Shown here: positions 1 to 64,000 of the stretch, in pieces
How positions within the stretch are numbered: position 1 is the stretch's first letter
Layout of the letters: each line of letters starts with the position of its first letter
Assembly (NCBI GenBank): GCA_027459765.1
Contig: DAIDHD010000006.1
Location: 1-64,000, forward strand
Direction: 5' to 3'
From: Gammaproteobacteria bacterium
Lineage (GTDB): Bacteria; Pseudomonadota; Gammaproteobacteria; Steroidobacterales; Steroidobacteraceae
Length of the DNA stretch: 64,000 nt
Position numbers and translations under genes: made by a program
The notes under the pieces: model-generated
The model's database searches: none
What the model saw: only the letters and a program-made list of their open reading frames with translations
Told to the model about the DNA's origin: nothing

Positions 1-132
1 CGTCTGAATCCGCGACAAGAACGGCAACGCTTCACGCTTCAGCCCGGCGATGAGTTCTGGTATTAGATTGGGAACATCTGTATTCCAACTATCAGAACCG
101 CCAGAACCGTCGCGAAGACGCCAGCCGACATT
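1..132 (-). pseudogene. C-terminal fragment of an unidentified protein (DUF4304-like?), cut by the repeat array
   Basis: Read on the minus strand, this stretch gives a stop-free protein-like segment beginning NVGWRLRDGSGG and containing PELIAGLKREALPFLSRIQ, running off the left window edge. The ALPFL-R ending resembles the C-terminal part of DUF4304 proteins, but that match is from memory and tentative. Upstream (to the right) the frame stays open but runs straight into the 11-bp repeat array, giving low-complexity peptide (IDTQSTHNRHKIDTQS), and no plausible start codon with a ribosome-binding site is visible. Base composition is lower in GC than the rest of the window. It could be a real gene whose N-terminus was replaced by the repeat, or a decaying remnant. 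Confidence 0.4.
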
Positions 133-364
133 GTGTGTCGATTGTGTGTCGATTGTGTGTCGATTGTGGGTTGAATGTGTGTCGATTGTGTGTTGATTGT
201 GTGTCGATTGTTGGTTGATTGTTTGTCGATTGTGTGTCAATTGTGTTTCGCTTCCCTGTCGATTGCGTGTCAGCTGTCTATCGATTGTGTATCGATTTTG
301 TGTCGATTGTGTGTCGATTGTGTGTCGATTGTGGGTCGACTGAGTTTGTGGATTATGTGTCGAT
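132..364. repeat. 11-bp tandem repeat array (about 20 units of TGTGTGTCGAT)
   Basis: Twenty consecutive units stay in exact 11-bp register from 132 to 351, followed by a 13-nt last unit ending at 364, one base before the mltD ATG. Seven units are perfect TGTGTGTCGAT (starting at 132, 143, 154, 176, 198, 308 and 319). The central units are degenerate, which suggests age or expansion from the ends. No spacers separate the units, so this is not a CRISPR. Because 33 bp is eleven codons, the array reads as an 11-residue repeat in two forward frames and on the reverse strand. In the mltD frame a degenerate unit supplies a TGA at 341. There is no gene in this interval. Confidence 0.93.
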
Positions 365-1777
365 ATGCCGACTGTGTTCCTGTTCGACCGGCTGCGGGCG
401 GGCTTCGCGCTGCCGGAAGTGCAGGAGCCGGCGATCGATCAACAACTCGCCTGGTTCCAGCACAACCCGGAATACCTCGACCGGGTCTTCCAGCGCGCCC
501 AGCGCTACCTCTATCACGTGGTGTGCGAGGTCGAGGCACGCGGCATGCCGACCGAGTTCGCGCTCCTCCCCGTGGTGGAGAGCGCCTACGAGCCGTTCGC
601 CTACTCCGTGAGCCGTGCGGCCGGCCTGTGGCAGTTCATCCCGGGGACCGGGGTGCGCTTCGGCCTCAAGCAGGACTGGTGGTACGACGGCCGCCGTGAC
701 GTGATCGAATCCACCCGCGCGGCGCTCGACTACCTGCAGGCGCTGCACGACCAGTTCGACGGCGACTGGCTGCTCGCCATCGCCGCCTACAACGTCGGCG
801 AGGCCAACGTGCAGCGCCAGGCCGACTTCAACCGCGCTCACGGCCGGCCGGTGGATTTCTGGCACCTGACGCTGCCCGCCGAGACCCGTGCCTACGTGCC
901 GAAGCTGCTCGCCATGAAGCGCCTGATGGCCGAGCCCGAGCGCTATGGCCTCAACTTCGCGCCGATCCCCAACCAGCCCTACTTCGCCGTGGTCGACGTG
1001 GGCTCGCAGATCGACCTGAAGGTGGCGGCGCAGCTCGCCAACACCCCCTACGATGAACTGGTGGCCCTCAATCCGGGCTTCAACCGCTGGGCCACCGACC
1101 CGACCGGCCCGAACCGGCTCCTGGTACCGATCGACGCGGCGGACGCGATCGAGGCGGGACTGAAGAATCTCACGCCGGATGAACGGGTGCCGTACGTCAC
1201 GGTGGAGGTCCGCCGGCGCGAGACGCTCGCGAGCGTCGCACGGCGTACCGGGGTGCCGGCGCCGGTGATCGCGCGCTTGAACGATCTGCACGGCTCGCGC
1301 CTCGCGGCGGGCACGGTGCTCAAATTGCCGCAGACTCAAGGGGAACTGCCCGCCAAGGTGCTCACCGCCGCGGCCCGGGTGGACAAGCCGCAGGCCGACG
1401 CGGGCACGCGCGCGCAGCGCCCCATCGTCTATCGCGTGCGCGCCGGCGAGACGCTCTATAGCATTGCCCGCCGCCACGGCACCACGGTGAGCGCGCTCGC
1501 CAAGCTCAACAACCTGGACGCCACCGACACCCTGTCGCAGGGCCAGCGCCTGGTGATCCGCCGCGCGGGCGTGCGCAGCTACCGCGACGAGCGCGTCGGC
1601 GGCGGGCGGCGCGTGCTCTACACCGTGCGCGCCGGCGACACGGTGTACAGCATCTCGCACAAGTTCCAGGTCACGGAGGCGCAACTGAAGACCTGGAACG
1701 GCCTCAACCGCCGCCACCAGATCCGCATCGGCCAGCGGCTCGTGATGTACGTGGAAGCGAACCGCGAGCAGGGCTGA
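365..1777 (+). CDS. mltD: MltD-like membrane-bound lytic transglycosylase, N-terminus missing
   Basis: Lytic transglycosylase that cleaves peptidoglycan glycan strands. The SLT domain (about residues 45-180) has the catalytic Glu in [12 protein letters not shown] and the family motif [10 protein letters not shown]. Three LysM repeats follow, near residues 275-325, 355-400 and 418-465 (e.g. [17 protein letters not shown]). Family members begin with a signal peptide or lipobox. This ORF starts at [14 protein letters not shown], which corresponds to the mature region, and the 11-bp repeat array abuts the ATG with an in-frame TGA at 341 and no ribosome-binding site. Unless transcription and translation start in an unusual way, the product lacks an export signal. 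The remaining frame is intact. Confidence 0.88.
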
Positions 1778-1832
1778 CCGGCGGCGCCGACCGCGGCGCC
1801 GCGCATTCAACGACAACACCTTGAGGACCAGC

Positions 1833-2630
1833 ATGGGATTCTTGAAGGGCAAGCGGGCCTTGATCGTCGGATTGGCCACCGACCGCTCCATCGCCTACGG
1901 CATCGCCGAGGCCATGCACCGTGAAGGCGCGGAACTCGCCTTCTCCTACATCGAGCGCATGGCCGACCGGGTGGTGCCGCTCGCCAGAGAGTTCGGATCG
2001 GAGATCACCTTTCCGATGGACGTGGGCTCGGACGAGGACATCGAGCGCGGCTTCGCGACCCTCAAAGGGCATTGGCCGGCGTTCGACATCCTGGTGCACG
2101 CGGTGGCGTTCGCGCCGCGCGAGGCGCTCGCCGGGCGCTTCGTCGACGTCACCACCCGTGAGGGCTTTCGCGTCGCGCACGACATCTCGAGCTACAGCCT
2201 GACCGCGCTCGCGCGCGCCGCCCGCCCCTTCATGCAGGGCCGCGCCGGCGCCATCGTCACCTTGAGCTATCTCGGCGCGATGCGCTCGCTGCCGAGCTAC
2301 AACGTCATGGGCCTCGCCAAGGCGAGCCTGGAGGCCAACGTGCGCTTCCTCGCCGCCGATTTGGGGCCCGAGGGCATCCGGGTCAACGGCGTCTCCGCCG
2401 GGCCCATCAAGACCCTGTCGGCGGCGGGCATCTCGGGACTGCGCCGCATGCTGCAGCACGTCGCCGCGGTCTCCCCGATCCGCCGCAACGTCACCATCGA
2501 GGACGTGGGCAACACCTGTGCATTCCTCTGCTCCGACCTCGCTGCGGGCATTACGGGGGAGATCACCTACGTCGACGGGGGCTACAATTCGGTGGGCATG
2601 GCCTTCCCGGAGGAGCCTGAGGGCGCCTGA
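1833..2630 (+). CDS. fabI: Enoyl-[acyl-carrier-protein] reductase (NADH)
   Basis: Last reductive step of each fatty acid elongation cycle, in the cytoplasm, reducing trans-2-enoyl-ACP with NADH. The protein is a 265-residue short-chain dehydrogenase with the FabI-type nucleotide site [16 protein letters not shown] near the N-terminus and the FabI Y-x6-K active site ([11 protein letters not shown]) instead of the usual Y-x3-K. It ends with the typical [13 protein letters not shown]. The ORF track starts at TTG 1821, but ATG 1833 has GAGGA about six bases upstream and gives the conserved start MGFLKGKR. It follows mltD by 55 bp on the same strand. FabI is the usual target of triclosan-type inhibitors. 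Confidence 0.95.
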
Positions 2631-2804
2631 GCGCCTTGCGCAGCGCGGGCAGCCGGAACCGGCAGGCAGGGTCTGCCGTCCAACTGGCGGGCGTGCCACG
2701 GCGACGGCTCAGCGCGTCTGTCCTCCGGCGTTGGGGAGCGTGCGTTGTTGCGTGTAGGGGCGGTCCCGCAGGGCCGCCTGAACGTTCGAAACGAGGCAAG
2801 GAAT

Positions 2805-3407
2805 ATGTCAAATCGAGGGCTTGTTCGATTGATCGCCACCGCCGGGCTGACGAGCGCGCTCGCCGCCTGCGCCAATCTTCCCGTCACCGTCGACGTGAAC
2901 CCCAACCTCTCCGCCAGCATGTGCCACAACTACGCCTTCGCGCCCACGCACGTGCCGAGCGGCGGCCAAGGCGCGTTCGGCAACCCGATCAACGCCGAGC
3001 GGCTGCGCGTCGCGGTGGAGAATCACCTCGCCGCCCGCGGGCTCGCCAAGGTGGACCTGAAGGACGCCGACTGCGTGGTGGGCTACGCCATGGGCTCTCG
3101 CCAGGTCATGGACCAGTACTACGGCGGCTTGGGCGCCATGTGGGGCTTCGGCTGGGGCTGGTACGGCGGCTACGGCTACTGGGGCGGGCCGTGGGGCTAC
3201 GACGGCACCTACGTCTACGACGAGACCCGCATCACCGTGGATCTTTTCGAGGCCAAGACCCACAAGCCGATCTGGCACGCCTATGTGACCGAGAGCGTGT
3301 CGGACTTGAAGGGCCCGCGTGCCGACGAGCACATCAACGTCGGCGTGGACGCGATCTTCGGCAAGTTCCCGATCCCGGCGCCGGCCGCGGCGGCGCCGGC
3401 GCATTAG
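2805..3407 (+). CDS. DUF4136-type outer-membrane lipoprotein
   Basis: Predicted lipoprotein of 200 residues. The signal peptide MSNRGLVRLIATAGLTSALAAC ends in a good lipobox (LAAC), so the mature protein should begin at that Cys and be lipid-anchored. The middle carries an aromatic/glycine-rich run (WGFGWGWYGGYGYWGGPWGY), and the following part has the ITVDLFEAKTHKPIWHA segment typical of DUF4136 proteins, whose function is unknown. The start at ATG 2805 is preferred over ATG 2745 because it has GAGG eight bases upstream and leads directly into the signal peptide. The tail is a short Ala/Pro-rich stretch. It stands alone between fabI and the hipBA locus. Confidence 0.85.
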   Translation: MSNRGLVRLIATAGLTSALAACANLPVTVDVNPNLSASMCHNYAFAPTHVPSGGQGAFGNPINAERLRVAVENHLAARGLAKVDLKDADCVVGYAMGSRQVMDQYYGGLGAMWGFGWGWYGGYGYWGGPWGYDGTYVYDETRITVDLFEAKTHKPIWHAYVTESVSDLKGPRADEHINVGVDAIFGKFPIPAPAAAAPAH

Positions 3408-3426
3408 GGACTGCGCTCGCGGTCAG

Positions 3427-4725
3427 TCAGGGTTGGCGCGCTTCGGCGCTCGCCAGTGCGCGCGCCTGACGCGCCGACTCGTGCTCGAACGCGGGCTCGA
3501 GATCAGCGACGTCGCGCGCGCTCAGGCCGATGTCTGGAGCGGCCGCGAGGGTACGCCATTGCGCGAGTTTCGTCGCAACGGTACCGGCAACCCGCTCGGC
3601 TTCGGACCTTTGCATGTCGAAGTACTCGGCCTCGGAGCATAGTTGCTCCAGGGACGTGATTGGACCCGAGGCTTCGCTCAACCAGGTCTTCGACTCTTTT
3701 TCCTTGTCAGGGAAGGGGTTCACGTCGAAGGCCGGCGCAAGGCGCCACCGCCCTTCCCCGGCGTAGAGAAACCCGACGTTCCAAAGGTGGTCATCGACGT
3801 TCGTGACGAGCAGATTGATGAGCAAGCGCCGCCAGAGCTCGCGGAGGTCAGCCGACGGCACCGCGCTCACGCGTCGAATCGCATCGGCGAGTTCCGTATA
3901 CGCGCGATCCTCCTCTCGACGAGCCTGCAACAGCGAGCCTCCCGAGAGGTAGGGGATGCGAGCTCCGTCGGCCGTACGATCAAAGCGGCGCACGACGGCA
4001 ATATCCGTGTTTTCGACCCGAATCACCCGCGCCGCGGCGGCCTGACAACCCGCATGTGCGACCAGACGCAGGGCAAGGACCTCGCTGCGCACGATCGAGC
4101 GCTCGTCGCTCAGGCTCGGGAACTTGCCGATCGCAAGCGAGCCATCCTCGTCGATGACCGTGCATTTCGGGCGCAAGCCGCCGAGGGACGTGGCTTTCCC
4201 CTGCAGGTAGTCGAGATCAGCGTCGTCTTCCGAGCCTTCTTCCACCCTGCGCGCGGCCGCCGATACGCGGCCGAGATCGACAAGTTGCGGTGTTCTGAAT
4301 GGGTCGCCGGATCCCAGGAAGCGGCCATTTTCGTCGGCGAGGCGTAACGCGCCGATTCGACTGAAGTCATCGACCGCCGCCAAGTAGTCCATGGCGGTCA
4401 GCGAGCGAAGATCGGGGTCATTTGCGCGCCGTTTGGCGTGTGCCCGACTGATGACGCGCCTCCCCCAGGCATCGGGCGCCGTATCGGCGATGGCGCCGGG
4501 AAACGGCGAGTCCAAGGCACTGAGCGCACGCCGTGTGCTGAACTCGGCCTGCAGCGGCAGATCGGGAGAGACTTCGAATCTTTCGGGCGAGCGCAGCCAC
4601 TGCGTCGAATACCCGAAGCTCGAGTACTCACGATGACCGTCGCGTACGAATGAAAGGCGACCCACTGGAACCGCCTGGGCACCCAGGTCAACTCGTACGG
4701 TTCGCCGGTACGCCTGCGCCTTCAC
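3427..4725 (-). CDS. hipA: HipA-family serine/threonine kinase toxin
   Basis: Toxin of a type II toxin-antitoxin pair. E. coli HipA phosphorylates glutamyl-tRNA synthetase; the target here is unknown. The 432-residue protein has the HipA N-subdomain, the P-loop-like segment ATSLGGLRPK (counterpart of the E. coli region with the autophosphorylated Ser), an ATP-binding Lys in LAIGKFPS, the catalytic-loop motif TNVDDHLWN, and the metal-binding Asp in LAPAFDVNP. All key residues look present, so it should be an active kinase. Its GTG start overlaps the hipB stop by four bases (GTGA), so the two are co-translated. The region is lower in GC than its flanks, consistent with horizontal acquisition. 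Confidence 0.9.
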   Translation of the reverse strand: MKAQAYRRTVRVDLGAQAVPVGRLSFVRDGHREYSSFGYSTQWLRSPERFEVSPDLPLQAEFSTRRALSALDSPFPGAIADTAPDAWGRRVISRAHAKRRANDPDLRSLTAMDYLAAVDDFSRIGALRLADENGRFLGSGDPFRTPQLVDLGRVSAAARRVEEGSEDDADLDYLQGKATSLGGLRPKCTVIDEDGSLAIGKFPSLSDERSIVRSEVLALRLVAHAGCQAAAARVIRVENTDIAVVRRFDRTADGARIPYLSGGSLLQARREEDRAYTELADAIRRVSAVPSADLRELWRRLLINLLVTNVDDHLWNVGFLYAGEGRWRLAPAFDVNPFPDKEKESKTWLSEASGPITSLEQLCSEAEYFDMQRSEAERVAGTVATKLAQWRTLAAAPDIGLSARDVADLEPAFEHESARQARALASAEARQP

Positions 4726-5048
4726 ATCGCGGCCTTCGGCTGACGCTTCTTGCGGATACGCTTGGGCAACTCTTCGTTCATCAACAAGAGCCCCAGTTCG
4801 TCGGCGCCGGTATCCAAAAGCTGTTCCAGGCGCTGCACTTCACCGAGGACACAGAGAATTCGCGCCAGATGCGCGAGAGATCCGCTTGGTTCACCCTTTT
4901 CCAGTCGCTTGAGCGTGTTGAGCCCGATGCCGCTCCTCTCTGCCAGCGACGCCTGGGAGTACTTGCGGCGACGTCGCAGCAGCGCCAGATCCTGGCCCAG
5001 TTTCAGGAGCGCTCGGGAGGCCGGCAAAGGCAGAGGATACCGTTTCAT
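4722..5048 (-). CDS. hipB: HipB-like antitoxin / XRE repressor
   Basis: Antitoxin and autorepressor partner of the adjacent HipA. The 108-residue protein has an XRE helix-turn-helix at about residues 17-72 (LGQDLALLRRRRKYSQASLAERSGIGLNTLKRLE), followed by a hydrophobic helix and a basic tail KRIRKKRQPK. The HTH normally binds operator DNA upstream of the operon and buries HipA in an inactive complex. It is transcribed first, and its stop codon overlaps the hipA GTG. Upstream lie a perfect -10 hexamer and inverted GAGCT repeats that look like its own binding sites. Confidence 0.88.
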   Translation of the reverse strand: MKRYPLPLPASRALLKLGQDLALLRRRRKYSQASLAERSGIGLNTLKRLEKGEPSGSLAHLARILCVLGEVQRLEQLLDTGADELGLLLMNEELPKRIRKKRQPKAAM

Positions 5049-5104
5049 TATAGCTCCAATATGAGCTTCTAACGAATTTAAGAGCCCACAAGAGAGCTAT
5101 TATA
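5047..5104 (-). promoter_or_regulatory. hipBA promoter and candidate HipB operators
   Basis: On the minus strand a perfect TATAAT lies at 5104-5099, with a TTGCGA 19 bp upstream as a possible -35. The sequence ATTATAGCTC at 5047-5056 and its near inverse GAGCTATTAT at 5094-5103 (one mismatch) sit symmetrically over the start codon and the -10 box. A second perfect inverted pair, AGCTC-N6-GAGCT, occupies 5052-5067 over the ribosome-binding region. This arrangement would let the antitoxin block both transcription and translation. Binding is inferred from symmetry and position. Confidence 0.6.
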
Positions 5105-5130
5105 CCCTGTGCGCCAGATATGCTCGCAAC

Positions 5131-5754
5131 TCACCGACGACGCATCGCCGGCCGGTGCACGAAGGCGTAGTACAGCGCCGCGAGCACCGCGCCGGCGAGC
5201 ACGACCAGCAGCGCGAAGCGGCGTAGCGACCCGGCGATCAGCGCCGGGTGGTCGCCGGCGGTCTTGCCGAGCCAGGCGAGCACCGAACACCACACCAACG
5301 ACCCCATGAGCGTGGCGGCGGCGTAGCCGCGGTAGTCGAGCCGCAGGATCCCCGCCGGTATGCCGATGAGGTGGCGGATGATGGGCAATAGCCGCGCGAA
5401 GAACACGCCCGCCCAGCCGTAGTGCGCGCTGAAGCCTTCGGCGAGCGTGATCTGGCGCGCGCTCAAGGCGAAGTAGGGTCCGAACCGCAGTACGAGCGGC
5501 CGGCCGAGCGCGCGCGCGGCGAGGTACATGAGCGTGGCGCCGAGCCAGGATCCGGCGGTGCCGGCGAGCACCACCCCGGTGATCGACAGGTGACCCTGGG
5601 TGTGGGCCACGTAGGCCGCCGGTGGGATGACGAGTTCGCTCGGCACCGGCACCAGCGTGCTCTCGAGCGCCATCAGCCCCGCGATCAGCCAGTAACCGCC
5701 CTGGTCGAGCCCGGCGAGATACCGGTCGATGACGTGCGCGAGGAGCGCGTGCAC
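5131..5754 (-). CDS. DedA-family membrane protein (SNARE-associated/VTT domain)
   Basis: Inner-membrane protein of 207 residues in the DedA family; family members act in lipid flipping and membrane homeostasis, notably undecaprenyl-phosphate recycling. Visible features are the early amphipathic/membrane segment with the ESTLVPVPSELVIPPAAY motif (E and P-rich re-entrant loop), a central GSWLGATLMYLAARALG helix, the FARLLPIIRHLIGIPAG motif containing the conserved Arg, and a C-terminal hydrophobic helix. GTG at 5754 is the start. It lies 17 bp after the ppiD stop in the same direction, so it is probably the last gene of that transcription unit. Confidence 0.88.
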   Translation of the reverse strand: MHALLAHVIDRYLAGLDQGGYWLIAGLMALESTLVPVPSELVIPPAAYVAHTQGHLSITGVVLAGTAGSWLGATLMYLAARALGRPLVLRFGPYFALSARQITLAEGFSAHYGWAGVFFARLLPIIRHLIGIPAGILRLDYRGYAAATLMGSLVWCSVLAWLGKTAGDHPALIAGSLRRFALLVVLAGAVLAALYYAFVHRPAMRRR

Positions 5755-5771
5755 GGCAATCCCCGGCCGCG

Positions 5772-7670
5772 CTACTCGATCGCCTGGGGATTGAGCACGA
5801 CCTTGGCGTCGTCACGGGCCGCCGCCGCGTAGGTCTGCGCCTCGAGCGCCGCCTCGCGTGCCGCGAACTGGCGCTTCAGGGCGATCGCCTCCGTGGCCGC
5901 GTCACTGGACGGATCGACACGCGCGCCGCTCACGTCGAGCACCGCCGCGTCGCCGTCCTTCAAGGCCACCTCGGCGAACACCGGCGCCTTGTCGGGCTTC
6001 GGCCCCGCGAAGGCGCGCTCGCGAATCTCCTGCGGCACGCTCGCATCGCTGCGCCCGATGTACTTGGGCGCGTTCGCGGTGACGCCGAGGCCCTTGGCCA
6101 CGGCCTCCAGCGACTCGCCCGCCTTGAGCTTGTCGATGGCCGCCTGGGCGGCCGCCGTGGCAAGTTCCACGCCGCGTGCCTTCTGCCAGGCCGCGAGCAC
6201 CGCGTCGTGCACCTCGGCGAGCGGCTTCTGCTGCGGCACCTGGTGGTTGGTCGCGCGCAGCACCACGCCGCGGCCCTGGTCCATCTCGACGATGGGGCTC
6301 AAGTGACCGTCGAGCACGTCCTGGCTGAAGGCGGCCTCGATGACCTTGGGATTGGCGCCGAGGGCGCCGCCGCCGCTCGCGCGGCTGAAGCCGGTCACGC
6401 TCTGCACCGTCAGGCCCGCCTTCTTGGCCACCGCCGCGAGGTCGGTGCCGTTCTGCAGCGCCGCGTCGGCGAGCTGATCCTGGGCGGCATTGAAGAGCCG
6501 CTCCGCCTCGCTGCGACGGTATTCCGATTCCAGATCGGCCTTGGCCTGTTCGAACGTCTTGGTGCTCGCCGGCTGGATACCCTCGAGCTTCAGGACGTGA
6601 TAGCCGAACTGGGTCTTCACGGGGCCGCGGATCTCGCCCTCCTTCATGGAGAACGCGGCGTCGGCGAACGGCGCCACGAAGGCCTTACGCTCCGACCAGC
6701 CGAGATCGCCGCCCTGCGGGGCGGAACCCGGATCCTGAGAGAGCTCCTTGGCGAGCTTGGCGAAGTCCTCGCCCGCTTGCGCGCGCTTCAGCGCCACCTC
6801 TGCCTTGGCCTTGGCGGCGGCGTCGTCCTTCGGGTCGTTGACGGCGATGAGGATGTGCCGCACCCGCCGCTGCTCCGCTTGCGTGAAGCGCTCCGGCGTC
6901 TTCTGCTTCTGTTCCTCGAAATAGGCCTTGAGCTGATCGTCGGTGACTTGGACCTTGGCGGCGAGGTCGGCGAGCGAGAGCTCGACGTACTGCAGGTCGA
7001 CCGTCTCCGGGGTCATGTAGTCGGACTTGTGCGCCTCGTAATAGGCCTTCACCGCGGCCTCGTCCGGCGTCACGCTCTTGGCGTAGGCGGCCGCGGAGAG
7101 CGTGAAGTAGCCCACCTCGCGCTGTTCGCGGGTGAGGGCCCGCACGCGCGCCACTTCCGAGGGCGTCGCGAAGCTGGAGGCCGACAGATCGCTCGCCAGC
7201 TGGCGCGCCTTCAAGTCACGCCGGAACAGCGTCTCGATCTCCGCCACCGAACGGCCCTGCGCGCGCAGCACCGCCACCGCGTGCGCGAGGTCGAACTTGC
7301 CGTCCACCTGGAACGCCGGGATGCGCGCCATCTCCGCGAGCAGCGCCGCGTCGCTGACGCGATAACCCAGATCGTCGGTGCGGGTCACGAGCGCGGCGTT
7401 GTCTACGTATTCGTCGAGCACGCGCTTCTTGATCTCGTTGCGGCGCGCCTCGTCGAGGGCGCCGTTCGCCTGGCGCTCGGCCTGGGCGAGTTCGCTCTGG
7501 TAGGCCTGGCGCACGTCGTTGGCGCCGATCTCCAGGCCGTTGACCTTGGCCGCGTAGGTCGGAGCACCCAGCGTCCAGTTGATTCCCCAGAGCACGAACA
7601 CGAGCGCGATTGCGCCCAAAACGACATAGGCCACCCAGCCGGTGAGCTTGTCGTGAATGGTCTGCAGCAC
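5772..7670 (-). CDS. ppiD: Periplasmic folding chaperone PpiD
   Basis: Inner-membrane-anchored periplasmic chaperone that meets outer-membrane proteins leaving the Sec translocon. The 632 residues comprise one N-terminal membrane helix ([18 protein letters not shown]), a SurA_N-type chaperone region (about 40-190), one parvulin domain (about 265-365, [12 protein letters not shown] to [10 protein letters not shown]), and a long C-terminal chaperone region. PpiD parvulin domains are usually catalytically weak. The start is GTG at 7670 with AGGG eight bases upstream. In E. coli the order is lon-hupB-ppiD; here two tRNA genes occupy the hupB position. Confidence 0.9.
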
Positions 7671-7774
7671 CTTTGAAGCCCTCTTTCGCGACCGACCCGC
7701 ACCGTCCGCACGCGCTCATCGCGCGGCGCGGCCTTCTGTCCAAGGCCGCGCGGGACGCTCACTTTTAAAGGAAA

Positions 7775-7851
7775 TGGCGGAGTGGACGGGACTCGAACCC
7801 GCGACCCCCGGCGTGACAGGCCGGTATTCTAACCAGCTGAACTACCACTCC
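7775..7851 (-). tRNA. tRNA-Asp (GTC)
   Basis: Reverse-complement cloverleaf of 77 nt beginning GGAGTGGTAGTTCAGCTGG, with anticodon loop CTGTCAC (anticodon GTC), the T-loop GGTTCGAGTCC and an encoded CCA. It closely matches the E. coli tRNA-Asp pattern. It is the first mature RNA after ppiD's 5' end in genome order and sits 6 bp from tRNA-Val, so the two are probably processed from one transcript. Confidence 0.96.
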
Positions 7852-7857
7852 GCGTGC

Positions 7858-7933
7858 TGGTGGGTGCTGAGGGGATCGAACCCCCGACCCTCGCCGTGTA
7901 AAAGCGATGCTCTACCAGCTGAGCTAAGCACCC
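7858..7933 (-). tRNA. tRNA-Val (TAC)
   Basis: Reverse-complement cloverleaf of 76 nt: GGGTGCTTAGCTCAGCTGG, anticodon loop TTTACAC (anticodon TAC), T-loop GGTTCGATCCC, discriminator A and an encoded CCA. It lies 69 bp downstream of the lon stop on the same strand, followed by tRNA-Asp and ppiD. Confidence 0.96.
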
Positions 7934-8002
7934 TCGTGAAGGCGAACCCTCCTGGAAGAGGCGCGAGAGTGTACGCGACCCTCGCGCCCTTGGGCAAGCC
8001 TT

Positions 8003-10456
<2,454 letters not shown>

Positions 10457-10517
10457 GTAAGATTCGCTCGCCTTAAAGGTAGTTGCGCCGCGCGGACGTT
10501 CCGCGCGGCACCCAAGG

Positions 10518-10546
10518 AGATGCGGCCGCCGACCGCGAGTTTCAAG
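10518..10546 (-). promoter_or_regulatory. Sigma-32 (heat-shock) promoter for lon
   Basis: On the minus strand CTTGAAA (10546-10540), a perfect RpoH -35 element, is followed after 14 bp by CCGCATCT (10525-10518), one mismatch from the -10 consensus CCCCATnT. Spacing is within the normal range. Transcription would start near 10510 and give a leader of about 50 nt before the lon GTG. The -35 begins right at the clpX stop codon, so lon can be induced independently of clpPX. Confidence 0.72.
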
Positions 10547-10547
10547 A

Positions 10548-11873
<1,326 letters not shown>

Positions 11874-11936
11874 GCTGTCCTCAAGTTACCCGCCGCGGGC
11901 CCGAAGGATCGAGGCTCGCAGCGGCTTGCGAATCAC

Positions 11937-11964
11937 TATATAGCACCGGGGCGACCGCGCGCAA
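11937..11964 (-). promoter_or_regulatory. Candidate sigma-70 promoter for clpX
   Basis: On the minus strand TTGCGC (11964-11959), 16 bp, then TATATA (11942-11937) stands out in an otherwise very GC-rich 253-bp gap between clpP and clpX. The predicted start lies near 11930, about 55 nt before the clpX ATG. The rest of the gap (11965-12126) shows no ORF with coding character and no clear hairpin with a T-run. Confidence 0.5.
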
Positions 11965-12126
11965 AGCGGCCCCCGGCAGGGGTGTGAAGTTCATCAGATC
12001 GCCTGCGGCGGCGGCGCGGCGGGAGACGCGTCACGCGAAGGACCGCACCAATTGCGGCTTTCCCCGCACCGCCCGGCGCGTGCACCGCGCCATCGAGGAG
12101 GCGCGTCCGGCCAACGGTCGTGCCGC

Positions 12127-12792
12127 TCAGGTCTTCGCGCCGCCCTTAGGTGCCGCGTCGCCCTTCGCCGCCGCGTCGCTCTTGGCGGGCATCTCGCCGC
12201 GCTTCTCGAGGATGCCGTCGATCAGGCCGTAGCCGCGCGCGGTGTCCGGATTCATGAAGTTGTCGCGGTCGCTGTCCTGCTTGATCCGCTCCACCGTCTG
12301 GCCGGTGTGCTTGGCGAGAATGGTGTTCAAGCGGTGCTTGGTCTCGAGCACCTCGCGCGCATGGATGTCGATGTCCGAGGCCTGACCCTGGAAGCCCGCA
12401 GAGGGCTGGTGGATCATGATCTTGGAGTTCGGCAGCGAATAGCGCTTGCCGGCGGCGCCGCCGGCGAGCAGCACCGCGCCCATCGAGGCCGCGAGGCCGA
12501 CGCAGATGGTGCTCACGTCCGGCTTGATGAACTGCATGGTGTCGTAGATCGCGAGCCCCGCGCTCACCGAGCCGCCCGGGGAGTTGATGTACAGCGCGAT
12601 GTCCTTGTCCGGGTTCTCCGATTCCAGGAACAGGAGCTGCGCCACGATCAGGTTCGCCATGTAGTCCTCGACCGGACCCACGACGAACACGACCCGCTCC
12701 TTGAGCAGGCGCGAGTAGATGTCGTAGGCGCGCTCGCCGCGCGCGGTCTGTTCGACCACCATCGGAACCAGATTCAGGGCACGAGTCGTCAT
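12127..12792 (-). CDS. clpP: ATP-dependent Clp protease proteolytic subunit
   Basis: Tetradecameric serine peptidase chamber that works with ClpX. The catalytic Ser is in [11 protein letters not shown], the His in [10 protein letters not shown], and the Asp in the SDRDNFM segment. The usual GQAASMGA reads GLAASMGA here, a conservative change beside the nucleophile. The ORF track uses GTG 12801, but ATG 12792 has AAAGG eight bases upstream and is preferred, giving 221 residues. The last 20 residues are an Ala/Lys/Gly-rich tail ([16 protein letters not shown]) longer than in E. coli. It lies 43 bp after tig, so co-transcription is likely. Confidence 0.95.
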
Positions 12793-12835
12793 CGCATTCA
12801 CCTTTCAGTAACCCTCGCGAGCATTGGAGTGCTCC

Positions 12836-14134
12836 TCACGGAGCGAAGTTCATCACGTCCTTGAACGAGGAGGGTACCTCACGCACCTTGGCGTGGGCGA
12901 GCACCCAATCCACGGCCTGGTCCTCGAGCGCCAGGCTCTCGATCTGGCGCATCGCGTCCGCGTTGGCGCGATAGGCGCGCTTCAGCGTCTCCGGATCGCC
13001 ACCGTAGCCGCCCACCGCCTCCTCCAGCCGCGCCTCGACGCGCGCCGGGTCGGCGGTCAGGTTCTCGCGACGGATGAGCTCGTTGAGCAGCAGGCCGAGC
13101 GCCACCCTGCGGCGCGCCGGCTCGAGCAGCGGTTCGCGCGGCGGCGCCTGGGTGACGTCCTTCGAGCCCATGCGACGCAGCGCCTCGACCTGCATGTCGC
13201 GCACCTGGGCCTCGATCAGCGCATTCGGCAGCTCGAGCGGGTTGGCCTGGTAGAGGCGCTCGAGCACCTGGCTCTTGTGCCGGCTGCGCAGCGCCTGGTC
13301 GAGCTCGCGGCGCATGTTGGCGAGCACGTCCTCACGCAGCTTCGCAATGCCGCCCTCGGCGACGCCGAACAGCTTGCAGAACTCTTCGTCGAGTTCCGGC
13401 AGCCGCGGCTCGGCCACCTCCTTCACGGTGATCGCGAAGCTCGCCGCCTTGCCGGCGAGTTCCGTGGCGCGGTAGTCGGCGGGGAAGTCCACGGCGACGT
13501 TCTTCGGCTCGCCCGCCGTCACGCCTTCGAGGCCCGCCTCGAGCTGCGCCAGCATGCGGCCCTCGCCCACCACGATCGGCACGCCCTCGCCCTTGCCGCC
13601 GGCGAACGCCACGCCGTCGATCGAGCCCTCGAAATCCACCGTCACGCGATCACCGCGCTGCGAGGCGCGCGTCACCGGCTCGTAGCGGACTTGCTGTTTG
13701 CGCAGCCGCTCGAGCATGGCGTCCACGTCCGCGTCGCCGACCTCGGCGGTGGTGCGTTCGAGTTCCAGATCGGCGACCGGCGCCAGCGTGACCTCCGGGA
13801 ACACCTCGAAGGTCGCCACGTAGGTGAGGTCCTCGCCCTCGCCGATCGACTTCGGCTCGATGCTCGGATTGCCGGCCGGCGCGAGCTGCTCGCGGGTCAC
13901 GGCCTCCGAGAAGCTCGACTGCATCAGTTCGCCGATCACCTCACGGTGCACCTGCGCGCCGAACTGCTGCCGGATCACCTTGAGCGGCGCCTTGCCCGGG
14001 CGAAAGCCCTTCAGCCGCGCGGTGCGGCTCAACTGCTTCAGGCGTGCCGCGATCTCCTCGGTGACCCGTTCGGCCGGCACTTGCACTTGCATCCGGCGCG
14101 AAAGCTTGCCGGTGCTCTCCACGGAAACCTGCAT
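12836..14134 (-). CDS. tig: Trigger factor, ribosome-associated chaperone
   Basis: Binds near the ribosomal exit tunnel and shields nascent chains. The 432 residues show the ribosome-binding N-domain with the signature region RLKGFRPGKAPLKVI (about 38-52), a central FKBP-type peptidyl-prolyl isomerase domain (about 160-245, SQRGDRVTVDFEGS), and the helical C-terminal substrate cradle. Length is normal. The start ATG at 14134 has GAGAGG upstream. tRNA-Leu precedes it by 47 bp, so it may share that transcript, and clpP, clpX and lon follow in the classic quality-control order. Confidence 0.96.
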   Translation of the reverse strand: MQVSVESTGKLSRRMQVQVPAERVTEEIAARLKQLSRTARLKGFRPGKAPLKVIRQQFGAQVHREVIGELMQSSFSEAVTREQLAPAGNPSIEPKSIGEGEDLTYVATFEVFPEVTLAPVADLELERTTAEVGDADVDAMLERLRKQQVRYEPVTRASQRGDRVTVDFEGSIDGVAFAGGKGEGVPIVVGEGRMLAQLEAGLEGVTAGEPKNVAVDFPADYRATELAGKAASFAITVKEVAEPRLPELDEEFCKLFGVAEGGIAKLREDVLANMRRELDQALRSRHKSQVLERLYQANPLELPNALIEAQVRDMQVEALRRMGSKDVTQAPPREPLLEPARRRVALGLLLNELIRRENLTADPARVEARLEEAVGGYGGDPETLKRAYRANADAMRQIESLALEDQAVDWVLAHAKVREVPSSFKDVMNFAP

Positions 14135-14181
14135 GTCGATCCTCTCGTCGTTGATTGTTCAAAGCCCGCGCCGCGACGCGC

Positions 14182-14266
14182 TGGTGCGAACGGCGAGACT
14201 CGAACTCGCACGGGTTGCCCCACCAGATCCTAAGTCTGGCGCGTCTACCAGTTCCGCCACATTCGC
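14182..14266 (-). tRNA. tRNA-Leu (TAG)
   Basis: Class II tRNA of 85 nt on the minus strand: GCGAATGTGGCGGAACTGG, anticodon loop CTTAGGA (anticodon TAG), a long variable arm (TGGTGGGGCAACCCGT), T-loop AGTTCGAGTCT and encoded CCA. It directly precedes tig. Confidence 0.96.
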
Positions 14267-14352
14267 GCCAAAAGGGCCGCCCAGGCTCCGCCCGGAACGG
14301 CCGCCCAGTATAGCGCGTCCGAGGGCCGGCTTCGGGGTTCGTGCGCCTTCTT

Positions 14353-14799
14353 TCAAGGCGCGGTGCGCTCCCGCACCAGCAGCCGCGCCACCTCGCGCAT
14401 CCCTGAAAGACCCCGCTCCAGCATGTAATAGAGCGGACTGTCGCCGTCGAAGGGGGGCCGTGCGCGCGGCGCGTGGATCCAGGCCCAGGCCCGGTCCGGC
14501 TGCTCGGGCGCGTGCAGCGCCTGTTGGATGGTCGCGAGCAGCGCGGCACGCTCGTGCTGCGTTGCAGACAGCCGCGGCGCCTGCCCCAGGCGGTAGCGCG
14601 CCAGCACCTGCGGAGAAGGAATCTTCAGCAACCGGCACTGCTGCAGCGGCGACAACTCCCAGGCGTCGGCGATGGCGAAGAAGCGCGCCAGCACGCCGGC
14701 ACTCGTGTGCCGCGCGCTGCGCCGACTCGGCGGCTGCAGCACCAGGCGCGGACCATTGCGCGACCGCGCACCACGCCGGACTTTGCTCGACACGTCCAT
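14353..14799 (-). CDS. Orphan Xre/MbcA/ParS-type antitoxin-like protein
   Basis: A 148-residue protein. The C-terminal 50 residues (AWAWIHAPRARPPFDGDSPL...GLSGMREVARLL) match the toxin-binding domain of Xre/MbcA/ParS antitoxins: a W, a P-x-F-x-G-x-SPL core, then a helical G-hhxVxxLL end. The middle (ARFFAIADAWELSPLQQCRLLKIPSPQVLARYRLG) reads like the Xre-like helix-turn-helix. Such antitoxins are normally encoded next to a RES-domain toxin; none is present here, since pyrF lies on one side and tRNA-Leu on the other. It may be a solitary regulator or a relic. The start ATG 14799 is preceded by GAG-rich sequence only. Confidence 0.65.
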   Translation of the reverse strand: MDVSSKVRRGARSRNGPRLVLQPPSRRSARHTSAGVLARFFAIADAWELSPLQQCRLLKIPSPQVLARYRLGQAPRLSATQHERAALLATIQQALHAPEQPDRAWAWIHAPRARPPFDGDSPLYYMLERGLSGMREVARLLVRERTAP

Positions 14800-14840
14800 T
14801 CTCGTTCGAAAAGGAGACTAGGATACTCCGCGCCGCTATC

Positions 14841-15740
14841 ATGCGCGCCGTGAGCCACGCCTCCCCCGACGCCGATTCCCGCGCCCCGGCCCGAGCCGCC
14901 GCGGTGCCCGTGTTCGCTGACCGACTGGCGGCCGCCATCGCTGCGAGCCGCGGGCTGTTGTGCGTGGGCCTGGACCCGGACCCGGCCAGACTCCCGCGCG
15001 ACGTAGCCGGCGAGCGCGAGCCCGTGCTCGCCTTCAACCGCCGCGTCATCGACGCCACGGCCGACCTCGCCGCCGCCTACAAGCCGCAGATCGCCTTCTA
15101 CAGCGCGCTCGGCGCCGAGGCCGAGCTCGAGGCGAGCATCGCCTACGTGCGCGCGCGCGCGCCGCACGCGCTCGTGATCCTCGACGCCAAGCGCAACGAC
15201 ATCGGCAACACCGCCGAGGCCTACGCCCGCGAAGCCTTCGATCGCTACCGCGCCGACGCCGTGACGGTGAGCCCGTACATGGGTGGGGATTCGGTGCGGC
15301 CGTTCCTCGCCCGCCCCGACCGCGGCGCCGTGCTCCTGTGCCGGACCTCGAACCCGGGCGCGCGCGACTTCCAGGACCTGCTCGTCGACGGCGAGCCGCT
15401 GTACCGCGTGGTCGCACGCCGGGCCGCCGGCGAGTGGAACGTGCACGGCAATCTCATGTTGGTGGTGGGCGCCACCTACCCCGAGGAAATGGCACAGCTG
15501 CGTCGCGCGCACCCGCGCCTCCCCTTCCTCGTCCCCGGCATCGGTGCCCAGGGGGGTGACCTCGAGGCGACGCTCGCGGCCGGGCTGGACGTGCAGGCGG
15601 GCGGCGTACTGATCAATTCCGCGCGCGGCATCATCTACGCGGGCGACGCCTCCGGCGCCGCCATCCGCGCCGCCGCCGCCGAACTGCACGCGAGCATCGC
15701 CGCCGCGCGCGCGCGCCTGCGCCCATCCGCGGGCGCCTGA
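14841..15740 (+). CDS. pyrF: Orotidine 5'-phosphate decarboxylase, type 2
   Basis: Final step of UMP synthesis, decarboxylating OMP in the cytoplasm. The protein is about 299 residues, longer than the roughly 230-residue type-1 enzyme. It has the type-2 pattern: DRLAAAIAASRGLLCVGLDPDP at the N-terminus, the catalytic D-x-K-x-x-D cluster in LDAKRNDIGNTA, and QAGGVLINSARGIIYA near the end (phosphate site). The ORF track extends in frame to 13824, but that lies over tig and the tRNA. ATG 14841 is the first sensible start; no good ribosome-binding site lies in front of it, so GTG 14850 is possible. It is divergent from the orphan antitoxin. Confidence 0.9.
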   Translation: MRAVSHASPDADSRAPARAAAVPVFADRLAAAIAASRGLLCVGLDPDPARLPRDVAGEREPVLAFNRRVIDATADLAAAYKPQIAFYSALGAEAELEASIAYVRARAPHALVILDAKRNDIGNTAEAYAREAFDRYRADAVTVSPYMGGDSVRPFLARPDRGAVLLCRTSNPGARDFQDLLVDGEPLYRVVARRAAGEWNVHGNLMLVVGATYPEEMAQLRRAHPRLPFLVPGIGAQGGDLEATLAAGLDVQAGGVLINSARGIIYAGDASGAAIRAAAAELHASIAAARARLRPSAGA

Positions 15741-15762
15741 TCCGGCACGCAACGACGGGGCG

Positions 15763-17034
15763 TCAGCCCGCGAGCGCGAGCAGCGCGTGGAGGAGCACGT
15801 CCGCGCCGGCGGCGAGGTGCTCGGGGCGCGCGTCCTCGGCCTCGTTGTGGCTCAAGCCGCCCGCACAGGGCACGAAGATCATCGCCGTCGGCACCACCGC
15901 CGCGACGTTGCAGGAGTCGTGCCCCGCGCCGCTCACCATCTCGAGCGCGGGGAGCCCCAGCACGCGCACCGCGGAGCGCACCGCCTCGACGCAACGCGCG
16001 TCGAACCGCACCCCCGGCGCTTCCCACACGCAGCGCATCGATCCGTCGAGGCCGCTCGACGCGAGCGCGGACTCGACCACGGCATACGCATCGGCGATGA
16101 GCGCGCGATACGCCGCCTCCTCCGGGTGACGCAGATCCACGGTGAAGCGCACCCGGCCCGGCACCGTGTTCGGCGACCCGGGCGTGGTTTCGATGATGCC
16201 GACGGTCAGGCGTGCCTGCGGTCCGTGCTTCGCCGTCGCCGCGTACAGCGCCGGTAGCGCCGCGGCCAGCACCCGCACCGGATCCCTGCGCATGTCCATG
16301 GGCGTGGGGCCCGCGTGCGCCTCCTGGCCGAATACCAGCACCTCGTGCCGGCTCATGTGCTGCACGCCGGTGACGATGCCGATGGGCAGGGCGCGCTGCT
16401 CGAGCACGGGCCCCTGCTCGATGTGCACTTCCAGCGCCGCGGCCACCGGCTGGCGCACGAGCGGCGCCTCGACGTCGACGCCGAGACGGACCAGTTCCGC
16501 GCGCACGCTGCGCCCGCCCCGATCCGCGAGCGCATGCGCGCTCGCGAGCGGCAGGCGTCCGGACCACACCGCCGAGCCCATCATCGCCATCGGGAAGCGG
16601 CAACCCTCCTCGTTCGACCAGACGCAGACCTCGAGCGGATGGCGCGTGACCACGCCGCGCTCGTTCAGCGTCTCGATGACCTCGAGCCCGGCGAGCACCC
16701 CGTAGACGCCGTCGAACTTGCCGCCGGTCGGCTGGGTATCGAGGTGGCTGCCGGTCATCACCACCGGCAGGCCGTCGTCGCGTCCGGCACGGCGCACGAA
16801 CAGGTTGCCGACCGCATCCACGCGCACCGTGCAGCCGGCGGCGCGCGCCCAGCCGAGGAAGAGCTCGCGTCCGGCGCGGTCTTCGTCGCTGAGCGCCTGC
16901 CGATTGCAGCCGCCGTTTGCGGTGGCGCCGACGGCGGCCATCGCCATGAGGCGCGACCAGAGCCGCTGGCCGTCCACGCGCGGCGCGTCTGCGCGCGACA
17001 CGTCTGCGTGCGGAGCGAGGATCGATTCGGACAT
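15763..17034 (-). CDS. M20-family amidohydrolase (N-carbamoyl-L-amino acid hydrolase / allantoate amidohydrolase type)
   Basis: Zinc-dependent amidase of the hydantoinase/carbamoylase branch of M20 peptidases, hydrolysing N-carbamoyl amino acids, allantoate or ureidoglycolate; the substrate cannot be told from sequence. The 423 residues include the metal ligands in [25 protein letters not shown], the dimerisation region with [25 protein letters not shown] and a final His in [10 protein letters not shown]. The track ORF continues upstream to 17559, inside the divergent maoC gene; ATG 17034 gives the family N-terminus. It is convergent with pyrF and divergent from the MaoC/CitE pair. No purine- or hydantoin-pathway partner is adjacent. 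Confidence 0.88.
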
Positions 17035-17121
17035 GGACGCACTCACGGGTGGCCGGAAAGATGCCGTATCATCCCCGCGGCGTGCGAGTGCCGCAATCGA
17101 CCCTTTGAGGAAGTGAGCACG

Positions 17122-17649
17122 ATGCCGGGCCTTTACTTCGATGAACTTCACGTCGGCCAGCGCTTCGATCACCCGATCCGGCGCACCATCACCGAAGCCG
17201 ACAACGTCTGGTTCTCCTGCCTGACCCACAACCCCGCCTACCTGCATCTCGACGAAGAGTGGTGCCGGGAGCACACCGAATTCGGCCGGCGCGTGGTCAA
17301 CAGCTGCCTCACCCTCGGCCTGATGGTCGGCATCTCGGTGGCCGAGACCACGCTCGGCACCGCGGTCGCCAACCTGGGCTGGGACGAGGTGCGCTTTCCG
17401 AAGCCGCTCTTTCACGGCGACACCCTGCGGGTGGAGACCGAAGTGCTCGCGCTGCGCGAGAGCCGCTCGCGGCCCACCGCGGGCATCGTCACCTTCCACC
17501 ACCGCGCCTACAACCAGCACGGCGAACTGGTGGCCGAGTGCAAGCGCAGCGGCCTGCAATTGAAGCGGCCCGCCACGCCGGCCGCTGCGTCCACCGCGGC
17601 GCCGACCGGCACCGCCGCCACGTCGGCCGCACCGCGGAGCGCCTCATGA
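17122..17649 (+). CDS. MaoC-like (hot-dog) enoyl-CoA hydratase
   Basis: Predicted hydratase of CoA-thioester enoyl acids with a single hot-dog domain. The 175 residues contain the MaoC hydratase-2 signature region [24 protein letters not shown] with its active-site Asp/His-type positions, and the second strand region [19 protein letters not shown]. The last 25 residues are Ala/Thr-rich and probably disordered. ATG 17122 has GAGGAA nine bases upstream. Its stop overlaps the start of the CitE-like lyase, implying that the pair acts in sequence, as in mesaconyl-/itaconyl-CoA hydration followed by C-C cleavage. The exact substrate is not determined. Confidence 0.85.
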
Positions 17650-18506
17650 TGCGCTCGCTGCTGTTCGCGCCCGCCGACCACGAGCGCAAGCTCGCCAAGG
17701 TGCTCGCGGCCTGTGCCGACGCCGTGGTGCTGGACTTGGAGGATGCGGTGCTGCCCGCGCGCAAGCCGGCCGCGCGCGCGCTGCTCGCCGAGTGGCGCCG
17801 CTCGCATGCCGCCTACGCGCACCTCTGGGTACGGGTCAATGCGCTCGCCTCGGGCGAGCTTCTCGCCGACCTCGCCGCGGTGGTGCCGCTCGCACCCGCG
17901 GGGATCCTGCTGCCGAAGGTCACCGGGCCCGAGGACATCGCCACCGTCGCGCATTATCTCGATGCGCTGGAGGCCGCGAGCGGCGTCGCGCCCGGCTCGG
18001 TGCGCATCTTCGCGCTGGTCACCGAGACGCCACTCGGCCTGTTGCGCCTGGGCGAGATCGCGCGCGCGCGCCATCCGCGCGTGAGCCACGTCAGCTGGGG
18101 CGCGGAGGACTTGAGCACGGCGCTCGGCGCCGGCGACCCGCGCACGCCGGAAGGCGACTGGCGGCCCACCTACGTGCAGGCCCGCTCGCAGTGCCTGCTC
18201 ACCGCGCACGCCATGGGCGCCGAGGCGCTGGATACCGTGTACGTGCGCTACCAGGACCTCGACGGCTTGCGTGCCTCGAGCCTCGCCGCGCGCTACGACG
18301 GCTTCACCGGCCGCATGGCCATCCACCCCGACCAGGTGCCGGTCATCAACGAAGCCTTCACACCCACCGTCGCCGAGCGCGAACTCGCGCAACGCATCGT
18401 GGACGCGTTCGCGGGCGGCGCCGGCGCCGTGGCCATCGACGGCAAGATGTACGACGTGCCGCACCTGCGCGCGGCACGGCGCGTGCTCGGCTTGAGTTCG
18501 GGCTAG
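17646..18506 (+). CDS. HpcH/HpaI aldolase / CitE-like CoA-ester lyase
   Basis: Predicted Mg-dependent lyase or thioesterase acting on malyl-, citramalyl- or methylmalyl-CoA-type substrates. The 286 residues show the CitE family signatures: N-terminal [27 protein letters not shown] (metal-binding region), LWVRVNAL with the conserved Arg, ILLPKV, the metal Glu in [11 protein letters not shown], and [14 protein letters not shown] with a conserved Glu-Asp. ATG 17646 overlaps the maoC stop (ATGATG), so translation is coupled; ATG 17649 is an equally possible start. Its stop overlaps the 3' end of the convergent secreted protein by four bases. Confidence 0.87.
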
Positions 18507-19090
18507 GGTGCGGCGCCGCTGCGCACCCGGGTCAGCGTAACGCGCACCCGCTGCGCGATTTCGCCGCTCAGTTGCAGCACGAACCGGCCCGGCTGGGTCA
18601 ACTCGTACACCAGGATCTTGTGCGGCGGATCGCAGGCGTTCTGGCCCTCGTAGTCGGCGGCGCGGATGAGCTGATTGTCGATGGCGAGGTCGATCCACAG
18701 CGGCAAGTCCACCGCGATGCGATAGGTGCCCGGCGCCGGGATGGTCACGGTCGCGAGGCCGGCGTAGACGTTTTCCCCGTAGGTGCTCTTGCCCGGCGGC
18801 GCAGCGAAGGCCACGCGGTTCTGCGGCAGAAGCTTGAGTTCATACAGCCGATCGAAGGCGAGCGGTGGCGCGGCCGCCGAATCGCGCCCAGCCGCGAGCG
18901 GCGTCGGGCTGCCGGCGAACAGCCGCCGCTCCCGCGCGACGTCCCACTTGAAGTCGACGCACGGCGGTGCGGCAGCCGCGGGGGCCGGGTTCGCGACCGG
19001 AGCGCCGGTCGCGGCGCTCTGCCCGGCCAGGGCGGCTTGCGCAGTCAGCGCCACGGCGCAGAGAAGGAGGAACGGGTAGCGGCCAGGCAT
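18503..19090 (-). CDS. Secreted protein of unknown function
   Basis: A 195-residue protein with a signal peptide (PGRYPFLLLCAVALTAQAALA) followed by an Ala/Pro-rich spacer. The mature part has recurring features CVDFKWDVARERRLFAG, LYELKLLPQNRVAFAAPPGK, GTYRIAVDLPLWIDLAID and CDPPHKILVYEL, suggesting a beta-rich periplasmic domain with two Cys. Similar small secreted proteins occur in other proteobacteria and are, in my recollection, sometimes mislabelled as homogentisate dioxygenase; no catalytic motif supports that here. ATG 19090 is preferred to the track start at 19123 because GGAG lies six bases upstream. No neighbour suggests a function. Confidence 0.75.
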   Translation of the reverse strand: MPGRYPFLLLCAVALTAQAALAGQSAATGAPVANPAPAAAAPPCVDFKWDVARERRLFAGSPTPLAAGRDSAAAPPLAFDRLYELKLLPQNRVAFAAPPGKSTYGENVYAGLATVTIPAPGTYRIAVDLPLWIDLAIDNQLIRAADYEGQNACDPPHKILVYELTQPGRFVLQLSGEIAQRVRVTLTRVRSGAAP

Positions 19091-19195
19091 GCGGGTCTCC
19101 GAACGATCGATGACGACCCGCAAATGATCGGGCAGGCGTCTGCGAACCGCAAACGCCTGCCCGTGACGACCATCCTTTGGCGAACGACGGCTCGG

Positions 19196-22100
19196 TTAGA
19201 ACTCCGCCCAGTCCGCGTCGGCGCCGTTCGCCACCTTGGCCGGTGCGGCGGCACGCGGCTCCTTGCCGCCGGCCTTGTTCCACGGCCGACTCGGCGCGCG
19301 ACGGTCCGAGCGGGCCGGAGCGCTCGCCGCGGCCGGCGGAGCCTTCGCCGGCGGCTTGGCTTCCTGGCTGGCCTGCATCGCGGCCACCGCGGCCTCGGCG
19401 GCCGCCTTGGAGATGCGGTAGCGCGCCATCATGGTGCTGAGCGCGGTCGCCTGCCCGGCCACCGACTGGCTGGCGGCCGACGCCTCTTCGACGAGCCCCG
19501 CATTCTGCTGCGTCATCTCGTCAAGCTGCATCACCGCCTTGTTGACCTGCTCGATCCCCGAAGACTGTTCCTGGCTGGCCGCGGCGATCTCGCCGATGAT
19601 GTCGCTCACCTTCTTGACGGCGGCGACGATCTGCTCGAGCGTCTCGCCCGACTGAGTCACGAGCTGTGAACCCTCATCGACCTTCTTGACGCTGTCCTGG
19701 ATCAACCGCTTGATCTCCTTGGCGGCCGTTGCGCTGCGGCCGGCGAGGTTGCGTACCTCGCTCGCCACCACCGCGAAGCCCCGGCCCTGCTCGCCGGCGC
19801 GCGCCGCCTCGACGGCCGCGTTGAGCGCGAGGAGGTTGGTCTGGAAGGCGATCTCGTCGATGACGCTGATGATGTCGACGATCTTGCGCGACGACTCGTT
19901 GATTTCGGTCATCGCGCGCATCGCCTGCGACACCACCACGCCGCCCTGGTCGGCCTGATCGCGGGCCGCGGTCGCGAGCTGGCTCGCCTTGCTCGAGTTG
20001 TCCGCGTTCTGCTTGACGGTGGAGGTCATCTCCTCCATCGACGAGGCGGTCTCCTCGAGGCTCGACGCCTGCTCCTCGGTGCGCTGGCTCAAGTCGGTGT
20101 TGCCCTGCGAGATCTCCTCGGCGCCGCGCGAGACCTCCTGGGCCGCGGCCTGCACCCAGCCGACGATCTGCGTCATGTTGTCGGCCATCTTGTTGATGCC
20201 CGCGGCGAGCATCTGGAAGAAGCCGGTCTTGCCCTCGAGCGGGATGCGCTCCTCGAAATTGCCGTCGGCGACCGCAGTGACGATCCGCTCCACCTCGCGT
20301 TCCACGGCGAGTTCGACCGTCCGGTCGTTCCACTCCACCACCGTGCCGAGACGCTTGCCGCTCGGATCCAGCATGGGGTTGGCGATGATGCGCAGCGTCC
20401 GTCCGCCCACCACGAACTGGCCGGTGTGGGTCTTGCTGAGCGACGCGAGCATGCTGCGCTGGTGCGACGGGTTCTTGTGGAACACGTCGATGCTCGCACC
20501 GATGAGCCGCGAGGCGTCGAAGTTCGGCAGATCCTTGCGCAGGTCGGACTGCGCGTTGGTCATCATGTCGTGCATCGAGCGGTTGGTGTAGATGATGTTG
20601 AGGTCGTTGTCGGCCACCATCACGTTGGAGGTGAGGTTCTCGAGTGCGCCCTTGAAGGCGGCGTTCATCTCGGCCTCCAGGCGCTGCTGCGTGACGTCGG
20701 TGGCGTACTTGACCACCTTGAAGGGCCGGCCGTTCATGTCCAGGATCGGGTTGTAGCTCGCCTGGATCCAGACTTCCCTGCCACCCTTGCCGATGCGCTT
20801 GTACTGGCCGGCGTCGTATTCGCCGCGGTTGAGCTTCTCCCAGAAGGCGCGGTACTCGCCGGTGTCGCGATGCGCCGGATCAACGAACATGCGGTGGTGC
20901 TGGCCGCGGATCTCCTCGAGGGTGTAGCCCAGCGTCTTGAGGAAGTTCTCGTTGGCGGTGATGACGGTGCCGTCGAGCTTGAATTCGATCACCGCCTGCG
21001 CCTTGCTCACCGCGGCGAGCTGGCCCTCGAAGTCGGCCGCGCGCAGCTTCTGCTCGGTGATTTCGGTGGCGTACTTGACGACCTTGAACGGCTTGCCGTT
21101 CATGTCCATGATTGGATTGTAGCTCGCCTGGATCCAGACTTCCTTGCCACCCTTGCCGATGCGCTTGTACTGCCGCGCGTCGTACTCGCCGCGGGCGAGC
21201 TTCTCCCAGAACGCCCGATAGTCGGCGCTGTCGCGATACGCCGGCTCCACGAACATGCTGTGGTGCTTGCCGCGGATCTCCTCGAGGGTGTAGCCCAGTG
21301 TCTTGAGGAAATTTTCGTTGGCGGTGATGACGGTGCCGTCGAGTTTGAACTCGATCACCGCCTGCGCCTTGCTCACCGCCGCGAGCTGGCCCTCGAAGTC
21401 GGCCGCACGCAATTTCTGATCAGTGATATCCGTGGCGAACTTGGTGACCTTGAAGGGCTTGCCGGTGGAGTCGAGGATCGGGTTGTAGTTCGCCTGCAGC
21501 CACACCTCGCGGCCGTCGCGCGCGATGCGCCGATACTGGCCGGACTGGTGCTCGCCGCGACGCAGCTTGTCCCAGAAATCGCGGTACTCGGGCGAATTGC
21601 GTTCGGCGGCGTCGACGAACACGCTGTGGTGCTTGCCGACGATCTCCTCCGCCGTGTAACCCATGAGCTTGAGGAAGTTCTCGTTGGCGCGCAGCACGTT
21701 GCCGTTCATGTCGAAGTGGATCGCGGCGCGCGAGCGGTTGACGCCGGCGAGCTGACCTTCCGCGTCGATGGTGCGAAGCTTGGATTCGGTGATATCGATG
21801 GCGCAGTTGAGCACCTTATGCGGCACGCCCTTGGCGTCGAGCACCGGAGTGTAGGTGGCACGCATCCAGATTTCCCGCCCGTCCTTGGAGACGTACTTGT
21901 GGTGCGCGCAGTCGGTCTCGCCGCGGCCGAGTTTGTCCCAGAAGGCGCGGTACTCGGGCGTGTCGCGGCGTTCCGGCGCGACCAGCATGCGGTGGTGCTG
22001 GCCGCGAATCTCCTCGAGCGTGTAGCCGAGGACCTTGAGAAAGATCGGGTTCGCATCGACGATCGTGCCGGAGAGCTCCAGCTCGATCATCGCCTGCGAG

Positions 22101-22210
22101 TGTTCCATGGCGCGAAACAGTGCCGCCACGTCCCTGGCCGGGGACTTGCGGGAGGACTTGGCGCTCGCGGACCGGGCGGACGAGGACGATTTGCTGGCGG
22201 ACTTGGACAT
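19196..22210 (-). CDS. Soluble PAS-repeat methyl-accepting chemotaxis protein
   Basis: Chemoreceptor of 1004 residues without a membrane segment, so it is probably cytoplasmic and senses through PAS domains. After a Ser/Lys-rich start come four similar PAS-PAC units of 122 residues (about 28-145, 150-267, 272-389, 394-511), a fifth divergent PAS (about 515-625), then the MCP signalling region with hairpin-tip sequence [20 protein letters not shown]. The last residues, DADWAEF, fit the xWxxF peptide that tethers CheR/CheB. ATG 22210 has GAGGAA six bases upstream. It lies 53 bp downstream of the FleQ-like gene on the same strand; the che operon is 13 kb away. Confidence 0.93.
20690..22130 (-). 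repeat. Four tandem 366-bp PAS-coding repeats inside the chemoreceptor gene
   Basis: The PAS-PAC coding units repeat with a 366-bp period. For example, GTTGGCGGTGATGACGGTGC occurs at 20951 and again at 21317. Units 3 and 4 are nearly identical in protein (e.g. [19 protein letters not shown] in both) and very close in DNA, whereas units 1 and 2 are more diverged. This indicates stepwise in-frame duplication with the latest event involving units 3 and 4. Boundaries given are approximate. Confidence 0.85.
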
Positions 22211-22263
22211 TGCGGTTTCCTCTGAAGCGGTTTTTCCTGCGCGCTCTCGCGGGCTAAAGGCCC

Positions 22264-23553
22264 TCAGGCGCGCGCCAGTCGATTCTCGGCCCCGGGTATC
22301 GGGCCCATGCGGCACGCGACGGGACTTGCCTCGTCGATCACCCGCTGTATCGTCGACCGCGGCGCGGACTTGAGCGACTTGCGTCGCAGTTCGATCGCCC
22401 CGGCTCGCGGCGCCGACGGCTCCGCCGGGCGGTAACGGTCGGGCAGCTGTGACGGCTCGATGCAGCCCTGCGGATGGAGGATGGCGAGCCGCTCGAGGAG
22501 GTTCTGCAACTCGCGCACGTTGCCGCGCCAGTCGTGCCGGGCGAGCGTCGCGACGGTGGCGCGCGCGAGCTGCGGCGCACGTCCACCCTCGGCACGGCGC
22601 CGCGCGCCGAGCTGCTCGATCAGTGCCGGCAAGTCCTCGATGCGCTCGCGCAGCGCCGGCACCCGCAGCGGGAAGACGTTCAGGCGGTAGTAGAGGTCCT
22701 CGCGAAACGTGCCGGCGCCGATGGCGGCATCGAGGTCCCGATGCGTGGCGGCGACGATGCGCACGTCACAGCGGATGCTGCGATTGCCGCCGACGCGCTC
22801 GAAACAGCGTTCCTGCAGCACGCGCAACAGCTTGACCTGCATGGGCGCCGGCATATCGCCGATCTCGTCCAGGAACAGCGTGCCGCCGGCGGCGTACTCG
22901 AAGCGCCCCACGCGCGCGGTGAGCGCACCGGTGAAGGCGCCCTTTTCGTGACCGAAGAGTTCGCTCTCCAGGAGCTCGGGGGGAATGGCGCCGCAGTTGA
23001 CCGGCACGAACGGACCCGCGGCGCGCGCCGACAGCTCGTGCAGGTGGCGCGCCACCAATTCCTTGCCGGTGCCGGACTCGCCGAGCACCAGCACGGTGGC
23101 CTCGGTGGGTGCGACGCGCTCGATCAGCGCGCGCAACTCGCGCATGGCGGCGGAATCCCCGCAGGGACGGAAGTGAACCTCGCCGGCGCGTTGGGTGTGG
23201 CCGCGGCGCTCCGCCTGCGCCACCGCATCGGCGAGCGCGCGGTGCTTCACCGGCGCAGTCAGTGCGATCAGGTCAAGGTCGGTCTGCCGCACGAGCCCCG
23301 AGGGCGCGCCGATGCAGATCACGGGCACCGGCCACGACGCCTGCGCCAGGGTGGCAAACAGTTCGGCACGGCAGTCCTGGAGCGTTTCGACCCGCAACAG
23401 CACCGCCGTCCAAGGACTGACCGAACCGTCGAGTGCCGGCCACTCGCTCGGTGCGCCGATCCGCACCGTCGGCAAGTCGATGAATTCAAGCAGCCGTTCG
23501 AGGGCGGCGGCTTGCGAGGCGTCAGGCTCGATGAGCAGGATCTTCGCGGCCAT
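22264..23553 (-). CDS. FleQ-like sigma-54-dependent activator with degenerate C-terminus
   Basis: Bacterial enhancer-binding protein of 429 residues. The N-terminus ([23 protein letters not shown]) is FleQ-type, receiver-like but without the phosphoacceptor Asp. The AAA+ domain (about 135-370) has Walker A GESGTGKE, the sigma-54 contact loop GAFTGA, Walker [14 protein letters not shown] and the R-finger region. The C-terminal Fis-type HTH is not recognisable: after [10 protein letters not shown] the sequence reads [19 protein letters not shown] instead of the usual A-x-x-LG-hxxxTL pattern. ATG 23553 has GGAG seven bases upstream. It may still activate RpoN without strong specific DNA binding. 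The chemoreceptor gene follows. Confidence 0.85.
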
Positions 23554-23584
23554 GGTCGGTCTCCGTCCGTGCCGATGTTGCGAA

Positions 23585-23619
23585 GCGATTGTATCGTTAA
23601 TAGCGATTATGGCGATCGT
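23585..23619. repeat. 35-bp direct repeat, copy 1
   Basis: This copy shares 29 of 35 positions with the stretch at 23774-23808, with no gap, including an exact AGCGATTATG core. It lies 32 bp upstream of the FleQ-like ATG. A regulator-binding site is a possible explanation; a local duplication is another. Confidence 0.75.
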
Positions 23620-23773
23620 AAAGATTGCGAACTCGGGCACAGTTCGGCGTATTCGCATGCCAGGGTCGGGCATTGAACCTGGCACGGCCTTAATCAGACT
23701 AAACGCGCGTGCAGGACCGACATCACAGCCCGGACGGACGCCGTTGAATGCCACGCACAACGGGGCTAGCATG

Positions 23774-23808
23774 GCGGTTATATCTTTAAGAGCGATTATG
23801 TCGATTGT
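23774..23808. repeat. 35-bp direct repeat, copy 2
   Basis: This copy has the same orientation as copy 1, offset by 189 bp, and lies 75 bp upstream of the first sensor kinase GTG. The six mismatches are scattered, and the AGCGATTATG core is exact. Confidence 0.75.
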
Positions 23809-23883
23809 CGCGACGACGCGGATCAATCAAGGCCGCTGGCGCGTGCGTGCACGCGTGGTGAGGCCGTTGAGCGGAGAGTTGGC

Positions 23884-25434
23884 GTGAGCGTCGACCAGGA
23901 ACGGCTGCGCATGCTCGGCGCCGCCGTGGAGCGCCTGAACGACATGCTGATCATCACCGAGGCCGATCCGATCGATCCGCCCGGACCGCGCATCGTCTAC
24001 GTCAATGAGGCCTTCGAACGCGCCACGGGCTATCGGCGCGAGGAAATCATCGGCCGCTCCCCACGGGTCCTGCAGGGACCGGAAACCGACCGCAGTGAAC
24101 TCGCGCGCATCCGCGATCACCTCGCCGCCGGCCGATCCATCTCCACCAGGCTCGTCAATTACTCGAAATCCGGCCGGCGCTATCCGGTGGAGTTGACCAT
24201 CTCGCCGGTACTGGGTGCCGATGGGCGCGTCACCCACTTCGTGGCGGTGGAACGAGATCTGACCGAACGCCTCGCGATGGAAGCACGCCAACGCCAGGTA
24301 CAGCACCTCGAAGCCGTCGCTCAGCTCACCGGCGGCGTCGCGCACGACTTCAACAACCTGCTCACGGTCATCCTCGGCAACGCCGACCTGCTCGCCGAGG
24401 CGCTGGATACCGACGGCACGCACCGCGGCCTCGCCAACGCCATCGTCGAGGCCGCGCAGCGCGGCTCGGAGCTCACCCATCGACTGCTCGCCTTCGCCGG
24501 CCGGCAGGCGCTCGAGCCGCGTGCCGTGGACGTGGACCGGCTGCTGACGGGGATGACCGACGTGCTCGGTCGCACACTGGGATCGGACATCGAATTGCGG
24601 CTGGATACGGCCGACGACACCTGGCACGCACACGTCGATCCCGCACAGCTCGAGGCCGCGATCCTCGACATGATCGTGAATGCTCGCGAGGCCATGCCGG
24701 CGGGTGGACGCCTGACGATCACGACCCGTAACGTGCGCCTCGACGACGCCGACGCCGCCCGCGGTCCGCCGGCACGGGCCGGCGAATACGTCGAACTACG
24801 CATTGCCGACACGGGCGCGGGAATCACGGCCGAGCATCGGCCGCGCATCTTTCAGCCCTTCTTCACCACCAAGGCGCGCGGGAGCGGTACCGGTCTCGGT
24901 CTCGCCACCGTGTACGGCTTCGTGCGCCAATCCGGCGGCCACGTGGAGGTACGCTCGGAGGCCGGCCGCGGCACCGCATTCTCGCTGTTCCTGCCCCGCA
25001 GCGCCGCGCCGGCCGATGCGCCGCGCGCCGCGCAGGCGCCGGCCACACCGCGCGGAGGATGCGAGCGCGTGCTGCTGGTGGAGGACGATCTGGCGCTGCG
25101 CGAGTACGCCCGCTACGAACTCGAATTCCTGGGCTACCGGGTGCGCGCCGCGGGCAATGCGCACGAGGCGTTGCACGTGCTGCGCGGCGAAGAGCCGTTC
25201 GACCTGTTGTTCACCGACGTGATCATGCCCGGCGGCCTGAACGGCGCCGAGCTCGCGCACGAGGCGCGCGCCCTGCGCCCGTCCTTGCGCGTGTTGTTCA
25301 CCTCGGGCTACTCCCACGATGCCTTGATCGACGAGGGCCGACTGCAGGCCGGGGTACGGCTGCTGCGCAAGCCGTACCGGCGCGCCGACCTCGCCGCCAA
25401 GCTGCGCGACGCGCTGGAGGCGCCGGCCGCATGA
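23884..25434 (+). CDS. Hybrid histidine kinase: PAS - HisKA - HATPase - receiver
   Basis: A soluble sensor kinase of 516 residues. The PAS domain (about 15-125) has LOV-like sequence (NEAFERATGYRREEIIGRSP, then RVLQGPETD), but the photoactive Cys of GRNCRFLQG is replaced (GRSPRVLQG), so flavin-adduct photochemistry is not expected. The HisKA phospho-His is in GGVAHDFNNLLTVILG; the HATPase shows N-box NAREAMPAGG and G-box GTGLGLATVYGF; the receiver (about 395-510) has phospho-Asp in DLLFTDVIMPGG and Lys in LLRKPY. GTG 23884 has GGAG seven bases upstream. First gene of a five-gene operon. Confidence 0.92.
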   Translation: MSVDQERLRMLGAAVERLNDMLIITEADPIDPPGPRIVYVNEAFERATGYRREEIIGRSPRVLQGPETDRSELARIRDHLAAGRSISTRLVNYSKSGRRYPVELTISPVLGADGRVTHFVAVERDLTERLAMEARQRQVQHLEAVAQLTGGVAHDFNNLLTVILGNADLLAEALDTDGTHRGLANAIVEAAQRGSELTHRLLAFAGRQALEPRAVDVDRLLTGMTDVLGRTLGSDIELRLDTADDTWHAHVDPAQLEAAILDMIVNAREAMPAGGRLTITTRNVRLDDADAARGPPARAGEYVELRIADTGAGITAEHRPRIFQPFFTTKARGSGTGLGLATVYGFVRQSGGHVEVRSEAGRGTAFSLFLPRSAAPADAPRAAQAPATPRGGCERVLLVEDDLALREYARYELEFLGYRVRAAGNAHEALHVLRGEEPFDLLFTDVIMPGGLNGAELAHEARALRPSLRVLFTSGYSHDALIDEGRLQAGVRLLRKPYRRADLAAKLRDALEAPAA

Positions 25435-26765
25435 ACACGCCGCCGCCGCTCGGCGCCCCGGTGGAGGAACAGCTGCGCCGCCTGAACCGGGTGCACACGG
25501 CGCTGACGCTCATCAACCAGACCATCGTGCGCACGCCGACGCGCGAGGAACTCCTGCACCGAATCTGCCGCATCTTCGTCGAGCAGGCCGGATTTCGCAT
25601 GGCCTGGATCGGCTGGCACGATCCGGCCAGCCAGCGCATCCTGCCGGTCGCCTCCCGTGGCGACCGCGACGGCTACCTCGACAGCATCCAGATCTACGGC
25701 GATGACCGACCCGAGGGGCGCGGCCCGACCGGCATCGCCTTCCGCCTCGGCCGGCCGTACATCTGCAACGACATCGTCGGCGATCCGGCGCTGGGGCCCT
25801 GGCGTCCGCAAATCGACCGTCGCGGCTTTCGCTCCTCGGCCGCCTTCCCGATCCGCGTGCGCGATGAGGTGCGCGGCGTGCTGACCGTCTACGCCCCGGA
25901 ACCCGAATTCTTCCAGGACAAGGAGATGGCACTTCTCGAACAGGTGTCGGCGGACACCACCTTCGCGCTCGAGAACATGCTGCTCGCCGCCGAGCACCGC
26001 GCGGCCGTGGAGGAGATTCGGCAAATGAACGCCGAACTCGAGCGGCGCGTCGGCGAGCGCACGGCGCAGTTGGAGGCCGCCAACCGCGAGCTGGAGGCCT
26101 TCAGCTATTCGGTGTCGCACGACCTGCGCGCGCCGCTGCGCGCGATCAACGGTTTCGCCGGCATCCTCGTCGAGGACTTCGCCACCGAGCTGCCGCCGGA
26201 GGCGCGCGCCTACCTCGACCGCATACGCCAGGGCGGGCAGCGCATGGGTGAGTTGATCGACGACCTGCTCGCCTTCTCGCGGGTCACCAAGCAGGTCATG
26301 CGCCACGAGCAAGTGGACATGACCGCGCTCGTGCAACAAGTCATCGACGTGCTCAAGTACCAGGACGAGGGGCACTGTATCGAGGTGCACGTCGATCCCC
26401 TCCCGCCCGCCGACGGCGACCCGGCCCTGATCAAACAGGTGTGGCAGAACCTGCTGTCGAACGCCTTCAAGTACACCCGCCATCGCGATCCGGCGGTGAT
26501 CGACGTCCGGTCGCAGGGCGGCGACGACGGCGAAACCGTGTACCTCGTGCGCGACAACGGCGTGGGTTTCGACATGCATTATGCTCACAAGCTGTTCGGG
26601 GTCTTCCAGCGGCTGCACCGCGACGAGGAGTTCGAGGGCACCGGGGTGGGGCTCGCGATCGTGCAGCGGATCATCACGCGCCACGGCGGGCGCATCTGGG
26701 TCGATGCAGCGCCGGGTCGCGGCGCGACCTTTTTCTTCACCTTGGGTCGGGGCACACGAGCGTGA
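25431..26765 (+). CDS. GAF-domain sensor histidine kinase
   Basis: A 444-residue kinase with no membrane segment. The GAF domain (about 25-185, GFRMAWIGWHDP...GVLTVYAPEPEFF) is followed by a coiled coil (VEEIRQMNAELERRVGERTAQ), a phytochrome-type HisKA with phospho-His in EAFSYSVSHDLRAPLRAING, and an HATPase with N-box VWQNLLSNAFKYT and G-boxes DNGVGFD and GTGVGLAIVQRI. Its ATG overlaps the preceding stop (ATGA). The next gene encodes a single-domain Rcp1-type response regulator, the usual partner of phytochrome-type kinases. Confidence 0.9.
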   Translation: MNTPPPLGAPVEEQLRRLNRVHTALTLINQTIVRTPTREELLHRICRIFVEQAGFRMAWIGWHDPASQRILPVASRGDRDGYLDSIQIYGDDRPEGRGPTGIAFRLGRPYICNDIVGDPALGPWRPQIDRRGFRSSAAFPIRVRDEVRGVLTVYAPEPEFFQDKEMALLEQVSADTTFALENMLLAAEHRAAVEEIRQMNAELERRVGERTAQLEAANRELEAFSYSVSHDLRAPLRAINGFAGILVEDFATELPPEARAYLDRIRQGGQRMGELIDDLLAFSRVTKQVMRHEQVDMTALVQQVIDVLKYQDEGHCIEVHVDPLPPADGDPALIKQVWQNLLSNAFKYTRHRDPAVIDVRSQGGDDGETVYLVRDNGVGFDMHYAHKLFGVFQRLHRDEEFEGTGVGLAIVQRIITRHGGRIWVDAAPGRGATFFFTLGRGTRA

Positions 26766-27199
26766 GCGAGGCAATCGAGATTCTGGTGGTCGAGGACAAC
26801 GCCGACGACCTCGACATGACGATCCGAGCGCTGCGCAAGGCGCACATCGCCAACCACGTCCAGGTGGCGCGCGACGGCGTCGAGGCGCTCGACTTCCTCT
26901 TCTGCACCGGCGCGCATGCGGACCGGCGCATCGAGGACGCGCCGCGGGTGGTGCTACTCGATCTGAAGCTTCCGCGCGTCGACGGCTTCGAGGTGCTGCA
27001 GCGGGTCAAGGGCGACGCGCGCACCCGGCACATTCCGGTGGTCGTGCTCACCTCCTCCACCGAGCAGCGCGACGTGGTCGAGACCTACGGCCTCGGGGTG
27101 AACAGCTACATCGTCAAACCGGTGGATTTCGAACAGTTCGGCCGCGCGGTCGGCGAGCTCGGCATGTACTGGCTGCTCTACAACCGGCCGCCCACCTGA
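26762..27199 (+). CDS. Rcp1-like single-domain response regulator
   Basis: A 145-residue stand-alone receiver without an output domain. Acidic pocket VVEDNADD at the N-terminus, phospho-Asp in VVLLDLKLPRVDG, Thr/Ser in VVVLTSSTEQRD and Lys in SYIVKPVDFEQF give a complete phosphorylation site. The GTG start overlaps the kinase stop (GTGA), so it is co-translated with the upstream GAF kinase and is its probable phospho-acceptor. The fold follows the cyanobacterial Rcp1 type with a longer loop after strand 3 (CTGAHADRRIEDAPR). Confidence 0.92.
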   Translation: MSEAIEILVVEDNADDLDMTIRALRKAHIANHVQVARDGVEALDFLFCTGAHADRRIEDAPRVVLLDLKLPRVDGFEVLQRVKGDARTRHIPVVVLTSSTEQRDVVETYGLGVNSYIVKPVDFEQFGRAVGELGMYWLLYNRPPT

Positions 27200-27212
27200 A
27201 GCGAGCGACGTC

Positions 27213-27779
27213 ATGCCAACCTTGCGCGTGCTGATCGTCGAGGACAACGCCGCCGATGCGGAGCTCATCCTCCGCCAGCTCGCGCGCGCGGGCTACGAGG
27301 TCGAGTCCACGCGCGTCGATGAGCGTGCGACCTTCCTCGAGGCCCTGGCACGCCAGCCCGACATCATTCTCTCGGATTACTCCATGCCGCAGTTCAGCGG
27401 CCTCGAGGCACTCAGGCTGCTGCGCGAGAGCGGCCTGCAGATCCCGCTGATCCTCATTTCCGGAACCGTCGGCGAGGAGGTCGCGGTGGAGGCCATGCGT
27501 GTCGGCGCCACCGATTACCTTCTCAAGGACCGCATCGCCCGGCTGCCCAGCGCGGTGGAACGCGCTCTGCGGGAGAAGGCGTGGCGGGCCGAGCGCCAGC
27601 GCGTCGAGCAGACCCTGCAGAGCAAGCTTCGCGAACTGCAACGCTGGCAGGCCGTCACCCTGGACCGCGAGGACCGGGTGCGCGCGCTCAAGCGCGAAGT
27701 CAATGAACTCCTCGAGGCCGCCGGCAAGCCACCGCGCTACCCGAGCGCCGAGGGCGGATCCGTGCCGCAGACTCCATGA
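27213..27779 (+). CDS. Response regulator with C-terminal coiled-coil tail
   Basis: A 188-residue protein. The receiver domain (about 4-125) has DD pocket IVEDNAADAE, phospho-Asp in IILSDYSMPQFSG, LISGTVGEE and Lys in DYLLKDR. After it comes a helical segment (KAWRAERQRVEQTLQSKLRELQRWQ, then VRALKREVNELLEAAGKPPRY) that probably forms a coiled coil for dimerisation or partner contact; no DNA-binding or enzymatic output is present. It lies 13 bp after the Rcp1-like gene and overlaps the next start (ATGA). The tail resembles sequences seen after PAS kinases, so it may contact the large kinase that follows. Confidence 0.88.
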   Translation: MPTLRVLIVEDNAADAELILRQLARAGYEVESTRVDERATFLEALARQPDIILSDYSMPQFSGLEALRLLRESGLQIPLILISGTVGEEVAVEAMRVGATDYLLKDRIARLPSAVERALREKAWRAERQRVEQTLQSKLRELQRWQAVTLDREDRVRALKREVNELLEAAGKPPRYPSAEGGSVPQTP

Positions 27780-30700
27780 GCGAAAACGACTCCCTTCTGG
27801 AATCCGAGCGCCTCGCCACGCTGCGTCAGTACGGCGTACTCGACACGCCGCCGGAAAAGGACTTCGACGATCTGGTGGCGCTGATCGCCCACATCTGCGA
27901 CACGCCCATCGCGCTCATCTCGCTGGTCGACCGCGATCGACTCTGGTTCAAGGCGAAGTTCGGCATCACCGCCACCGAAACGCCGCGCCGGCAGACCTTC
28001 TGCGACCACGCCATCGCCGCACAGGATCTGTTCGTGGTGCCGGATACCGCGTGTGACGGGCGCTACGTGTCCTATCCCGTGGTGTCGGGTCCGCAAAAGA
28101 TCCGCTTCTACGCCGGCGCCCAACTGATCTCGCCCGAGGGGCACGCGCTCGGCAATCTGTGCGTGCTCGACGTACGGCCGCGACGACTGAGCGAGCAGCA
28201 GAGCCAGGCGCTCGCGGTGCTGGGCAGGCACGTCATGACCCAGCTCGAATTACGGCGCAAGACTCTGGAGGCCGCCCGCGTCAACCAGGCGCTGCTCGGC
28301 ATCCTCGAGGACACTCGCGCGGCCGAGGCTGCGCTGCGGGCGAGCGAGGAGCTCACGCACGACGTGCTCGACTCGATGCAGTCGCACATCGCGGTCCTGA
28401 GCGCGGATGGACGCATCGTCGCCGTCAACGAGGCCTGGCGCCGGTTCGCGCAAGACAATCCGGATGCGCGGCGCGAATTGCTGCCGCGCGCCGAGGTTGG
28501 CGCCAATTACCTGCAGCGCGCACTGGACGTGCGTCCGGGACTGGAGCACCAGGCGAGTATCGCGCGCGATGGCCTGCACGAGGTGCTCGACCGACGACGC
28601 AAGCGTTTTACCTTCGAATACGCCATGCAATCGCAGGGCACCACGCGCTGGTTCATCCTCAGCGCCGCACCCTTGCGTTCCGGACAGGGCGCCGTGATCT
28701 CGCAACTGGAGATCACCGAGCGAAAGCAGGCCGAGGAACAGACCCGCCTCAGCAACGAGCGCCTGCAGTTGGTCGCGCGCGCCACCAACGATGCCCTGTG
28801 GGACTGGGACGTCCGCTTCGACCTCGCCTGGGGCAACGCCACGTTCTGCGAAATGCTCGGCCATCCGCCGAGCGTGATCTCCGCCGCCGAGCAGACCTGG
28901 ATCGAACGGGTGCACCCCGACGACCGCGAGCGGGTCGGAGACAGCATGCGCGCGGCCATGGCGGGCGATGCGGAATATTGGAGCGACGAGTATCGCATCG
29001 TCACCCGCAAGGGCGAGGTTCTGGACGTCCTCGACCGCGCCATCATCGTGCGCAACGGAGCGGGCGCACCGGTGCGCGTGATCGGCGCGATGATGGACAT
29101 CACGGCGCGCAAGCAGGCCGAAATCCGCATCAATCACCTGAACCGCGTCTACACGGTGCTGAGCGAGATCAATCAGAACATCGTGCGCGAAAAGGACCGG
29201 CAGGCCATGCTCGAGGCGAGCTGCCGGATCTCCGTCGACAAGGGCGGCTTCGGCCTCGCCTGGATCGGGATGCGCGAGTCGTCGCCCGGCCAGCCGATCA
29301 GGATTGCCGCCTTCGCCACCAACGGACCGATGACCCGTCAGGCGCTGGATGCGATCGCCAATGCGCCGCCCGGGCAACGCTGCGCCTTCACGAACCTGGC
29401 GCTCGCGGAGGGCCGGCACGGCATCTGTTACGACATCGCCACGGATCCCTTGAGCGCGGGCTGGCGCGAGCACGCGCTCGAGCTCGGCTACCGCTCCATG
29501 GCGTCCTTTCCGCTGCGCGAGGGCGACACCGTGGTGGGCGTGTTCAATCTCTACGCCACCGAGACCGACTTCTTCGACGACGAGGAGGTTCGCCTGCTCG
29601 ACGAACTCGCCACCGACATCTCCTTCGCGCTCACCGTCGACGCCAAGGAACGGCAGCGTAGACGCATGGAACTCGACCTGCGCACGAGCGAGGAGCGTTT
29701 TCGCGAGGTAGTGGAGAACATCCACGAGGTTTTTTGGGTCTTCAATCCGGCTGGCGGCGAGCTCCTGTATGTCAGCCCCGCATTTGCGACGGTCTGGGGC
29801 ATCCCACTCGAAACGCTGCGTGCCAACCCGAAGGCCTGGCTGCAGGCCGTGCATCCGGACGACCAACCGCGCATCCGCAGCGCGCTTGCCGTGAAGCAGA
29901 CGCGCGGCGATTACGACGAGGTGTACCGCATCCGCCGGCCCGACGGCACCGAGCGCTGGATCCGCGACCGCGCCTTTCCGGTACGCGACGCCGCCGGCGT
30001 CGTGCAACGGGTGGTCGGCACGGCCGAGGACATCACCGCGCAGCGCCAACTCGAACAGGAGCTGCGCCAGTCGCAGAAAATGGAGGCCATCGGCCTGCTC
30101 GCCGGCGGCGTCGCGCACGACTTCAACAACATCCTCGCCGCCATCATGATGCAGGCCGAGATCGCCGGCGCCATCGAAGCGGTGCCGCAGGAGGCGGGCG
30201 CCCTGCTCGAGGAGATCAAGACGGCTGCCTCCCGCGCCGCGAGCCTGACGCGCCAGCTTCTCGCCTTCGGACGGCGCCAGGTCATGCAGCCGCGCAACAT
30301 CGACCTCAACGAGGTGGTGGACAACCTCTCGAGCATGCTGCAGCGACTGCTCGGCGAGGGCGTGCGCCTCAAGATCGATCTCGACCCGGCGCCGCTCATC
30401 ACCTTCGCGGACGCCGGCATGCTCGGCCAACTGCTGATGAACCTCGTCATCAATTCCCGCGACGCCATGCCGTCGGGCGGCGAACTCCACATCCAGACGA
30501 GCTCGCGGCAGCTGGGACGCACCGAGTCGCGGCTGATTCCCGACACCGTGCCCGGGGAGTACGTATCGCTGCGGGTGACGGACACGGGCGTCGGAATACC
30601 ACCGGACATTCAGTCGCGCATCTTCGAGCCGTTCTTCAGCACCAAAGAGCCGGGCAAGGGCACCGGACTCGGTCTCGCCACGGTGTTCGGTATCGTCAAG

Positions 30701-31207
30701 CAGCACGGCGGCGCCATCCGCGTGCAGAGCGAGGTGGGGCGCGGCACGACCTTCGAGGTCCTGCTGCGCACGGCCGAGCCAGCGGACGACGCGGCGAATG
30801 CGGAGCCCGCCTCCAAGGCTGGCGAGGCGCGCCGCGGCACCGAGACCGTGCTCGTGGTGGAGGACGAGCAGAGCGTGCGATTGCTCACCCGCATGGTGCT
30901 CGAGCGCCAGGGCTACCGGGTGCTGGAGGCCGCCAACGGACGCGAGGCGCTCGAGGTCTGGCAACGGCACGTCGGGCGCATCGACCTGCTGTTCACCGAC
31001 ATCGTCATGCCCGAGGGCATGAGCGGCCGAGATCTCGCCGATCGTCTGCGCGAGCGTCGCCCGGACCTCAAGGTGATCTTCACCAGCGGCTACAGCGCCG
31101 ACATCGCGGGTCGCGAGTTCTCGCTCGAGCCGGGACAGAATTTCCTGCAGAAACCGACCCGGCCCCAGGCCATCGTCGAGGCGGTGCGGCGTTGCCTGGA
31201 CGGTTGA
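27776..31207 (+). CDS. Large hybrid histidine kinase: GAF-PAS-PAS-GAF-PAS-HisKA-HATPase-REC
   Basis: A cytoplasmic multisensor kinase of 1143 residues. Approximate domain order: GAF 20-165 (RQTFCDHAI), PAS 195-320, PAS-PAC 325-450, GAF 460-625 (GFGLAWIGM), PAS-PAC 640-765, HisKA with phospho-His in GGVAHDFNNILAAIM, HATPase with NSRDAMPSGG and GTGLGLATVFGI, and a C-terminal receiver with phospho-Asp in DLLFTDIVMPEG and Lys in FLQKPTRP. The kinase core closely resembles that of the first gene of the operon. The ATG overlaps the upstream stop. A hairpin terminator follows. With five sensor domains it probably integrates several signals. Confidence 0.92.
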   Translation: MSENDSLLESERLATLRQYGVLDTPPEKDFDDLVALIAHICDTPIALISLVDRDRLWFKAKFGITATETPRRQTFCDHAIAAQDLFVVPDTACDGRYVSYPVVSGPQKIRFYAGAQLISPEGHALGNLCVLDVRPRRLSEQQSQALAVLGRHVMTQLELRRKTLEAARVNQALLGILEDTRAAEAALRASEELTHDVLDSMQSHIAVLSADGRIVAVNEAWRRFAQDNPDARRELLPRAEVGANYLQRALDVRPGLEHQASIARDGLHEVLDRRRKRFTFEYAMQSQGTTRWFILSAAPLRSGQGAVISQLEITERKQAEEQTRLSNERLQLVARATNDALWDWDVRFDLAWGNATFCEMLGHPPSVISAAEQTWIERVHPDDRERVGDSMRAAMAGDAEYWSDEYRIVTRKGEVLDVLDRAIIVRNGAGAPVRVIGAMMDITARKQAEIRINHLNRVYTVLSEINQNIVREKDRQAMLEASCRISVDKGGFGLAWIGMRESSPGQPIRIAAFATNGPMTRQALDAIANAPPGQRCAFTNLALAEGRHGICYDIATDPLSAGWREHALELGYRSMASFPLREGDTVVGVFNLYATETDFFDDEEVRLLDELATDISFALTVDAKERQRRRMELDLRTSEERFREVVENIHEVFWVFNPAGGELLYVSPAFATVWGIPLETLRANPKAWLQAVHPDDQPRIRSALAVKQTRGDYDEVYRIRRPDGTERWIRDRAFPVRDAAGVVQRVVGTAEDITAQRQLEQELRQSQKMEAIGLLAGGVAHDFNNILAAIMMQAEIAGAIEAVPQEAGALLEEIKTAASRAASLTRQLLAFGRRQVMQPRNIDLNEVVDNLSSMLQRLLGEGVRLKIDLDPAPLITFADAGMLGQLLMNLVINSRDAMPSGGELHIQTSSRQLGRTESRLIPDTVPGEYVSLRVTDTGVGIPPDIQSRIFEPFFSTKEPGKGTGLGLATVFGIVKQHGGAIRVQSEVGRGTTFEVLLRTAEPADDAANAEPASKAGEARRGTETVLVVEDEQSVRLLTRMVLERQGYRVLEAANGREALEVWQRHVGRIDLLFTDIVMPEGMSGRDLADRLRERRPDLKVIFTSGYSADIAGREFSLEPGQNFLQKPTRPQAIVEAVRRCLDG

Positions 31208-31228
31208 AGCGCGGGGCTACCGCGCTTT
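31208..31228. terminator. Candidate hairpin terminator after the sensor operon
   Basis: The inverted repeat AGCGCGG - GGCTA - CCGCGCT (7 bp, perfect) is followed by TT, forming TTT with the last stem base, immediately after the hybrid kinase stop. The T-run is short, so efficiency is uncertain. It could also serve the opposing tRNA transcript. Confidence 0.5.
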
Positions 31229-31257
31229 CGGTAACACGCGCGGCGCGACGGGAAGAT

Positions 31258-31333
<76 letters not shown>

Positions 31334-31416
31334 AAACCTAAAAACTCGCCCCTACTCTATGGGGCACCCTCGGCGTCGAGGGCTCAACCACACTTCCCGC
31401 CACCTCGCCTTCGAGG

Positions 31417-31493
31417 TGGGGTGGACGACGGGATTCGAACCCGCGACGGCCGGAATCACAATCCGGGGCTCTACCAGCTGAGCTACGTCCACC
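31417..31493 (-). tRNA. tRNA-His (GTG)
   Basis: A minus-strand tRNA with body GTGGACGTAGCTCAGCTGG, anticodon loop TTGTGAT (anticodon GTG), T-loop GGTTCGAATCC and encoded CCA. The coordinates include an encoded G at position -1 pairing with the C discriminator, the His identity element. Confidence 0.96.
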
Positions 31494-31517
31494 ATCGTCC
31501 GCAACCGAACGTCTAGG

Positions 31518-31594
31518 TGGCGCGCCCGGCAGGAATCGAACCTGCAACCGCCGGCTTAGAAGGCCGGTGCTCTATCCGGTTGAGCTACGGGCGC
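31518..31594 (-). tRNA. tRNA-Arg (TCT)
   Basis: A 77-nt minus-strand tRNA: GCGCCCGTAGCTCAACCGG, anticodon loop CTTCTAA (anticodon TCT), T-loop GGTTCGATTCC, discriminator G and encoded CCA. It lies 3 bp from tRNA-Pro. The dgkA reading frame ends inside it. Confidence 0.96.
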
Positions 31595-32138
31595 TTTGGT
31601 CGGGGCAGAGGGATTCGAACCCCCGACCCTCTGCTCCCAAAGCAGATGCGCTACCAGACTGCGCCATGCCCCGTGCCGGCCCGCCGCCATCACGATCGGG
31701 CCGCAATCCTACCAGTTCGGCCGGCGCATGCAACCGCCACATGCGGCCTTGCGGCATCCCGGCCGATCCCCCGTGCCGCCAAAGCGCCAGCACCATCGCC
31801 AAGGCAACGCCCAGCGCGGTCGCGGCCGCGACCAGTACCGCGGCCGCGGCGCAGTCCTTGACCACGCGAATCGCCGGGTGTTCGTCCGGGTGCAGGCGAT
31901 CCGCCAGCGCCTCCACGGCCGTATTGAAGAGCTCGGCGGCGACCACCGCGCCGCACGCGATCAGCACGAGCGCCCACCACACCGGCGCCGGGCGCAGTAT
32001 CGCGAGCCCCGCCAATGCGAGCGCGGCGCACACCGCCTGGGTGCGAAAACTGCGCTCGTTGCGCCAGGCCGTAACCAGGCCCGCGAGCGCGAAGCCGAGC
32101 CGTGCGGCGAAGGGTCGATTCTTGCGCGGGCTCACCAT
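31572..32138 (-). CDS. dgkA: Diacylglycerol (or undecaprenol) kinase DgkA, with frame running into tRNA genes
   Basis: Small inner-membrane lipid kinase phosphorylating diacylglycerol or undecaprenol. Residues 1-125 are a good DgkA: FALAGLVTAWRNERSFRTQ, the active-site segment AAELFNTAVEALADRLHPDEHPAIRVVKDCAAAAV, and three membrane helices. The natural end should be near residue 125-130 (MVLALWRH). The frame instead stays open for about 60 more residues, through all of tRNA-Pro and into tRNA-Arg, stopping at 31572. The tail is unlikely to be functional; a lost stop or frameshift close to the 3' end is the simplest explanation. It is in an operon with the PAP2 gene (11-bp gap). Confidence 0.85.
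   Translation of the reverse strand: MVSPRKNRPFAARLGFALAGLVTAWRNERSFRTQAVCAALALAGLAILRPAPVWWALVLIACGAVVAAELFNTAVEALADRLHPDEHPAIRVVKDCAAAAVLVAAATALGVALAMVLALWRHGGSAGMPQGRMWRLHAPAELVGLRPDRDGGGPARGMAQSGSASALGAEGRGFESLCPDQSARSSTG
31597..31673 (-). tRNA. tRNA-Pro (TGG)
   Basis: A 77-nt minus-strand tRNA: CGGGGCATGGCGCAGTCTGG, anticodon loop TTTGGGA (anticodon TGG), T-loop GGTTCGAATCC and encoded CCA. First of the Pro-Arg-His-Lys cluster. The open reading frame of dgkA passes completely through it on the same strand. Confidence 0.96.
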
Positions 32139-32149
32139 CGCGCCGTACG

Positions 32150-32998
32150 TCAGTGCAAAGGCACCGTGTAGGCGACCTGCACGCCGCCGCCCGCCGTGGG
32201 CTCGACCGACAGCCCGCTCGATGGCGAGACGCCGTTCTCGCGATTGACCACGAACACCCCGGTGGCGGCGCCCAGAGCGCTGCCGGCAACCACGTCCGAG
32301 AGCCAGTGCGCGTTGTGCCGCAGCCGCAGATAATCCGTTCCCGCCGCCATGCCGTAACCCACGATGCGGCGGATCCAGCGATATTCGTCATTGCCGGACT
32401 CGGCGAACACCGTGCCGATGGCGGTCGCCGCCGAGGCGTGCACCGACGGGAACGACGCGCCGCCCTTCTGCCAGGCGTTCGAGTTGGTGGTCTGGTTGGG
32501 CCGCTCGCGGCCGGCGGCGAACTTGGTCACGAAACCCGTGCCGGCGGCGAGTCCGCCCGCCTCCAGCATCGCCCAGGTCTCGGTGTAGCCGCCCGGATCG
32601 TCGATCACCAACGCGTACAGGAAGGTGCCACCGACGATGGCGAGCGCCGGTTCGGCGTCTTTGCTGCTGTACTTGTCCTTGCCGTCCAGGGTGCAGCAAC
32701 GGCCTTCCGTGAAGTGCCGCCGGACGCGGCCGTCGAACGGATGCGCGGCCTCGACCAGCGCCAGCGAGCCGCCGAACAACACCCAGTCCTGAAGATCCCA
32801 GCGCAGCGGGCTGGTGACGTACTGGCCGATGTCGCGCAACGCGGTACGCGGACCGTAGCCCACCGGTTCGCCGGCGTCCGTCGCCGACGAGTCGGGGCCG
32901 GCCGAATCCGGCCCATCGGCGGCGAGGACCGGGGCAGCAAGCGGTACGGCCAGCAGCGCGGCCAGGGCGAACGGTTTCAGGAATCGATGCGCGAACAC
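32150..32998 (-). CDS. PAP2-family lipid phosphatase, exported
   Basis: Predicted periplasmic phosphatase of 282 residues acting on lipid phosphates or lipid pyrophosphates. It begins with a signal peptide (RFLKPFALAALLAVPLAAPVLA). The three PAP2 motifs are visible: KFAAGRERPN (K-x6-RP), FPSVHAS (PS-x-H, Val instead of Gly), and LRHNAHWLSDVVAG (R-x-x-x-x-H-x-x-x-D). The start is GTG 32998 with AGGAGG six bases upstream, so the longer track ORF to 33076 is not used. Lying 11 bp upstream of dgkA, it suggests a lipid-phosphate cycle (kinase plus phosphatase). Confidence 0.87.
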   Translation of the reverse strand: MFAHRFLKPFALAALLAVPLAAPVLAADGPDSAGPDSSATDAGEPVGYGPRTALRDIGQYVTSPLRWDLQDWVLFGGSLALVEAAHPFDGRVRRHFTEGRCCTLDGKDKYSSKDAEPALAIVGGTFLYALVIDDPGGYTETWAMLEAGGLAAGTGFVTKFAAGRERPNQTTNSNAWQKGGASFPSVHASAATAIGTVFAESGNDEYRWIRRIVGYGMAAGTDYLRLRHNAHWLSDVVAGSALGAATGVFVVNRENGVSPSSGLSVEPTAGGGVQVAYTVPLH

Positions 32999-33089
32999 GG
33001 GCGGCCTCCTCGCGAAGTCGCCGCACTCTACCGGTTGGGACCGCCGATTGCCACGTGCCCGGCGCCCTGTCCCCACCGCCGGGCGGCCG

Positions 33090-33581
33090 TCAATAGATCC
33101 CGAAAGCGAGCCCGCTCGCGAGCGTGGCGCCGAGCGCCGTGCACTCGGCGAGCGCCGCCGCCGCGACCTGCTTCGGCGCCTGAATCGCCGTGGGCGTCTG
33201 GGCGTGCGTGGGCACGATCAGCGCCGGCGCTATCGGCTTCAGCCGCCAGCCGGTCGCGATCCGCTCCACCTGCTGCACGGCGCCGCGGCCGTCGCTGCCC
33301 GCGCACACCAGGGTCGCGTACGGACGCCCGTTGACCCGGTCGAGCGCCGCGTAATAGGTGCGGTCGAAAAAGTCCTTCATGAGGCCCGCCATCGAGCCGA
33401 GGTTTTCCGGCGTCGCGAACAAGTAGCCGCTCGCCGCCAGCACGTGCTCGGGGCCGGCGATCGAGGCATGCAGCAGCACCGCGCGCACCTCGGACTCGCC
33501 GCGCGCGCCGGACAGCGCCGCCTGCGCCACCGCAAGCGTCGCGCCCGTCATGGAGTGGTACACGATCAGCACCGTCTTCAT
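33090..33581 (-). CDS. Flavodoxin-like / NADPH-dependent FMN reductase family protein
   Basis: A 163-residue flavoprotein-type domain. The N-terminus MKTVLIVYHSMTGATLAVAQ gives the FMN phosphate-binding loop (SMTGAT) after the first strand, GYLFATPENLGSMAGLMKDFFDR is typical of flavodoxin-like quinone reductases, and LVCAGSDGRG is a second ring-binding loop. The redox partner is unknown. ATG 33581 is chosen over 33599 because it starts the first beta-strand directly. It is divergent from the FAD oxidoreductase 53 bp away; the pair may share a regulatory region. The 91 bp downstream, before the PAP2 gene, show nothing notable. Confidence 0.82.
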   Translation of the reverse strand: MKTVLIVYHSMTGATLAVAQAALSGARGESEVRAVLLHASIAGPEHVLAASGYLFATPENLGSMAGLMKDFFDRTYYAALDRVNGRPYATLVCAGSDGRGAVQQVERIATGWRLKPIAPALIVPTHAQTPTAIQAPKQVAAAALAECTALGATLASGLAFGIY

Positions 33582-33634
33582 GGCGTTCGAGGGTAGCAAA
33601 CCGGGGCGGGGTCCAGGTGGCTTACACTGCGCGG

Positions 33635-34780
33635 ATGCAAAATGCCGACGTGTTGGTCATCGGTGCCGGGATCGCGGGCGCATCCGTGGCAGCCGAACTC
33701 GCTCGCGATCGCAGCGTCATCGTCGTCGAGGCGGAAGCCCGCCCCGGCTACCACTCCACGGGCCGCTCGGCGGCGTTGTACTCGGCCAACTACGGCAACG
33801 TGACCATCCGCGCGCTCACCCGCGCGAGCCGCGGCTTTTTCTCGGCACCCCACTCAGGCTTCACCGACGGCCCGTTGCTGCGTCCGCGCGGCTCGCTGTT
33901 CATTGCGAACGCCGCCCAGGCGGCGGCCCTGGCCGCCTTCGCGGCGCTGCCGGACGTGGCGGCCGACACCCGTCTGCTGGATGCGGCCGCCGCGCGCACC
34001 CTCTGTCCGGTGCTGCGGGAGGATTACGTGCACGGCGCGCTGCTGGAAGCCGACTCGGCCGACGTCGACGTGGCGGCGCTTCACCAGGGATACTTGCGTC
34101 AACTGCGACGCGGCGGCGGCCGCCTGCTCACCAACGCACCGGTGCACGCGCTCGAGATGCGCGGCGGCGTGTGGCAGGTACGGGCCGGCGCCGAGACCTG
34201 CACCGCAGCCGTGGTGGTGAACGCCGCCGGCGCCTGGGCCGATCCGGTCGCGCGGCTCGCCGGCCTTGCGCCGCTCGGTCTGCAGCCACTGCGCCGCTCG
34301 GCCGCGCTGATCGACGTGCCAGCGCACTCGCCGCCCGATCGCTGGCCGATGGTGATCGACGTCGACGAGCGCTTCTACTTCAAGCCCGACGCCGGGCGGT
34401 TGCTGATCTCGCCGGCGGACGAAACGCCGGTCGCGGCCGGCGACGCACAGCCGGAGGACGAGGATCTGGCCGCCGCCGTCGAGCGCATCGAGACCGCCAC
34501 CACGCTCGGCATAGAGCGCCTTCGGCATCGCTGGGCGGGCCTGCGCACCTTCGCGCCGGACCGCACGCCGGTGGTGGGATTCGACGACCGCGCCAGCGGC
34601 TTCTTCTGGCTCGCGGGCCAGGGGGGTTACGGCATCCAGACCGCGCCGGCGCTCGCACGCAGCGCCGCGGCCCTCGCGCGCGGCGAGTCATTGCCGGCGG
34701 ACGTGGCCGATCTCGGCGCGAGCGCCGCGGACCTGTCACCGTCGCGGTTCGCCGCGCGCGCTACGTCAAAGGGAGAGTAG
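33635..34780 (+). CDS. FAD-dependent oxidoreductase, DadA/glycine-oxidase-like
   Basis: A 381-residue flavin amine/amino-acid oxidoreductase of the DAO fold. The dinucleotide-binding motif is DVLVIGAGIAGASVAAELA followed by an acidic strand end (VIVVEAE). Family landmarks include GYHSTGRSAALYSANYG, VVVNAAGAWAD, the RWPMVIDVDERFYFKPDAGR segment, and the C-terminal FAD motif LAGQGGYGIQTAPALAR. The substrate is undetermined. ATG 33635 starts the Rossmann strand; the upstream site is weak (AGGTGG at a distance). Its 3' end overlaps the convergent CheC-like gene by 15 bp. Confidence 0.85.
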   Translation: MQNADVLVIGAGIAGASVAAELARDRSVIVVEAEARPGYHSTGRSAALYSANYGNVTIRALTRASRGFFSAPHSGFTDGPLLRPRGSLFIANAAQAAALAAFAALPDVAADTRLLDAAAARTLCPVLREDYVHGALLEADSADVDVAALHQGYLRQLRRGGGRLLTNAPVHALEMRGGVWQVRAGAETCTAAVVVNAAGAWADPVARLAGLAPLGLQPLRRSAALIDVPAHSPPDRWPMVIDVDERFYFKPDAGRLLISPADETPVAAGDAQPEDEDLAAAVERIETATTLGIERLRHRWAGLRTFAPDRTPVVGFDDRASGFFWLAGQGGYGIQTAPALARSAAALARGESLPADVADLGASAADLSPSRFAARATSKGE

Positions 34781-35239
34781 CGCGATTTGCCCGTTGCCGT
34801 ACTTGGCCATGGTGAGTGCGAAGTCCACGCGACCCTTCGCGCCACCGAGGATGTCCTTCGCCGCCGGCGGCAGCGCCGCAACCGGGTACACCTTGTCGAG
34901 CTTCAGATGCGGCGAGGTGTCGGTGATCAGCAGCCGGGTACCGATGTTCATGATCTCGGCGAGATTGGCGAGCATCACGTCGGTGAGTTCCTTGGTCTTG
35001 ATCGAGTCCTTGGCGATGCCCGGCGGAAGCATGGACAGCGCCGCGCCGCCGTTGGCTGCGAACGGCAGGTCGCACGCGCACAGCGCCACCGGCTTGCCGT
35101 CGTCGGCGATGAACACGGCCGCGTAGGCGGTCGCCGCGGCATCGAGTTTTGGCCCGGGCTTGACCTCCAAACCGTCGAACAGGATCCCGAACATCGTCTT
35201 GACGCGCATGACGTCGGGCAGTGGATACAGCGTGCTCAC
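34766..35239 (-). CDS. CheC/CheX-like chemotaxis protein
   Basis: A 157-residue protein downstream of cheY2 in the same unit (14-bp gap). It is related in outline to the CheC/CheX/FliY phosphatase family: the helix TDVMLANLAEIMNIGTRLL carries the E-x2-N-x-G core. A Pro (DKVYPVA) follows 21 residues after the Asn, close to the family spacing. The first acidic/Ser position of the family motif is not conserved, so activity on CheY-P is uncertain. The other half (FGILFDGLEVKPGPKL and CACDLPFAANGGAALSM) would form the paired strand layer. GTG 35239 is the start. It probably acts on the adjacent CheY2. Confidence 0.55.
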   Translation of the reverse strand: MSTLYPLPDVMRVKTMFGILFDGLEVKPGPKLDAAATAYAAVFIADDGKPVALCACDLPFAANGGAALSMLPPGIAKDSIKTKELTDVMLANLAEIMNIGTRLLITDTSPHLKLDKVYPVAALPPAAKDILGGAKGRVDFALTMAKYGNGQIALLSL

Positions 35240-35253
35240 GGCCGCGCGTCCCG

Positions 35254-35616
35254 TCAGCCGATGTGCGGCCCGAGGATCTCCTTGAAGGACTCGGGCGTGA
35301 AGGGTTTCGAGATGAGGAAGCGCGCGCCGGCGCTGGTGGCGCGCTCGCGCATGTCGGGCGTGGCCTCGGTGGTGACGAACCCGAACTTCAGCTTGATGCC
35401 TTCCTTGCCGAGGGACTCGAGGAGTTCGAGCCCCGTCATGTTGGGCATGTTCCAGTCCGAGAGCACGAGGTCGGGCGCCGCCGCCTTGATGGCGGCGAGC
35501 GCCTTGGCACCGTCCTCGGCCTCGACCACGTCATGACCCTCGAAGCCGGCGAGTCGCAAGGTCTTCTTGACGATCATCCGCATGGCGCTCGAGTCGTCGA
35601 CGATCATGATCTTCAT
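35254..35616 (-). CDS. cheY2: CheY-like single-domain response regulator (second copy)
   Basis: A 120-residue stand-alone receiver: pocket MIVDDSSAMR, phospho-Asp about residue 54 in LVLSDWNMPNMTG, Thr in FVTTEAT, and Lys about 104 in FLISKPFTPE. The W-N-M-P after the Asp and the SKPFT ending are typical of motor-type CheY. ATG 35616 is preferred to the upstream track start; GGAG lies ten bases in front. It has its own sigma-28-like promoter and is followed by the CheC/CheX-like gene, so the two may form a switch-and-phosphatase pair separate from the first cheY. Confidence 0.92.
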   Translation of the reverse strand: MKIMIVDDSSAMRMIVKKTLRLAGFEGHDVVEAEDGAKALAAIKAAAPDLVLSDWNMPNMTGLELLESLGKEGIKLKFGFVTTEATPDMRERATSAGARFLISKPFTPESFKEILGPHIG

Positions 35617-35662
35617 TACAGGGTGTCTCCGCGGTAGTGGCACCGTTGCCGGTCTGCAGATG

Positions 35663-35689
35663 TCATCGGCGCATTTAGCGGTTTCTTGA
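35663..35689 (-). promoter_or_regulatory. Sigma-28 (FliA)-like promoter for cheY2
   Basis: On the minus strand TCAAGAAA (35689-35682), 11 bp, then GCCGATGA (35670-35663), against the consensus TAAAGTTT-N11-GCCGATAA. The -10 has one mismatch and the spacing is exact. It lies about 46 bp before the cheY2 ATG. Confidence 0.65.
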
Positions 35690-35712
35690 CGGATGAGCCG
35701 CCCGGGCGGCCG

Positions 35713-36585
35713 TCATTGCAGGAGTCCCCTAACCTCGGCCAGGCCGTCTCGGGCGGCGACCACCACCTCGGCTGCGCAGGCCGGGTCCACGCCGACCATG
35801 CGCCACTCGGCGTCCGGTATCGGCGTCACGTCGCCGAGGTCCGTGCTCTCGATCTGCGCCAGGGTGGCCAGCCGGTCGGCCACGGCGACCTGTGCCGCCG
35901 CCGCCTGGTACGCACCGGCTCTTGCAGGCTCGCCGTAGAACTCGATGCAGGCCGCCAGGCTCGACGGCAGGTTCCAGCGCTGCGCGAGCACCGCGCCGAC
36001 CTCGCAGTGCGTGAATCCCAACACCCGCCGCTCGTGCTCGAGCAACGGCGCATCGTCGGGGTCGTCGGCCCAGGCGAGCAGCGCCGTGCGCGCCTGCTCC
36101 GGCCGGGCGCGGAACAGCAGGAGTTGCCCGACGGCGTGCATGAGCCCCTCGACGAAGGCCGATTCGGCCTGCACGCGGCGACCGGCGCGCAGCGCGAGTT
36201 CGCGCGCGGCCAGGCCCGACAGCATGCTGTGGGTCCAGAAGTCCTGCATGGTCATCAGGCTGGAAGGAATGCGATCGAAGCTGTGCACGGCGGCGACGCC
36301 GAGCGCAAGGTCGCGCACCGCCCGCATGCCGAGCACGGTGACCGCGCGCGACACCGTGCCCACCTTGTGCGAAAGACCGATGGCCGGACTGTTGGCGAGC
36401 TTCAGCAGGCGCGCGGTCAGCGCCACGTCGGTGAGCACCACCGACTCGAACATGGCGATGGTCGCCGCCGGATCGTCGGCGAGCGCGCACACCCGCGCGG
36501 CCGCGGCCGGCAGACTGACCATGGCGCCGACCTCGTCGACCACCGCGGCCGGACCGCCGTCCGCGATCGCGCCCGCCGCGCTCAT
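35713..36585 (-). CDS. HDOD-domain signalling protein
   Basis: A 290-residue protein consisting mainly of one HDOD domain (about 20-215), a catalytically degenerate HD relative found in bacterial signalling proteins. Landmarks are [50 protein letters not shown] and [15 protein letters not shown]. The His-Asp pair of true HD phosphohydrolases is not kept in AVGQLLL. Its ATG overlaps the cheB stop (ATGA), making it the last gene of the main che operon. HDOD proteins often sit beside che genes, but the exact role is unknown. Confidence 0.88.
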
Positions 36586-37727
36586 CCGGCGGCTTCCGAG
36601 GGGATGCGCGAGCCGACGCGCGGCGTGCGCGCCGCCTCGATGACGCGCGCAGCGATTGCCTCGAGCGGCAGCATCTCGTGCGCGGCGCCGAGCTCCCAGG
36701 CCGCCCGCGGCATGCCCCAGACCACGCTGGTGGCCTCGTCCTGCACGAAGTTCAGCGCGCCCGCCTCGCGCATTTCCTGCATGCCGGCGGCGCCGTCGCG
36801 GCCCATGCCAGTGAGCATCACGCCGATGGCGCTCGCGCCCACGTTCTGCGCCACCGAACGGAACAGCACGTCCACCGACGGCCGGTGGCGGTTCACCGGC
36901 GGCCCGTCATTGAGCTCGCAGCGAAAGCCCGCGCCGTCCGGCACCACCAGCAGGTGCTGGTCGCCGGGCGCGATGTACACGTGCCCAGGCTCGATCGGCT
37001 GCCCGTCCTGCGCCTCATGCACCGTGAGGTCGCAGTGGGCGTTCATGCGGCGCGCGAACGGCCCGCTGAAGGCCTGCGGTATGTGCTGGGTGATCACCAC
37101 CGCCGGCGAGTCCGGCGGCATGTCCATCAGCACCTCCTTGATCGCCTCGGTGCCGCCGGTGGAGGCGCCGATCGCGATCAGACGCTGCATCGAACGCCGC
37201 TGGGCGCTGAGGGCGCGCCGCGGCAGGATGATGCTGGCGTCGTACTTCTCGGGAACCACCAGCGCCGTTTGCTCGGGCGCAGGACGCCGCTCGGACGCTG
37301 TGCGCTCCGGCGCCGTGCGAACGTGCGCGAGCGCCGCCGCCTTGACCTTGGCGGTGATCTCCTCGGTGGCGGCGCGCAACTCCCCAAGATTCTCCACCGA
37401 TGGTTTGGCGATGAAGTCCACCGCGCCGAGTTCGAGCGCCTCGAGCGTGGTGGTGGCGCCGGCCTGCGTCAGGGTCGAGCACATCACCACCGGCATGGGC
37501 CTCAGGCGCATGAGGTTGCGCAGGAACGCAAGCCCATCCATGCGCGGCATCTCGACGTCGAGCGTCAACACGTCCGGGTCGAGCGCCTTGATCTTGTCGC
37601 GTGCCACGTACGGGTCCGGCGCGCTACCGACCACCTCGATCTGCGGATCCGAGGAAAGAATCTGCGTGAGCAGCCGGCGGATCGTCGCCGAGTCGTCCAC
37701 CACCAGCACCTTGACCTTTTCTTCCAT
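36582..37727 (-). CDS. cheB: Chemotaxis response regulator / protein-glutamate methylesterase CheB
   Basis: Demethylates and deamidates chemoreceptor glutamates for adaptation. The 381 residues comprise an N-terminal receiver ([10 protein letters not shown], phospho-Asp about 57 in [13 protein letters not shown]), a linker of about 50 residues rich in Ala/Glu/Arg, and the C-terminal methylesterase with Ser in [11 protein letters not shown], His in [11 protein letters not shown] and Asp in [11 protein letters not shown]. All triad residues are present. It lies 12 bp after cheD and overlaps the HDOD gene. Confidence 0.95.
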
Positions 37728-37739
37728 GCGGCCCGCTCC

Positions 37740-38390
37740 CTAGAACAGTTCCACCGAACCGGCGGCCTGCGGCGCCGGCAGCGAGACCTGCCGCTCGCGC
37801 TCGAACACCGCCAGATTCGCGGTCGGATTCAGTCGCTTGACGCGCACCTTGCCGGAGCGCGGATCGTAGAAGAGCTTGCGCGCGAACCGGTCGCCGAGGT
37901 CGGCCGCCGCGATCGGAAAGCCCTCGGTGCGCAGGTACTCGCGCACGAACGCGGCATTGCGCCCGCCGACGTCCATCTCCATGTTGAGTACCTTGCCGCC
38001 GCCCACCACCTTGAATTCGAGATTGGCGCGCTGGCAGCCGAGCTTCATCAGATCGTTGATGAGGTATTCCATGGCGACGTTGCCGTAGCGGGTCGCGGCG
38101 GACAGATCCACCGACGCCCAGGAACTGGCTCCGCCCGAACCGTCGAGCGGCAGCATGAAGTGGTTCATACCGCCGATGCCGAGCCGCGTGTCGCGCACGC
38201 ACGCCGAGACACAGGAACCGAGCACCGTGTAGAGGAGTTCGGGGTGCCGGGTCACGTAGTACTCCCCGGGCAGCAGTCGCGCCACCACGCTCTGCTGGGC
38301 GTCGTCCCAGGCGCGTTTGATGTGCGCGAACTGCGGCAGGGGCGGCATGTCCGCGGGCGCGGGCGAGCGTCGGGCCACATCGGAGAGCAC
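37740..38390 (-). CDS. cheD: Chemoreceptor glutamine deamidase CheD
   Basis: Deamidates receptor glutamines and can interact with CheC-type phosphatases. The 216-residue protein has the CheD Cys-His-Thr active site: VLGSCVSACVRD (Cys), IGGMNHFMLP (His), and a downstream Thr/Ser near RYGNVAMEYL. An extra N-terminal stretch of about 20 residues is rich in Pro/Ala. The start is GTG 38390, exactly after the cheR stop codon, so translation is coupled. It ends in GSVELF, the same ELF ending as the CheZ-like protein in this operon. Confidence 0.93.
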   Translation of the reverse strand: MLSDVARRSPAPADMPPLPQFAHIKRAWDDAQQSVVARLLPGEYYVTRHPELLYTVLGSCVSACVRDTRLGIGGMNHFMLPLDGSGGASSWASVDLSAATRYGNVAMEYLINDLMKLGCQRANLEFKVVGGGKVLNMEMDVGGRNAAFVREYLRTEGFPIAAADLGDRFARKLFYDPRSGKVRVKRLNPTANLAVFERERQVSLPAPQAAGSVELF

Positions 38391-39227
38391 CTAAACCCTC
38401 CGGTAGGCCGTGCGCCCCACCAGCCGATAGCGCTGGGAGACGTTGAAGAGGTTCTCGGAGTGCCCGATGAACAGCCAGGCTCCCGGCTCCTGCAGATCGG
38501 CCATGCGGTCGAACAACTTGCGCTGGGTCGGCTTGTCGAAGTAGATCACCACGTTGCGGCAGAAGATCACGTCGAATGGACCGCGCATGGGCCAGTCGTG
38601 CAGGAGGTTCAGCTGTTTGAAGCTGATCAGGCTCTTGAGGTCGGAACTTGCGCGGAACGCGCCGCCCTCGGTGCGCTCGAACCAGCGCTCCCGTCGCGCC
38701 GCCGCCATCTTGCCGATCGCGTCCGCCGAGTACTCGCCGCGCGCTCCCTTGGCGAGCACCGCCGAGTCGATGTCGGTGGCGAGGATGCGCGCGTTCCAGC
38801 TCTCGAGCCCCGTGAATGCCTCGCGCAGCGTCATCGCGATGGAATAAGGCTCCTCGCCGGTGGAACACCCCGCCGACCAGATGCGCAGGCGCCGGCCGGC
38901 GGCGCGCTTCTGCCGCACCTCCGGCAGGACCTGCTCCGCGAGCTGGCGGAAGTGATGGTCCTCGCGGAAGAACGAGGTCAAGTTGGTGGTGATGGCGTTG
39001 GTGAGCGCCTCGATCTCCTCCGGGTGCCCCTCCTCAACGAGGTCGCAGTAGTCCGCGAAGGTCTCCAATCCGAGTGCGCGCAGCCGCTTGGCGAGACGTC
39101 CGTACACGAGCTCGCGCTTGGCGTCCGACAACGCGATGCCGGTGGAGTGGTGCACCAGCGTGCGCAGCCGCTCGAACTCAGCGTCCGTGAGCACGAACTC
39201 GCGCAATTCCGCCGACATCCCCGACAT
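38391..39227 (-). CDS. cheR: Chemotaxis protein methyltransferase CheR
   Basis: Methylates chemoreceptor glutamates using S-adenosylmethionine. The protein of about 278 residues has the helical N-terminal domain (FERLRTLVHHSTGIAL), TNLTSFFREDHHF, the SAM-binding motif RIWSAGCSTGEEPYSIAM, and FDVIFCRNVVIYFDKPTQ. ATG 39227 has GGAG eight bases upstream and is preferred to the GTG at 39236. A chemoreceptor in this window ends in DWAEF, a fit to the peptide recognised by tethered CheR enzymes. Confidence 0.95.
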   Translation of the reverse strand: MSGMSAELREFVLTDAEFERLRTLVHHSTGIALSDAKRELVYGRLAKRLRALGLETFADYCDLVEEGHPEEIEALTNAITTNLTSFFREDHHFRQLAEQVLPEVRQKRAAGRRLRIWSAGCSTGEEPYSIAMTLREAFTGLESWNARILATDIDSAVLAKGARGEYSADAIGKMAAARRERWFERTEGGAFRASSDLKSLISFKQLNLLHDWPMRGPFDVIFCRNVVIYFDKPTQRKLFDRMADLQEPGAWLFIGHSENLFNVSQRYRLVGRTAYRRV

Positions 39228-39239
39228 TGTCGTCACTCC

Positions 39240-39752
39240 TCAGAACAGCTCGATCGCCCCTGCCACCGCCGCACTCTCGGCGCCATGTGCCACCCCCGTC
39301 GCCGCGGCGACATCTTCCCGCGGCGTCGCCGCCGCACCCTCGCGACAGGGTTCCGGGACCATCGCGGCGAACAACGTGCGCTCCTCGTTCATCGTGAACG
39401 CGGCCAGCTGGCGCCGCCGCAGCTCGCTCAATCGCTGCGCCGTCGCCGGCACTGCCGCGGGCTGCGCGAGCGCGCGCAGCGCCTCCGCAACGTGCGTCAA
39501 CTGCTGCACCAGCCGGTCGTGCACCTGGACCGCCGTCACCACCCGCGCGAAGGCACCTCGGCGGGTCGCGGTCTCGGCGGCGTCCGACGCCGCCGAACCC
39601 TCGATCAGATCGCCGAGCGCCGCCAGCACCTCGCCCGTGGCGTCGCGATCGAGCGCGAGCGAGGCCTCGATCTGCGTCGCCGCCCACTCGAGCCAGTGCC
39701 GCTGCCAGTCGGCGTCGACGGCGGCGGTCGCTTCGCGCTCGACCCGGGCCAT
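39240..39752 (-). CDS. Putative CheZ-like phosphatase / che-operon accessory protein
   Basis: A 170-residue, mostly helical protein. I do not recognise a clear full-length family. The central helix TAVQVHDRLVQQLTHVAEAL contains D-x3-Q (D-R-L-V-Q), the spacing of the catalytic Asp/Gln of E. coli CheZ (DLTGQ), in a similar amphipathic context. The last residues GAIELF recall CheZ's C-terminal CheY-binding peptide and match CheD's VELF ending. No other CheZ candidate was found in the operon. ATG 39752 lies four bases after the STAS stop. The function is inferred from these motifs and position only. Confidence 0.5.
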   Translation of the reverse strand: MARVEREATAAVDADWQRHWLEWAATQIEASLALDRDATGEVLAALGDLIEGSAASDAAETATRRGAFARVVTAVQVHDRLVQQLTHVAEALRALAQPAAVPATAQRLSELRRRQLAAFTMNEERTLFAAMVPEPCREGAAATPREDVAAATGVAHGAESAAVAGAIELF

Positions 39753-39756
39753 GAAT

Positions 39757-40026
39757 TCACGCCTGCGCGCGCGCCGCGCCCGCAAGGCCGAGCGCGGTCT
39801 CGACGCCGATCAGGCGCGCGGCTTCCCGCAGGGCGTCCGACGCCCCCTGCCAATCGAGCGGCCCGCGGCTGCGCGCCGCGGCGACCAGCACCTGCAGCCC
39901 GGCGGTGTCGATCTCCAGCACGCGCGCAGCGTCGATGCGCAGCGGGCCGCCGCCCGCGTCGGCCGCGAGTCTTTGCCGAAAGGCGGCCACTTCGGCGATG
40001 GTCAGACGTTCGGGCAGCTCGATCAT
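39757..40026 (-). CDS. STAS-domain protein (anti-sigma-antagonist type)
   Basis: A single STAS domain of 89 residues: ERLTIAEVAAFRQRLAADAGG, LRIDAARVLEIDTAGLQVLVAAAR, and a C-terminal helix DALREAARLIGVETALG. The phosphorylatable position is Thr in EIDTAG, the place of the regulatory Ser/Thr of SpoIIAA-like proteins. ATG 40026 overlaps the cheW stop (ATGA); the longer track ORF (to 40161) lies over cheW. STAS proteins between cheW and cheR occur in other gammaproteobacterial che operons; no partner kinase is in the operon. Confidence 0.85.
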   Translation of the reverse strand: MIELPERLTIAEVAAFRQRLAADAGGGPLRIDAARVLEIDTAGLQVLVAAARSRGPLDWQGASDALREAARLIGVETALGLAGAARAQA

Positions 40027-40559
40027 GCCGCTGCCACCTCGAGCACCGCGTCGGCGGCGACGGCGTCGTCGGCCACCAGAAGGTCCACGTCGAGCAGAAT
40101 GACCATCTTCTTCTCTACGGTGGCGAGCGCCTTGACGAAGCGCGACCCCAGGGTGTGGCACTCATCCGGAGGCGCCAGAAGATTGGCCTCGTCGATGTTG
40201 TAGACCTCGGAGACCGCATCCACCACGATCCCGACGGTGCGTTCCCCGCGGCTGCCGTTGGCGCGCAGCACGATCACCACGGTGGTCGGGCCGAAGTCCA
40301 CCGTATCGAGGCCAAAGCGCTGCCGCAGGCCGAGAACCGGCACCACCGCGCCGCGCAGATTGATCACCCCGAGCACGTAGCTCGGCGTGCGCGGGATGCG
40401 CGTGGCGGTATCCCAGCCCTTGATCTCCTGCACCCGCAGGATGTCGACGCCGTACTCCTCGCCCGCGAGCATGAAGGTCAGGTATTGCTTGGCGTCGCCC
40501 GCCTGCGCCTTGCCGCCCTTCTGCGCCATCGCGGTCAAGGCCGAATTCTCGTCGCTCAT
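40023..40559 (-). CDS. cheW: Chemotaxis coupling protein CheW
   Basis: Adaptor that links chemoreceptors to CheA. The 178-residue protein has a 25-residue polar N-terminal extension, then the CheW domain: KQYLTFMLAGEEYGVDILRVQEI, RTPSYVLGVINLRGAVVPVLGL (receptor/CheA contact region), VGIVVDAVSEVYNI and the final strand KKMVILLDVDLLV. A short Ala/Asp/Val tail follows. Located 47 bp after cheA, it overlaps the STAS gene. Confidence 0.95.
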   Translation of the reverse strand: MSDENSALTAMAQKGGKAQAGDAKQYLTFMLAGEEYGVDILRVQEIKGWDTATRIPRTPSYVLGVINLRGAVVPVLGLRQRFGLDTVDFGPTTVVIVLRANGSRGERTVGIVVDAVSEVYNIDEANLLAPPDECHTLGSRFVKALATVEKKMVILLDVDLLVADDAVAADAVLEVAAA

Positions 40560-40607
40560 GTGCTCATCTCCTCGTGCTGACCCCTGTCCCCGTCGCCGCG
40601 CCGACCG

Positions 40608-42845
40608 TCAGGCCGCGCGTACCGCGCGCCGCTCGCTGCGGGCCGCGCGCGCGGCCCCCGCCCGAAGCTCGTCGGCCGAATTACGGTCGATGAGTCCGGG
40701 CACGTCGATGATCAAAGCCACCGTGCCGTCGCCGAGGATGGTGGCCCCGGCGAGGCCGCGCACCTGGCGGAAGTTCTTCTCCAGACTCTTCACCACCACC
40801 TGCTGCTGCGCGAGCAGGTCGTTGACCAGCAGGCCGACGCGTTTGCCGTCGGCCTCGACCACCACCAGCAGCCCGTCCTCGGTGGCCTGGCGCCCGCCGG
40901 AGACGTCGAACATCTCGTGCAGCTTGATGACCGGGATGTATTCCTCGCGCAGCCGGAAGAGCTCGGTGCGGCCCGCGATGGTCGACAGCTGGTCCTTGCG
41001 GACCTGGATGGTCTCGACGATGGCGAGGAGAGAGATCACGTAGGTCTCGCTGCCGACGCGCACGAGCTGTCCGTCGAGGATGGCGAGCGTGAGTGGCAGA
41101 CGGATGCGGATGACGCTCCCGTGGCCCTCGCGCGAGGTGATCTGCACCTGACCGCCGAGGTCGTTGATGTTGCGGCGGACGACGTCCATGCCGACACCAC
41201 GGCCGGAGACGTCGCTGATCTGGTCGGCGGTGGAGAACCCCGGCATGAAGATCAGATTGTGGATCTGGTCCTCGCCGAGCTCCTGGTTCGGATCGACGAG
41301 ACCGCGGTCGCGCGCCTTGGCGAGAATCTTGGCCTTGTTGAGCCCGCCGCCGTCGTCGCGCACCTCGATGATGATGTTGCCGCCCTCGTGGAAGGCGGCG
41401 AGTTCCAGCAATCCGCTCTCGGGTTTGCCGACCGCGAGCCGCCGCTCCGGCGTCTCGATGCCGTGGTCGAGCGAGTTTCGTACGAGGTGCACCAGCGGAT
41501 CGCTGATCTTCTCGAGCACGGTCTTGTCGAGTTCGGTGCCCTCGCCGGTGAGCCGAAGGTCGACCTTCTTGCCGAGTTTGCGCGACAGGTCGTGAACCAG
41601 GCGCGGGAAGCGGTTGAAGGCGAAGCTGATCGGCATCATGCGCACCTGCATGACGCTCTCCTGCAGGTCGCGGGTGTTGCGCGCGAGCTGCGCGAGCCCC
41701 TGGCGCAGGCGCTCGAGATCCTCCGGCTCCACGCCGTCGGCGAAACGGTTCAGCATCGACTGCGTGATCACGAGCTCGCCGACCAGATTGATCATGTGGT
41801 CGACCTTCTCGGTGGCGACCCGTATCGAACCCGCCTCGGCGGACGCCTTGGCCGCCGCCGGCGCCGCGGCCGCGGCAGGCGCGGAAACCGCGACCGGCGC
41901 TGGCGTAACGACCGGCGCTCGCGCGGCGATCTGCGCTGGCGCAGCGACCGGCGCTGGCGCCGCCGGGACGGGCCTGGGCGCAGGCGTCGCCGCGGCCACA
42001 GGTGCGGCAGCCGGCGCCGCAATGGCGGCAGGCGGCGGCGCGGCTACGGCCGGCGCTGCGTCCTGCGGTCCGAACGGCATGAAAGTCAGACGGCACGCCG
42101 GGTCGACCCAGTCGAAGATCTCGTCGAGCGCGGACTTCGACACTTCGCCGCGCAGTTCCAGGTCCCAGGCGAGATAACAGGACTCGGGGTCGATGTCCGC
42201 CAGCGCCGGCACGGCGCCGAGGTCGGCACGCACGGTGAGCTCGCCGAGACGCGCGAGCTCGGCGAACATTCGCGTCGGTTCGTTGCGCAGCTTGAGAAGT
42301 GCGGGAACGGGTTCGAAGCGGATGCGCCAGCCCGCGCCCACGCCCGCGCTGGCAGGCGCAGCCGCTTGGGCACCCGCCGCCGCGCGCTCATCCGCCGCCG
42401 GGCCCGCGGTCGACGGCGGTTCGGACGCCGCGGCCGCCGCGGCGTGCACGCCCGGGGCGGCGAGGATCTCGCCGATCTCGCGATTGAGGGCTTCGATGCG
42501 CGCCTGGTCGAGGGCACGGCCCTCCTCGGTCGCCGCCATCATCTCGCGCAGGCAGTCACAACCCTGCAGCAGGACCTGCGTGCCCTCGGGCGTGATGGCG
42601 CGCTTGCCGTTGCGCATCTCGTCGAGCAGGGTCTCGACGCCGTGGGTAAAATTGGCCACCTCCGCGAAGCCGAAGGTGGCGGCGCCGCCCTTGATCGAGT
42701 GGGCCGCGCGGAAGATCGTGTTGATGGTCTCGCGGTCGGCGCTCGCGTCGAGGTTGAGTAGCCCCGACTCCATCACGTCGAGACCCTCCTTGCACTCCTC
42801 GAAGAAGACCTTGGCGATCTCCATCATTTCCGGATCAAGATTCAT
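40608..42845 (-). CDS. cheA: Chemotaxis histidine kinase CheA
   Basis: Receptor-controlled kinase that phosphorylates CheY and CheB. The 745 residues show an Hpt domain with phospho-His about residue 49 (RAAHSIKGGAATFGF), a divergent P2-like region (about 170-270, containing GWRIRFEPVPALLK), a low-complexity Ala/Pro linker (about 275-345, repeated PAP/APV), the dimerisation helices, the kinase domain with N-box HLVRNSLDHGIE and G-boxes DDGGGLN and GRGVGMDVV, and a CheW-like C-terminus. ATG 42845 has GAGGA eight bases upstream; the track ORF extends too far. It follows cheY by 44 bp. Confidence 0.96.
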   Translation of the reverse strand: MNLDPEMMEIAKVFFEECKEGLDVMESGLLNLDASADRETINTIFRAAHSIKGGAATFGFAEVANFTHGVETLLDEMRNGKRAITPEGTQVLLQGCDCLREMMAATEEGRALDQARIEALNREIGEILAAPGVHAAAAAASEPPSTAGPAADERAAAGAQAAAPASAGVGAGWRIRFEPVPALLKLRNEPTRMFAELARLGELTVRADLGAVPALADIDPESCYLAWDLELRGEVSKSALDEIFDWVDPACRLTFMPFGPQDAAPAVAAPPPAAIAAPAAAPVAAATPAPRPVPAAPAPVAAPAQIAARAPVVTPAPVAVSAPAAAAAPAAAKASAEAGSIRVATEKVDHMINLVGELVITQSMLNRFADGVEPEDLERLRQGLAQLARNTRDLQESVMQVRMMPISFAFNRFPRLVHDLSRKLGKKVDLRLTGEGTELDKTVLEKISDPLVHLVRNSLDHGIETPERRLAVGKPESGLLELAAFHEGGNIIIEVRDDGGGLNKAKILAKARDRGLVDPNQELGEDQIHNLIFMPGFSTADQISDVSGRGVGMDVVRRNINDLGGQVQITSREGHGSVIRIRLPLTLAILDGQLVRVGSETYVISLLAIVETIQVRKDQLSTIAGRTELFRLREEYIPVIKLHEMFDVSGGRQATEDGLLVVVEADGKRVGLLVNDLLAQQQVVVKSLEKNFRQVRGLAGATILGDGTVALIIDVPGLIDRNSADELRAGAARAARSERRAVRAA

Positions 42846-42889
42846 TTCATAATCCTCGCAAGCATCGGTGCCGCGGCCGTGCGGACCCT

Positions 42890-43252
42890 TCAGATCACCT
42901 TGGCGATGGTCGACAGCAGCTGCTCGGGATTGAACGGCTTGACGATCCATCCCGTGGCGCCGGCGCGCTTGCCGTCGACCTTCTTCTCCTGGCTCGATTC
43001 GGTGGTGAGGATGAGCATGGGCACGAACTTGTAGTCCGGCAGCGCCCGCAGCTCGCGCACCAGGTTGATGCCGTCCATGCGCGGCATGTGCACGTCGGTG
43101 AGCACCAGATCGGCGCGCGACTCCTTGGCGAGTTCCAGGGCCTCGACCCCGTCACAGGCTTGCACGACCGTGTATCCCGCCCCCTGCAGGGTGTAGCGGA
43201 CCATTTGGCGCATGGAAACCGAGTCGTCCACCGCGAGAATTGTCTTGGCCAC
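42890..43252 (-). CDS. cheY: Chemotaxis response regulator CheY (operon-leading copy)
   Basis: A 120-residue receiver: pocket AVDDSVSMRQ, phospho-Asp about 53 in LVLTDVHMPRMDG, Thr in LILTTESS and Lys about 105 in WIVKPFNPEQ. First gene of the main che operon, in front of cheA. The V-K-P-F-N ending is typical of CheY copies coupled to CheA in such operons. Its promoter region holds a sigma-28-like element 40 bp upstream. Confidence 0.93.
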   Translation of the reverse strand: MAKTILAVDDSVSMRQMVRYTLQGAGYTVVQACDGVEALELAKESRADLVLTDVHMPRMDGINLVRELRALPDYKFVPMLILTTESSQEKKVDGKRAGATGWIVKPFNPEQLLSTIAKVI

Positions 43253-43291
43253 TCCGACGCTCCCGATCGCCCGATGGGCGGGCCCATCCGG

Positions 43292-43318
43292 TTATCGTCG
43301 CGTGCGGCCGGGTCTTGA
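43292..43318 (-). promoter_or_regulatory. Sigma-28 (FliA)-like promoter for the che operon
   Basis: On the minus strand TCAAGACC (43318-43311), 11 bp, then GACGATAA (43299-43292), one mismatch from the FliA -10 GCCGATAA with exact spacing. It sits 40 bp upstream of the first cheY ATG and has the same layout as the cheY2 promoter at 35663-35689. Confidence 0.6.
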
Positions 43319-43364
43319 AGCGAAATGAGCGGATTTCGCCGCTCGGTGTGACGCGGCGCACAGA

Positions 43365-43381
43365 GCCCGCCGACGGCGGGC
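43365..43381 (-). terminator. Hairpin after cysS, possible terminator
   Basis: A perfect 7-bp stem GCCCGCC-GAC-GGCGGGC sits 21 bp beyond the cysS stop in its direction of transcription. It has no T-run, so it may be only a transcript-end stabiliser or a pause site. Confidence 0.35.
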
Positions 43382-43401
43382 CGTGAGGGATTCCCCGAGC
43401 G

Positions 43402-44787
43402 TCAGGCGCGACGCCAGGCCGTGCTGCCGTCGGGCTTGTCCTCGAGAATCACGCCGGCCGCCGCGAGTTCGTCACGGATCCGGTCGGCGTCCTTGAAGCG
43501 GCGCGCGGTGCGCGCGGCGCGCCGCTCCGCGGCCAGCCGCTCGATGTCGGCATCGGCGAGGCCGGCGCCCACGCCGCGCTTCAGGTACTCGGCCGGGTCC
43601 GCCTGCAGCAGACCGAGCACCCGGCCCATGGCGCGCAAGGTGGCCGCCCGCGCCGCCGCCGACGCGCCATCGCCCGTCGCCTTTGCGGCGTTCAAGGCCC
43701 TGGCCTCGGCCTGCAGTACCGCGAACGCCTCGGGCGTGTTGAAGTCGTCGTCCATGGCGGCGGTGAGCGGCTCCATCGCCACAGGATCGGCCGTACCGCC
43801 GCCCGGAGTGTCCGCAAGCGCACGGTACAGCCCGAGGAGCGTCTCGTCGGCCTGAGCGAGCTGGGCGGCGGAATAGTTGATCGGCCCGCGGTAGTGGCTC
43901 GAGAGCAGGAAAAAACGCAGCACCTCGGGGTCGCGCAGGGTCGAGAGCACGTCGCGCACCGTGAAGAAGTTGCCGAGCGACTTCGACATCTTCTCGTCAT
44001 CGACGCGCACGAAACCATTGTGCATCCACACGTTCACGAACGGCGTGCCGCAGGCGGCGCAGCTCTGCGCGATCTCGTTTTCGTGGTGCGGGAACTTGAG
44101 GTCCATGCCGCCGCCGTGCAGATCGAAGTGGTCGCCGAGCAGGCTCACCGACATGGCCGAGCACTCGATGTGCCAGCCCGGCCGGCCCGGCCCCCACGGC
44201 GAGGGCCAGGAGGGCTCACCGGGCTTGGCGTGCTTCCACAGCACGAAATCGAGTGGATCGCGCTTGCCCTCGTCCACCTCGACCCGCGCGCCGGCGCGCA
44301 GGTCCTCCAGGCGCTTCCCCGAGAGCCTTCCGTAGTCGGCGAACTTGCGCACGGCATACAGCACGTCCCCGTCCTCGGCGACGTAGGCGTAGCCCTTGTC
44401 GATGAGCGTGCGCGTCATCGCCACGATGGCCGGTATGTAGGCGGTCGCGCGCGGCTCGTGGTCCGGCGGCGCGAGGCCCAGTCGGGCGCAGTCCTCGTGC
44501 ATCGAATCGGTGAAGCGGCGCGCGAGCGCCGCCCAGTCCTCGCCATTCTGCGCGGCGCGCTGGATGATCTTGTCGTCGATGTCGGTGACGTTGCGCACGT
44601 AGGTCACGTCGAAGCCGCGCGCACGAAGGTAGCGCTGCACCAGGTCGAACACCGTCAGCATGCGCGCGTGGCCCAGGTGTATATGGTCGTACACCGTCAT
44701 GCCGCAGACGTACATGCGGACCTGGTTGTCGCGCATAGGCTTGAAGGGCTCCTTGCGGCCGGTGAGCGAATTGTGGATGCACAGCAT
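43402..44787 (-). CDS. cysS: Cysteinyl-tRNA synthetase
   Basis: Charges tRNA-Cys. The 461-residue class I synthetase has the HIGH-type motif [11 protein letters not shown], the KMSKS motif [13 protein letters not shown], and zinc-ligand positions including Cys in YVCGMTVYD and the HIECSAMS segment, with the helical anticodon region rich in Ala/Arg near the end. Length is normal for the family. It follows gltX by 18 bp, so the two synthetases are probably co-transcribed. Confidence 0.96.
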
Positions 44788-44805
44788 GGCGGAGTCTTCG
44801 CAGGT

Positions 44806-46185
44806 TCAGGCGTAACGGGCGAGCCGGCGCCGCACCGACTCGGACGTCAGCAGTTTCAGGAGCGGACCGAGCTCCGGACCGTGGGTGCGTCCGGTGAGCG
44901 CAGCGCGCAGCGGCATGTACAGAGCGGCGCCCTTGCGCCCGCTGCGCTGAGCGAGCGCGCGTGCGAGCGCCTTCAGGTCGGCGCCGGCCTCCTCGTAGGC
45001 GGCCGCGGCCGCGGCGAAGAACGGCGCGCCGGCGTCCGCCACGACCTGCGCGGCCTCCACGTCCAACGCCGGCGGCTCGGCGGCCAGCACCGCGCGCCAC
45101 GGCGCGGCATCGGCGGGCAGCACGACGTTGTGGCGCACCAGTTCGATGAACTCCGGCGAGGCGTCGCCGCCGAGCCAGCGACCGAAAGCCTCCGCGGGCA
45201 GCCGCGCGAGCGCCTCCTTTTGCCAGTGCACGAGCTGGCTCTCCTCGAAGCGCGCCGAGGCGCGGCCCAAGTGCTCCGGGCGGAAGTGCGCTGGCATCTG
45301 GTCGCGCTCCAGCCAGCCGATCTCGGCGTCGGCGGCGTGGCCGAGCCGGAACAGGTGGTTGAGCAGCGCCGCGCCTAGATAGCCGTGCTCGCGGAACTCG
45401 CGCACGCTGGCGCTGCCGTGGCGCTTGGAGAGCGGCGCGCCATCGGCGCCGACCAGCAGCCCCACGTGCCCGTAGGCGGGCGCCCGCAGGCCGAGCGCGG
45501 CGAGCAGCAGGAGCTGCCGCGGCGTGTTCGTGAGGTGGTCGTCGCCGCGCAGCACGTGCGTCACGCCCATCAGCGAATCGTCGACGGCATTACAGAAGAA
45601 GAACGCCGCCGTGCCGTCCTCCCGGCGCACGATGAAGTCGCCGATGTCGGCGGCTACGAATCGCTGCGGGCCGTGCACCAGATCCACGAACTCCACCTGC
45701 GCGTCCGCCGGCACGGCGAAACGCAGCGTCGGGCGTCGGCCGGCGCGCTCGCGCTGCGCGCGTTCGGCGGACCCGAGCGCACGGCAGGTGCCGGCGTAGC
45801 GCGGCGGCTGTCCCGCCATGCGCGAAAGTCGTCGCGACAGCTCGAGTTCCTCGGCCGTGCAGTAGCAAGGATAGGCGGCCCCGGCGCGCTCCAGCCGGGC
45901 GTAGAGCTCGGCGTAGACCGCGCCGCGCTCGGACTGCGCGTAGGGAGCGGCGGGTCCGCCCACGTCCGGCCCCTCGTCCCAGTCGAGGCCCAGCCAGCGC
46001 AGGTCGTCGAGCAGCGCCGCGCGGTGCTCGTCGCGGCTGCGCTCGGCGTCGGTGTCCTCGATGCGCAGGATGAAGCGGCCGCCGCTGCGGCGAGCCCACA
46101 ACCAGCTGAAGAAAGCGGTACGCGCATTGCCGAGATGCAGCGATCCGGTGGGGCTCGGCGCGAAGCGCGTGACGACGGCGGACAT
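44806..46185 (-). CDS. gltX: Glutamyl-tRNA synthetase
   Basis: Charges tRNA-Glu in the cytoplasm. The 459 residues have the class I HIGH-equivalent RFAPSPTGSLHLGNARTAFF, the catalytic domain motif RIEDTDAERS, and the KMSKS-equivalent APLSKRHGSASVREF, followed by the helical anticodon-binding half. HipA toxins of the E. coli type phosphorylate the Ser in this kind of LSKRHG loop, and hipBA is present in the same window. ATG 46185; divergent from the cyclophilin gene across a 38-bp gap. Confidence 0.95.
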   Translation of the reverse strand: MSAVVTRFAPSPTGSLHLGNARTAFFSWLWARRSGGRFILRIEDTDAERSRDEHRAALLDDLRWLGLDWDEGPDVGGPAAPYAQSERGAVYAELYARLERAGAAYPCYCTAEELELSRRLSRMAGQPPRYAGTCRALGSAERAQRERAGRRPTLRFAVPADAQVEFVDLVHGPQRFVAADIGDFIVRREDGTAAFFFCNAVDDSLMGVTHVLRGDDHLTNTPRQLLLLAALGLRAPAYGHVGLLVGADGAPLSKRHGSASVREFREHGYLGAALLNHLFRLGHAADAEIGWLERDQMPAHFRPEHLGRASARFEESQLVHWQKEALARLPAEAFGRWLGGDASPEFIELVRHNVVLPADAAPWRAVLAAEPPALDVEAAQVVADAGAPFFAAAAAAYEEAGADLKALARALAQRSGRKGAALYMPLRAALTGRTHGPELGPLLKLLTSESVRRRLARYA

Positions 46186-46197
46186 ATCCCGCCATTG

Positions 46198-46211
46198 TAC
46201 TCATTCGAGTA
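46198..46211. promoter_or_regulatory. Palindrome in the gltX / cyclophilin divergent gap
   Basis: A perfect inverted repeat TACTC-ATTC-GAGTA fills the centre of the 38-bp intergenic space. A TAGAAT that could act as a -10 for the plus-strand gene overlaps its right end. No -35 stands out. It could be an operator seen by both genes. Confidence 0.35.
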
Positions 46212-46223
46212 GAATCCCGTTCC

Positions 46224-46856
46224 ATGAAAGCCCGATCGCTCGCAATCGCATTGCTCGCCGTGGCCGCCGCCGCCACGTCCCTCCTGCCCCGCCTGGCCTC
46301 GGCCGCCGATGCCGCGCCGGCCAAGCCCGACACGACGGCCGCGAAGCCGGCCGCTCCGGCACGCGTACAGGTGACCACCAGCATGGGATCGTTCGTGATC
46401 CAACTGGACGCCGAGCGCGCGCCGCTGACCGTGGCGCACTTCTTGAAGTACGTCGATCAGGGCTTCTATTCCGGCACGATCTTCCACCGCGTGATTCCCG
46501 GCTTCGTCATCCAAGGCGGCGGATTCGACACCAACTACAAGTTGAAGGGCCCGGTGACCCGCATCGTCAACGAGTCCGGCAACGGACTCGTCAATGCGCG
46601 CGGCACGGTCGGCCTCGCCCGGCCCGGCACCCCGCACGACGGGGACGTGCAGTTCTACGTGAACCTCGCCGACAATTCGGCGCTCGACCCGAACCCCGCC
46701 CGCTGGGGCTACGCCGTATTCGGCCGCGTGGTGCAGGGCATGGAGGTGGTCGACCGCATCGGCAACGTCGCCACCGGCGCGAAGGGCCCCTTCAAGGAGG
46801 ACGCTCCGCTCGATTCGGTGATCATCGAGCGCATCGAGCGCGTCACCAGCCCCTGA
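46224..46856 (+). CDS. Secreted cyclophilin-type peptidyl-prolyl isomerase
   Basis: Periplasmic proline isomerase of 210 residues. A signal peptide (KARSLAIALLAVAAAATSLLPRLASA) and an Ala/Pro/Lys spacer precede the cyclophilin domain (about 46-205): TTSMGSFVIQLDAERAPLTVAHFLKYV, FYSGTIFHRVIPGFVIQGGGF with the catalytic Arg and the F/I-Q-G-G motif, and ARPGTPHDGDVQFYVNLADN. The bacterial Trp/Phe position differs from the human type. ATG 46224 leads directly into the signal peptide. It is 7 bp upstream of lpxH, so co-transcribed. Confidence 0.92.
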   Translation: MKARSLAIALLAVAAAATSLLPRLASAADAAPAKPDTTAAKPAAPARVQVTTSMGSFVIQLDAERAPLTVAHFLKYVDQGFYSGTIFHRVIPGFVIQGGGFDTNYKLKGPVTRIVNESGNGLVNARGTVGLARPGTPHDGDVQFYVNLADNSALDPNPARWGYAVFGRVVQGMEVVDRIGNVATGAKGPFKEDAPLDSVIIERIERVTSP

Positions 46857-46863
46857 CGGCCGC

Positions 46864-47586
46864 GTGGCCGCGCTGTTCGTCTCCGACCTGCACCTCGACG
46901 CGATCCGCCCGCGGGTCGACGAACAGTTCCTGAAGTTCCTCGCCGGCGAGGCCCGCGACGCCGATGCCTTGTACGTTCTCGGCGACCTTTTCGAGTCGTG
47001 GGTCGGTGACGACTGCCCGGCGGGCTCCCAGGACGCCATCGTCGCGGGACTCGCGGCGCTCACCGCGGCGGGAGTGCCCTGCTTCGTCATGCACGGCAAT
47101 CGCGATTTCCTGCTGGGCGATGACTTCTGCGCCCGCACCGGCGCGCGACTGCTGCCCGATCCGACCCTGCTGACCCTGTACGGCGAACGGGTGCTCGTGA
47201 TGCACGGCGACGCGCTCTGCAGCGACGACGCCGCCTATCAGCGGCTTCGCGCCACCGTGCGCGACCGGGAATGGCAGCGCCGCTTCCTCGCCCTGCCGCG
47301 CGCGGCGCGCGAGACGCTGGCGGGGGCCGCACGCCACGGCAGCCGCGCACACACCGCGACGCTCGGCGAGGTCATCAGCGACGTGAGTCCGGCGAGCGTT
47401 GCGCTCGCACTGCGCGGCGCCGGCTGTTCGGTGCTCCTGCACGGCCACACGCACCGACCCGCGATCCACACCTTCGAGGTGGACGGCCGGCCGTGCACGC
47501 GCATCGTGCTCGGCGACTGGTTCACGCAGGGCAGCGTGCTGCGCTGGGACGCGAGCGGCCCGGAGCTCAAGTTTCTGCCGCGCTAG
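46864..47586 (+). CDS. lpxH: UDP-2,3-diacylglucosamine diphosphatase
   Basis: Lipid A pathway enzyme, hydrolysing UDP-2,3-diacylglucosamine to lipid X at the inner membrane. The 240 residues are a metallophosphoesterase with the five metal/catalytic blocks: LFVSDLHLD, LGDLFESWVGDD, MHGNRDFLLG, VMHGDALCSDD and LHGHTHRPAIH. The GTG start lies 7 bp after the cyclophilin stop. Its last 20 bp overlap the convergent miaE end. Confidence 0.94.
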   Translation: MAALFVSDLHLDAIRPRVDEQFLKFLAGEARDADALYVLGDLFESWVGDDCPAGSQDAIVAGLAALTAAGVPCFVMHGNRDFLLGDDFCARTGARLLPDPTLLTLYGERVLVMHGDALCSDDAAYQRLRATVRDREWQRRFLALPRAARETLAGAARHGSRAHTATLGEVISDVSPASVALALRGAGCSVLLHGHTHRPAIHTFEVDGRPCTRIVLGDWFTQGSVLRWDASGPELKFLPR

Positions 47587-48199
47587 GCGCCGGCGGCCCC
47601 GAGTGGAAGCGGAACACCGGGTCGTCCTCCCCAATCAGCTCCGCCTCGCGCCGGGCGAATGCCTCGATCCGCGGCCGCAGGTCGACTCCCGCGCGCCGCG
47701 CCGCCCGCTGCGCCAGGTCGAGGTACAGCTCGTAGTGCCGCTCCTCGGCGGCGTGCAGCCCCGCGAAGAATCCCGCGAGCGGCTCGCCGATGTGCGGGGC
47801 CAGCGCCGCAAAGCGCTCGCAGGAGCGCGCCTCGATGAACGCGCCGCAAATCATCAGGTCCACCTCGCGCTGCGGTTCGGCGCGTGCCACCAGCCGGCGC
47901 AGGCCCTCGGCGTAGCGTCCGGGAGCGAGCCGCTGCGGTTCGACCCGCAGCGTGCGCATGAGCTTCGCCACCTGTTCGTAGTGGCGCAGCTCCTCGCGGG
48001 CCAGCCGCGACAGCCGCTGGGTGAGGTCGAGATCCTCCGCGTAGGCGAACATCAGCGCGAGCGCGGTGGACGCCGCCTTCTTCTCACAGTTGGCGTGGTC
48101 GACGAGCAGCACGTCGCGCCGGCGGCAGGCCGCCTCGATCCAGCGCTGCGGAGTGGGGAGGCACAGCAACGGGTGCGCCGGCCGCGGGTTCGCGTTCAC
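47567..48199 (-). CDS. miaE: tRNA-(ms2io6A37) hydroxylase MiaE
   Basis: Di-iron monooxygenase that hydroxylates the isopentenyl group of ms2i6A37 in tRNA. The 210 residues form a four-helix bundle with carboxylate/His ligands in CEKKAASTALALM, AREELRHYEQV, GAFIEARSCERF and AAEERHYELYLDLA, matching the family pattern of two E-x2-H units. The GTG start overlaps the stop of the upstream kinase gene by four bases, so it is translationally coupled to it. miaA/miaB are not in the window. Confidence 0.92.
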   Translation of the reverse strand: MNANPRPAHPLLCLPTPQRWIEAACRRRDVLLVDHANCEKKAASTALALMFAYAEDLDLTQRLSRLAREELRHYEQVAKLMRTLRVEPQRLAPGRYAEGLRRLVARAEPQREVDLMICGAFIEARSCERFAALAPHIGEPLAGFFAGLHAAEERHYELYLDLAQRAARRAGVDLRPRIEAFARREAELIGEDDPVFRFHSGPPAPSAAET

Positions 48200-49425
48200 G
48201 CCGGCACCGGCAGCGACCCCAGGGCTGCGAGCAGTTCACGCGCCGACTGGTAGCGATCCTGTGGCGCCTTGGCGAGGAGCCGCGCCACCACCGGCGCGAA
48301 CGGCGCGGCGCGCGCCGGCAGCGGCGGCGGCTCGGCGCGCTTGTGTTTATAGATCACTTCCATCGCCGTCGACCCCGTGAACGGCTTACGCCCGGCGAGC
48401 ATCTCGTAGAACACCACCCCGAGGCTGTACAGGTCGCTGCGCGCGTCGATGTCCTCGGCGTGCCCCTGCTCGGGGCTCATGTAATAGGGCGTGCCGAAGA
48501 TCTCGCGCGTGCCGGTGAGCTCGGCGTCGAGCTCGCTCGCCTTGGCGAGCCCGAAATCGATCAGGCACAGCGAGCCATCCGTGCGCAGCATGACGTTGGC
48601 CGGCTTCAAGTCCCGGTGCAGCACGCCCACCGAGTGGATGGCGTCGAGCGCGCCGGCGATCTGGCGCAGGTAGTCGACGGCGGCGGCCACCGACACCGGC
48701 GCCTTCATGCGCTGGCGCAGGTCGCCGGCCGGAAAGTGCTCCATGGCGATGTAGGCGTGGTCGTCGGCGACGCCGAGATCGTAGATCTGCACGATGTTGC
48801 GGTGGTGCAGCTGCGCGACGATCTCGTACTCCTGCAGGAAGCGGTCGAAGTTGACCAGCCGCTCCGACACGTCCGGGACCTGGCTGAACACCTTGAGCAC
48901 CACCAGCGTGCCGGCGCGCTCGCTCTCGGCGAGGAAGATCTTGCACATGCCGCCGCTGCCGATCTGGCGGATGCAGCGGTGGCCGCGAATCATCACCGTG
49001 CCGAAGCGGTAGCGGCGCTCGTAGTCTGGGCGGCTGCGGTTCATGGCGAGCCGCGCACGCTGCTCGCGGGCGGCGTCCTCCAGCATGCGCACGAAACGCT
49101 CGCGGTCCAGGCGGCGGCCGTAGAGCCGCGCCAGGCCCGGCACGGCCGGGTGCTCCGGCGCCGGGGCATCGTCCAGCATCACCAGCAGCACCGGCGCGAA
49201 GTCCGGCCGCGAGGCGAAATTGACGGCGAGCGACTCGAGCGCGGGCGAGCGCGCCTCGCCTATCAGCACGACCGCGTCGAAGCCGGCCGCGCTGTACTCG
49301 GAATCGAGCACCGGATCGGCGCCGAGATCGTGCTCGACCACCAACGCCTCCGGCCACTCGATCTCGGCATGCTTGCGGATCAGCAGGCGGCAGTCGGCAC
49401 GGTCGCCGATGGCGAGAATGCGCAC
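48196..49425 (-). CDS. Ser/Thr protein kinase with N-terminal pseudo-receiver
   Basis: A eukaryotic-type kinase of 409 residues with no membrane segment. The N-terminal 130 residues fold like a receiver (RILAIGDRADCRLLIRKH, FDAVVLIGEAR), but the phospho-Asp position is Gly (VVLIG), so it cannot be phosphorylated in the usual way. The kinase domain (about 150-405) has the Gly loop IGSGGMCKIFL, Lys in LVVLKVFSQ, catalytic loop LHRDLKPANVML, DFGLAKA and GTPYYMSPEQ, all intact. GTG 49425; stop overlaps miaE. Target unknown. It lies 19 bp after purF, so it may belong to that transcript. Confidence 0.92.
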   Translation of the reverse strand: MRILAIGDRADCRLLIRKHAEIEWPEALVVEHDLGADPVLDSEYSAAGFDAVVLIGEARSPALESLAVNFASRPDFAPVLLVMLDDAPAPEHPAVPGLARLYGRRLDRERFVRMLEDAAREQRARLAMNRSRPDYERRYRFGTVMIRGHRCIRQIGSGGMCKIFLAESERAGTLVVLKVFSQVPDVSERLVNFDRFLQEYEIVAQLHHRNIVQIYDLGVADDHAYIAMEHFPAGDLRQRMKAPVSVAAAVDYLRQIAGALDAIHSVGVLHRDLKPANVMLRTDGSLCLIDFGLAKASELDAELTGTREIFGTPYYMSPEQGHAEDIDARSDLYSLGVVFYEMLAGRKPFTGSTAMEVIYKHKRAEPPPLPARAAPFAPVVARLLAKAPQDRYQSARELLAALGSLPVPA

Positions 49426-49444
49426 CCGGTGCGACCCCGTGGGG

Positions 49445-50956
49445 CTACAAGACGCGTACCGACTTCAGCGACCTTCCGCCACCGTCGCGGCGGCGCTGTT
49501 TCGCCTCGTCGGAACGCTCCGCCTGCAGGCGCGCCAGGTATTCCGCGGTCACGTCGCCGGTGACGTACTCGCCGGAGAAGCAGGAGGTGTCGAAGTCCTC
49601 GATCTTGGCGTTGTCGTGGCGCACGGCGTGCACCAGATCCTCGAGGTCCTGGTAGATGAGCCAGTCGGCGCCGATCATGGCCTGCACCTCCTCGATCGAA
49701 CGGTCGGCGGCGACCAGTTCGGAGGCGTTCGGCATGTCGATGCCGTAGACGTTCGGATAGCGCACCGGCGGCGCGGCCGAGGCGAAGTAGACCCGCTTGG
49801 CGCCGGCCTCGCGCGCCATGTCGATGATCTGCGCGGAGGTCGTGCCGCGCACGATCGAGTCGTCCACCAGCAGCACGTTCTTGCCGCGGAACTCGAGGTC
49901 GATCGCGTTCAACTTGCTGCGCACCGACTTGGAGCGCTGTTCCTGGCCGGGCATGATGAAGGTGCGGCCAATGTAGCGGTTCTTGATGAACCCTTCGCGG
50001 TACTTCACGCCGAGAAGCTGCGCCACCTGCACCGCGCAGGTGCGGCTCGTGTCCGGGATCGGGATCACCACGTCTATGTCCTGGTCCGGCCGCTCGCGCT
50101 TGATCTTCTCGGCGAGGTGCTCGCCCATGCGAAGCCGCGCCTTGTACACCGAGATGTTGTCGATGATCGAGTCCGGCCGCGCGAAGTAGACGTACTCGAA
50201 GATGCAGGGCGTGTGCCGCACCATGGCCACGCACTGCTGCGCGTAGAAGCGGCCCTGCTCGTCGATGAACACCGCCTCGCCGGGCGCCACGTCGCGCACC
50301 ATCTTGAAACCCAGCATGTCGAGCGCCACGCTCTCGGAGGCGAGCATCCACTCGCTGCCCTTCTTGGTGTCGCGCTTGCCGATCACCAGCGGCCGAATGC
50401 CGTTCGGGTCGCGAAAGCCGAGCACGCCGTGGCCGATGACCATCGCCACCACCGCGTAGCCGCCGCGGCAGCGGCGGTACACCGCATTGACCGCCGCGAA
50501 CACGTCCGCAGGCGTGACACGCGGCGTGCCCACACGCTGCAATTCGGAGGCGAGCACGTTGAGCAGCACCTCCGAGTCGCTGCTGGTGTTGAGGTGGCGC
50601 CGTTCCTCACGCACCAGCACTTCGGTGAGCTCGCGGGCGTTGGTGAGATTGCCGTTGTGGCCGAGACAGATGCCGTAGGGCGCATTGACGTAGAACGGCT
50701 GCGCCTCGTTGGCCCCGTCGGCGCCGGCGGTGGGATAGCGGACGTGGCCGATCCCGACGTTGCCCTTGAGCTTGACCATGTGCTTTTGCTGGAACACGTC
50801 GCGCACCAGCCCCGCGTCCTTGCGCATGTACAGTGCGCCATCCTCGGCCGTCATGATGCCGGCGGCGTCCTGGCCGCGGTGTTGCAGCACCGTGAGCGCG
50901 TCGTAGATGCGCTGGTTGACCGCTTCGACTCCGACCATGCCGACGATTCCGCACAT
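49445..50956 (-). CDS. purF: Amidophosphoribosyltransferase
   Basis: First committed step of purine synthesis, making phosphoribosylamine from PRPP and glutamine. The 503-residue protein begins MCGIVGMVG, with Cys2 the N-terminal glutaminase nucleophile after Met removal. The glutaminase half includes HVRYPTAG and GHNGNLTN; the phosphoribosyltransferase half has the PRPP loop [18 protein letters not shown] 50956 has GGAGG five bases upstream; the track ORF to 51130 is too long. It follows cvpA by 41 bp in the classic gammaproteobacterial order. Confidence 0.96.
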
Positions 50957-50997
50957 GAGGACCTCCGATGCCGGGCCACCCCCGACGGGGCGCGCCG

Positions 50998-51519
50998 CTA
51001 GCGCAACCGACCCTTCAATCCGCTCAACCGCTCGAGCTTCGACCAAGGCTCGCCGTGTTCGCCCACCATGGCCCGCAGCCAGTCGCCCATGGCCTCGCCA
51101 TAGGGCATGAGCTTGGCCCGTCCCCACCACGCCTCGTGGTTGAGGTGGAGCAGCTCACCGCCGATCACCAGCAGCCCCACCAGCACCGCGCCCCGCACCA
51201 GGCCGAACAGGAGGCCCATGCCGCGGTCGAGCGCGCCGAGGCCGGCGCTGTTCATGAAGTGCCCGAGCAGCAGGCCGACCAGCCAGCCCGTCAGCAGCAC
51301 CGCCACCAGCACCGCGAGACGCGCCACCCAGGGAGCCACCGGCGGCTCGGCGAGCACGCCGCCGAGGTGCGGCTGTACCAGCGGACCGAACTGCCACGCC
51401 GCCCACACGCCGCCGACCCAGAAAGCCACCGAAACGGCCTCGCGTACGAAGCCCCGCAAGATCCCGACCAGGGTGGAACCCGCCACCACGAGCACTATTC
51501 CGACGTCGACCCCGGTCAA
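50998..51519 (-). CDS. cvpA: CvpA-family membrane protein
   Basis: Inner-membrane protein of 173 residues, the colicin-V-production family, whose molecular role is unclear. About four hydrophobic helices are visible: [54 protein letters not shown] and [18 protein letters not shown], with the conserved RGFVRE after the first. The start is TTG 51519, with AGGGGG upstream; no ATG or GTG is better placed. It lies between dedD and purF as usual. Confidence 0.9.
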
Positions 51520-51624
51520 TCAACCCCCTGCGGATGGGCGCGCCGTCGCGCCTGAACTGTGGCGCGAATTCTACAGGACCCGAGGCACGGCCGGCCGTGA
51601 ATCCCTAGACACATTGACGAAGAG

Positions 51625-52317
51625 TCAGGGCGGTACGACGGTCGCGGCGTGGCCCTTGGCCTTGAGCCTCGCCGCCAGCCGTTCGGCGGCAGACCGATCC
51701 GGAAGCGGCGCCGCGCGCACCCGATAGCGCGCCGCGCTGCCGCTGCCGACCGCGGACACCGACACCGCCACGCCCTGGCTGCGCACCTGGCGCGCCAGGC
51801 GCTCGGCGTTGGCACGGCTCGCAAAGCTGCCGAGCTGGACGATCCAGTGGCCGTGGGCGGCCGCCGTGGGCACCCCTCGGGCCTCTACATGAGGGGGTGC
51901 GGGCCGGCTTTCAACCGCCACGGGCGCCGCGTGCGGGGCTACGGTGGGCATCGCGGGCACCGGCACGGGATCGGCCGGCGCGGCGGCGGTGGCGGCTGAC
52001 GCTGCCGTCGTCGTCGGCGCCATCGCGGGCGCTGCGACCGTCGACGCTGCAACAGCCGACGCTGCGACCGCCGACGCTGCGACCGTCGACGCTGCGACCG
52101 CCGACGCCGCGTCGGCCTCCGCCGGGGCGCTCGCGGTCGCGCCGGTGGCGACATCGACGGTCACGGTGCGCATGGGCTCGACCGCCACCACGGAGGCGCT
52201 CGCCGCCGGTGCCGGTGGCGAGCGGGGCGGCCCGGACAGCAGCGCCGGCGCGACCACGACCACCAGCACCACGAGAATCGTGGCGCCGATCAGGCGCTCC
52301 TTGAGGCGGCGATCCAT
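51625..52317 (-). CDS. dedD: SPOR-domain cell-division protein DedD-like
   Basis: Inner-membrane protein with a periplasmic SPOR domain that binds denuded peptidoglycan at the septum. The 230 residues comprise a short cytoplasmic start (DRRLKERL), one membrane helix (IGATILVVLVVVVAPALL), a low-complexity Ala/Val/Ser/Thr/Pro linker (about 30-150) with a five-residue repeat, and the C-terminal SPOR domain (about 155-230, WIVQLGSFASRANAERLARQ). Position between folC and cvpA is conserved. The linker repeat is 15-bp tandem DNA, so its length may vary among strains. Confidence 0.9.
   Translation of the reverse strand: MDRRLKERLIGATILVVLVVVVAPALLSGPPRSPPAPAASASVVAVEPMRTVTVDVATGATASAPAEADAASAVAASTVAASAVAASAVAASTVAAPAMAPTTTAASAATAAAPADPVPVPAMPTVAPHAAPVAVESRPAPPHVEARGVPTAAAHGHWIVQLGSFASRANAERLARQVRSQGVAVSVSAVGSGSAARYRVRAAPLPDRSAAERLAARLKAKGHAATVVPP
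52031..52105. repeat. 15-bp tandem repeat inside dedD linker
   Basis: Five consecutive 15-bp units of the type GCTGCGACCG(T/C)CGAC, four nearly identical and one (52046-52060) with two or three substitutions, encode a repeated A-A/S-x-V-A pentapeptide on the minus strand. Being a multiple of three, expansions or losses would not shift the frame. Confidence 0.88.
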
Positions 52318-52359
52318 GAATGCGGGTTCTCGAGCGGGGTGAGCAGCGGGGGTCGGCGC

Positions 52360-53667
52360 TCAAGTATATGCGGGCAGCGATCCCGGCGGCAGCAGACCAC
52401 GCTCCTCGAGCCAGTCGAGCGCAGGCCCGACGCTGTGGAAGGAGCCGAACACCACGATCCGGTCGGCGGGCGTGGCGGCCGCCAGGGCCGCCGCGCACGC
52501 CGCCGCGATGCCGGCCGCGGCGTGCGTCGGCACGCCGCGGATTCCCATGCGGGCCGCGAGCTGCGCCGCGCTCGTGCCGCGGGCGCCGTCGGTGTCCGCC
52601 AGCCACCAGGCGTCGATACGATCGGCCAGGGCGCTGGCGATGCCCGCGGCATCCTTGTCGGCGAGGATGCCGCACACCGCGAGCGTGCGTCCGCGCGCGG
52701 GCAAGGCGCCCAGGTTCTCGGCCAGCACCTGCGCGGCCGCCGGGTTGTGCGCGACGTCGAGGATCCAGGTGGGCGCGGTCTCATCGGCGGGCGGAATCAC
52801 CTGGAAGCGGCCGGGCAGCCGCACCTCGATGAGGCCGCGCGCGATGGCGGACGCAGGCAGCGGCCGCGGCAGCGCCGGCAACTCCTCGAGCGCGGCGATG
52901 GCGGCGGCCGCGTTGGCGATCTGGGTCGCGCCGTAGAGCGCCGGCCGCGGCAGCGCCTCGAGGTGCCAGCGCGGGCCGTCGTAGCGCCAGGTATCGCCGC
53001 TTCGGGTCGCCACGAAATCGGCGCCGGCGCGCTTGAGCCGGGCCCCGACCGCGCTCGCCACCTGCGCGGCGGCTCCGGGGATCGCGGGATCGCCGAGCAC
53101 TGCTGCGCGTCCGGCGCGAAAGATGCCGGCCTTCTCACGCGCGATGTGCTCGAGCGTGGGGCCCAGGTACTCCTGGTGGTCGAGGCCGATGCTCACCACC
53201 ACCGCCACCGTGGGATCCACCGCGTTGACGGCGTCGAGGCGGCCGCCGAGGCCGATTTCGAGCACCCAGGCGTCGAGCCGAGCCTCCTCGAGCACCAGAA
53301 AGGCGGCGATGGCGTTGTATTCGAAGAAGGTGAGCGGAATGGAGCCGCGCGCCGCCTCGATGCGCTCGAACGCCGCGCACAGCTGTGCCGCGCTCACGAA
53401 GCGGTCGCGCAGGCGGATGCGCTCGCGGTAATCGCGCAGGTGCGGCGAGGTGAACGTGCCCACGGCGAGACCGGCCGCCGCCAGCATCGACGCGGCGTAG
53501 GCGGTCACCGAGCCCTTGCCGTTAGTGCCCGCGACGGTGATCACCGGGGTCGAGGGCTGCCGCCAGCCGAGCCGCGCGAGCACGGCACGCAGGCGGTCGA
53601 GACCCAGATCGATGGGGTCGGGATGCACCCGTGATTGGTGCTCCAACCACTCCTCGAGCGTGCGCAT
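52360..53667 (-). CDS. folC: Folylpolyglutamate / dihydrofolate synthase
   Basis: Adds glutamate to dihydropteroate and to tetrahydrofolates. The 435-residue Mur-ligase-fold enzyme has the P-loop ITVAGTNGKGSVTAY, the folate/acid region FTSPHLRDYRERI, FFEYNAIAAFLVL, the metal site VVVSIGLDHQEYLG, and the C-terminal WILDVAHNPAAA and GSFHSVGPAL. ATG 53667 gives the family start RTLEEWLEHQS; the longer track ORF overlaps accD. It lies 17 bp after accD, followed 42 bp later by dedD. Confidence 0.95.
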   Translation of the reverse strand: MRTLEEWLEHQSRVHPDPIDLGLDRLRAVLARLGWRQPSTPVITVAGTNGKGSVTAYAASMLAAAGLAVGTFTSPHLRDYRERIRLRDRFVSAAQLCAAFERIEAARGSIPLTFFEYNAIAAFLVLEEARLDAWVLEIGLGGRLDAVNAVDPTVAVVVSIGLDHQEYLGPTLEHIAREKAGIFRAGRAAVLGDPAIPGAAAQVASAVGARLKRAGADFVATRSGDTWRYDGPRWHLEALPRPALYGATQIANAAAAIAALEELPALPRPLPASAIARGLIEVRLPGRFQVIPPADETAPTWILDVAHNPAAAQVLAENLGALPARGRTLAVCGILADKDAAGIASALADRIDAWWLADTDGARGTSAAQLAARMGIRGVPTHAAAGIAAACAAALAAATPADRIVVFGSFHSVGPALDWLEERGLLPPGSLPAYT

Positions 53668-53684
53668 GCGACGGTGCGCCGGCG

Positions 53685-54548
53685 TCAGGCCGAGGCGGGC
53701 TCCTTGCCCATGAGCAAGCGCAGCATCGCGCCGATGCGGTCGCGCATCTCGCGGCGGTCCACGATCATGTCGATGGCGCCGTGCTCGACCAGGAATTCGC
53801 TGCGCTGGAACCCCTCCGGCAGGGTCTCGCGCACGGTCTGCTGGATGACGCGCGGACCGGCGAATCCGATCAGCGCCTTTGGTTCGGCGATGTTGACGTC
53901 GCCGAGCATCGCCAGGCTCGCCGACACGCCGCCGGTGGTGGGGTCGGTCAGCACCGAGATGTAGGGCAGGCGCGCCTCCGACAGGCGCTTGAGCATCGCA
54001 CTGGTCTTCGCCATCTGCAGCAGCGAGTACAACGCCTCCTGCATGCGCGCGCCGCCGCTCGCGGCGAAGCACACCAGCGGCGTACGGTGCTCCATGCAGT
54101 GCTCCACCGCACGCGCGAACTTCTCGCCCACCACCGAGCCCATGGAGCCGCCGAGGAAGCGGAACTCGAACGCGCACGCCGTCACGTCCAGTCCGTCGAG
54201 CTTGCCCGTCATGACCACCAGCGCATCCCGCTCGCCCGTCTGCTTCTGCGACTGGACGATGCGGTCCTTGTAGCGCTTGGAGTCCTTGAACTTGAGCGGA
54301 TCCTCCGCCTGGACCTTGGCGGCGAGCTCGCGGGTCGTCCCCGGGTCGAAGAACTTGAGCAGCCGCTCGCGCCCGTGGATGCGCATGTGGTGGCTGCACT
54401 TCGGGCAGACGTTGAGATTGCGCTCGATCTCGGCGCGATACAGGACGGCATCGCAGGCCGGACACTTGGTCCACAGGCCTTCGGGAACCGAGCGGGTGCG
54501 CCGCTCGGTCTTGATGCGCGAGGGCACGATGCGTTCGAACCAGGACAT
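53685..54548 (-). CDS. accD: Acetyl-CoA carboxylase carboxyltransferase subunit beta
   Basis: Transfers carboxyl from biotin to acetyl-CoA in fatty acid synthesis, as a complex with AccA. The 287-residue protein has the N-terminal Cys4 zinc ribbon ([11 protein letters not shown]...[10 protein letters not shown]) and the crotonase-type carboxyltransferase fold with [26 protein letters not shown] and [20 protein letters not shown] 54548 gives the family start [11 protein letters not shown]. It lies 10 bp after truA. The trpF gene that often separates truA from accD in related genomes is absent. Confidence 0.96.
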
Positions 54549-54558
54549 CCGCACGATG

Positions 54559-55335
54559 TTACCAAAAGCCGCCGCGGGGCGCTGGAATCGCGAATTGCGG
54601 CGGGTAGTCCACGCGCAGCAGACAGAGCCCGGCCGCCGGCGCCGTCGCACCGGCGTGTCGGCGATCGCGTCCCGCGAGCACGCGAGTCACCGCGGCGACG
54701 GGATCCGCCGCGGCCTGCGCCTCGAGGAGCGTGCCGACGATGTTGCGCACCATGTGGTGCAGGAAGGCGTTCGCCTCGACGTCGAGCCAGACGAGATCGC
54801 CCTCGCGCCATACCGCGATGCGCTCGACGCGGCGCCGGGTGGTCTTCGACTGGCACTCGACGGCGCGGAACGCCGCGAAATCGTGCTCGCCGAGCAGCGC
54901 CTGCGCGGCGGCGTGCATGGCCGCGGCGTCGAGCGGACGGTGGATCCAGGCGCAGCGCCCGTGACGCAGCGCCGAGCGGGTGCTCGCGTTGAGGATGCAG
55001 TAGCGGTAGGCACGGCGCAGTGCCGAGTAGCGGGCGTGAAACCCCGGCGCCGGTTCGCCCGCCCAGGCGATCGACACCGAGTCGGGCAGGCGCGAGTTGG
55101 CGCCGAGCACCCAGGCGCGCGGGCTGCGCGCCGCGCCGGTGTCGAAGTGCACCACCTGGCCGAGCGCGTGCACACCGCGATCGGTGCGCCCGGCGCAGGT
55201 CACGGCCACCGCTTCGCCGGCGACGAAGGACAGCGCCTCCTCGACGCAGTGCTGCACCGAGGGCGCGTGTGCCTGCGCTTGCCAACCGGAATACGACGTA
55301 CCGTCGTACTCGACGATGGCGGCGACGCGCGGCAC
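54559..55335 (-). CDS. truA: tRNA pseudouridine(38-40) synthase TruA
   Basis: Makes pseudouridine at positions 38-40 of the anticodon arm. The 258-residue protein has the N-terminal [17 protein letters not shown], the catalytic Asp in [34 protein letters not shown], and [16 protein letters not shown]. The start is GTG 55335, six bases after the fimV stop, so it is co-transcribed with fimV and accD. Confidence 0.95.
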
Positions 55336-55341
55336 CGGCGC

Positions 55342-58300
55342 CTAGCCGGGCAGCGACTCGATCAGACGCGCGGCTTCCTGTTTCTGGCTCGCCGAGCCTT
55401 CCTGCACGACTTCCTCGAGGATGCTGCGGGCGCCTTCCGGATCGCCCATGTCCATGTAGGCGCGGGCGAGGTCGAGCTTGGTGCCCACTTCGCTCATGGT
55501 GACCGGCTCGAGCTCGGCAACCTCGCCCTCCAGCGCCTTCAGGCGGCTGGTCTCGGCCGAGGCTTCGATGCGCATGGTCTGGTGATCGGCGCCGTTGCCC
55601 GCCTCGACGGCATCGCCGAGGTCGAGATCGACGCGACGGTTGCGCTGGCTGGCCTCGAACACCTCGCTCGAGAACATGTCCTCGTCCGAGCGCGCCTGCT
55701 GCACCGTATCGCCGCCGCCGAAGGCGCTGGCGAGCCGGTCGAGGTCCAGATCGATGCTGTCGCCGCTCAGCGCCTTCACGTTGGCCGTGGAGGCCACGCC
55801 GAGCTCGGGTTCATGGACGTCGGAAAGCTCCACCGCATCGTGCCGCGCGGCCAAATCGTGCGGCTCGGCCATATCGTGCCGCTCGGCCGCCGCGTGCCCG
55901 GCGCCGTCGCGCGGCATGAGCACCGTGGGCGCGGACTCCGGTCCCAGCACCGCGGTCTTGACGTCGTCGTGGTGCGGGTCGAGTTCGGCGATGAACGACG
56001 CCTCGAGCTCGCGCTCGAGCTCGGTCAGGTCGCGTTCGTCGCCGCTGTGGCTGGCGGCACTCGCGCCGAGCCCGCCGGCGGCCAGCGCCGCCTGGGCCAT
56101 GAGCCGCTGCGAGCGCTCGTCGAGGCCGGCGACCATGGTCGGTGCGTCGGCGGGGTGATCGGTCTCCTCGAGATGCGAACCGCTGTCGACCAGGTGCGAT
56201 CCCGTGGCGGCGAGGTGCGAGTTGCTCGCGCCCACCGAGCCGGTGCGCTCGAGCTGGTCCAGGTCGAGCCCCAGGTCGTCGATCGACAGCTCCGCGGTCT
56301 GTTCCGCCTTGCCGGCTTCCAGTCGGCTGGCGAGCAGATCGCGGGGCGCGCCGGGCTTGAGCACCGGCGACTCCTGGGTCGGCGCGTCGGCGAACTGCAT
56401 CATCTCGGACTCGACGGTGGGCTCGTCGCGCGCAGGCATCTCGCGCGTGGGCGACTCGTCGGCACCACGCTCCGGCGCGTCGAGCATGAAATCGAGGCCC
56501 GTGCCGGTGCGCAGCAGCGGCGACTCGCCGGTGGCCGCGGTGTCCTCCGGCTCCGAGGCGAGCGTGTGCTCGAGCGGACTACGCTCCCCGCTCGGCTCGC
56601 CGTAAAGATCGATGTCGACGTGATTCTCGCCGCCTTCGAGGTTCAAGTCGACCAGCGCGCCGGCACCGCGGCCGCCGCCGCTCGCCGCCGCGAACAGCGG
56701 CTCCTCCGGGCAGATCTGCTTGCCCATGATCACGATCTTGTCCCACTCGCCCGCCGGCGCTCGGTCGCGCGTCTCGGCGAGACTCTTCGCCGTCTGCAGG
56801 AACGCGTCCTTGTTGCCCCAGACGAAGTAGATCTCGAGGAGCTTCAGGCGCAAATCGCGCCGGTCGGGCTCACGCTCGAGCGCGATCCGCACCAGATCGG
56901 CGGCCTGGTCGTACAGACCGTAGGCCATGTGGAAGTCGGCTTCCGCGAGCGGGTCGCCCTGATCGAGGTTGACCGCGCTCTCAGAAGACATCGTGTCGTC
57001 CGGCGAGCGCACCTCGGCGGTGTCCTCGGTCAGCCGCTGCGCGGCGGCGGCGAAGCCCGGCATCGGGTGCTCGCCGGACTCCTCCACCACGAACGAATCC
57101 GCGGCGCTCTTGCGCCCGCCCGACGCCTTGACAGGCGCCTCCGGGAAGCCGGCCACGTCGGTGTCCTCGAGCCGTGCGCCGAAGTCCTGGTCCTCGCCCG
57201 CCTTGCGCCGGCGCATGGCGGCGAACGCGAGCGCGCCGACACCGAGCACCACTACGCCGCCCGGGGCCCACCAGTTGTCGCTCAACCAATCGATCAGCGA
57301 CCCGCTCGCCGGGGCCGGCGCCGCCGGCTTCGCCTTCGGCTTCTGCACCGGCTTGGCCGGCGCAGGCTTCGGCGTCGCCGCCGGCGTGGCGGCGGCGGGC
57401 GAACTCGCGGCCTCGGTGGCGGCCGGCGTCTTGGTGGCCGCAGCCGGGGATGCAGCGGCGGGCGGAGCGGCGGCGGGCGGCGCGGCGACGGCCGCCTTGG
57501 ACGCCGGCGGCGCGGTCACGGGCTTGCCGAGCTTGCGCTGCAGTTCAGCGAGTTCGTTGTTGCGCAGTTCGAGGAGGCGCTTCGATTCGGCGAGCTCGCC
57601 CTCCAGCTGCTTGATCCGGTCGCGCAGACCCGCGCCACCGCCCTCGCCGGCGCTCCCAGCGGGGGCGGTTGCACCGCCGCCGGCACCCGGCGTCACCAAG
57701 CGCAGGTGCCCGGAGGCCGCGGCCTCGCCGCCGCGCCAGGCCTGCATCTGCCGCTCGACCTCCGCGGTCGCCTGCTTCTGGTTCAGCGCCGCGATCGCGT
57801 CGGCGTCGGGCACGCGCAGCACCGCGCCACGCTTGAGCACGTTGATGTTGCCGCCGAACGCATCCGGATTGGTGCGATACAGCGCGATCATGGTCTGATC
57901 CACGGCCGCCGGCGCCGCCCCGGCGCTCATGGCGCGGGCAATCTTCGACAGCGTGTCGCCGGGTGAGACCCGATACACGCCGCCGCGGGCCGCGGCCGAC
58001 TTGGGCTCAGTCGGCGCCGGCGCAACCGCCGCCGCCGAGGACTTGGGCGCAGCCGGCGCCGCGGTAGCAGCGGCCGGCGCGGCGGCACGCGCCGGCGCAG
58101 CCGACGCGGCCATCACCGGCGCCGCCGAACTCGCCGATTCGCCCGGCGTATACACCGGCGGATCGAGCAGCACCGTGTACTCGCGCATCAAGTGCCCGTG
58201 CGACCAGTTGACGTCCACCAGGAAGGTGACGAACGGCTCGGGAATCGCGTCGTTCGAGTGCACCTGCAGCACGTCGTGACCGTCCTTGCTCTTGCCCACC

Positions 58301-58560
58301 TTGAAGGTGAAGGACGACAGGAACGGCGGCCGGTCGATGCCGTAACGCGTGAACGCTTCGCGGTTGGCGAGCGAGGCCCGCAGCCCGGTGATTTCGTCCG
58401 GGGTGGCGGAGATCAGGTCGATCTGCGCGTCCAGGGGCTCGTTCAGCGCCGAATGCAGGTGAATGTCGCCGAGTCCCAGCGAGTAGGACAGCGACGGCGC
58501 GAGCACGGTCGCGCACAACGAGCACGCCCATTTCAGCGAGCGAGGCAGCGTCACGGACAT
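55342..58560 (-). CDS. fimV: FimV-like cell-pole hub / peptidoglycan-binding protein
   Basis: Inner-membrane polar organiser, in Pseudomonas needed for type IV pilus function and twitching. The 1072 residues comprise a signal peptide, the FimV N-terminal domain (LGDIHLHSALNEPLDAQIDL), a LysM-type segment (YRVSPGDTLSKIARAM), a coiled coil (RIKQLEGELAESKRLLELRN), an Ala/Pro-rich stretch, one membrane helix (APGGVVVLGVGALAFAAM), a long acidic cytoplasmic region, and the conserved FimV C-terminus (TKLDLARAYMDMGDPEGARS), a TPR-like motif. ATG 58560 has GGGAGA five bases upstream. Position next to truA is conserved. Confidence 0.93.
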   Translation of the reverse strand: MSVTLPRSLKWACSLCATVLAPSLSYSLGLGDIHLHSALNEPLDAQIDLISATPDEITGLRASLANREAFTRYGIDRPPFLSSFTFKVGKSKDGHDVLQVHSNDAIPEPFVTFLVDVNWSHGHLMREYTVLLDPPVYTPGESASSAAPVMAASAAPARAAAPAAATAAPAAPKSSAAAVAPAPTEPKSAAARGGVYRVSPGDTLSKIARAMSAGAAPAAVDQTMIALYRTNPDAFGGNINVLKRGAVLRVPDADAIAALNQKQATAEVERQMQAWRGGEAAASGHLRLVTPGAGGGATAPAGSAGEGGGAGLRDRIKQLEGELAESKRLLELRNNELAELQRKLGKPVTAPPASKAAVAAPPAAAPPAAASPAAATKTPAATEAASSPAAATPAATPKPAPAKPVQKPKAKPAAPAPASGSLIDWLSDNWWAPGGVVVLGVGALAFAAMRRRKAGEDQDFGARLEDTDVAGFPEAPVKASGGRKSAADSFVVEESGEHPMPGFAAAAQRLTEDTAEVRSPDDTMSSESAVNLDQGDPLAEADFHMAYGLYDQAADLVRIALEREPDRRDLRLKLLEIYFVWGNKDAFLQTAKSLAETRDRAPAGEWDKIVIMGKQICPEEPLFAAASGGGRGAGALVDLNLEGGENHVDIDLYGEPSGERSPLEHTLASEPEDTAATGESPLLRTGTGLDFMLDAPERGADESPTREMPARDEPTVESEMMQFADAPTQESPVLKPGAPRDLLASRLEAGKAEQTAELSIDDLGLDLDQLERTGSVGASNSHLAATGSHLVDSGSHLEETDHPADAPTMVAGLDERSQRLMAQAALAAGGLGASAASHSGDERDLTELERELEASFIAELDPHHDDVKTAVLGPESAPTVLMPRDGAGHAAAERHDMAEPHDLAARHDAVELSDVHEPELGVASTANVKALSGDSIDLDLDRLASAFGGGDTVQQARSDEDMFSSEVFEASQRNRRVDLDLGDAVEAGNGADHQTMRIEASAETSRLKALEGEVAELEPVTMSEVGTKLDLARAYMDMGDPEGARSILEEVVQEGSASQKQEAARLIESLPG

Positions 58561-58665
58561 TTTTTCTCCCGAAAACCTGGCGGGCAAGCGCATGAAGTCC
58601 ATTGTCGTAGAAGAGCTTGTGATCGACTTTTCACTTGCCTTTTACATAATTGGGCAAACTATATC
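58561..58665. other. AT-rich gap between usg and fimV
   Basis: About 105 bp with a clearly lower GC content than the flanks. It contains an inverted pair TTGCC (58635-58639) and GGCAA (58653-58657) around an AT-rich loop of 13 bp, ATTATGTA-type sequences that could act as -10 elements for fimV, and the ribosome-binding site at its left end. Nothing more can be assigned. Confidence 0.4.
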
Positions 58666-59697
58666 TCAGCGCCGTTTATTTACCAAAATCTGGCCCGCCA
58701 AAACTGCGTTATGCGCCGCACATTTACGAACGTTGTCGGCCACGATCCAAAAATTTAGAGATCGGTCACGCAGCGCACCGGCACGCAACCGGCCGACGTA
58801 GACCCGGTCCGGTGCATTGGCCGTGCTCGCCGGCGTCGGGTACTCCTGCCGCGACTCCGGGTCGGCCAGTGCCACGCCCGCGCTGCCGCGCAACAGCGCG
58901 GCCGCCTCATCGACCGCGAGCGACCCGCGCAGGGCGACGTGAACCGCGAAGCCGTGGCCGAAGAACACCGGCACACGCACCGCGGTGACGTTCATCGGCA
59001 GATCCGGCCGCTCGAGCACGCGCCGCGTCTCGGCGCAGATGCGCGCCTCCTCGCGCGTCGAGCCGTCGGCGAGCAGCGCATCCACCGCCGGAATCACGTT
59101 GAAGGCGATCGGCTGCCCGAAGGCACGGCCGCGCGCCGCCTTGCCGCTCAGCATCGCCACGGTCTCGGCGGCGAGCTCGTCGACGGCGCCCCGCCCCGCC
59201 CCGGACACGGCGTGGTAGGTGGCCACCTCCACGCGCTCCAGGCCTGCGCGCCGCTCGAGCGGCGCGAGCACGGTGGCGAGCGCCGCGGCCGCGCTGCCCG
59301 GCAGCGCCACCAGGCCGTGAGTGCCCACGTGCTCGAGCACCCCGGCGTTGACGTCGGCGACCACCAACGGCACGTCGGCGCGCTCCCGATGCGCCGCCGA
59401 GCCATCGATGGCCCATGCGCGTGCCGCCACCGCGTCCGCATAGCGCGCGGCGAGCGCCTCGCGGCCGCAGAAGAAGACCAGGTCCGCGCGTGCGAAGTCG
59501 AACGACTCCACCGCGCTCACCGCGAGCGCGCGCTCACCCGCGGCGGCGCCGTCGATCTCCCCCAGGCGGCGCGGCTCGTCCAGCGCGTGCAACTCGGCGC
59601 AGCGTATGCGTCGCGCCGCCAGTTCCTCGAGAAGCGCGTCGCCGACGAGGCTCGACGCGCCGACCACCGCGACCCGGGGCCAGGCGAGTTCCGTCAT
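58666..59697 (-). CDS. usg: USG-1-type aspartate-semialdehyde dehydrogenase homolog lacking the catalytic Cys
   Basis: A 343-residue relative of aspartate-semialdehyde dehydrogenase. The NADP-binding start RVAVVGASSLVGDALLEEL and FFCGREALAARYADA are conserved, but the catalytic Cys motif PGNCST reads LPGSAAAALATV, with Ala in the Cys position, so the enzyme should not reduce aspartyl phosphate. This is the pattern of USG-1 proteins found beside fimV/truA in gammaproteobacteria; their role is unknown. It begins within the aroC stop (TGATG), with AGGAGG four bases upstream; ATG 59700 is an alternative. The huge track ORF to 62346 is a read-through shadow over aroC and prmB. Confidence 0.88.
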   Translation of the reverse strand: MTELAWPRVAVVGASSLVGDALLEELAARRIRCAELHALDEPRRLGEIDGAAAGERALAVSAVESFDFARADLVFFCGREALAARYADAVAARAWAIDGSAAHRERADVPLVVADVNAGVLEHVGTHGLVALPGSAAAALATVLAPLERRAGLERVEVATYHAVSGAGRGAVDELAAETVAMLSGKAARGRAFGQPIAFNVIPAVDALLADGSTREEARICAETRRVLERPDLPMNVTAVRVPVFFGHGFAVHVALRGSLAVDEAAALLRGSAGVALADPESRQEYPTPASTANAPDRVYVGRLRAGALRDRSLNFWIVADNVRKCAAHNAVLAGQILVNKRR

Positions 59698-60800
59698 CAT
59701 TCCTCCTGCCGCCGCGTGATCACCGGCGTCGCGCTGACGACGTCGGCACACTGCGCGCGCGTGCGCAGATAGTGGTCCATCAACACCAGTGCGACCATCG
59801 CCTCGGCGATCGGCGTGGCGCGCAGGCCCACGCACGGATCGTGGCGCCCGGTGGTGACGATCTCGGCCGGCCGACCGGCCACGTCGATGGTCTCGCCCGG
59901 CACCGTGATGCTCGAAGTGGGCTTGAGCGCGATGCTCGCGACGATGTCCTGCCCGGAGGAGATCCCGCCCAACACGCCGCCGGCGTGGTTGCTCTTGAAA
60001 CCCCGGGGCGTGAGCTCGTCGCGGTGCTCGGAGCCGCGCTGCCCGACGCAGCCAAACCCGGCGCCGATCTCCACGCCCTTGACCGCATTGATGCCCATCA
60101 GCGCGCCGGCGAGGTCCGCGTCGAGGCGGTCGAACACCGGCTCGCCGAGTCCCGGCGGCACTCCGGTGGCGAGCACCGTGACGCGCGCGCCGATCGAATC
60201 GCCCGCCTCGCGCAGCTGCCAGATGAATGCCTCCAGCTCGGGCACGCGCGCCGGATCGGGACAGAAGAACGGGTTGTCGTCGACGGCGTCGAGGTTCACC
60301 GGCTGGATCGAGATCGGCCCCATCTGGGCGAGGTAGCCGCGGATGCGCACCCCGAGCCTTTCGCGCAGGTACTTGCGCGCGATCGCGCCGGCCGCGACCC
60401 GCATCACCGTCTCGCGCGCCGAGGAGCGGCCGCCGCCGCGATAATCGCGCAGCCCGTATTTCTGCTGATAGGTGTAGTCGGCGTGGCCGGGACGGAACCG
60501 ATCCTTGATCTTCTCGTAGTCGCGTGAGCGCTGGTCCTGGTTCTCGACCAACAGGCCGATCGGCGTGCCCGTGGTACGGCCCTCGAACACGCCGGAGAGA
60601 ATGCGCACCGAGTCCGGCTCGCGCCGCTGGCTGGTGAAGTGCGAGGTCCCCGAGCGGCGCCGCTCGACGTCGGTCTGCAGGTCCGCCTCGCACAGTTCCA
60701 GGCCGGGCGGACAGCCGTCGACCACGCAGCCGAGCGCCGGACCGTGGCTCTCGCCGAAGCTCGTGACGGTGAAGAGCTTGCCGAAGGTGTTGCCTGACAT
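59697..60800 (-). CDS. aroC: Chorismate synthase
   Basis: Last step of the shikimate pathway, converting EPSP to chorismate with reduced FMN. The 367 residues show the three family signatures: [17 protein letters not shown] near the N-terminus, the [14 protein letters not shown] region followed by [12 protein letters not shown], and [21 protein letters not shown]. Length is typical. It follows prmB by three bases and overlaps usg. Confidence 0.97.
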
Positions 60801-60803
60801 GGT

Positions 60804-61739
60804 CTAGCGCTCTCGCAGGTTCGCCGCATCGAGATCCGACGCGCGCAGTACGAACACCCCGCCGCCGCCCATCGCGATGTGCGGCCACACGAACGGCAAG
60901 CGCGGGAACGCACGCTCGACGGCGCGCTCGCCGTTGCCCACCTCGACCACCAGGATGCCGCCGGGGCGCAGGTGGCGGCGCGCGCCGGCGAGGATCACGC
61001 GCACCGAGTCGAGGCCATCGCGGCCCGCCGCCAGGCCGAGCGCCGGCTCGTGCCGGTATTCGCGGGGGAGCCGGCGCATCTCGGCGGCGGTCACGTAGGG
61101 CGGGTTGCTCACGATGATATCGTAGCGGTCGGCGAGTCCCTCGAAGTGATTCGCGCGCACCGGCGTGACTCGCCGCTCGAAGCCGAGCCTGCGCACGTTG
61201 CGGCGGCACACGGCGAGCGCGGCGCTCGACACGTCCGCCGCGTCCACCCGCGCGCGCGGGAAGGCGGCCGCGCACGCCAGCGCGATCGCGCCGGAGCCGG
61301 TGCCGATGTCGAGGATCCGCCCCACCCGGCGCGGCGCCCAGGGCGCAAACCGCTGCAGGGCGAGCTCGGCGATGGGCGAACGCGGCACCAGCACGCGCTC
61401 GTCGACGTACAGTTCCATGCCCGCGAAGAAAGCCCGGTGCGTCAGGTACGCGAGCGGCACACGCTCGGCGACGCGTCGCTCGAGCACGCGCTGCACCCGA
61501 GCCGCCGCGCGCGCCGCGAGCGGACGGGGATAGGCATCCGCGCCGAGCTCGTGCGGCAGCCCGGCGGCCCAAAAGACGAGTTCCGCGGCCTCGTCGCGCG
61601 CGTTGTCCGTGCCGTGACCGAAATGCACGCGCGCGCGCGTGAGCGCGCGCGCGCAGCGCTCGATCGCCTCGCCGACCGTCTCTCGCGGCGGGACGCCGCG
61701 CGGCGCGGCGCGCGCCCGCCTGTGGGATAATGGCGCCAT
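60804..61739 (-). CDS. prmB: Ribosomal protein L3 glutamine methyltransferase PrmB
   Basis: Methylates a Gln of ribosomal protein L3. The 311-residue SAM-dependent methyltransferase has the helical N-domain (RVHFGHGTDNARDEAAELVFWA), the SAM loop GRILDIGTGSGAIALACA, and the catalytic IIVSNPPYVTAAEM. The track extends further upstream, but ATG 61739 is the earliest start not deep inside the divergent SCO gene; there, the two ATGs share bases. Position in front of aroC is conserved in gammaproteobacteria. Confidence 0.92.
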   Translation of the reverse strand: MAPLSHRRARAAPRGVPPRETVGEAIERCARALTRARVHFGHGTDNARDEAAELVFWAAGLPHELGADAYPRPLAARAAARVQRVLERRVAERVPLAYLTHRAFFAGMELYVDERVLVPRSPIAELALQRFAPWAPRRVGRILDIGTGSGAIALACAAAFPRARVDAADVSSAALAVCRRNVRRLGFERRVTPVRANHFEGLADRYDIIVSNPPYVTAAEMRRLPREYRHEPALGLAAGRDGLDSVRVILAGARRHLRPGGILVVEVGNGERAVERAFPRLPFVWPHIAMGGGGVFVLRASDLDAANLRER

Positions 61740-61740
61740 G
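61726..61740 (+). promoter_or_regulatory. -10-like element just before the SCO gene, overlapping divergent starts
   Basis: The sequence GATAAT at 61726-61731 ends six bases before the SCO ATG (61738). A promoter here would start transcription at or next to the ATG and give a leaderless transcript. No good -35 is visible. The SCO ATG and the prmB ATG on the other strand share CAT/ATG bases at 61737-61740, so each gene's promoter must lie inside the other. Confidence 0.35.
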
Positions 61741-62370
61741 AATTCTGGATCGAACCTCTTGAAAGCGGCGTTCATCGGCGTCGCCGCGGTGGCGGGCGTC
61801 GCGGCCGCGCTCATCTGGCACCGCCCGGACGCGCCGGTGGAGCTCTCGGAAGGGGTCTATATTACGCCGAGTCGCGAGCTGCCCGCACTCGACCTGATCG
61901 ACCACCGCGGCCAGCCGTTCACCACCGCCGACTTCCGCGGCCACTGGTCGATGCTGTTCTTCGGCTACACCAACTGTCCGGACTTCTGCCCGACCACGCT
62001 CACGACGCTCGCGGCGATGGAGAAGCGTCTGCGCGCCGCCGGGGCGGCCGTGCGTCCGCGGGTGGTGTTCATGTCGGTGGACCCGCGCCGCGACACCCCG
62101 GCGCAGCTCGCGCGCTACGTGCCCTACTTCGATCCGGAGTTCCTGGGCGTGACAGCGCGGGACCAGGCCGCGGTGCAGGCCGTGGCGCAACGGCTCGGCG
62201 TGAACGTGACCATCCACGAGGAGCACGACGGGTCCTACACCGTCGATCACTCCGGCGCGATCTTCGTCATCGATCCGAACGCGCGCGTGGCGGCCATCCT
62301 CACCGGCCCCTACAGCGCGGCCGCCCTGGTCGGCGATTTCCAGCACCTGGTCGCCGCGGCGCGCTCATGA
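61738..62370 (+). CDS. SCO1/SenC-family copper chaperone
   Basis: Membrane-anchored, periplasm-facing thioredoxin-fold protein of 210 residues that helps assemble the CuA centre of cytochrome oxidase or acts in redox control. One N-terminal membrane helix (LLKAAFIGVAAVAGVAAALIW), then the SCO domain with CxxxC in GYTNCPDFCPTTLTTLA, SVDPRRDTPAQLARYV, and the copper-ligand His in YTVDHSGAIFVID. No standard ribosome-binding site precedes ATG 61738. Its stop overlaps psd. Confidence 0.92.
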   Translation: MNSGSNLLKAAFIGVAAVAGVAAALIWHRPDAPVELSEGVYITPSRELPALDLIDHRGQPFTTADFRGHWSMLFFGYTNCPDFCPTTLTTLAAMEKRLRAAGAAVRPRVVFMSVDPRRDTPAQLARYVPYFDPEFLGVTARDQAAVQAVAQRLGVNVTIHEEHDGSYTVDHSGAIFVIDPNARVAAILTGPYSAAALVGDFQHLVAAARS

Positions 62371-63260
62371 GCGGCGCTGCGCAGCCGCCGGCACCCGCGC
62401 CCGGCGAGGCGGCGTTCGTCGCCCTGCAGTATCTTCTGCCGCAGCACGCGCTGTCGCGGTTGCTGCACGCAGTCGCGCGCGCCCGTGCGCCGTGGCTCAA
62501 GAACGCGCTGGTGCGCACCTTCCTGCGCCTCTACCGCATCGACATGAGCGAAGCGGCGCAGCCCGACCCGTTCGCCTACGGGAGCTTCAACGAATTCTTC
62601 ACCCGCGCCCTGCGCTCCGACGCGCGCCGCATCGACGCCGCCCCGGACAGCATCGTCTCGCCGGTGGACGGCGCGATCAGCGAGTGCGGGGCCATCGAAG
62701 GGGACACGCTGCTGCAGGCCAAGGGCCGCCGCTACCGGCTCGACGAGCTGCTCGCCGGCCAGCCGTGGGCGGCGGCGTTCACGGGCGGCGTGTTCGCGAC
62801 CATTTACCTCGCGCCCTACGACTACCACCGCATCCACATGCCGCTCGACGGCCGCCTGGAGGCGTGCGTGTACGTGCCGGGACGGCTGTTCAGCGTCAAT
62901 GCCGCGACCGCGCGCCGCGTACCGCGGCTGTTCGCCCGCAACGAGCGCATCCTCACCCTGTTCGACACCGCCGTCGGCCGGGTGGCGCTGGTCATGGTCG
63001 GCGCCCTGAACGTGGGCAGCATGGCGACGGTGTGGGCGGGCGACGTGACGCCGGCGCCGCGGCGCGCGTTGAGCGTGCTGCCGGTGCCGCAGCTGACGCT
63101 CGCCAAGGGCGCCGAGGTCGGCCGCTTCAACTTGGGTTCGACGGTGATCCTGCTGTTCGAACCCGGACGCGCCACACTGCGGCCACGGCTGGCCGCGGGT
63201 GCCAAGCTCAAGCTGGGCGAGTCGATTGCGCTCGCCGCGCCGCCCGGCGGGCGGCCGTGA
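62367..63260 (+). CDS. psd: Phosphatidylserine decarboxylase proenzyme
   Basis: Makes phosphatidylethanolamine at the inner membrane. The 297-residue proenzyme ends its beta chain at the self-cleavage motif FNLGSTVILL (cut between Gly and Ser, the Ser becoming the pyruvoyl group), with the conserved FARNERI, APYDYHRIHMPLDG and SPVDGAISECG. The 20-residue polar N-terminal extension is normal for this subtype. The ATG overlaps the SCO stop (ATGA), and its own stop overlaps epmA (GTGA). Confidence 0.95.
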   Translation: MSGAAQPPAPAPGEAAFVALQYLLPQHALSRLLHAVARARAPWLKNALVRTFLRLYRIDMSEAAQPDPFAYGSFNEFFTRALRSDARRIDAAPDSIVSPVDGAISECGAIEGDTLLQAKGRRYRLDELLAGQPWAAAFTGGVFATIYLAPYDYHRIHMPLDGRLEACVYVPGRLFSVNAATARRVPRLFARNERILTLFDTAVGRVALVMVGALNVGSMATVWAGDVTPAPRRALSVLPVPQLTLAKGAEVGRFNLGSTVILLFEPGRATLRPRLAAGAKLKLGESIALAAPPGGRP

Positions 63261-64000
63261 ACGGCGAGCCGAGCGATCTGCCGGCGCGGGAATGGCGCCC
63301 GACCGCGAACCTCGCCGCGCTGCGCCGGCGCGCGTCCATGCTCGCCGCTGCACGCGCGTTCTTCGCCGAGCGCGGCGTGCTCGAAGTGGAGACCCCGAGC
63401 TTGAGCGCCGCCACGGTGACCGACCCGCAGATCGAATCGCTGTCGACCCGGGTCGCGGGCCTCGCGGGCCCGCGCCACCTGGTCACCTCGCCGGAATTCC
63501 ACATGAAGCGCCTGCTCGCCGCCGGCAGCGGCGACATCTACCAGATCGGCAAGGTGTTCCGGGACGGCGAGTACGGCCGCTGGCACAACCCCGAATTCAC
63601 CATGATCGAGTGGTACCGGCTCGGCATGGACGACGCCGCCTTGATGGACGAGGTGGAAGCGCTGGTGGCACGGCTCCTCGCGCCGCAGCGCGTGCTGCCG
63701 GCCTCGGAACGGCTCACCTACGCCGAGGCCCTGCGCCGCCACGCCGGCGTCGATCCCCATGCCGCCACCGAGGCGGCGCTCGACGCCGCCGCGCGACGCC
63801 ACGGCGTGGCCTGCGACGCCGAACTAGACCGCGACGGCAAGCTCGATCTGCTCATGGGACTCGTGGCGGGGCCACGGCTGGGCCGCGGCCGTCCCTGCTT
63901 CGTCTGCGACTACCCCGCCTCGCAGGCGGCGCTGGCGCGCCTGAAGCCGGGCGAACCGCCGGTGGCGGCCCGGTTCGAGCTCTACGTCGAGGGCATCGAG
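63257..64000 (+). CDS. epmA: Elongation factor P beta-lysine ligase EpmA (partial, runs off window)
   Basis: Lysyl-tRNA-synthetase-like enzyme that attaches (R)-beta-lysine to elongation factor P. The visible 248 residues show the class II aaRS core: RASMLAAARAFFAERGVLEVE, LVTSPEFHMKRLLAAGSGDIYQIGK-type motif 2 region, and KVFRDGEYGRWHNPEFTMIE, the EpmA/GenX signature. There is no anticodon-binding domain, as expected. The start is GTG 63257 overlapping the psd stop. It is not in the ORF track because the stop lies beyond the window. EF-P and EpmB are not in the window. Confidence 0.92.
   Translation, partial: MNGEPSDLPAREWRPTANLAALRRRASMLAAARAFFAERGVLEVETPSLSAATVTDPQIESLSTRVAGLAGPRHLVTSPEFHMKRLLAAGSGDIYQIGKVFRDGEYGRWHNPEFTMIEWYRLGMDDAALMDEVEALVARLLAPQRVLPASERLTYAEALRRHAGVDPHAATEAALDAAARRHGVACDAELDRDGKLDLLMGLVAGPRLGRGRPCFVCDYPASQAALARLKPGEPPVAARFELYVEGIE

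Follow-up and report, generated by a model that had tools for sequence, protein, structure and literature searches.

CheZ is laid out as a hairpin, a linker and a C-terminal helix that binds CheY, and it carries the signature AxxFQDxxxQ (PMC7750401). In B. subtilis, CheD is coupled to CheY-P together with CheC (PMC3513319). On the receptor side, the C-terminus of McpA-like chemoreceptors has a Val at position 2 of the pentapeptide and is highly conserved, while its role is unclear (PMC7184735). According to a passage of the same paper that cites earlier work, this Val form of P. aeruginosa McpA binds 0/4 CheR proteins. A review of V. cholerae describes E-W/V-E-X-F on the receptors of system III and proposes it as the site for CheR3 (PMC11940527). 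In the operon described here, a small protein that we call X carries a D-x3-Q motif and shares a short C-terminal tail with CheD.

The window, by which we mean the whole stretch of 64,000 nucleotides that was analysed, contains a chemotaxis operon on the minus strand with the order CheY1–CheA–CheW–STAS–X–CheR–CheD–CheB–HDOD–second CheY–CheX-like. X is a CheZ-like protein of 170 aa (39240..39752), with an ATG at 39752 and a TGA at 39240; its family is conserved and it has no Pfam CheZ match. Directly upstream of X lies a gene for a STAS-domain protein (39757..40035, PF13466), preceded by CheW (40023..40559, PF01584) and by CheA (40608..42950), which was assigned from its ORF and orthologs and whose true start is probably slightly downstream. 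The operon begins with CheY1 (42890..43252), the proposed substrate of X, recognized by ORF and homology; the model of its ortholog is 47% identical to V. cholerae CheY4. X is followed by CheR (38391..39236, PF01739 and PF03705), CheD (216 aa, 37740..38390, PF03975 with E 9.6e-28), CheB (36582..37727, ORF and orthologs), an HDOD protein (35713..36585), the second CheY (35254..35643) and the CheX-like protein (34766..35239), which has the conserved motif NxxE[IV]MNI and no Pfam match. The operon seemingly holds two CheY/phosphatase pairs, the second of them formed by the second CheY and the CheX-like protein that follows it. This pair recurs at ten of the other loci (L063, L073, L084, L087-L091, L095 and L099). 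The CheX-like protein could itself be the phosphatase of one of the CheYs, a point against X in this role.

The earlier note had read a D-x3-Q motif in a helix of this small che-operon protein, and the translation bears this out. The internal sequence AVQVHDRLVQQLTHV holds D79-x3-Q83, and the surrounding AVQVHDRLVQ (residues 74–83; 39504..39533, minus strand) forms an AxxF-like site in helix 2, predicted to span residues 58–96. By our estimate, about 0.3–0.5 single D-x3-Q motifs are expected by chance in 170 aa. The motif alone is not significant in X; it counts because it is conserved across relatives. We gathered these relatives from whole genomes and from named contigs. The named contigs with X loci include those of Thiobacillus denitrificans, Colwellia psychrerythraea and Chitinibacter. 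Since a motif pattern served to retrieve the named-contig set, the frequency of D-x3-Q in it is partly built in; the first whole-genome sets were not retrieved in this way. In a first alignment of 15 relatives, D79, Q83, H87, L92 and the final F are invariant. When 56 X sequences are aligned, with identities down to 12–20%, D79 and Q83 are the only invariant positions and the final F is kept in more than 90%. All 127 distinct complete family members in the partly motif-retrieved set have D-x3-Q (127/127), and the aligned relatives share the context AxQF[HY]DRLxQRLxHV. One candidate member, at L014 in genome G012, was rejected as an HDOD-GGDEF protein. X is a member of a widespread family that neither Pfam nor NCBIfam recognizes.

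An AlphaFold2 prediction for X, made with a 56-row alignment, has long helices at residues 2–52 and 58–96, two short helices and a disordered tail, with a mean pLDDT of 81. In this single-chain model the long helices form a hairpin, and D79 and Q83 sit in the middle of the second one. The consensus AxQF[HY]D places A and F in the CheZ register with H or Y in place of Q, and the window X itself reads AVQVHD. With its hairpin, motif and C-terminal peptide, X could be taken for a remote CheZ ortholog that has diverged and is too short to be recognized by profiles, and H. pylori-type remote CheZ proteins do exist. The profile comparisons speak against this reading. The CheZ profile PF04344 does not match the window X, for which Pfam gives only three weak, unrelated matches, and CheZ is absent from the 25 Pfam families most often matched by the 56 relatives. 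Sequence searches of Pfam, NCBIfam and the PDB with X returned weak coiled-coil noise and nothing meaningful. Alignment of the X profile with hhalign against 19 CheZ sequences of the same genomes gave a probability of 0.1%, and Foldseek with the X model returned nothing significant, with no CheZ among the matches listed. The X alignment also has no sign of the other invariant positions of CheZ, for example the PDAKERL region. True CheZ proteins in X-bearing genomes end in DDLLSSLGF, whereas X ends in GAIELF, and many genomes carry both proteins. Homology of X to CheZ was rejected, being unsupported by Pfam (56 members), hhalign and Foldseek, and descent of X from CheZ by divergence seems to us improbable. 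X is not filed as CheZ because it fails the CheZ profile test. What stands of the earlier suggestion of a CheZ-type protein is the analogy, which is well supported by the motif context, the predicted hairpin, the operon and the absence of CheZ from the flagellated genomes of the genus; membership in the CheZ family does not stand.

The distribution across genomes bears on this analogy. Seven genomes of the window's genus have a solid X match (G000, G001, G007, G009, G011, G018 and G021); all of them have FlhA (7/7) and none has a PF04344 CheZ (0/7). The three sampled genomes without X lack FlhA (3/3). In the seven flagellated genomes, a small number, no CheZ-like protein other than X was found. 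Only two MCPs were found in the window's flagellated genome. In other lineages a true CheZ is present alongside X in 36 of 54 X genomes, and a general replacement of CheZ by X is rejected on that count. At least two che genes lie near X in 42 of the 135 loci examined, most loci having no other che gene nearby, and cheY directly precedes X in seven loci other than that of the window. At two orphan X loci (L065, L070) a CheV-like gene is found two genes downstream, with typA-like GTPase genes adjoining. We consider X to be probably an analogue of CheZ. Its helical hairpin would enter the active site of CheY1-P with D79 and Q83 and speed dephosphorylation, a mechanism that motif, fold and genome context make equally probable in our judgement, and X would stand in for CheZ in the flagellated, CheZ-less lineage of the window.

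The same pairing of motif and CheY is found in a second architecture. The X profile detects receptors of ~400 aa that contain QFQDRVxQ, and the two domains are therefore related. These receptors, which have tails of the DITFF/DVTFF type, form MCP–CheY–CheA clusters (L101-L105, L281-L300), and cheY lies directly downstream of the QFQDxxxQ/xxFF MCP in 19 of 20 loci. They are possibly receptors with a built-in CheY phosphatase. D-x3-Q and a tail occur together next to CheY in both architectures. Large proteins of ~1100–1500 aa from one other family of the phylum (f212; L361, L363-L367, L369, L371-L374 and L376-L380) also contain a related D-x3-Q domain, with QNIDRVxQ and then RYVMEEER; the N-terminal part of these proteins resembles, at a guess, an ion-channel regulatory protein. 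The kinship with receptors lends itself to another reading of X, as a structural or inhibitory partner of CheY, CheA or receptors that arose from the end of the MCP coiled coil and uses D-x3-Q for helix packing. In MCPs the related domain does lie where the coiled coil ends on its C-terminal side, and many orphan X genes come from genomes that encode a true CheZ as well. We regard this as unlikely, since D and Q are the most constant positions of X while their neighbours vary, and the X-bearing flagellated genomes of the genus have no other CheZ.

The C-terminal ends given in the earlier note, GAIELF on X (39243..39260) and GSVELF on CheD of the same operon (37743..37760), are both confirmed in the translations: X ends in ESAAVAGAIELF and CheD in PAPQAAGSVELF. 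The pattern RTNGANYTNTTYTRR has only two matches in the 3.34-Mb genome of the window, and these are the exact ends of X and CheD. A reversed control of the pattern also has two matches in this genome. It is the placement of the two matches, not their number, that exceeds chance, as both are in-frame gene ends in one operon. Around 80 X loci the tail is carried by 93 of 7181 stop-to-stop ORFs (72 X, 17 CheD and 4 others), and a separate set of 5606 ORFs near X is similar, with the tail almost only on X and CheD. Among the 127 complete X members, an exact [VI][ED][LF]F end is found in 112, and the number rises to 122 when short extensions or near variants are allowed (about 90–96%). CheD has the tail in 31 of 35 X loci. 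Conservation in orthologs, which had been proposed as a check, therefore holds for the D-x3-Q of X, whose D and Q are invariant in the 56-sequence alignment, and for the tails of both proteins.

The tail of CheD does not depend on X. In 20 genomes without X, 17 CheD proteins carry it, and two near variants are also found (GDAELF, GDVTLF), so the idea that CheD has the tail because of X was rejected. In a phylum-wide sample, the tail is present in 21 of 24 long CheD proteins and in 0 of 6 short ones (157–164 aa). It appears near-universal on long proteobacterial CheD, whether X is present or not. We did not adopt a reading of the tail as a PDZ ligand, since in some cases a few additional residues are present (VELFES, IELFTDDLAESR). 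In the xxFF clusters, CheD usually lacks the tail. In one cluster (L103/L285), CheD ends in ADITFF beside an MCP that ends in EEITFF, and the same genome, G313, encodes a CheD of the ELF type elsewhere (L237). This switch of tail type, shared by MCP and CheD, is suggestive as a single case and is not statistical.

When 37 X genomes were scanned for ends of the form [DE][VI][ED][LF]F and 60 of the places were inspected, the tail proved to extend beyond this pair. The inspected places comprise 18 CheD, ~30 chemoreceptor-like proteins, GGDEF proteins at L221 and L255, a protein with a receiver domain (L268) and a number of frames that are short or spurious. Of the tail-bearing receptor-like proteins, 19 have QF[EQ]DxxxQ or QYEDxxxQ near the end of the coiled coil. 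Three chemoreceptors with a CZB-like zinc-binding C-terminal domain (L229, L231 and L236) also have a [VI][ED]LF tail. These GGDEF proteins and a further one at L208 are diguanylate cyclase-like and end in SDVELF (L208:9463-10509), NDIELF (L221) and ADVELF (L255), sequences that hint at a link of c-di-GMP to the same docking tag. One operon (L151) has tails on three proteins, X (DDIELF), CheD (GSVELF) and a receptor (GEVELF). With CheB before it and a STAS-like gene after it, this receptor sits where F7 clusters have their McpA-like receptor. The earlier idea of an ELF docking tag common to X and CheD is supported, with the amendment that it is not limited to the pair, being found also on many chemoreceptors and on CheD in genomes without X.

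Because the tail is conserved across unrelated proteins, we think it likely to be a functional docking motif that binds one common partner or one family of partners. The disordered C-terminus of X would then be a short linear motif, [VI][ED][LF]F, acting as a docking tag common to X, CheD, McpA-like and other chemoreceptors and some c-di-GMP proteins. One conceivable partner is the adaptation machinery: the [VI]ExF tail would be a variant of the receptor pentapeptide tether (NWETF, GWEEF) that docks on CheR/CheB and gathers the adaptation enzymes by way of X and CheD. The tail has the length of the pentapeptide, the same place at receptor C-termini, an acidic middle and a final F, and the proposed CheR3 site of V. 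cholerae includes the Val form. The multi-PAS chemoreceptor of the window (19196-22315, minus strand) ends in DWAEF, a classical CheR/CheB pentapeptide, which counts in favour of the tether. Yet the genome of the window has the W-type tail on this receptor and the V/I-type on X and CheD, a difference that points to separate partners. The aromatic residue at position 2 of the tether pattern x-[HFYW]-x2-[HFYW] is replaced by V or I in the tails of X and CheD, and the result reported for the Val form of McpA also speaks against docking on CheR. We hold a variant tether to be quite improbable.

The tail might instead direct its bearers to a scaffold of the array or the cell pole (for example a CheW-/ParP-like or polar protein) that collects receptors, CheD, X and diguanylate cyclases. 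Such a tag would suit the great diversity of the bearers, which share nothing but the chemosensory array: receptors with or without D-x3-Q, CZB receptors, CheD, X, GGDEF and REC proteins. It would also suit a CheD tail that is present with or without X. On the other hand, the ELF and TFF types follow particular clusters, even within G313, which fits a cluster-encoded partner better, and no scaffold candidate was found. A scaffold therefore seems a doubtful partner, though less so than the adaptation enzymes.

The leading candidate, put forward tentatively and at somewhat less than even odds, is the cognate CheY, which would bind the tail as it binds the peptides of CheZ and FliM. We favour it because both architectures combine D-x3-Q with the tail next to CheY, and because CheZ, too, has a second contact of this kind. 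Such binding would couple CheD directly to CheY-P, the job of CheC in Bacillus, and CheD could take part in feedback. Tails on receptors without D-x3-Q and on CheD without X are explained less naturally by CheY as the only partner. AlphaFold2 of an artificial CheY–X fusion (L092, with the stop read as Gly) folded CheY and X well and left the tail disordered (pLDDT ~40), giving no support for docking on CheY. In its broadest form, the proposal makes [VI][ED][LF]F a common CheY-P docking tag of beta- and gammaproteobacteria on CheD, McpA-like receptors, the X family and some diguanylate cyclases, through which CheY-P would recruit phosphatase, deamidase and c-di-GMP output directly; so wide a role is unlikely. 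The combination of X as a CheZ analogue with a shared docking tail is our best explanation of the whole, and we hold it with slightly better than even confidence. The conserved sequences, the gene neighbourhoods, the pattern of co-occurrence and the predicted fold are what the analysis shows; catalysis, docking partner and feedback are deduced from them.

This combination bears on how CheY-P is switched off in CheZ-less systems and on the input of CheD where CheC is absent, as well as on what the conserved C-terminus of McpA-like receptors does, a role described as "important yet unclear" (PMC7184735). One short tail links CheD, McpA-like receptors and a CheZ-like family, and it provides concrete peptides, residues and genes. 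Searches of the open-access literature found no description of the X family or of the CheD tail, and X seems to represent a family of CheZ analogues with a chemotaxis docking motif, apparently undescribed on CheD and X.

Compared with described systems, X resembles CheZ (PF04344) in its predicted helical hairpin, in an AxxF[x]-like D-x3-Q motif that lies in the second long helix, in the flexible linker that leads to a short C-terminal peptide with a final F, and in its che-operon gene. It differs from CheZ in lacking any Pfam or profile match and the invariant PDAKERL region, in being shorter, in a tail of IELF/VELF as against DDLLSSLGF, and in coexisting with CheZ in many genomes. CheC, CheX and FliY are alternative CheY-P phosphatases, as is proposed for X, but they have a different fold and an E-x2-N motif, and a CheX-like protein is separately encoded in the operon of the window. 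McpA-like receptors of F7 systems (P. aeruginosa McpA, V. cholerae Mlp44) appear from published descriptions to carry the tail of X and CheD (PMC7184735, PMC11940527). This likeness rests on size, on operon position (after CheB and before STAS in L151) and on the Val at position 2, and many of the tail-bearing MCPs found here also have QFEDxxxQ; McpA-like receptors are transmembrane proteins, whereas X is small and soluble. Like the pentapeptide of CheR/CheB (NWETF, GWEEF), the tail is a short acidic C-terminal motif with a final F and a flexible linker before it; unlike the pentapeptide, it has V or I in place of the aromatic residue and is also found on CheD, X and GGDEF proteins.
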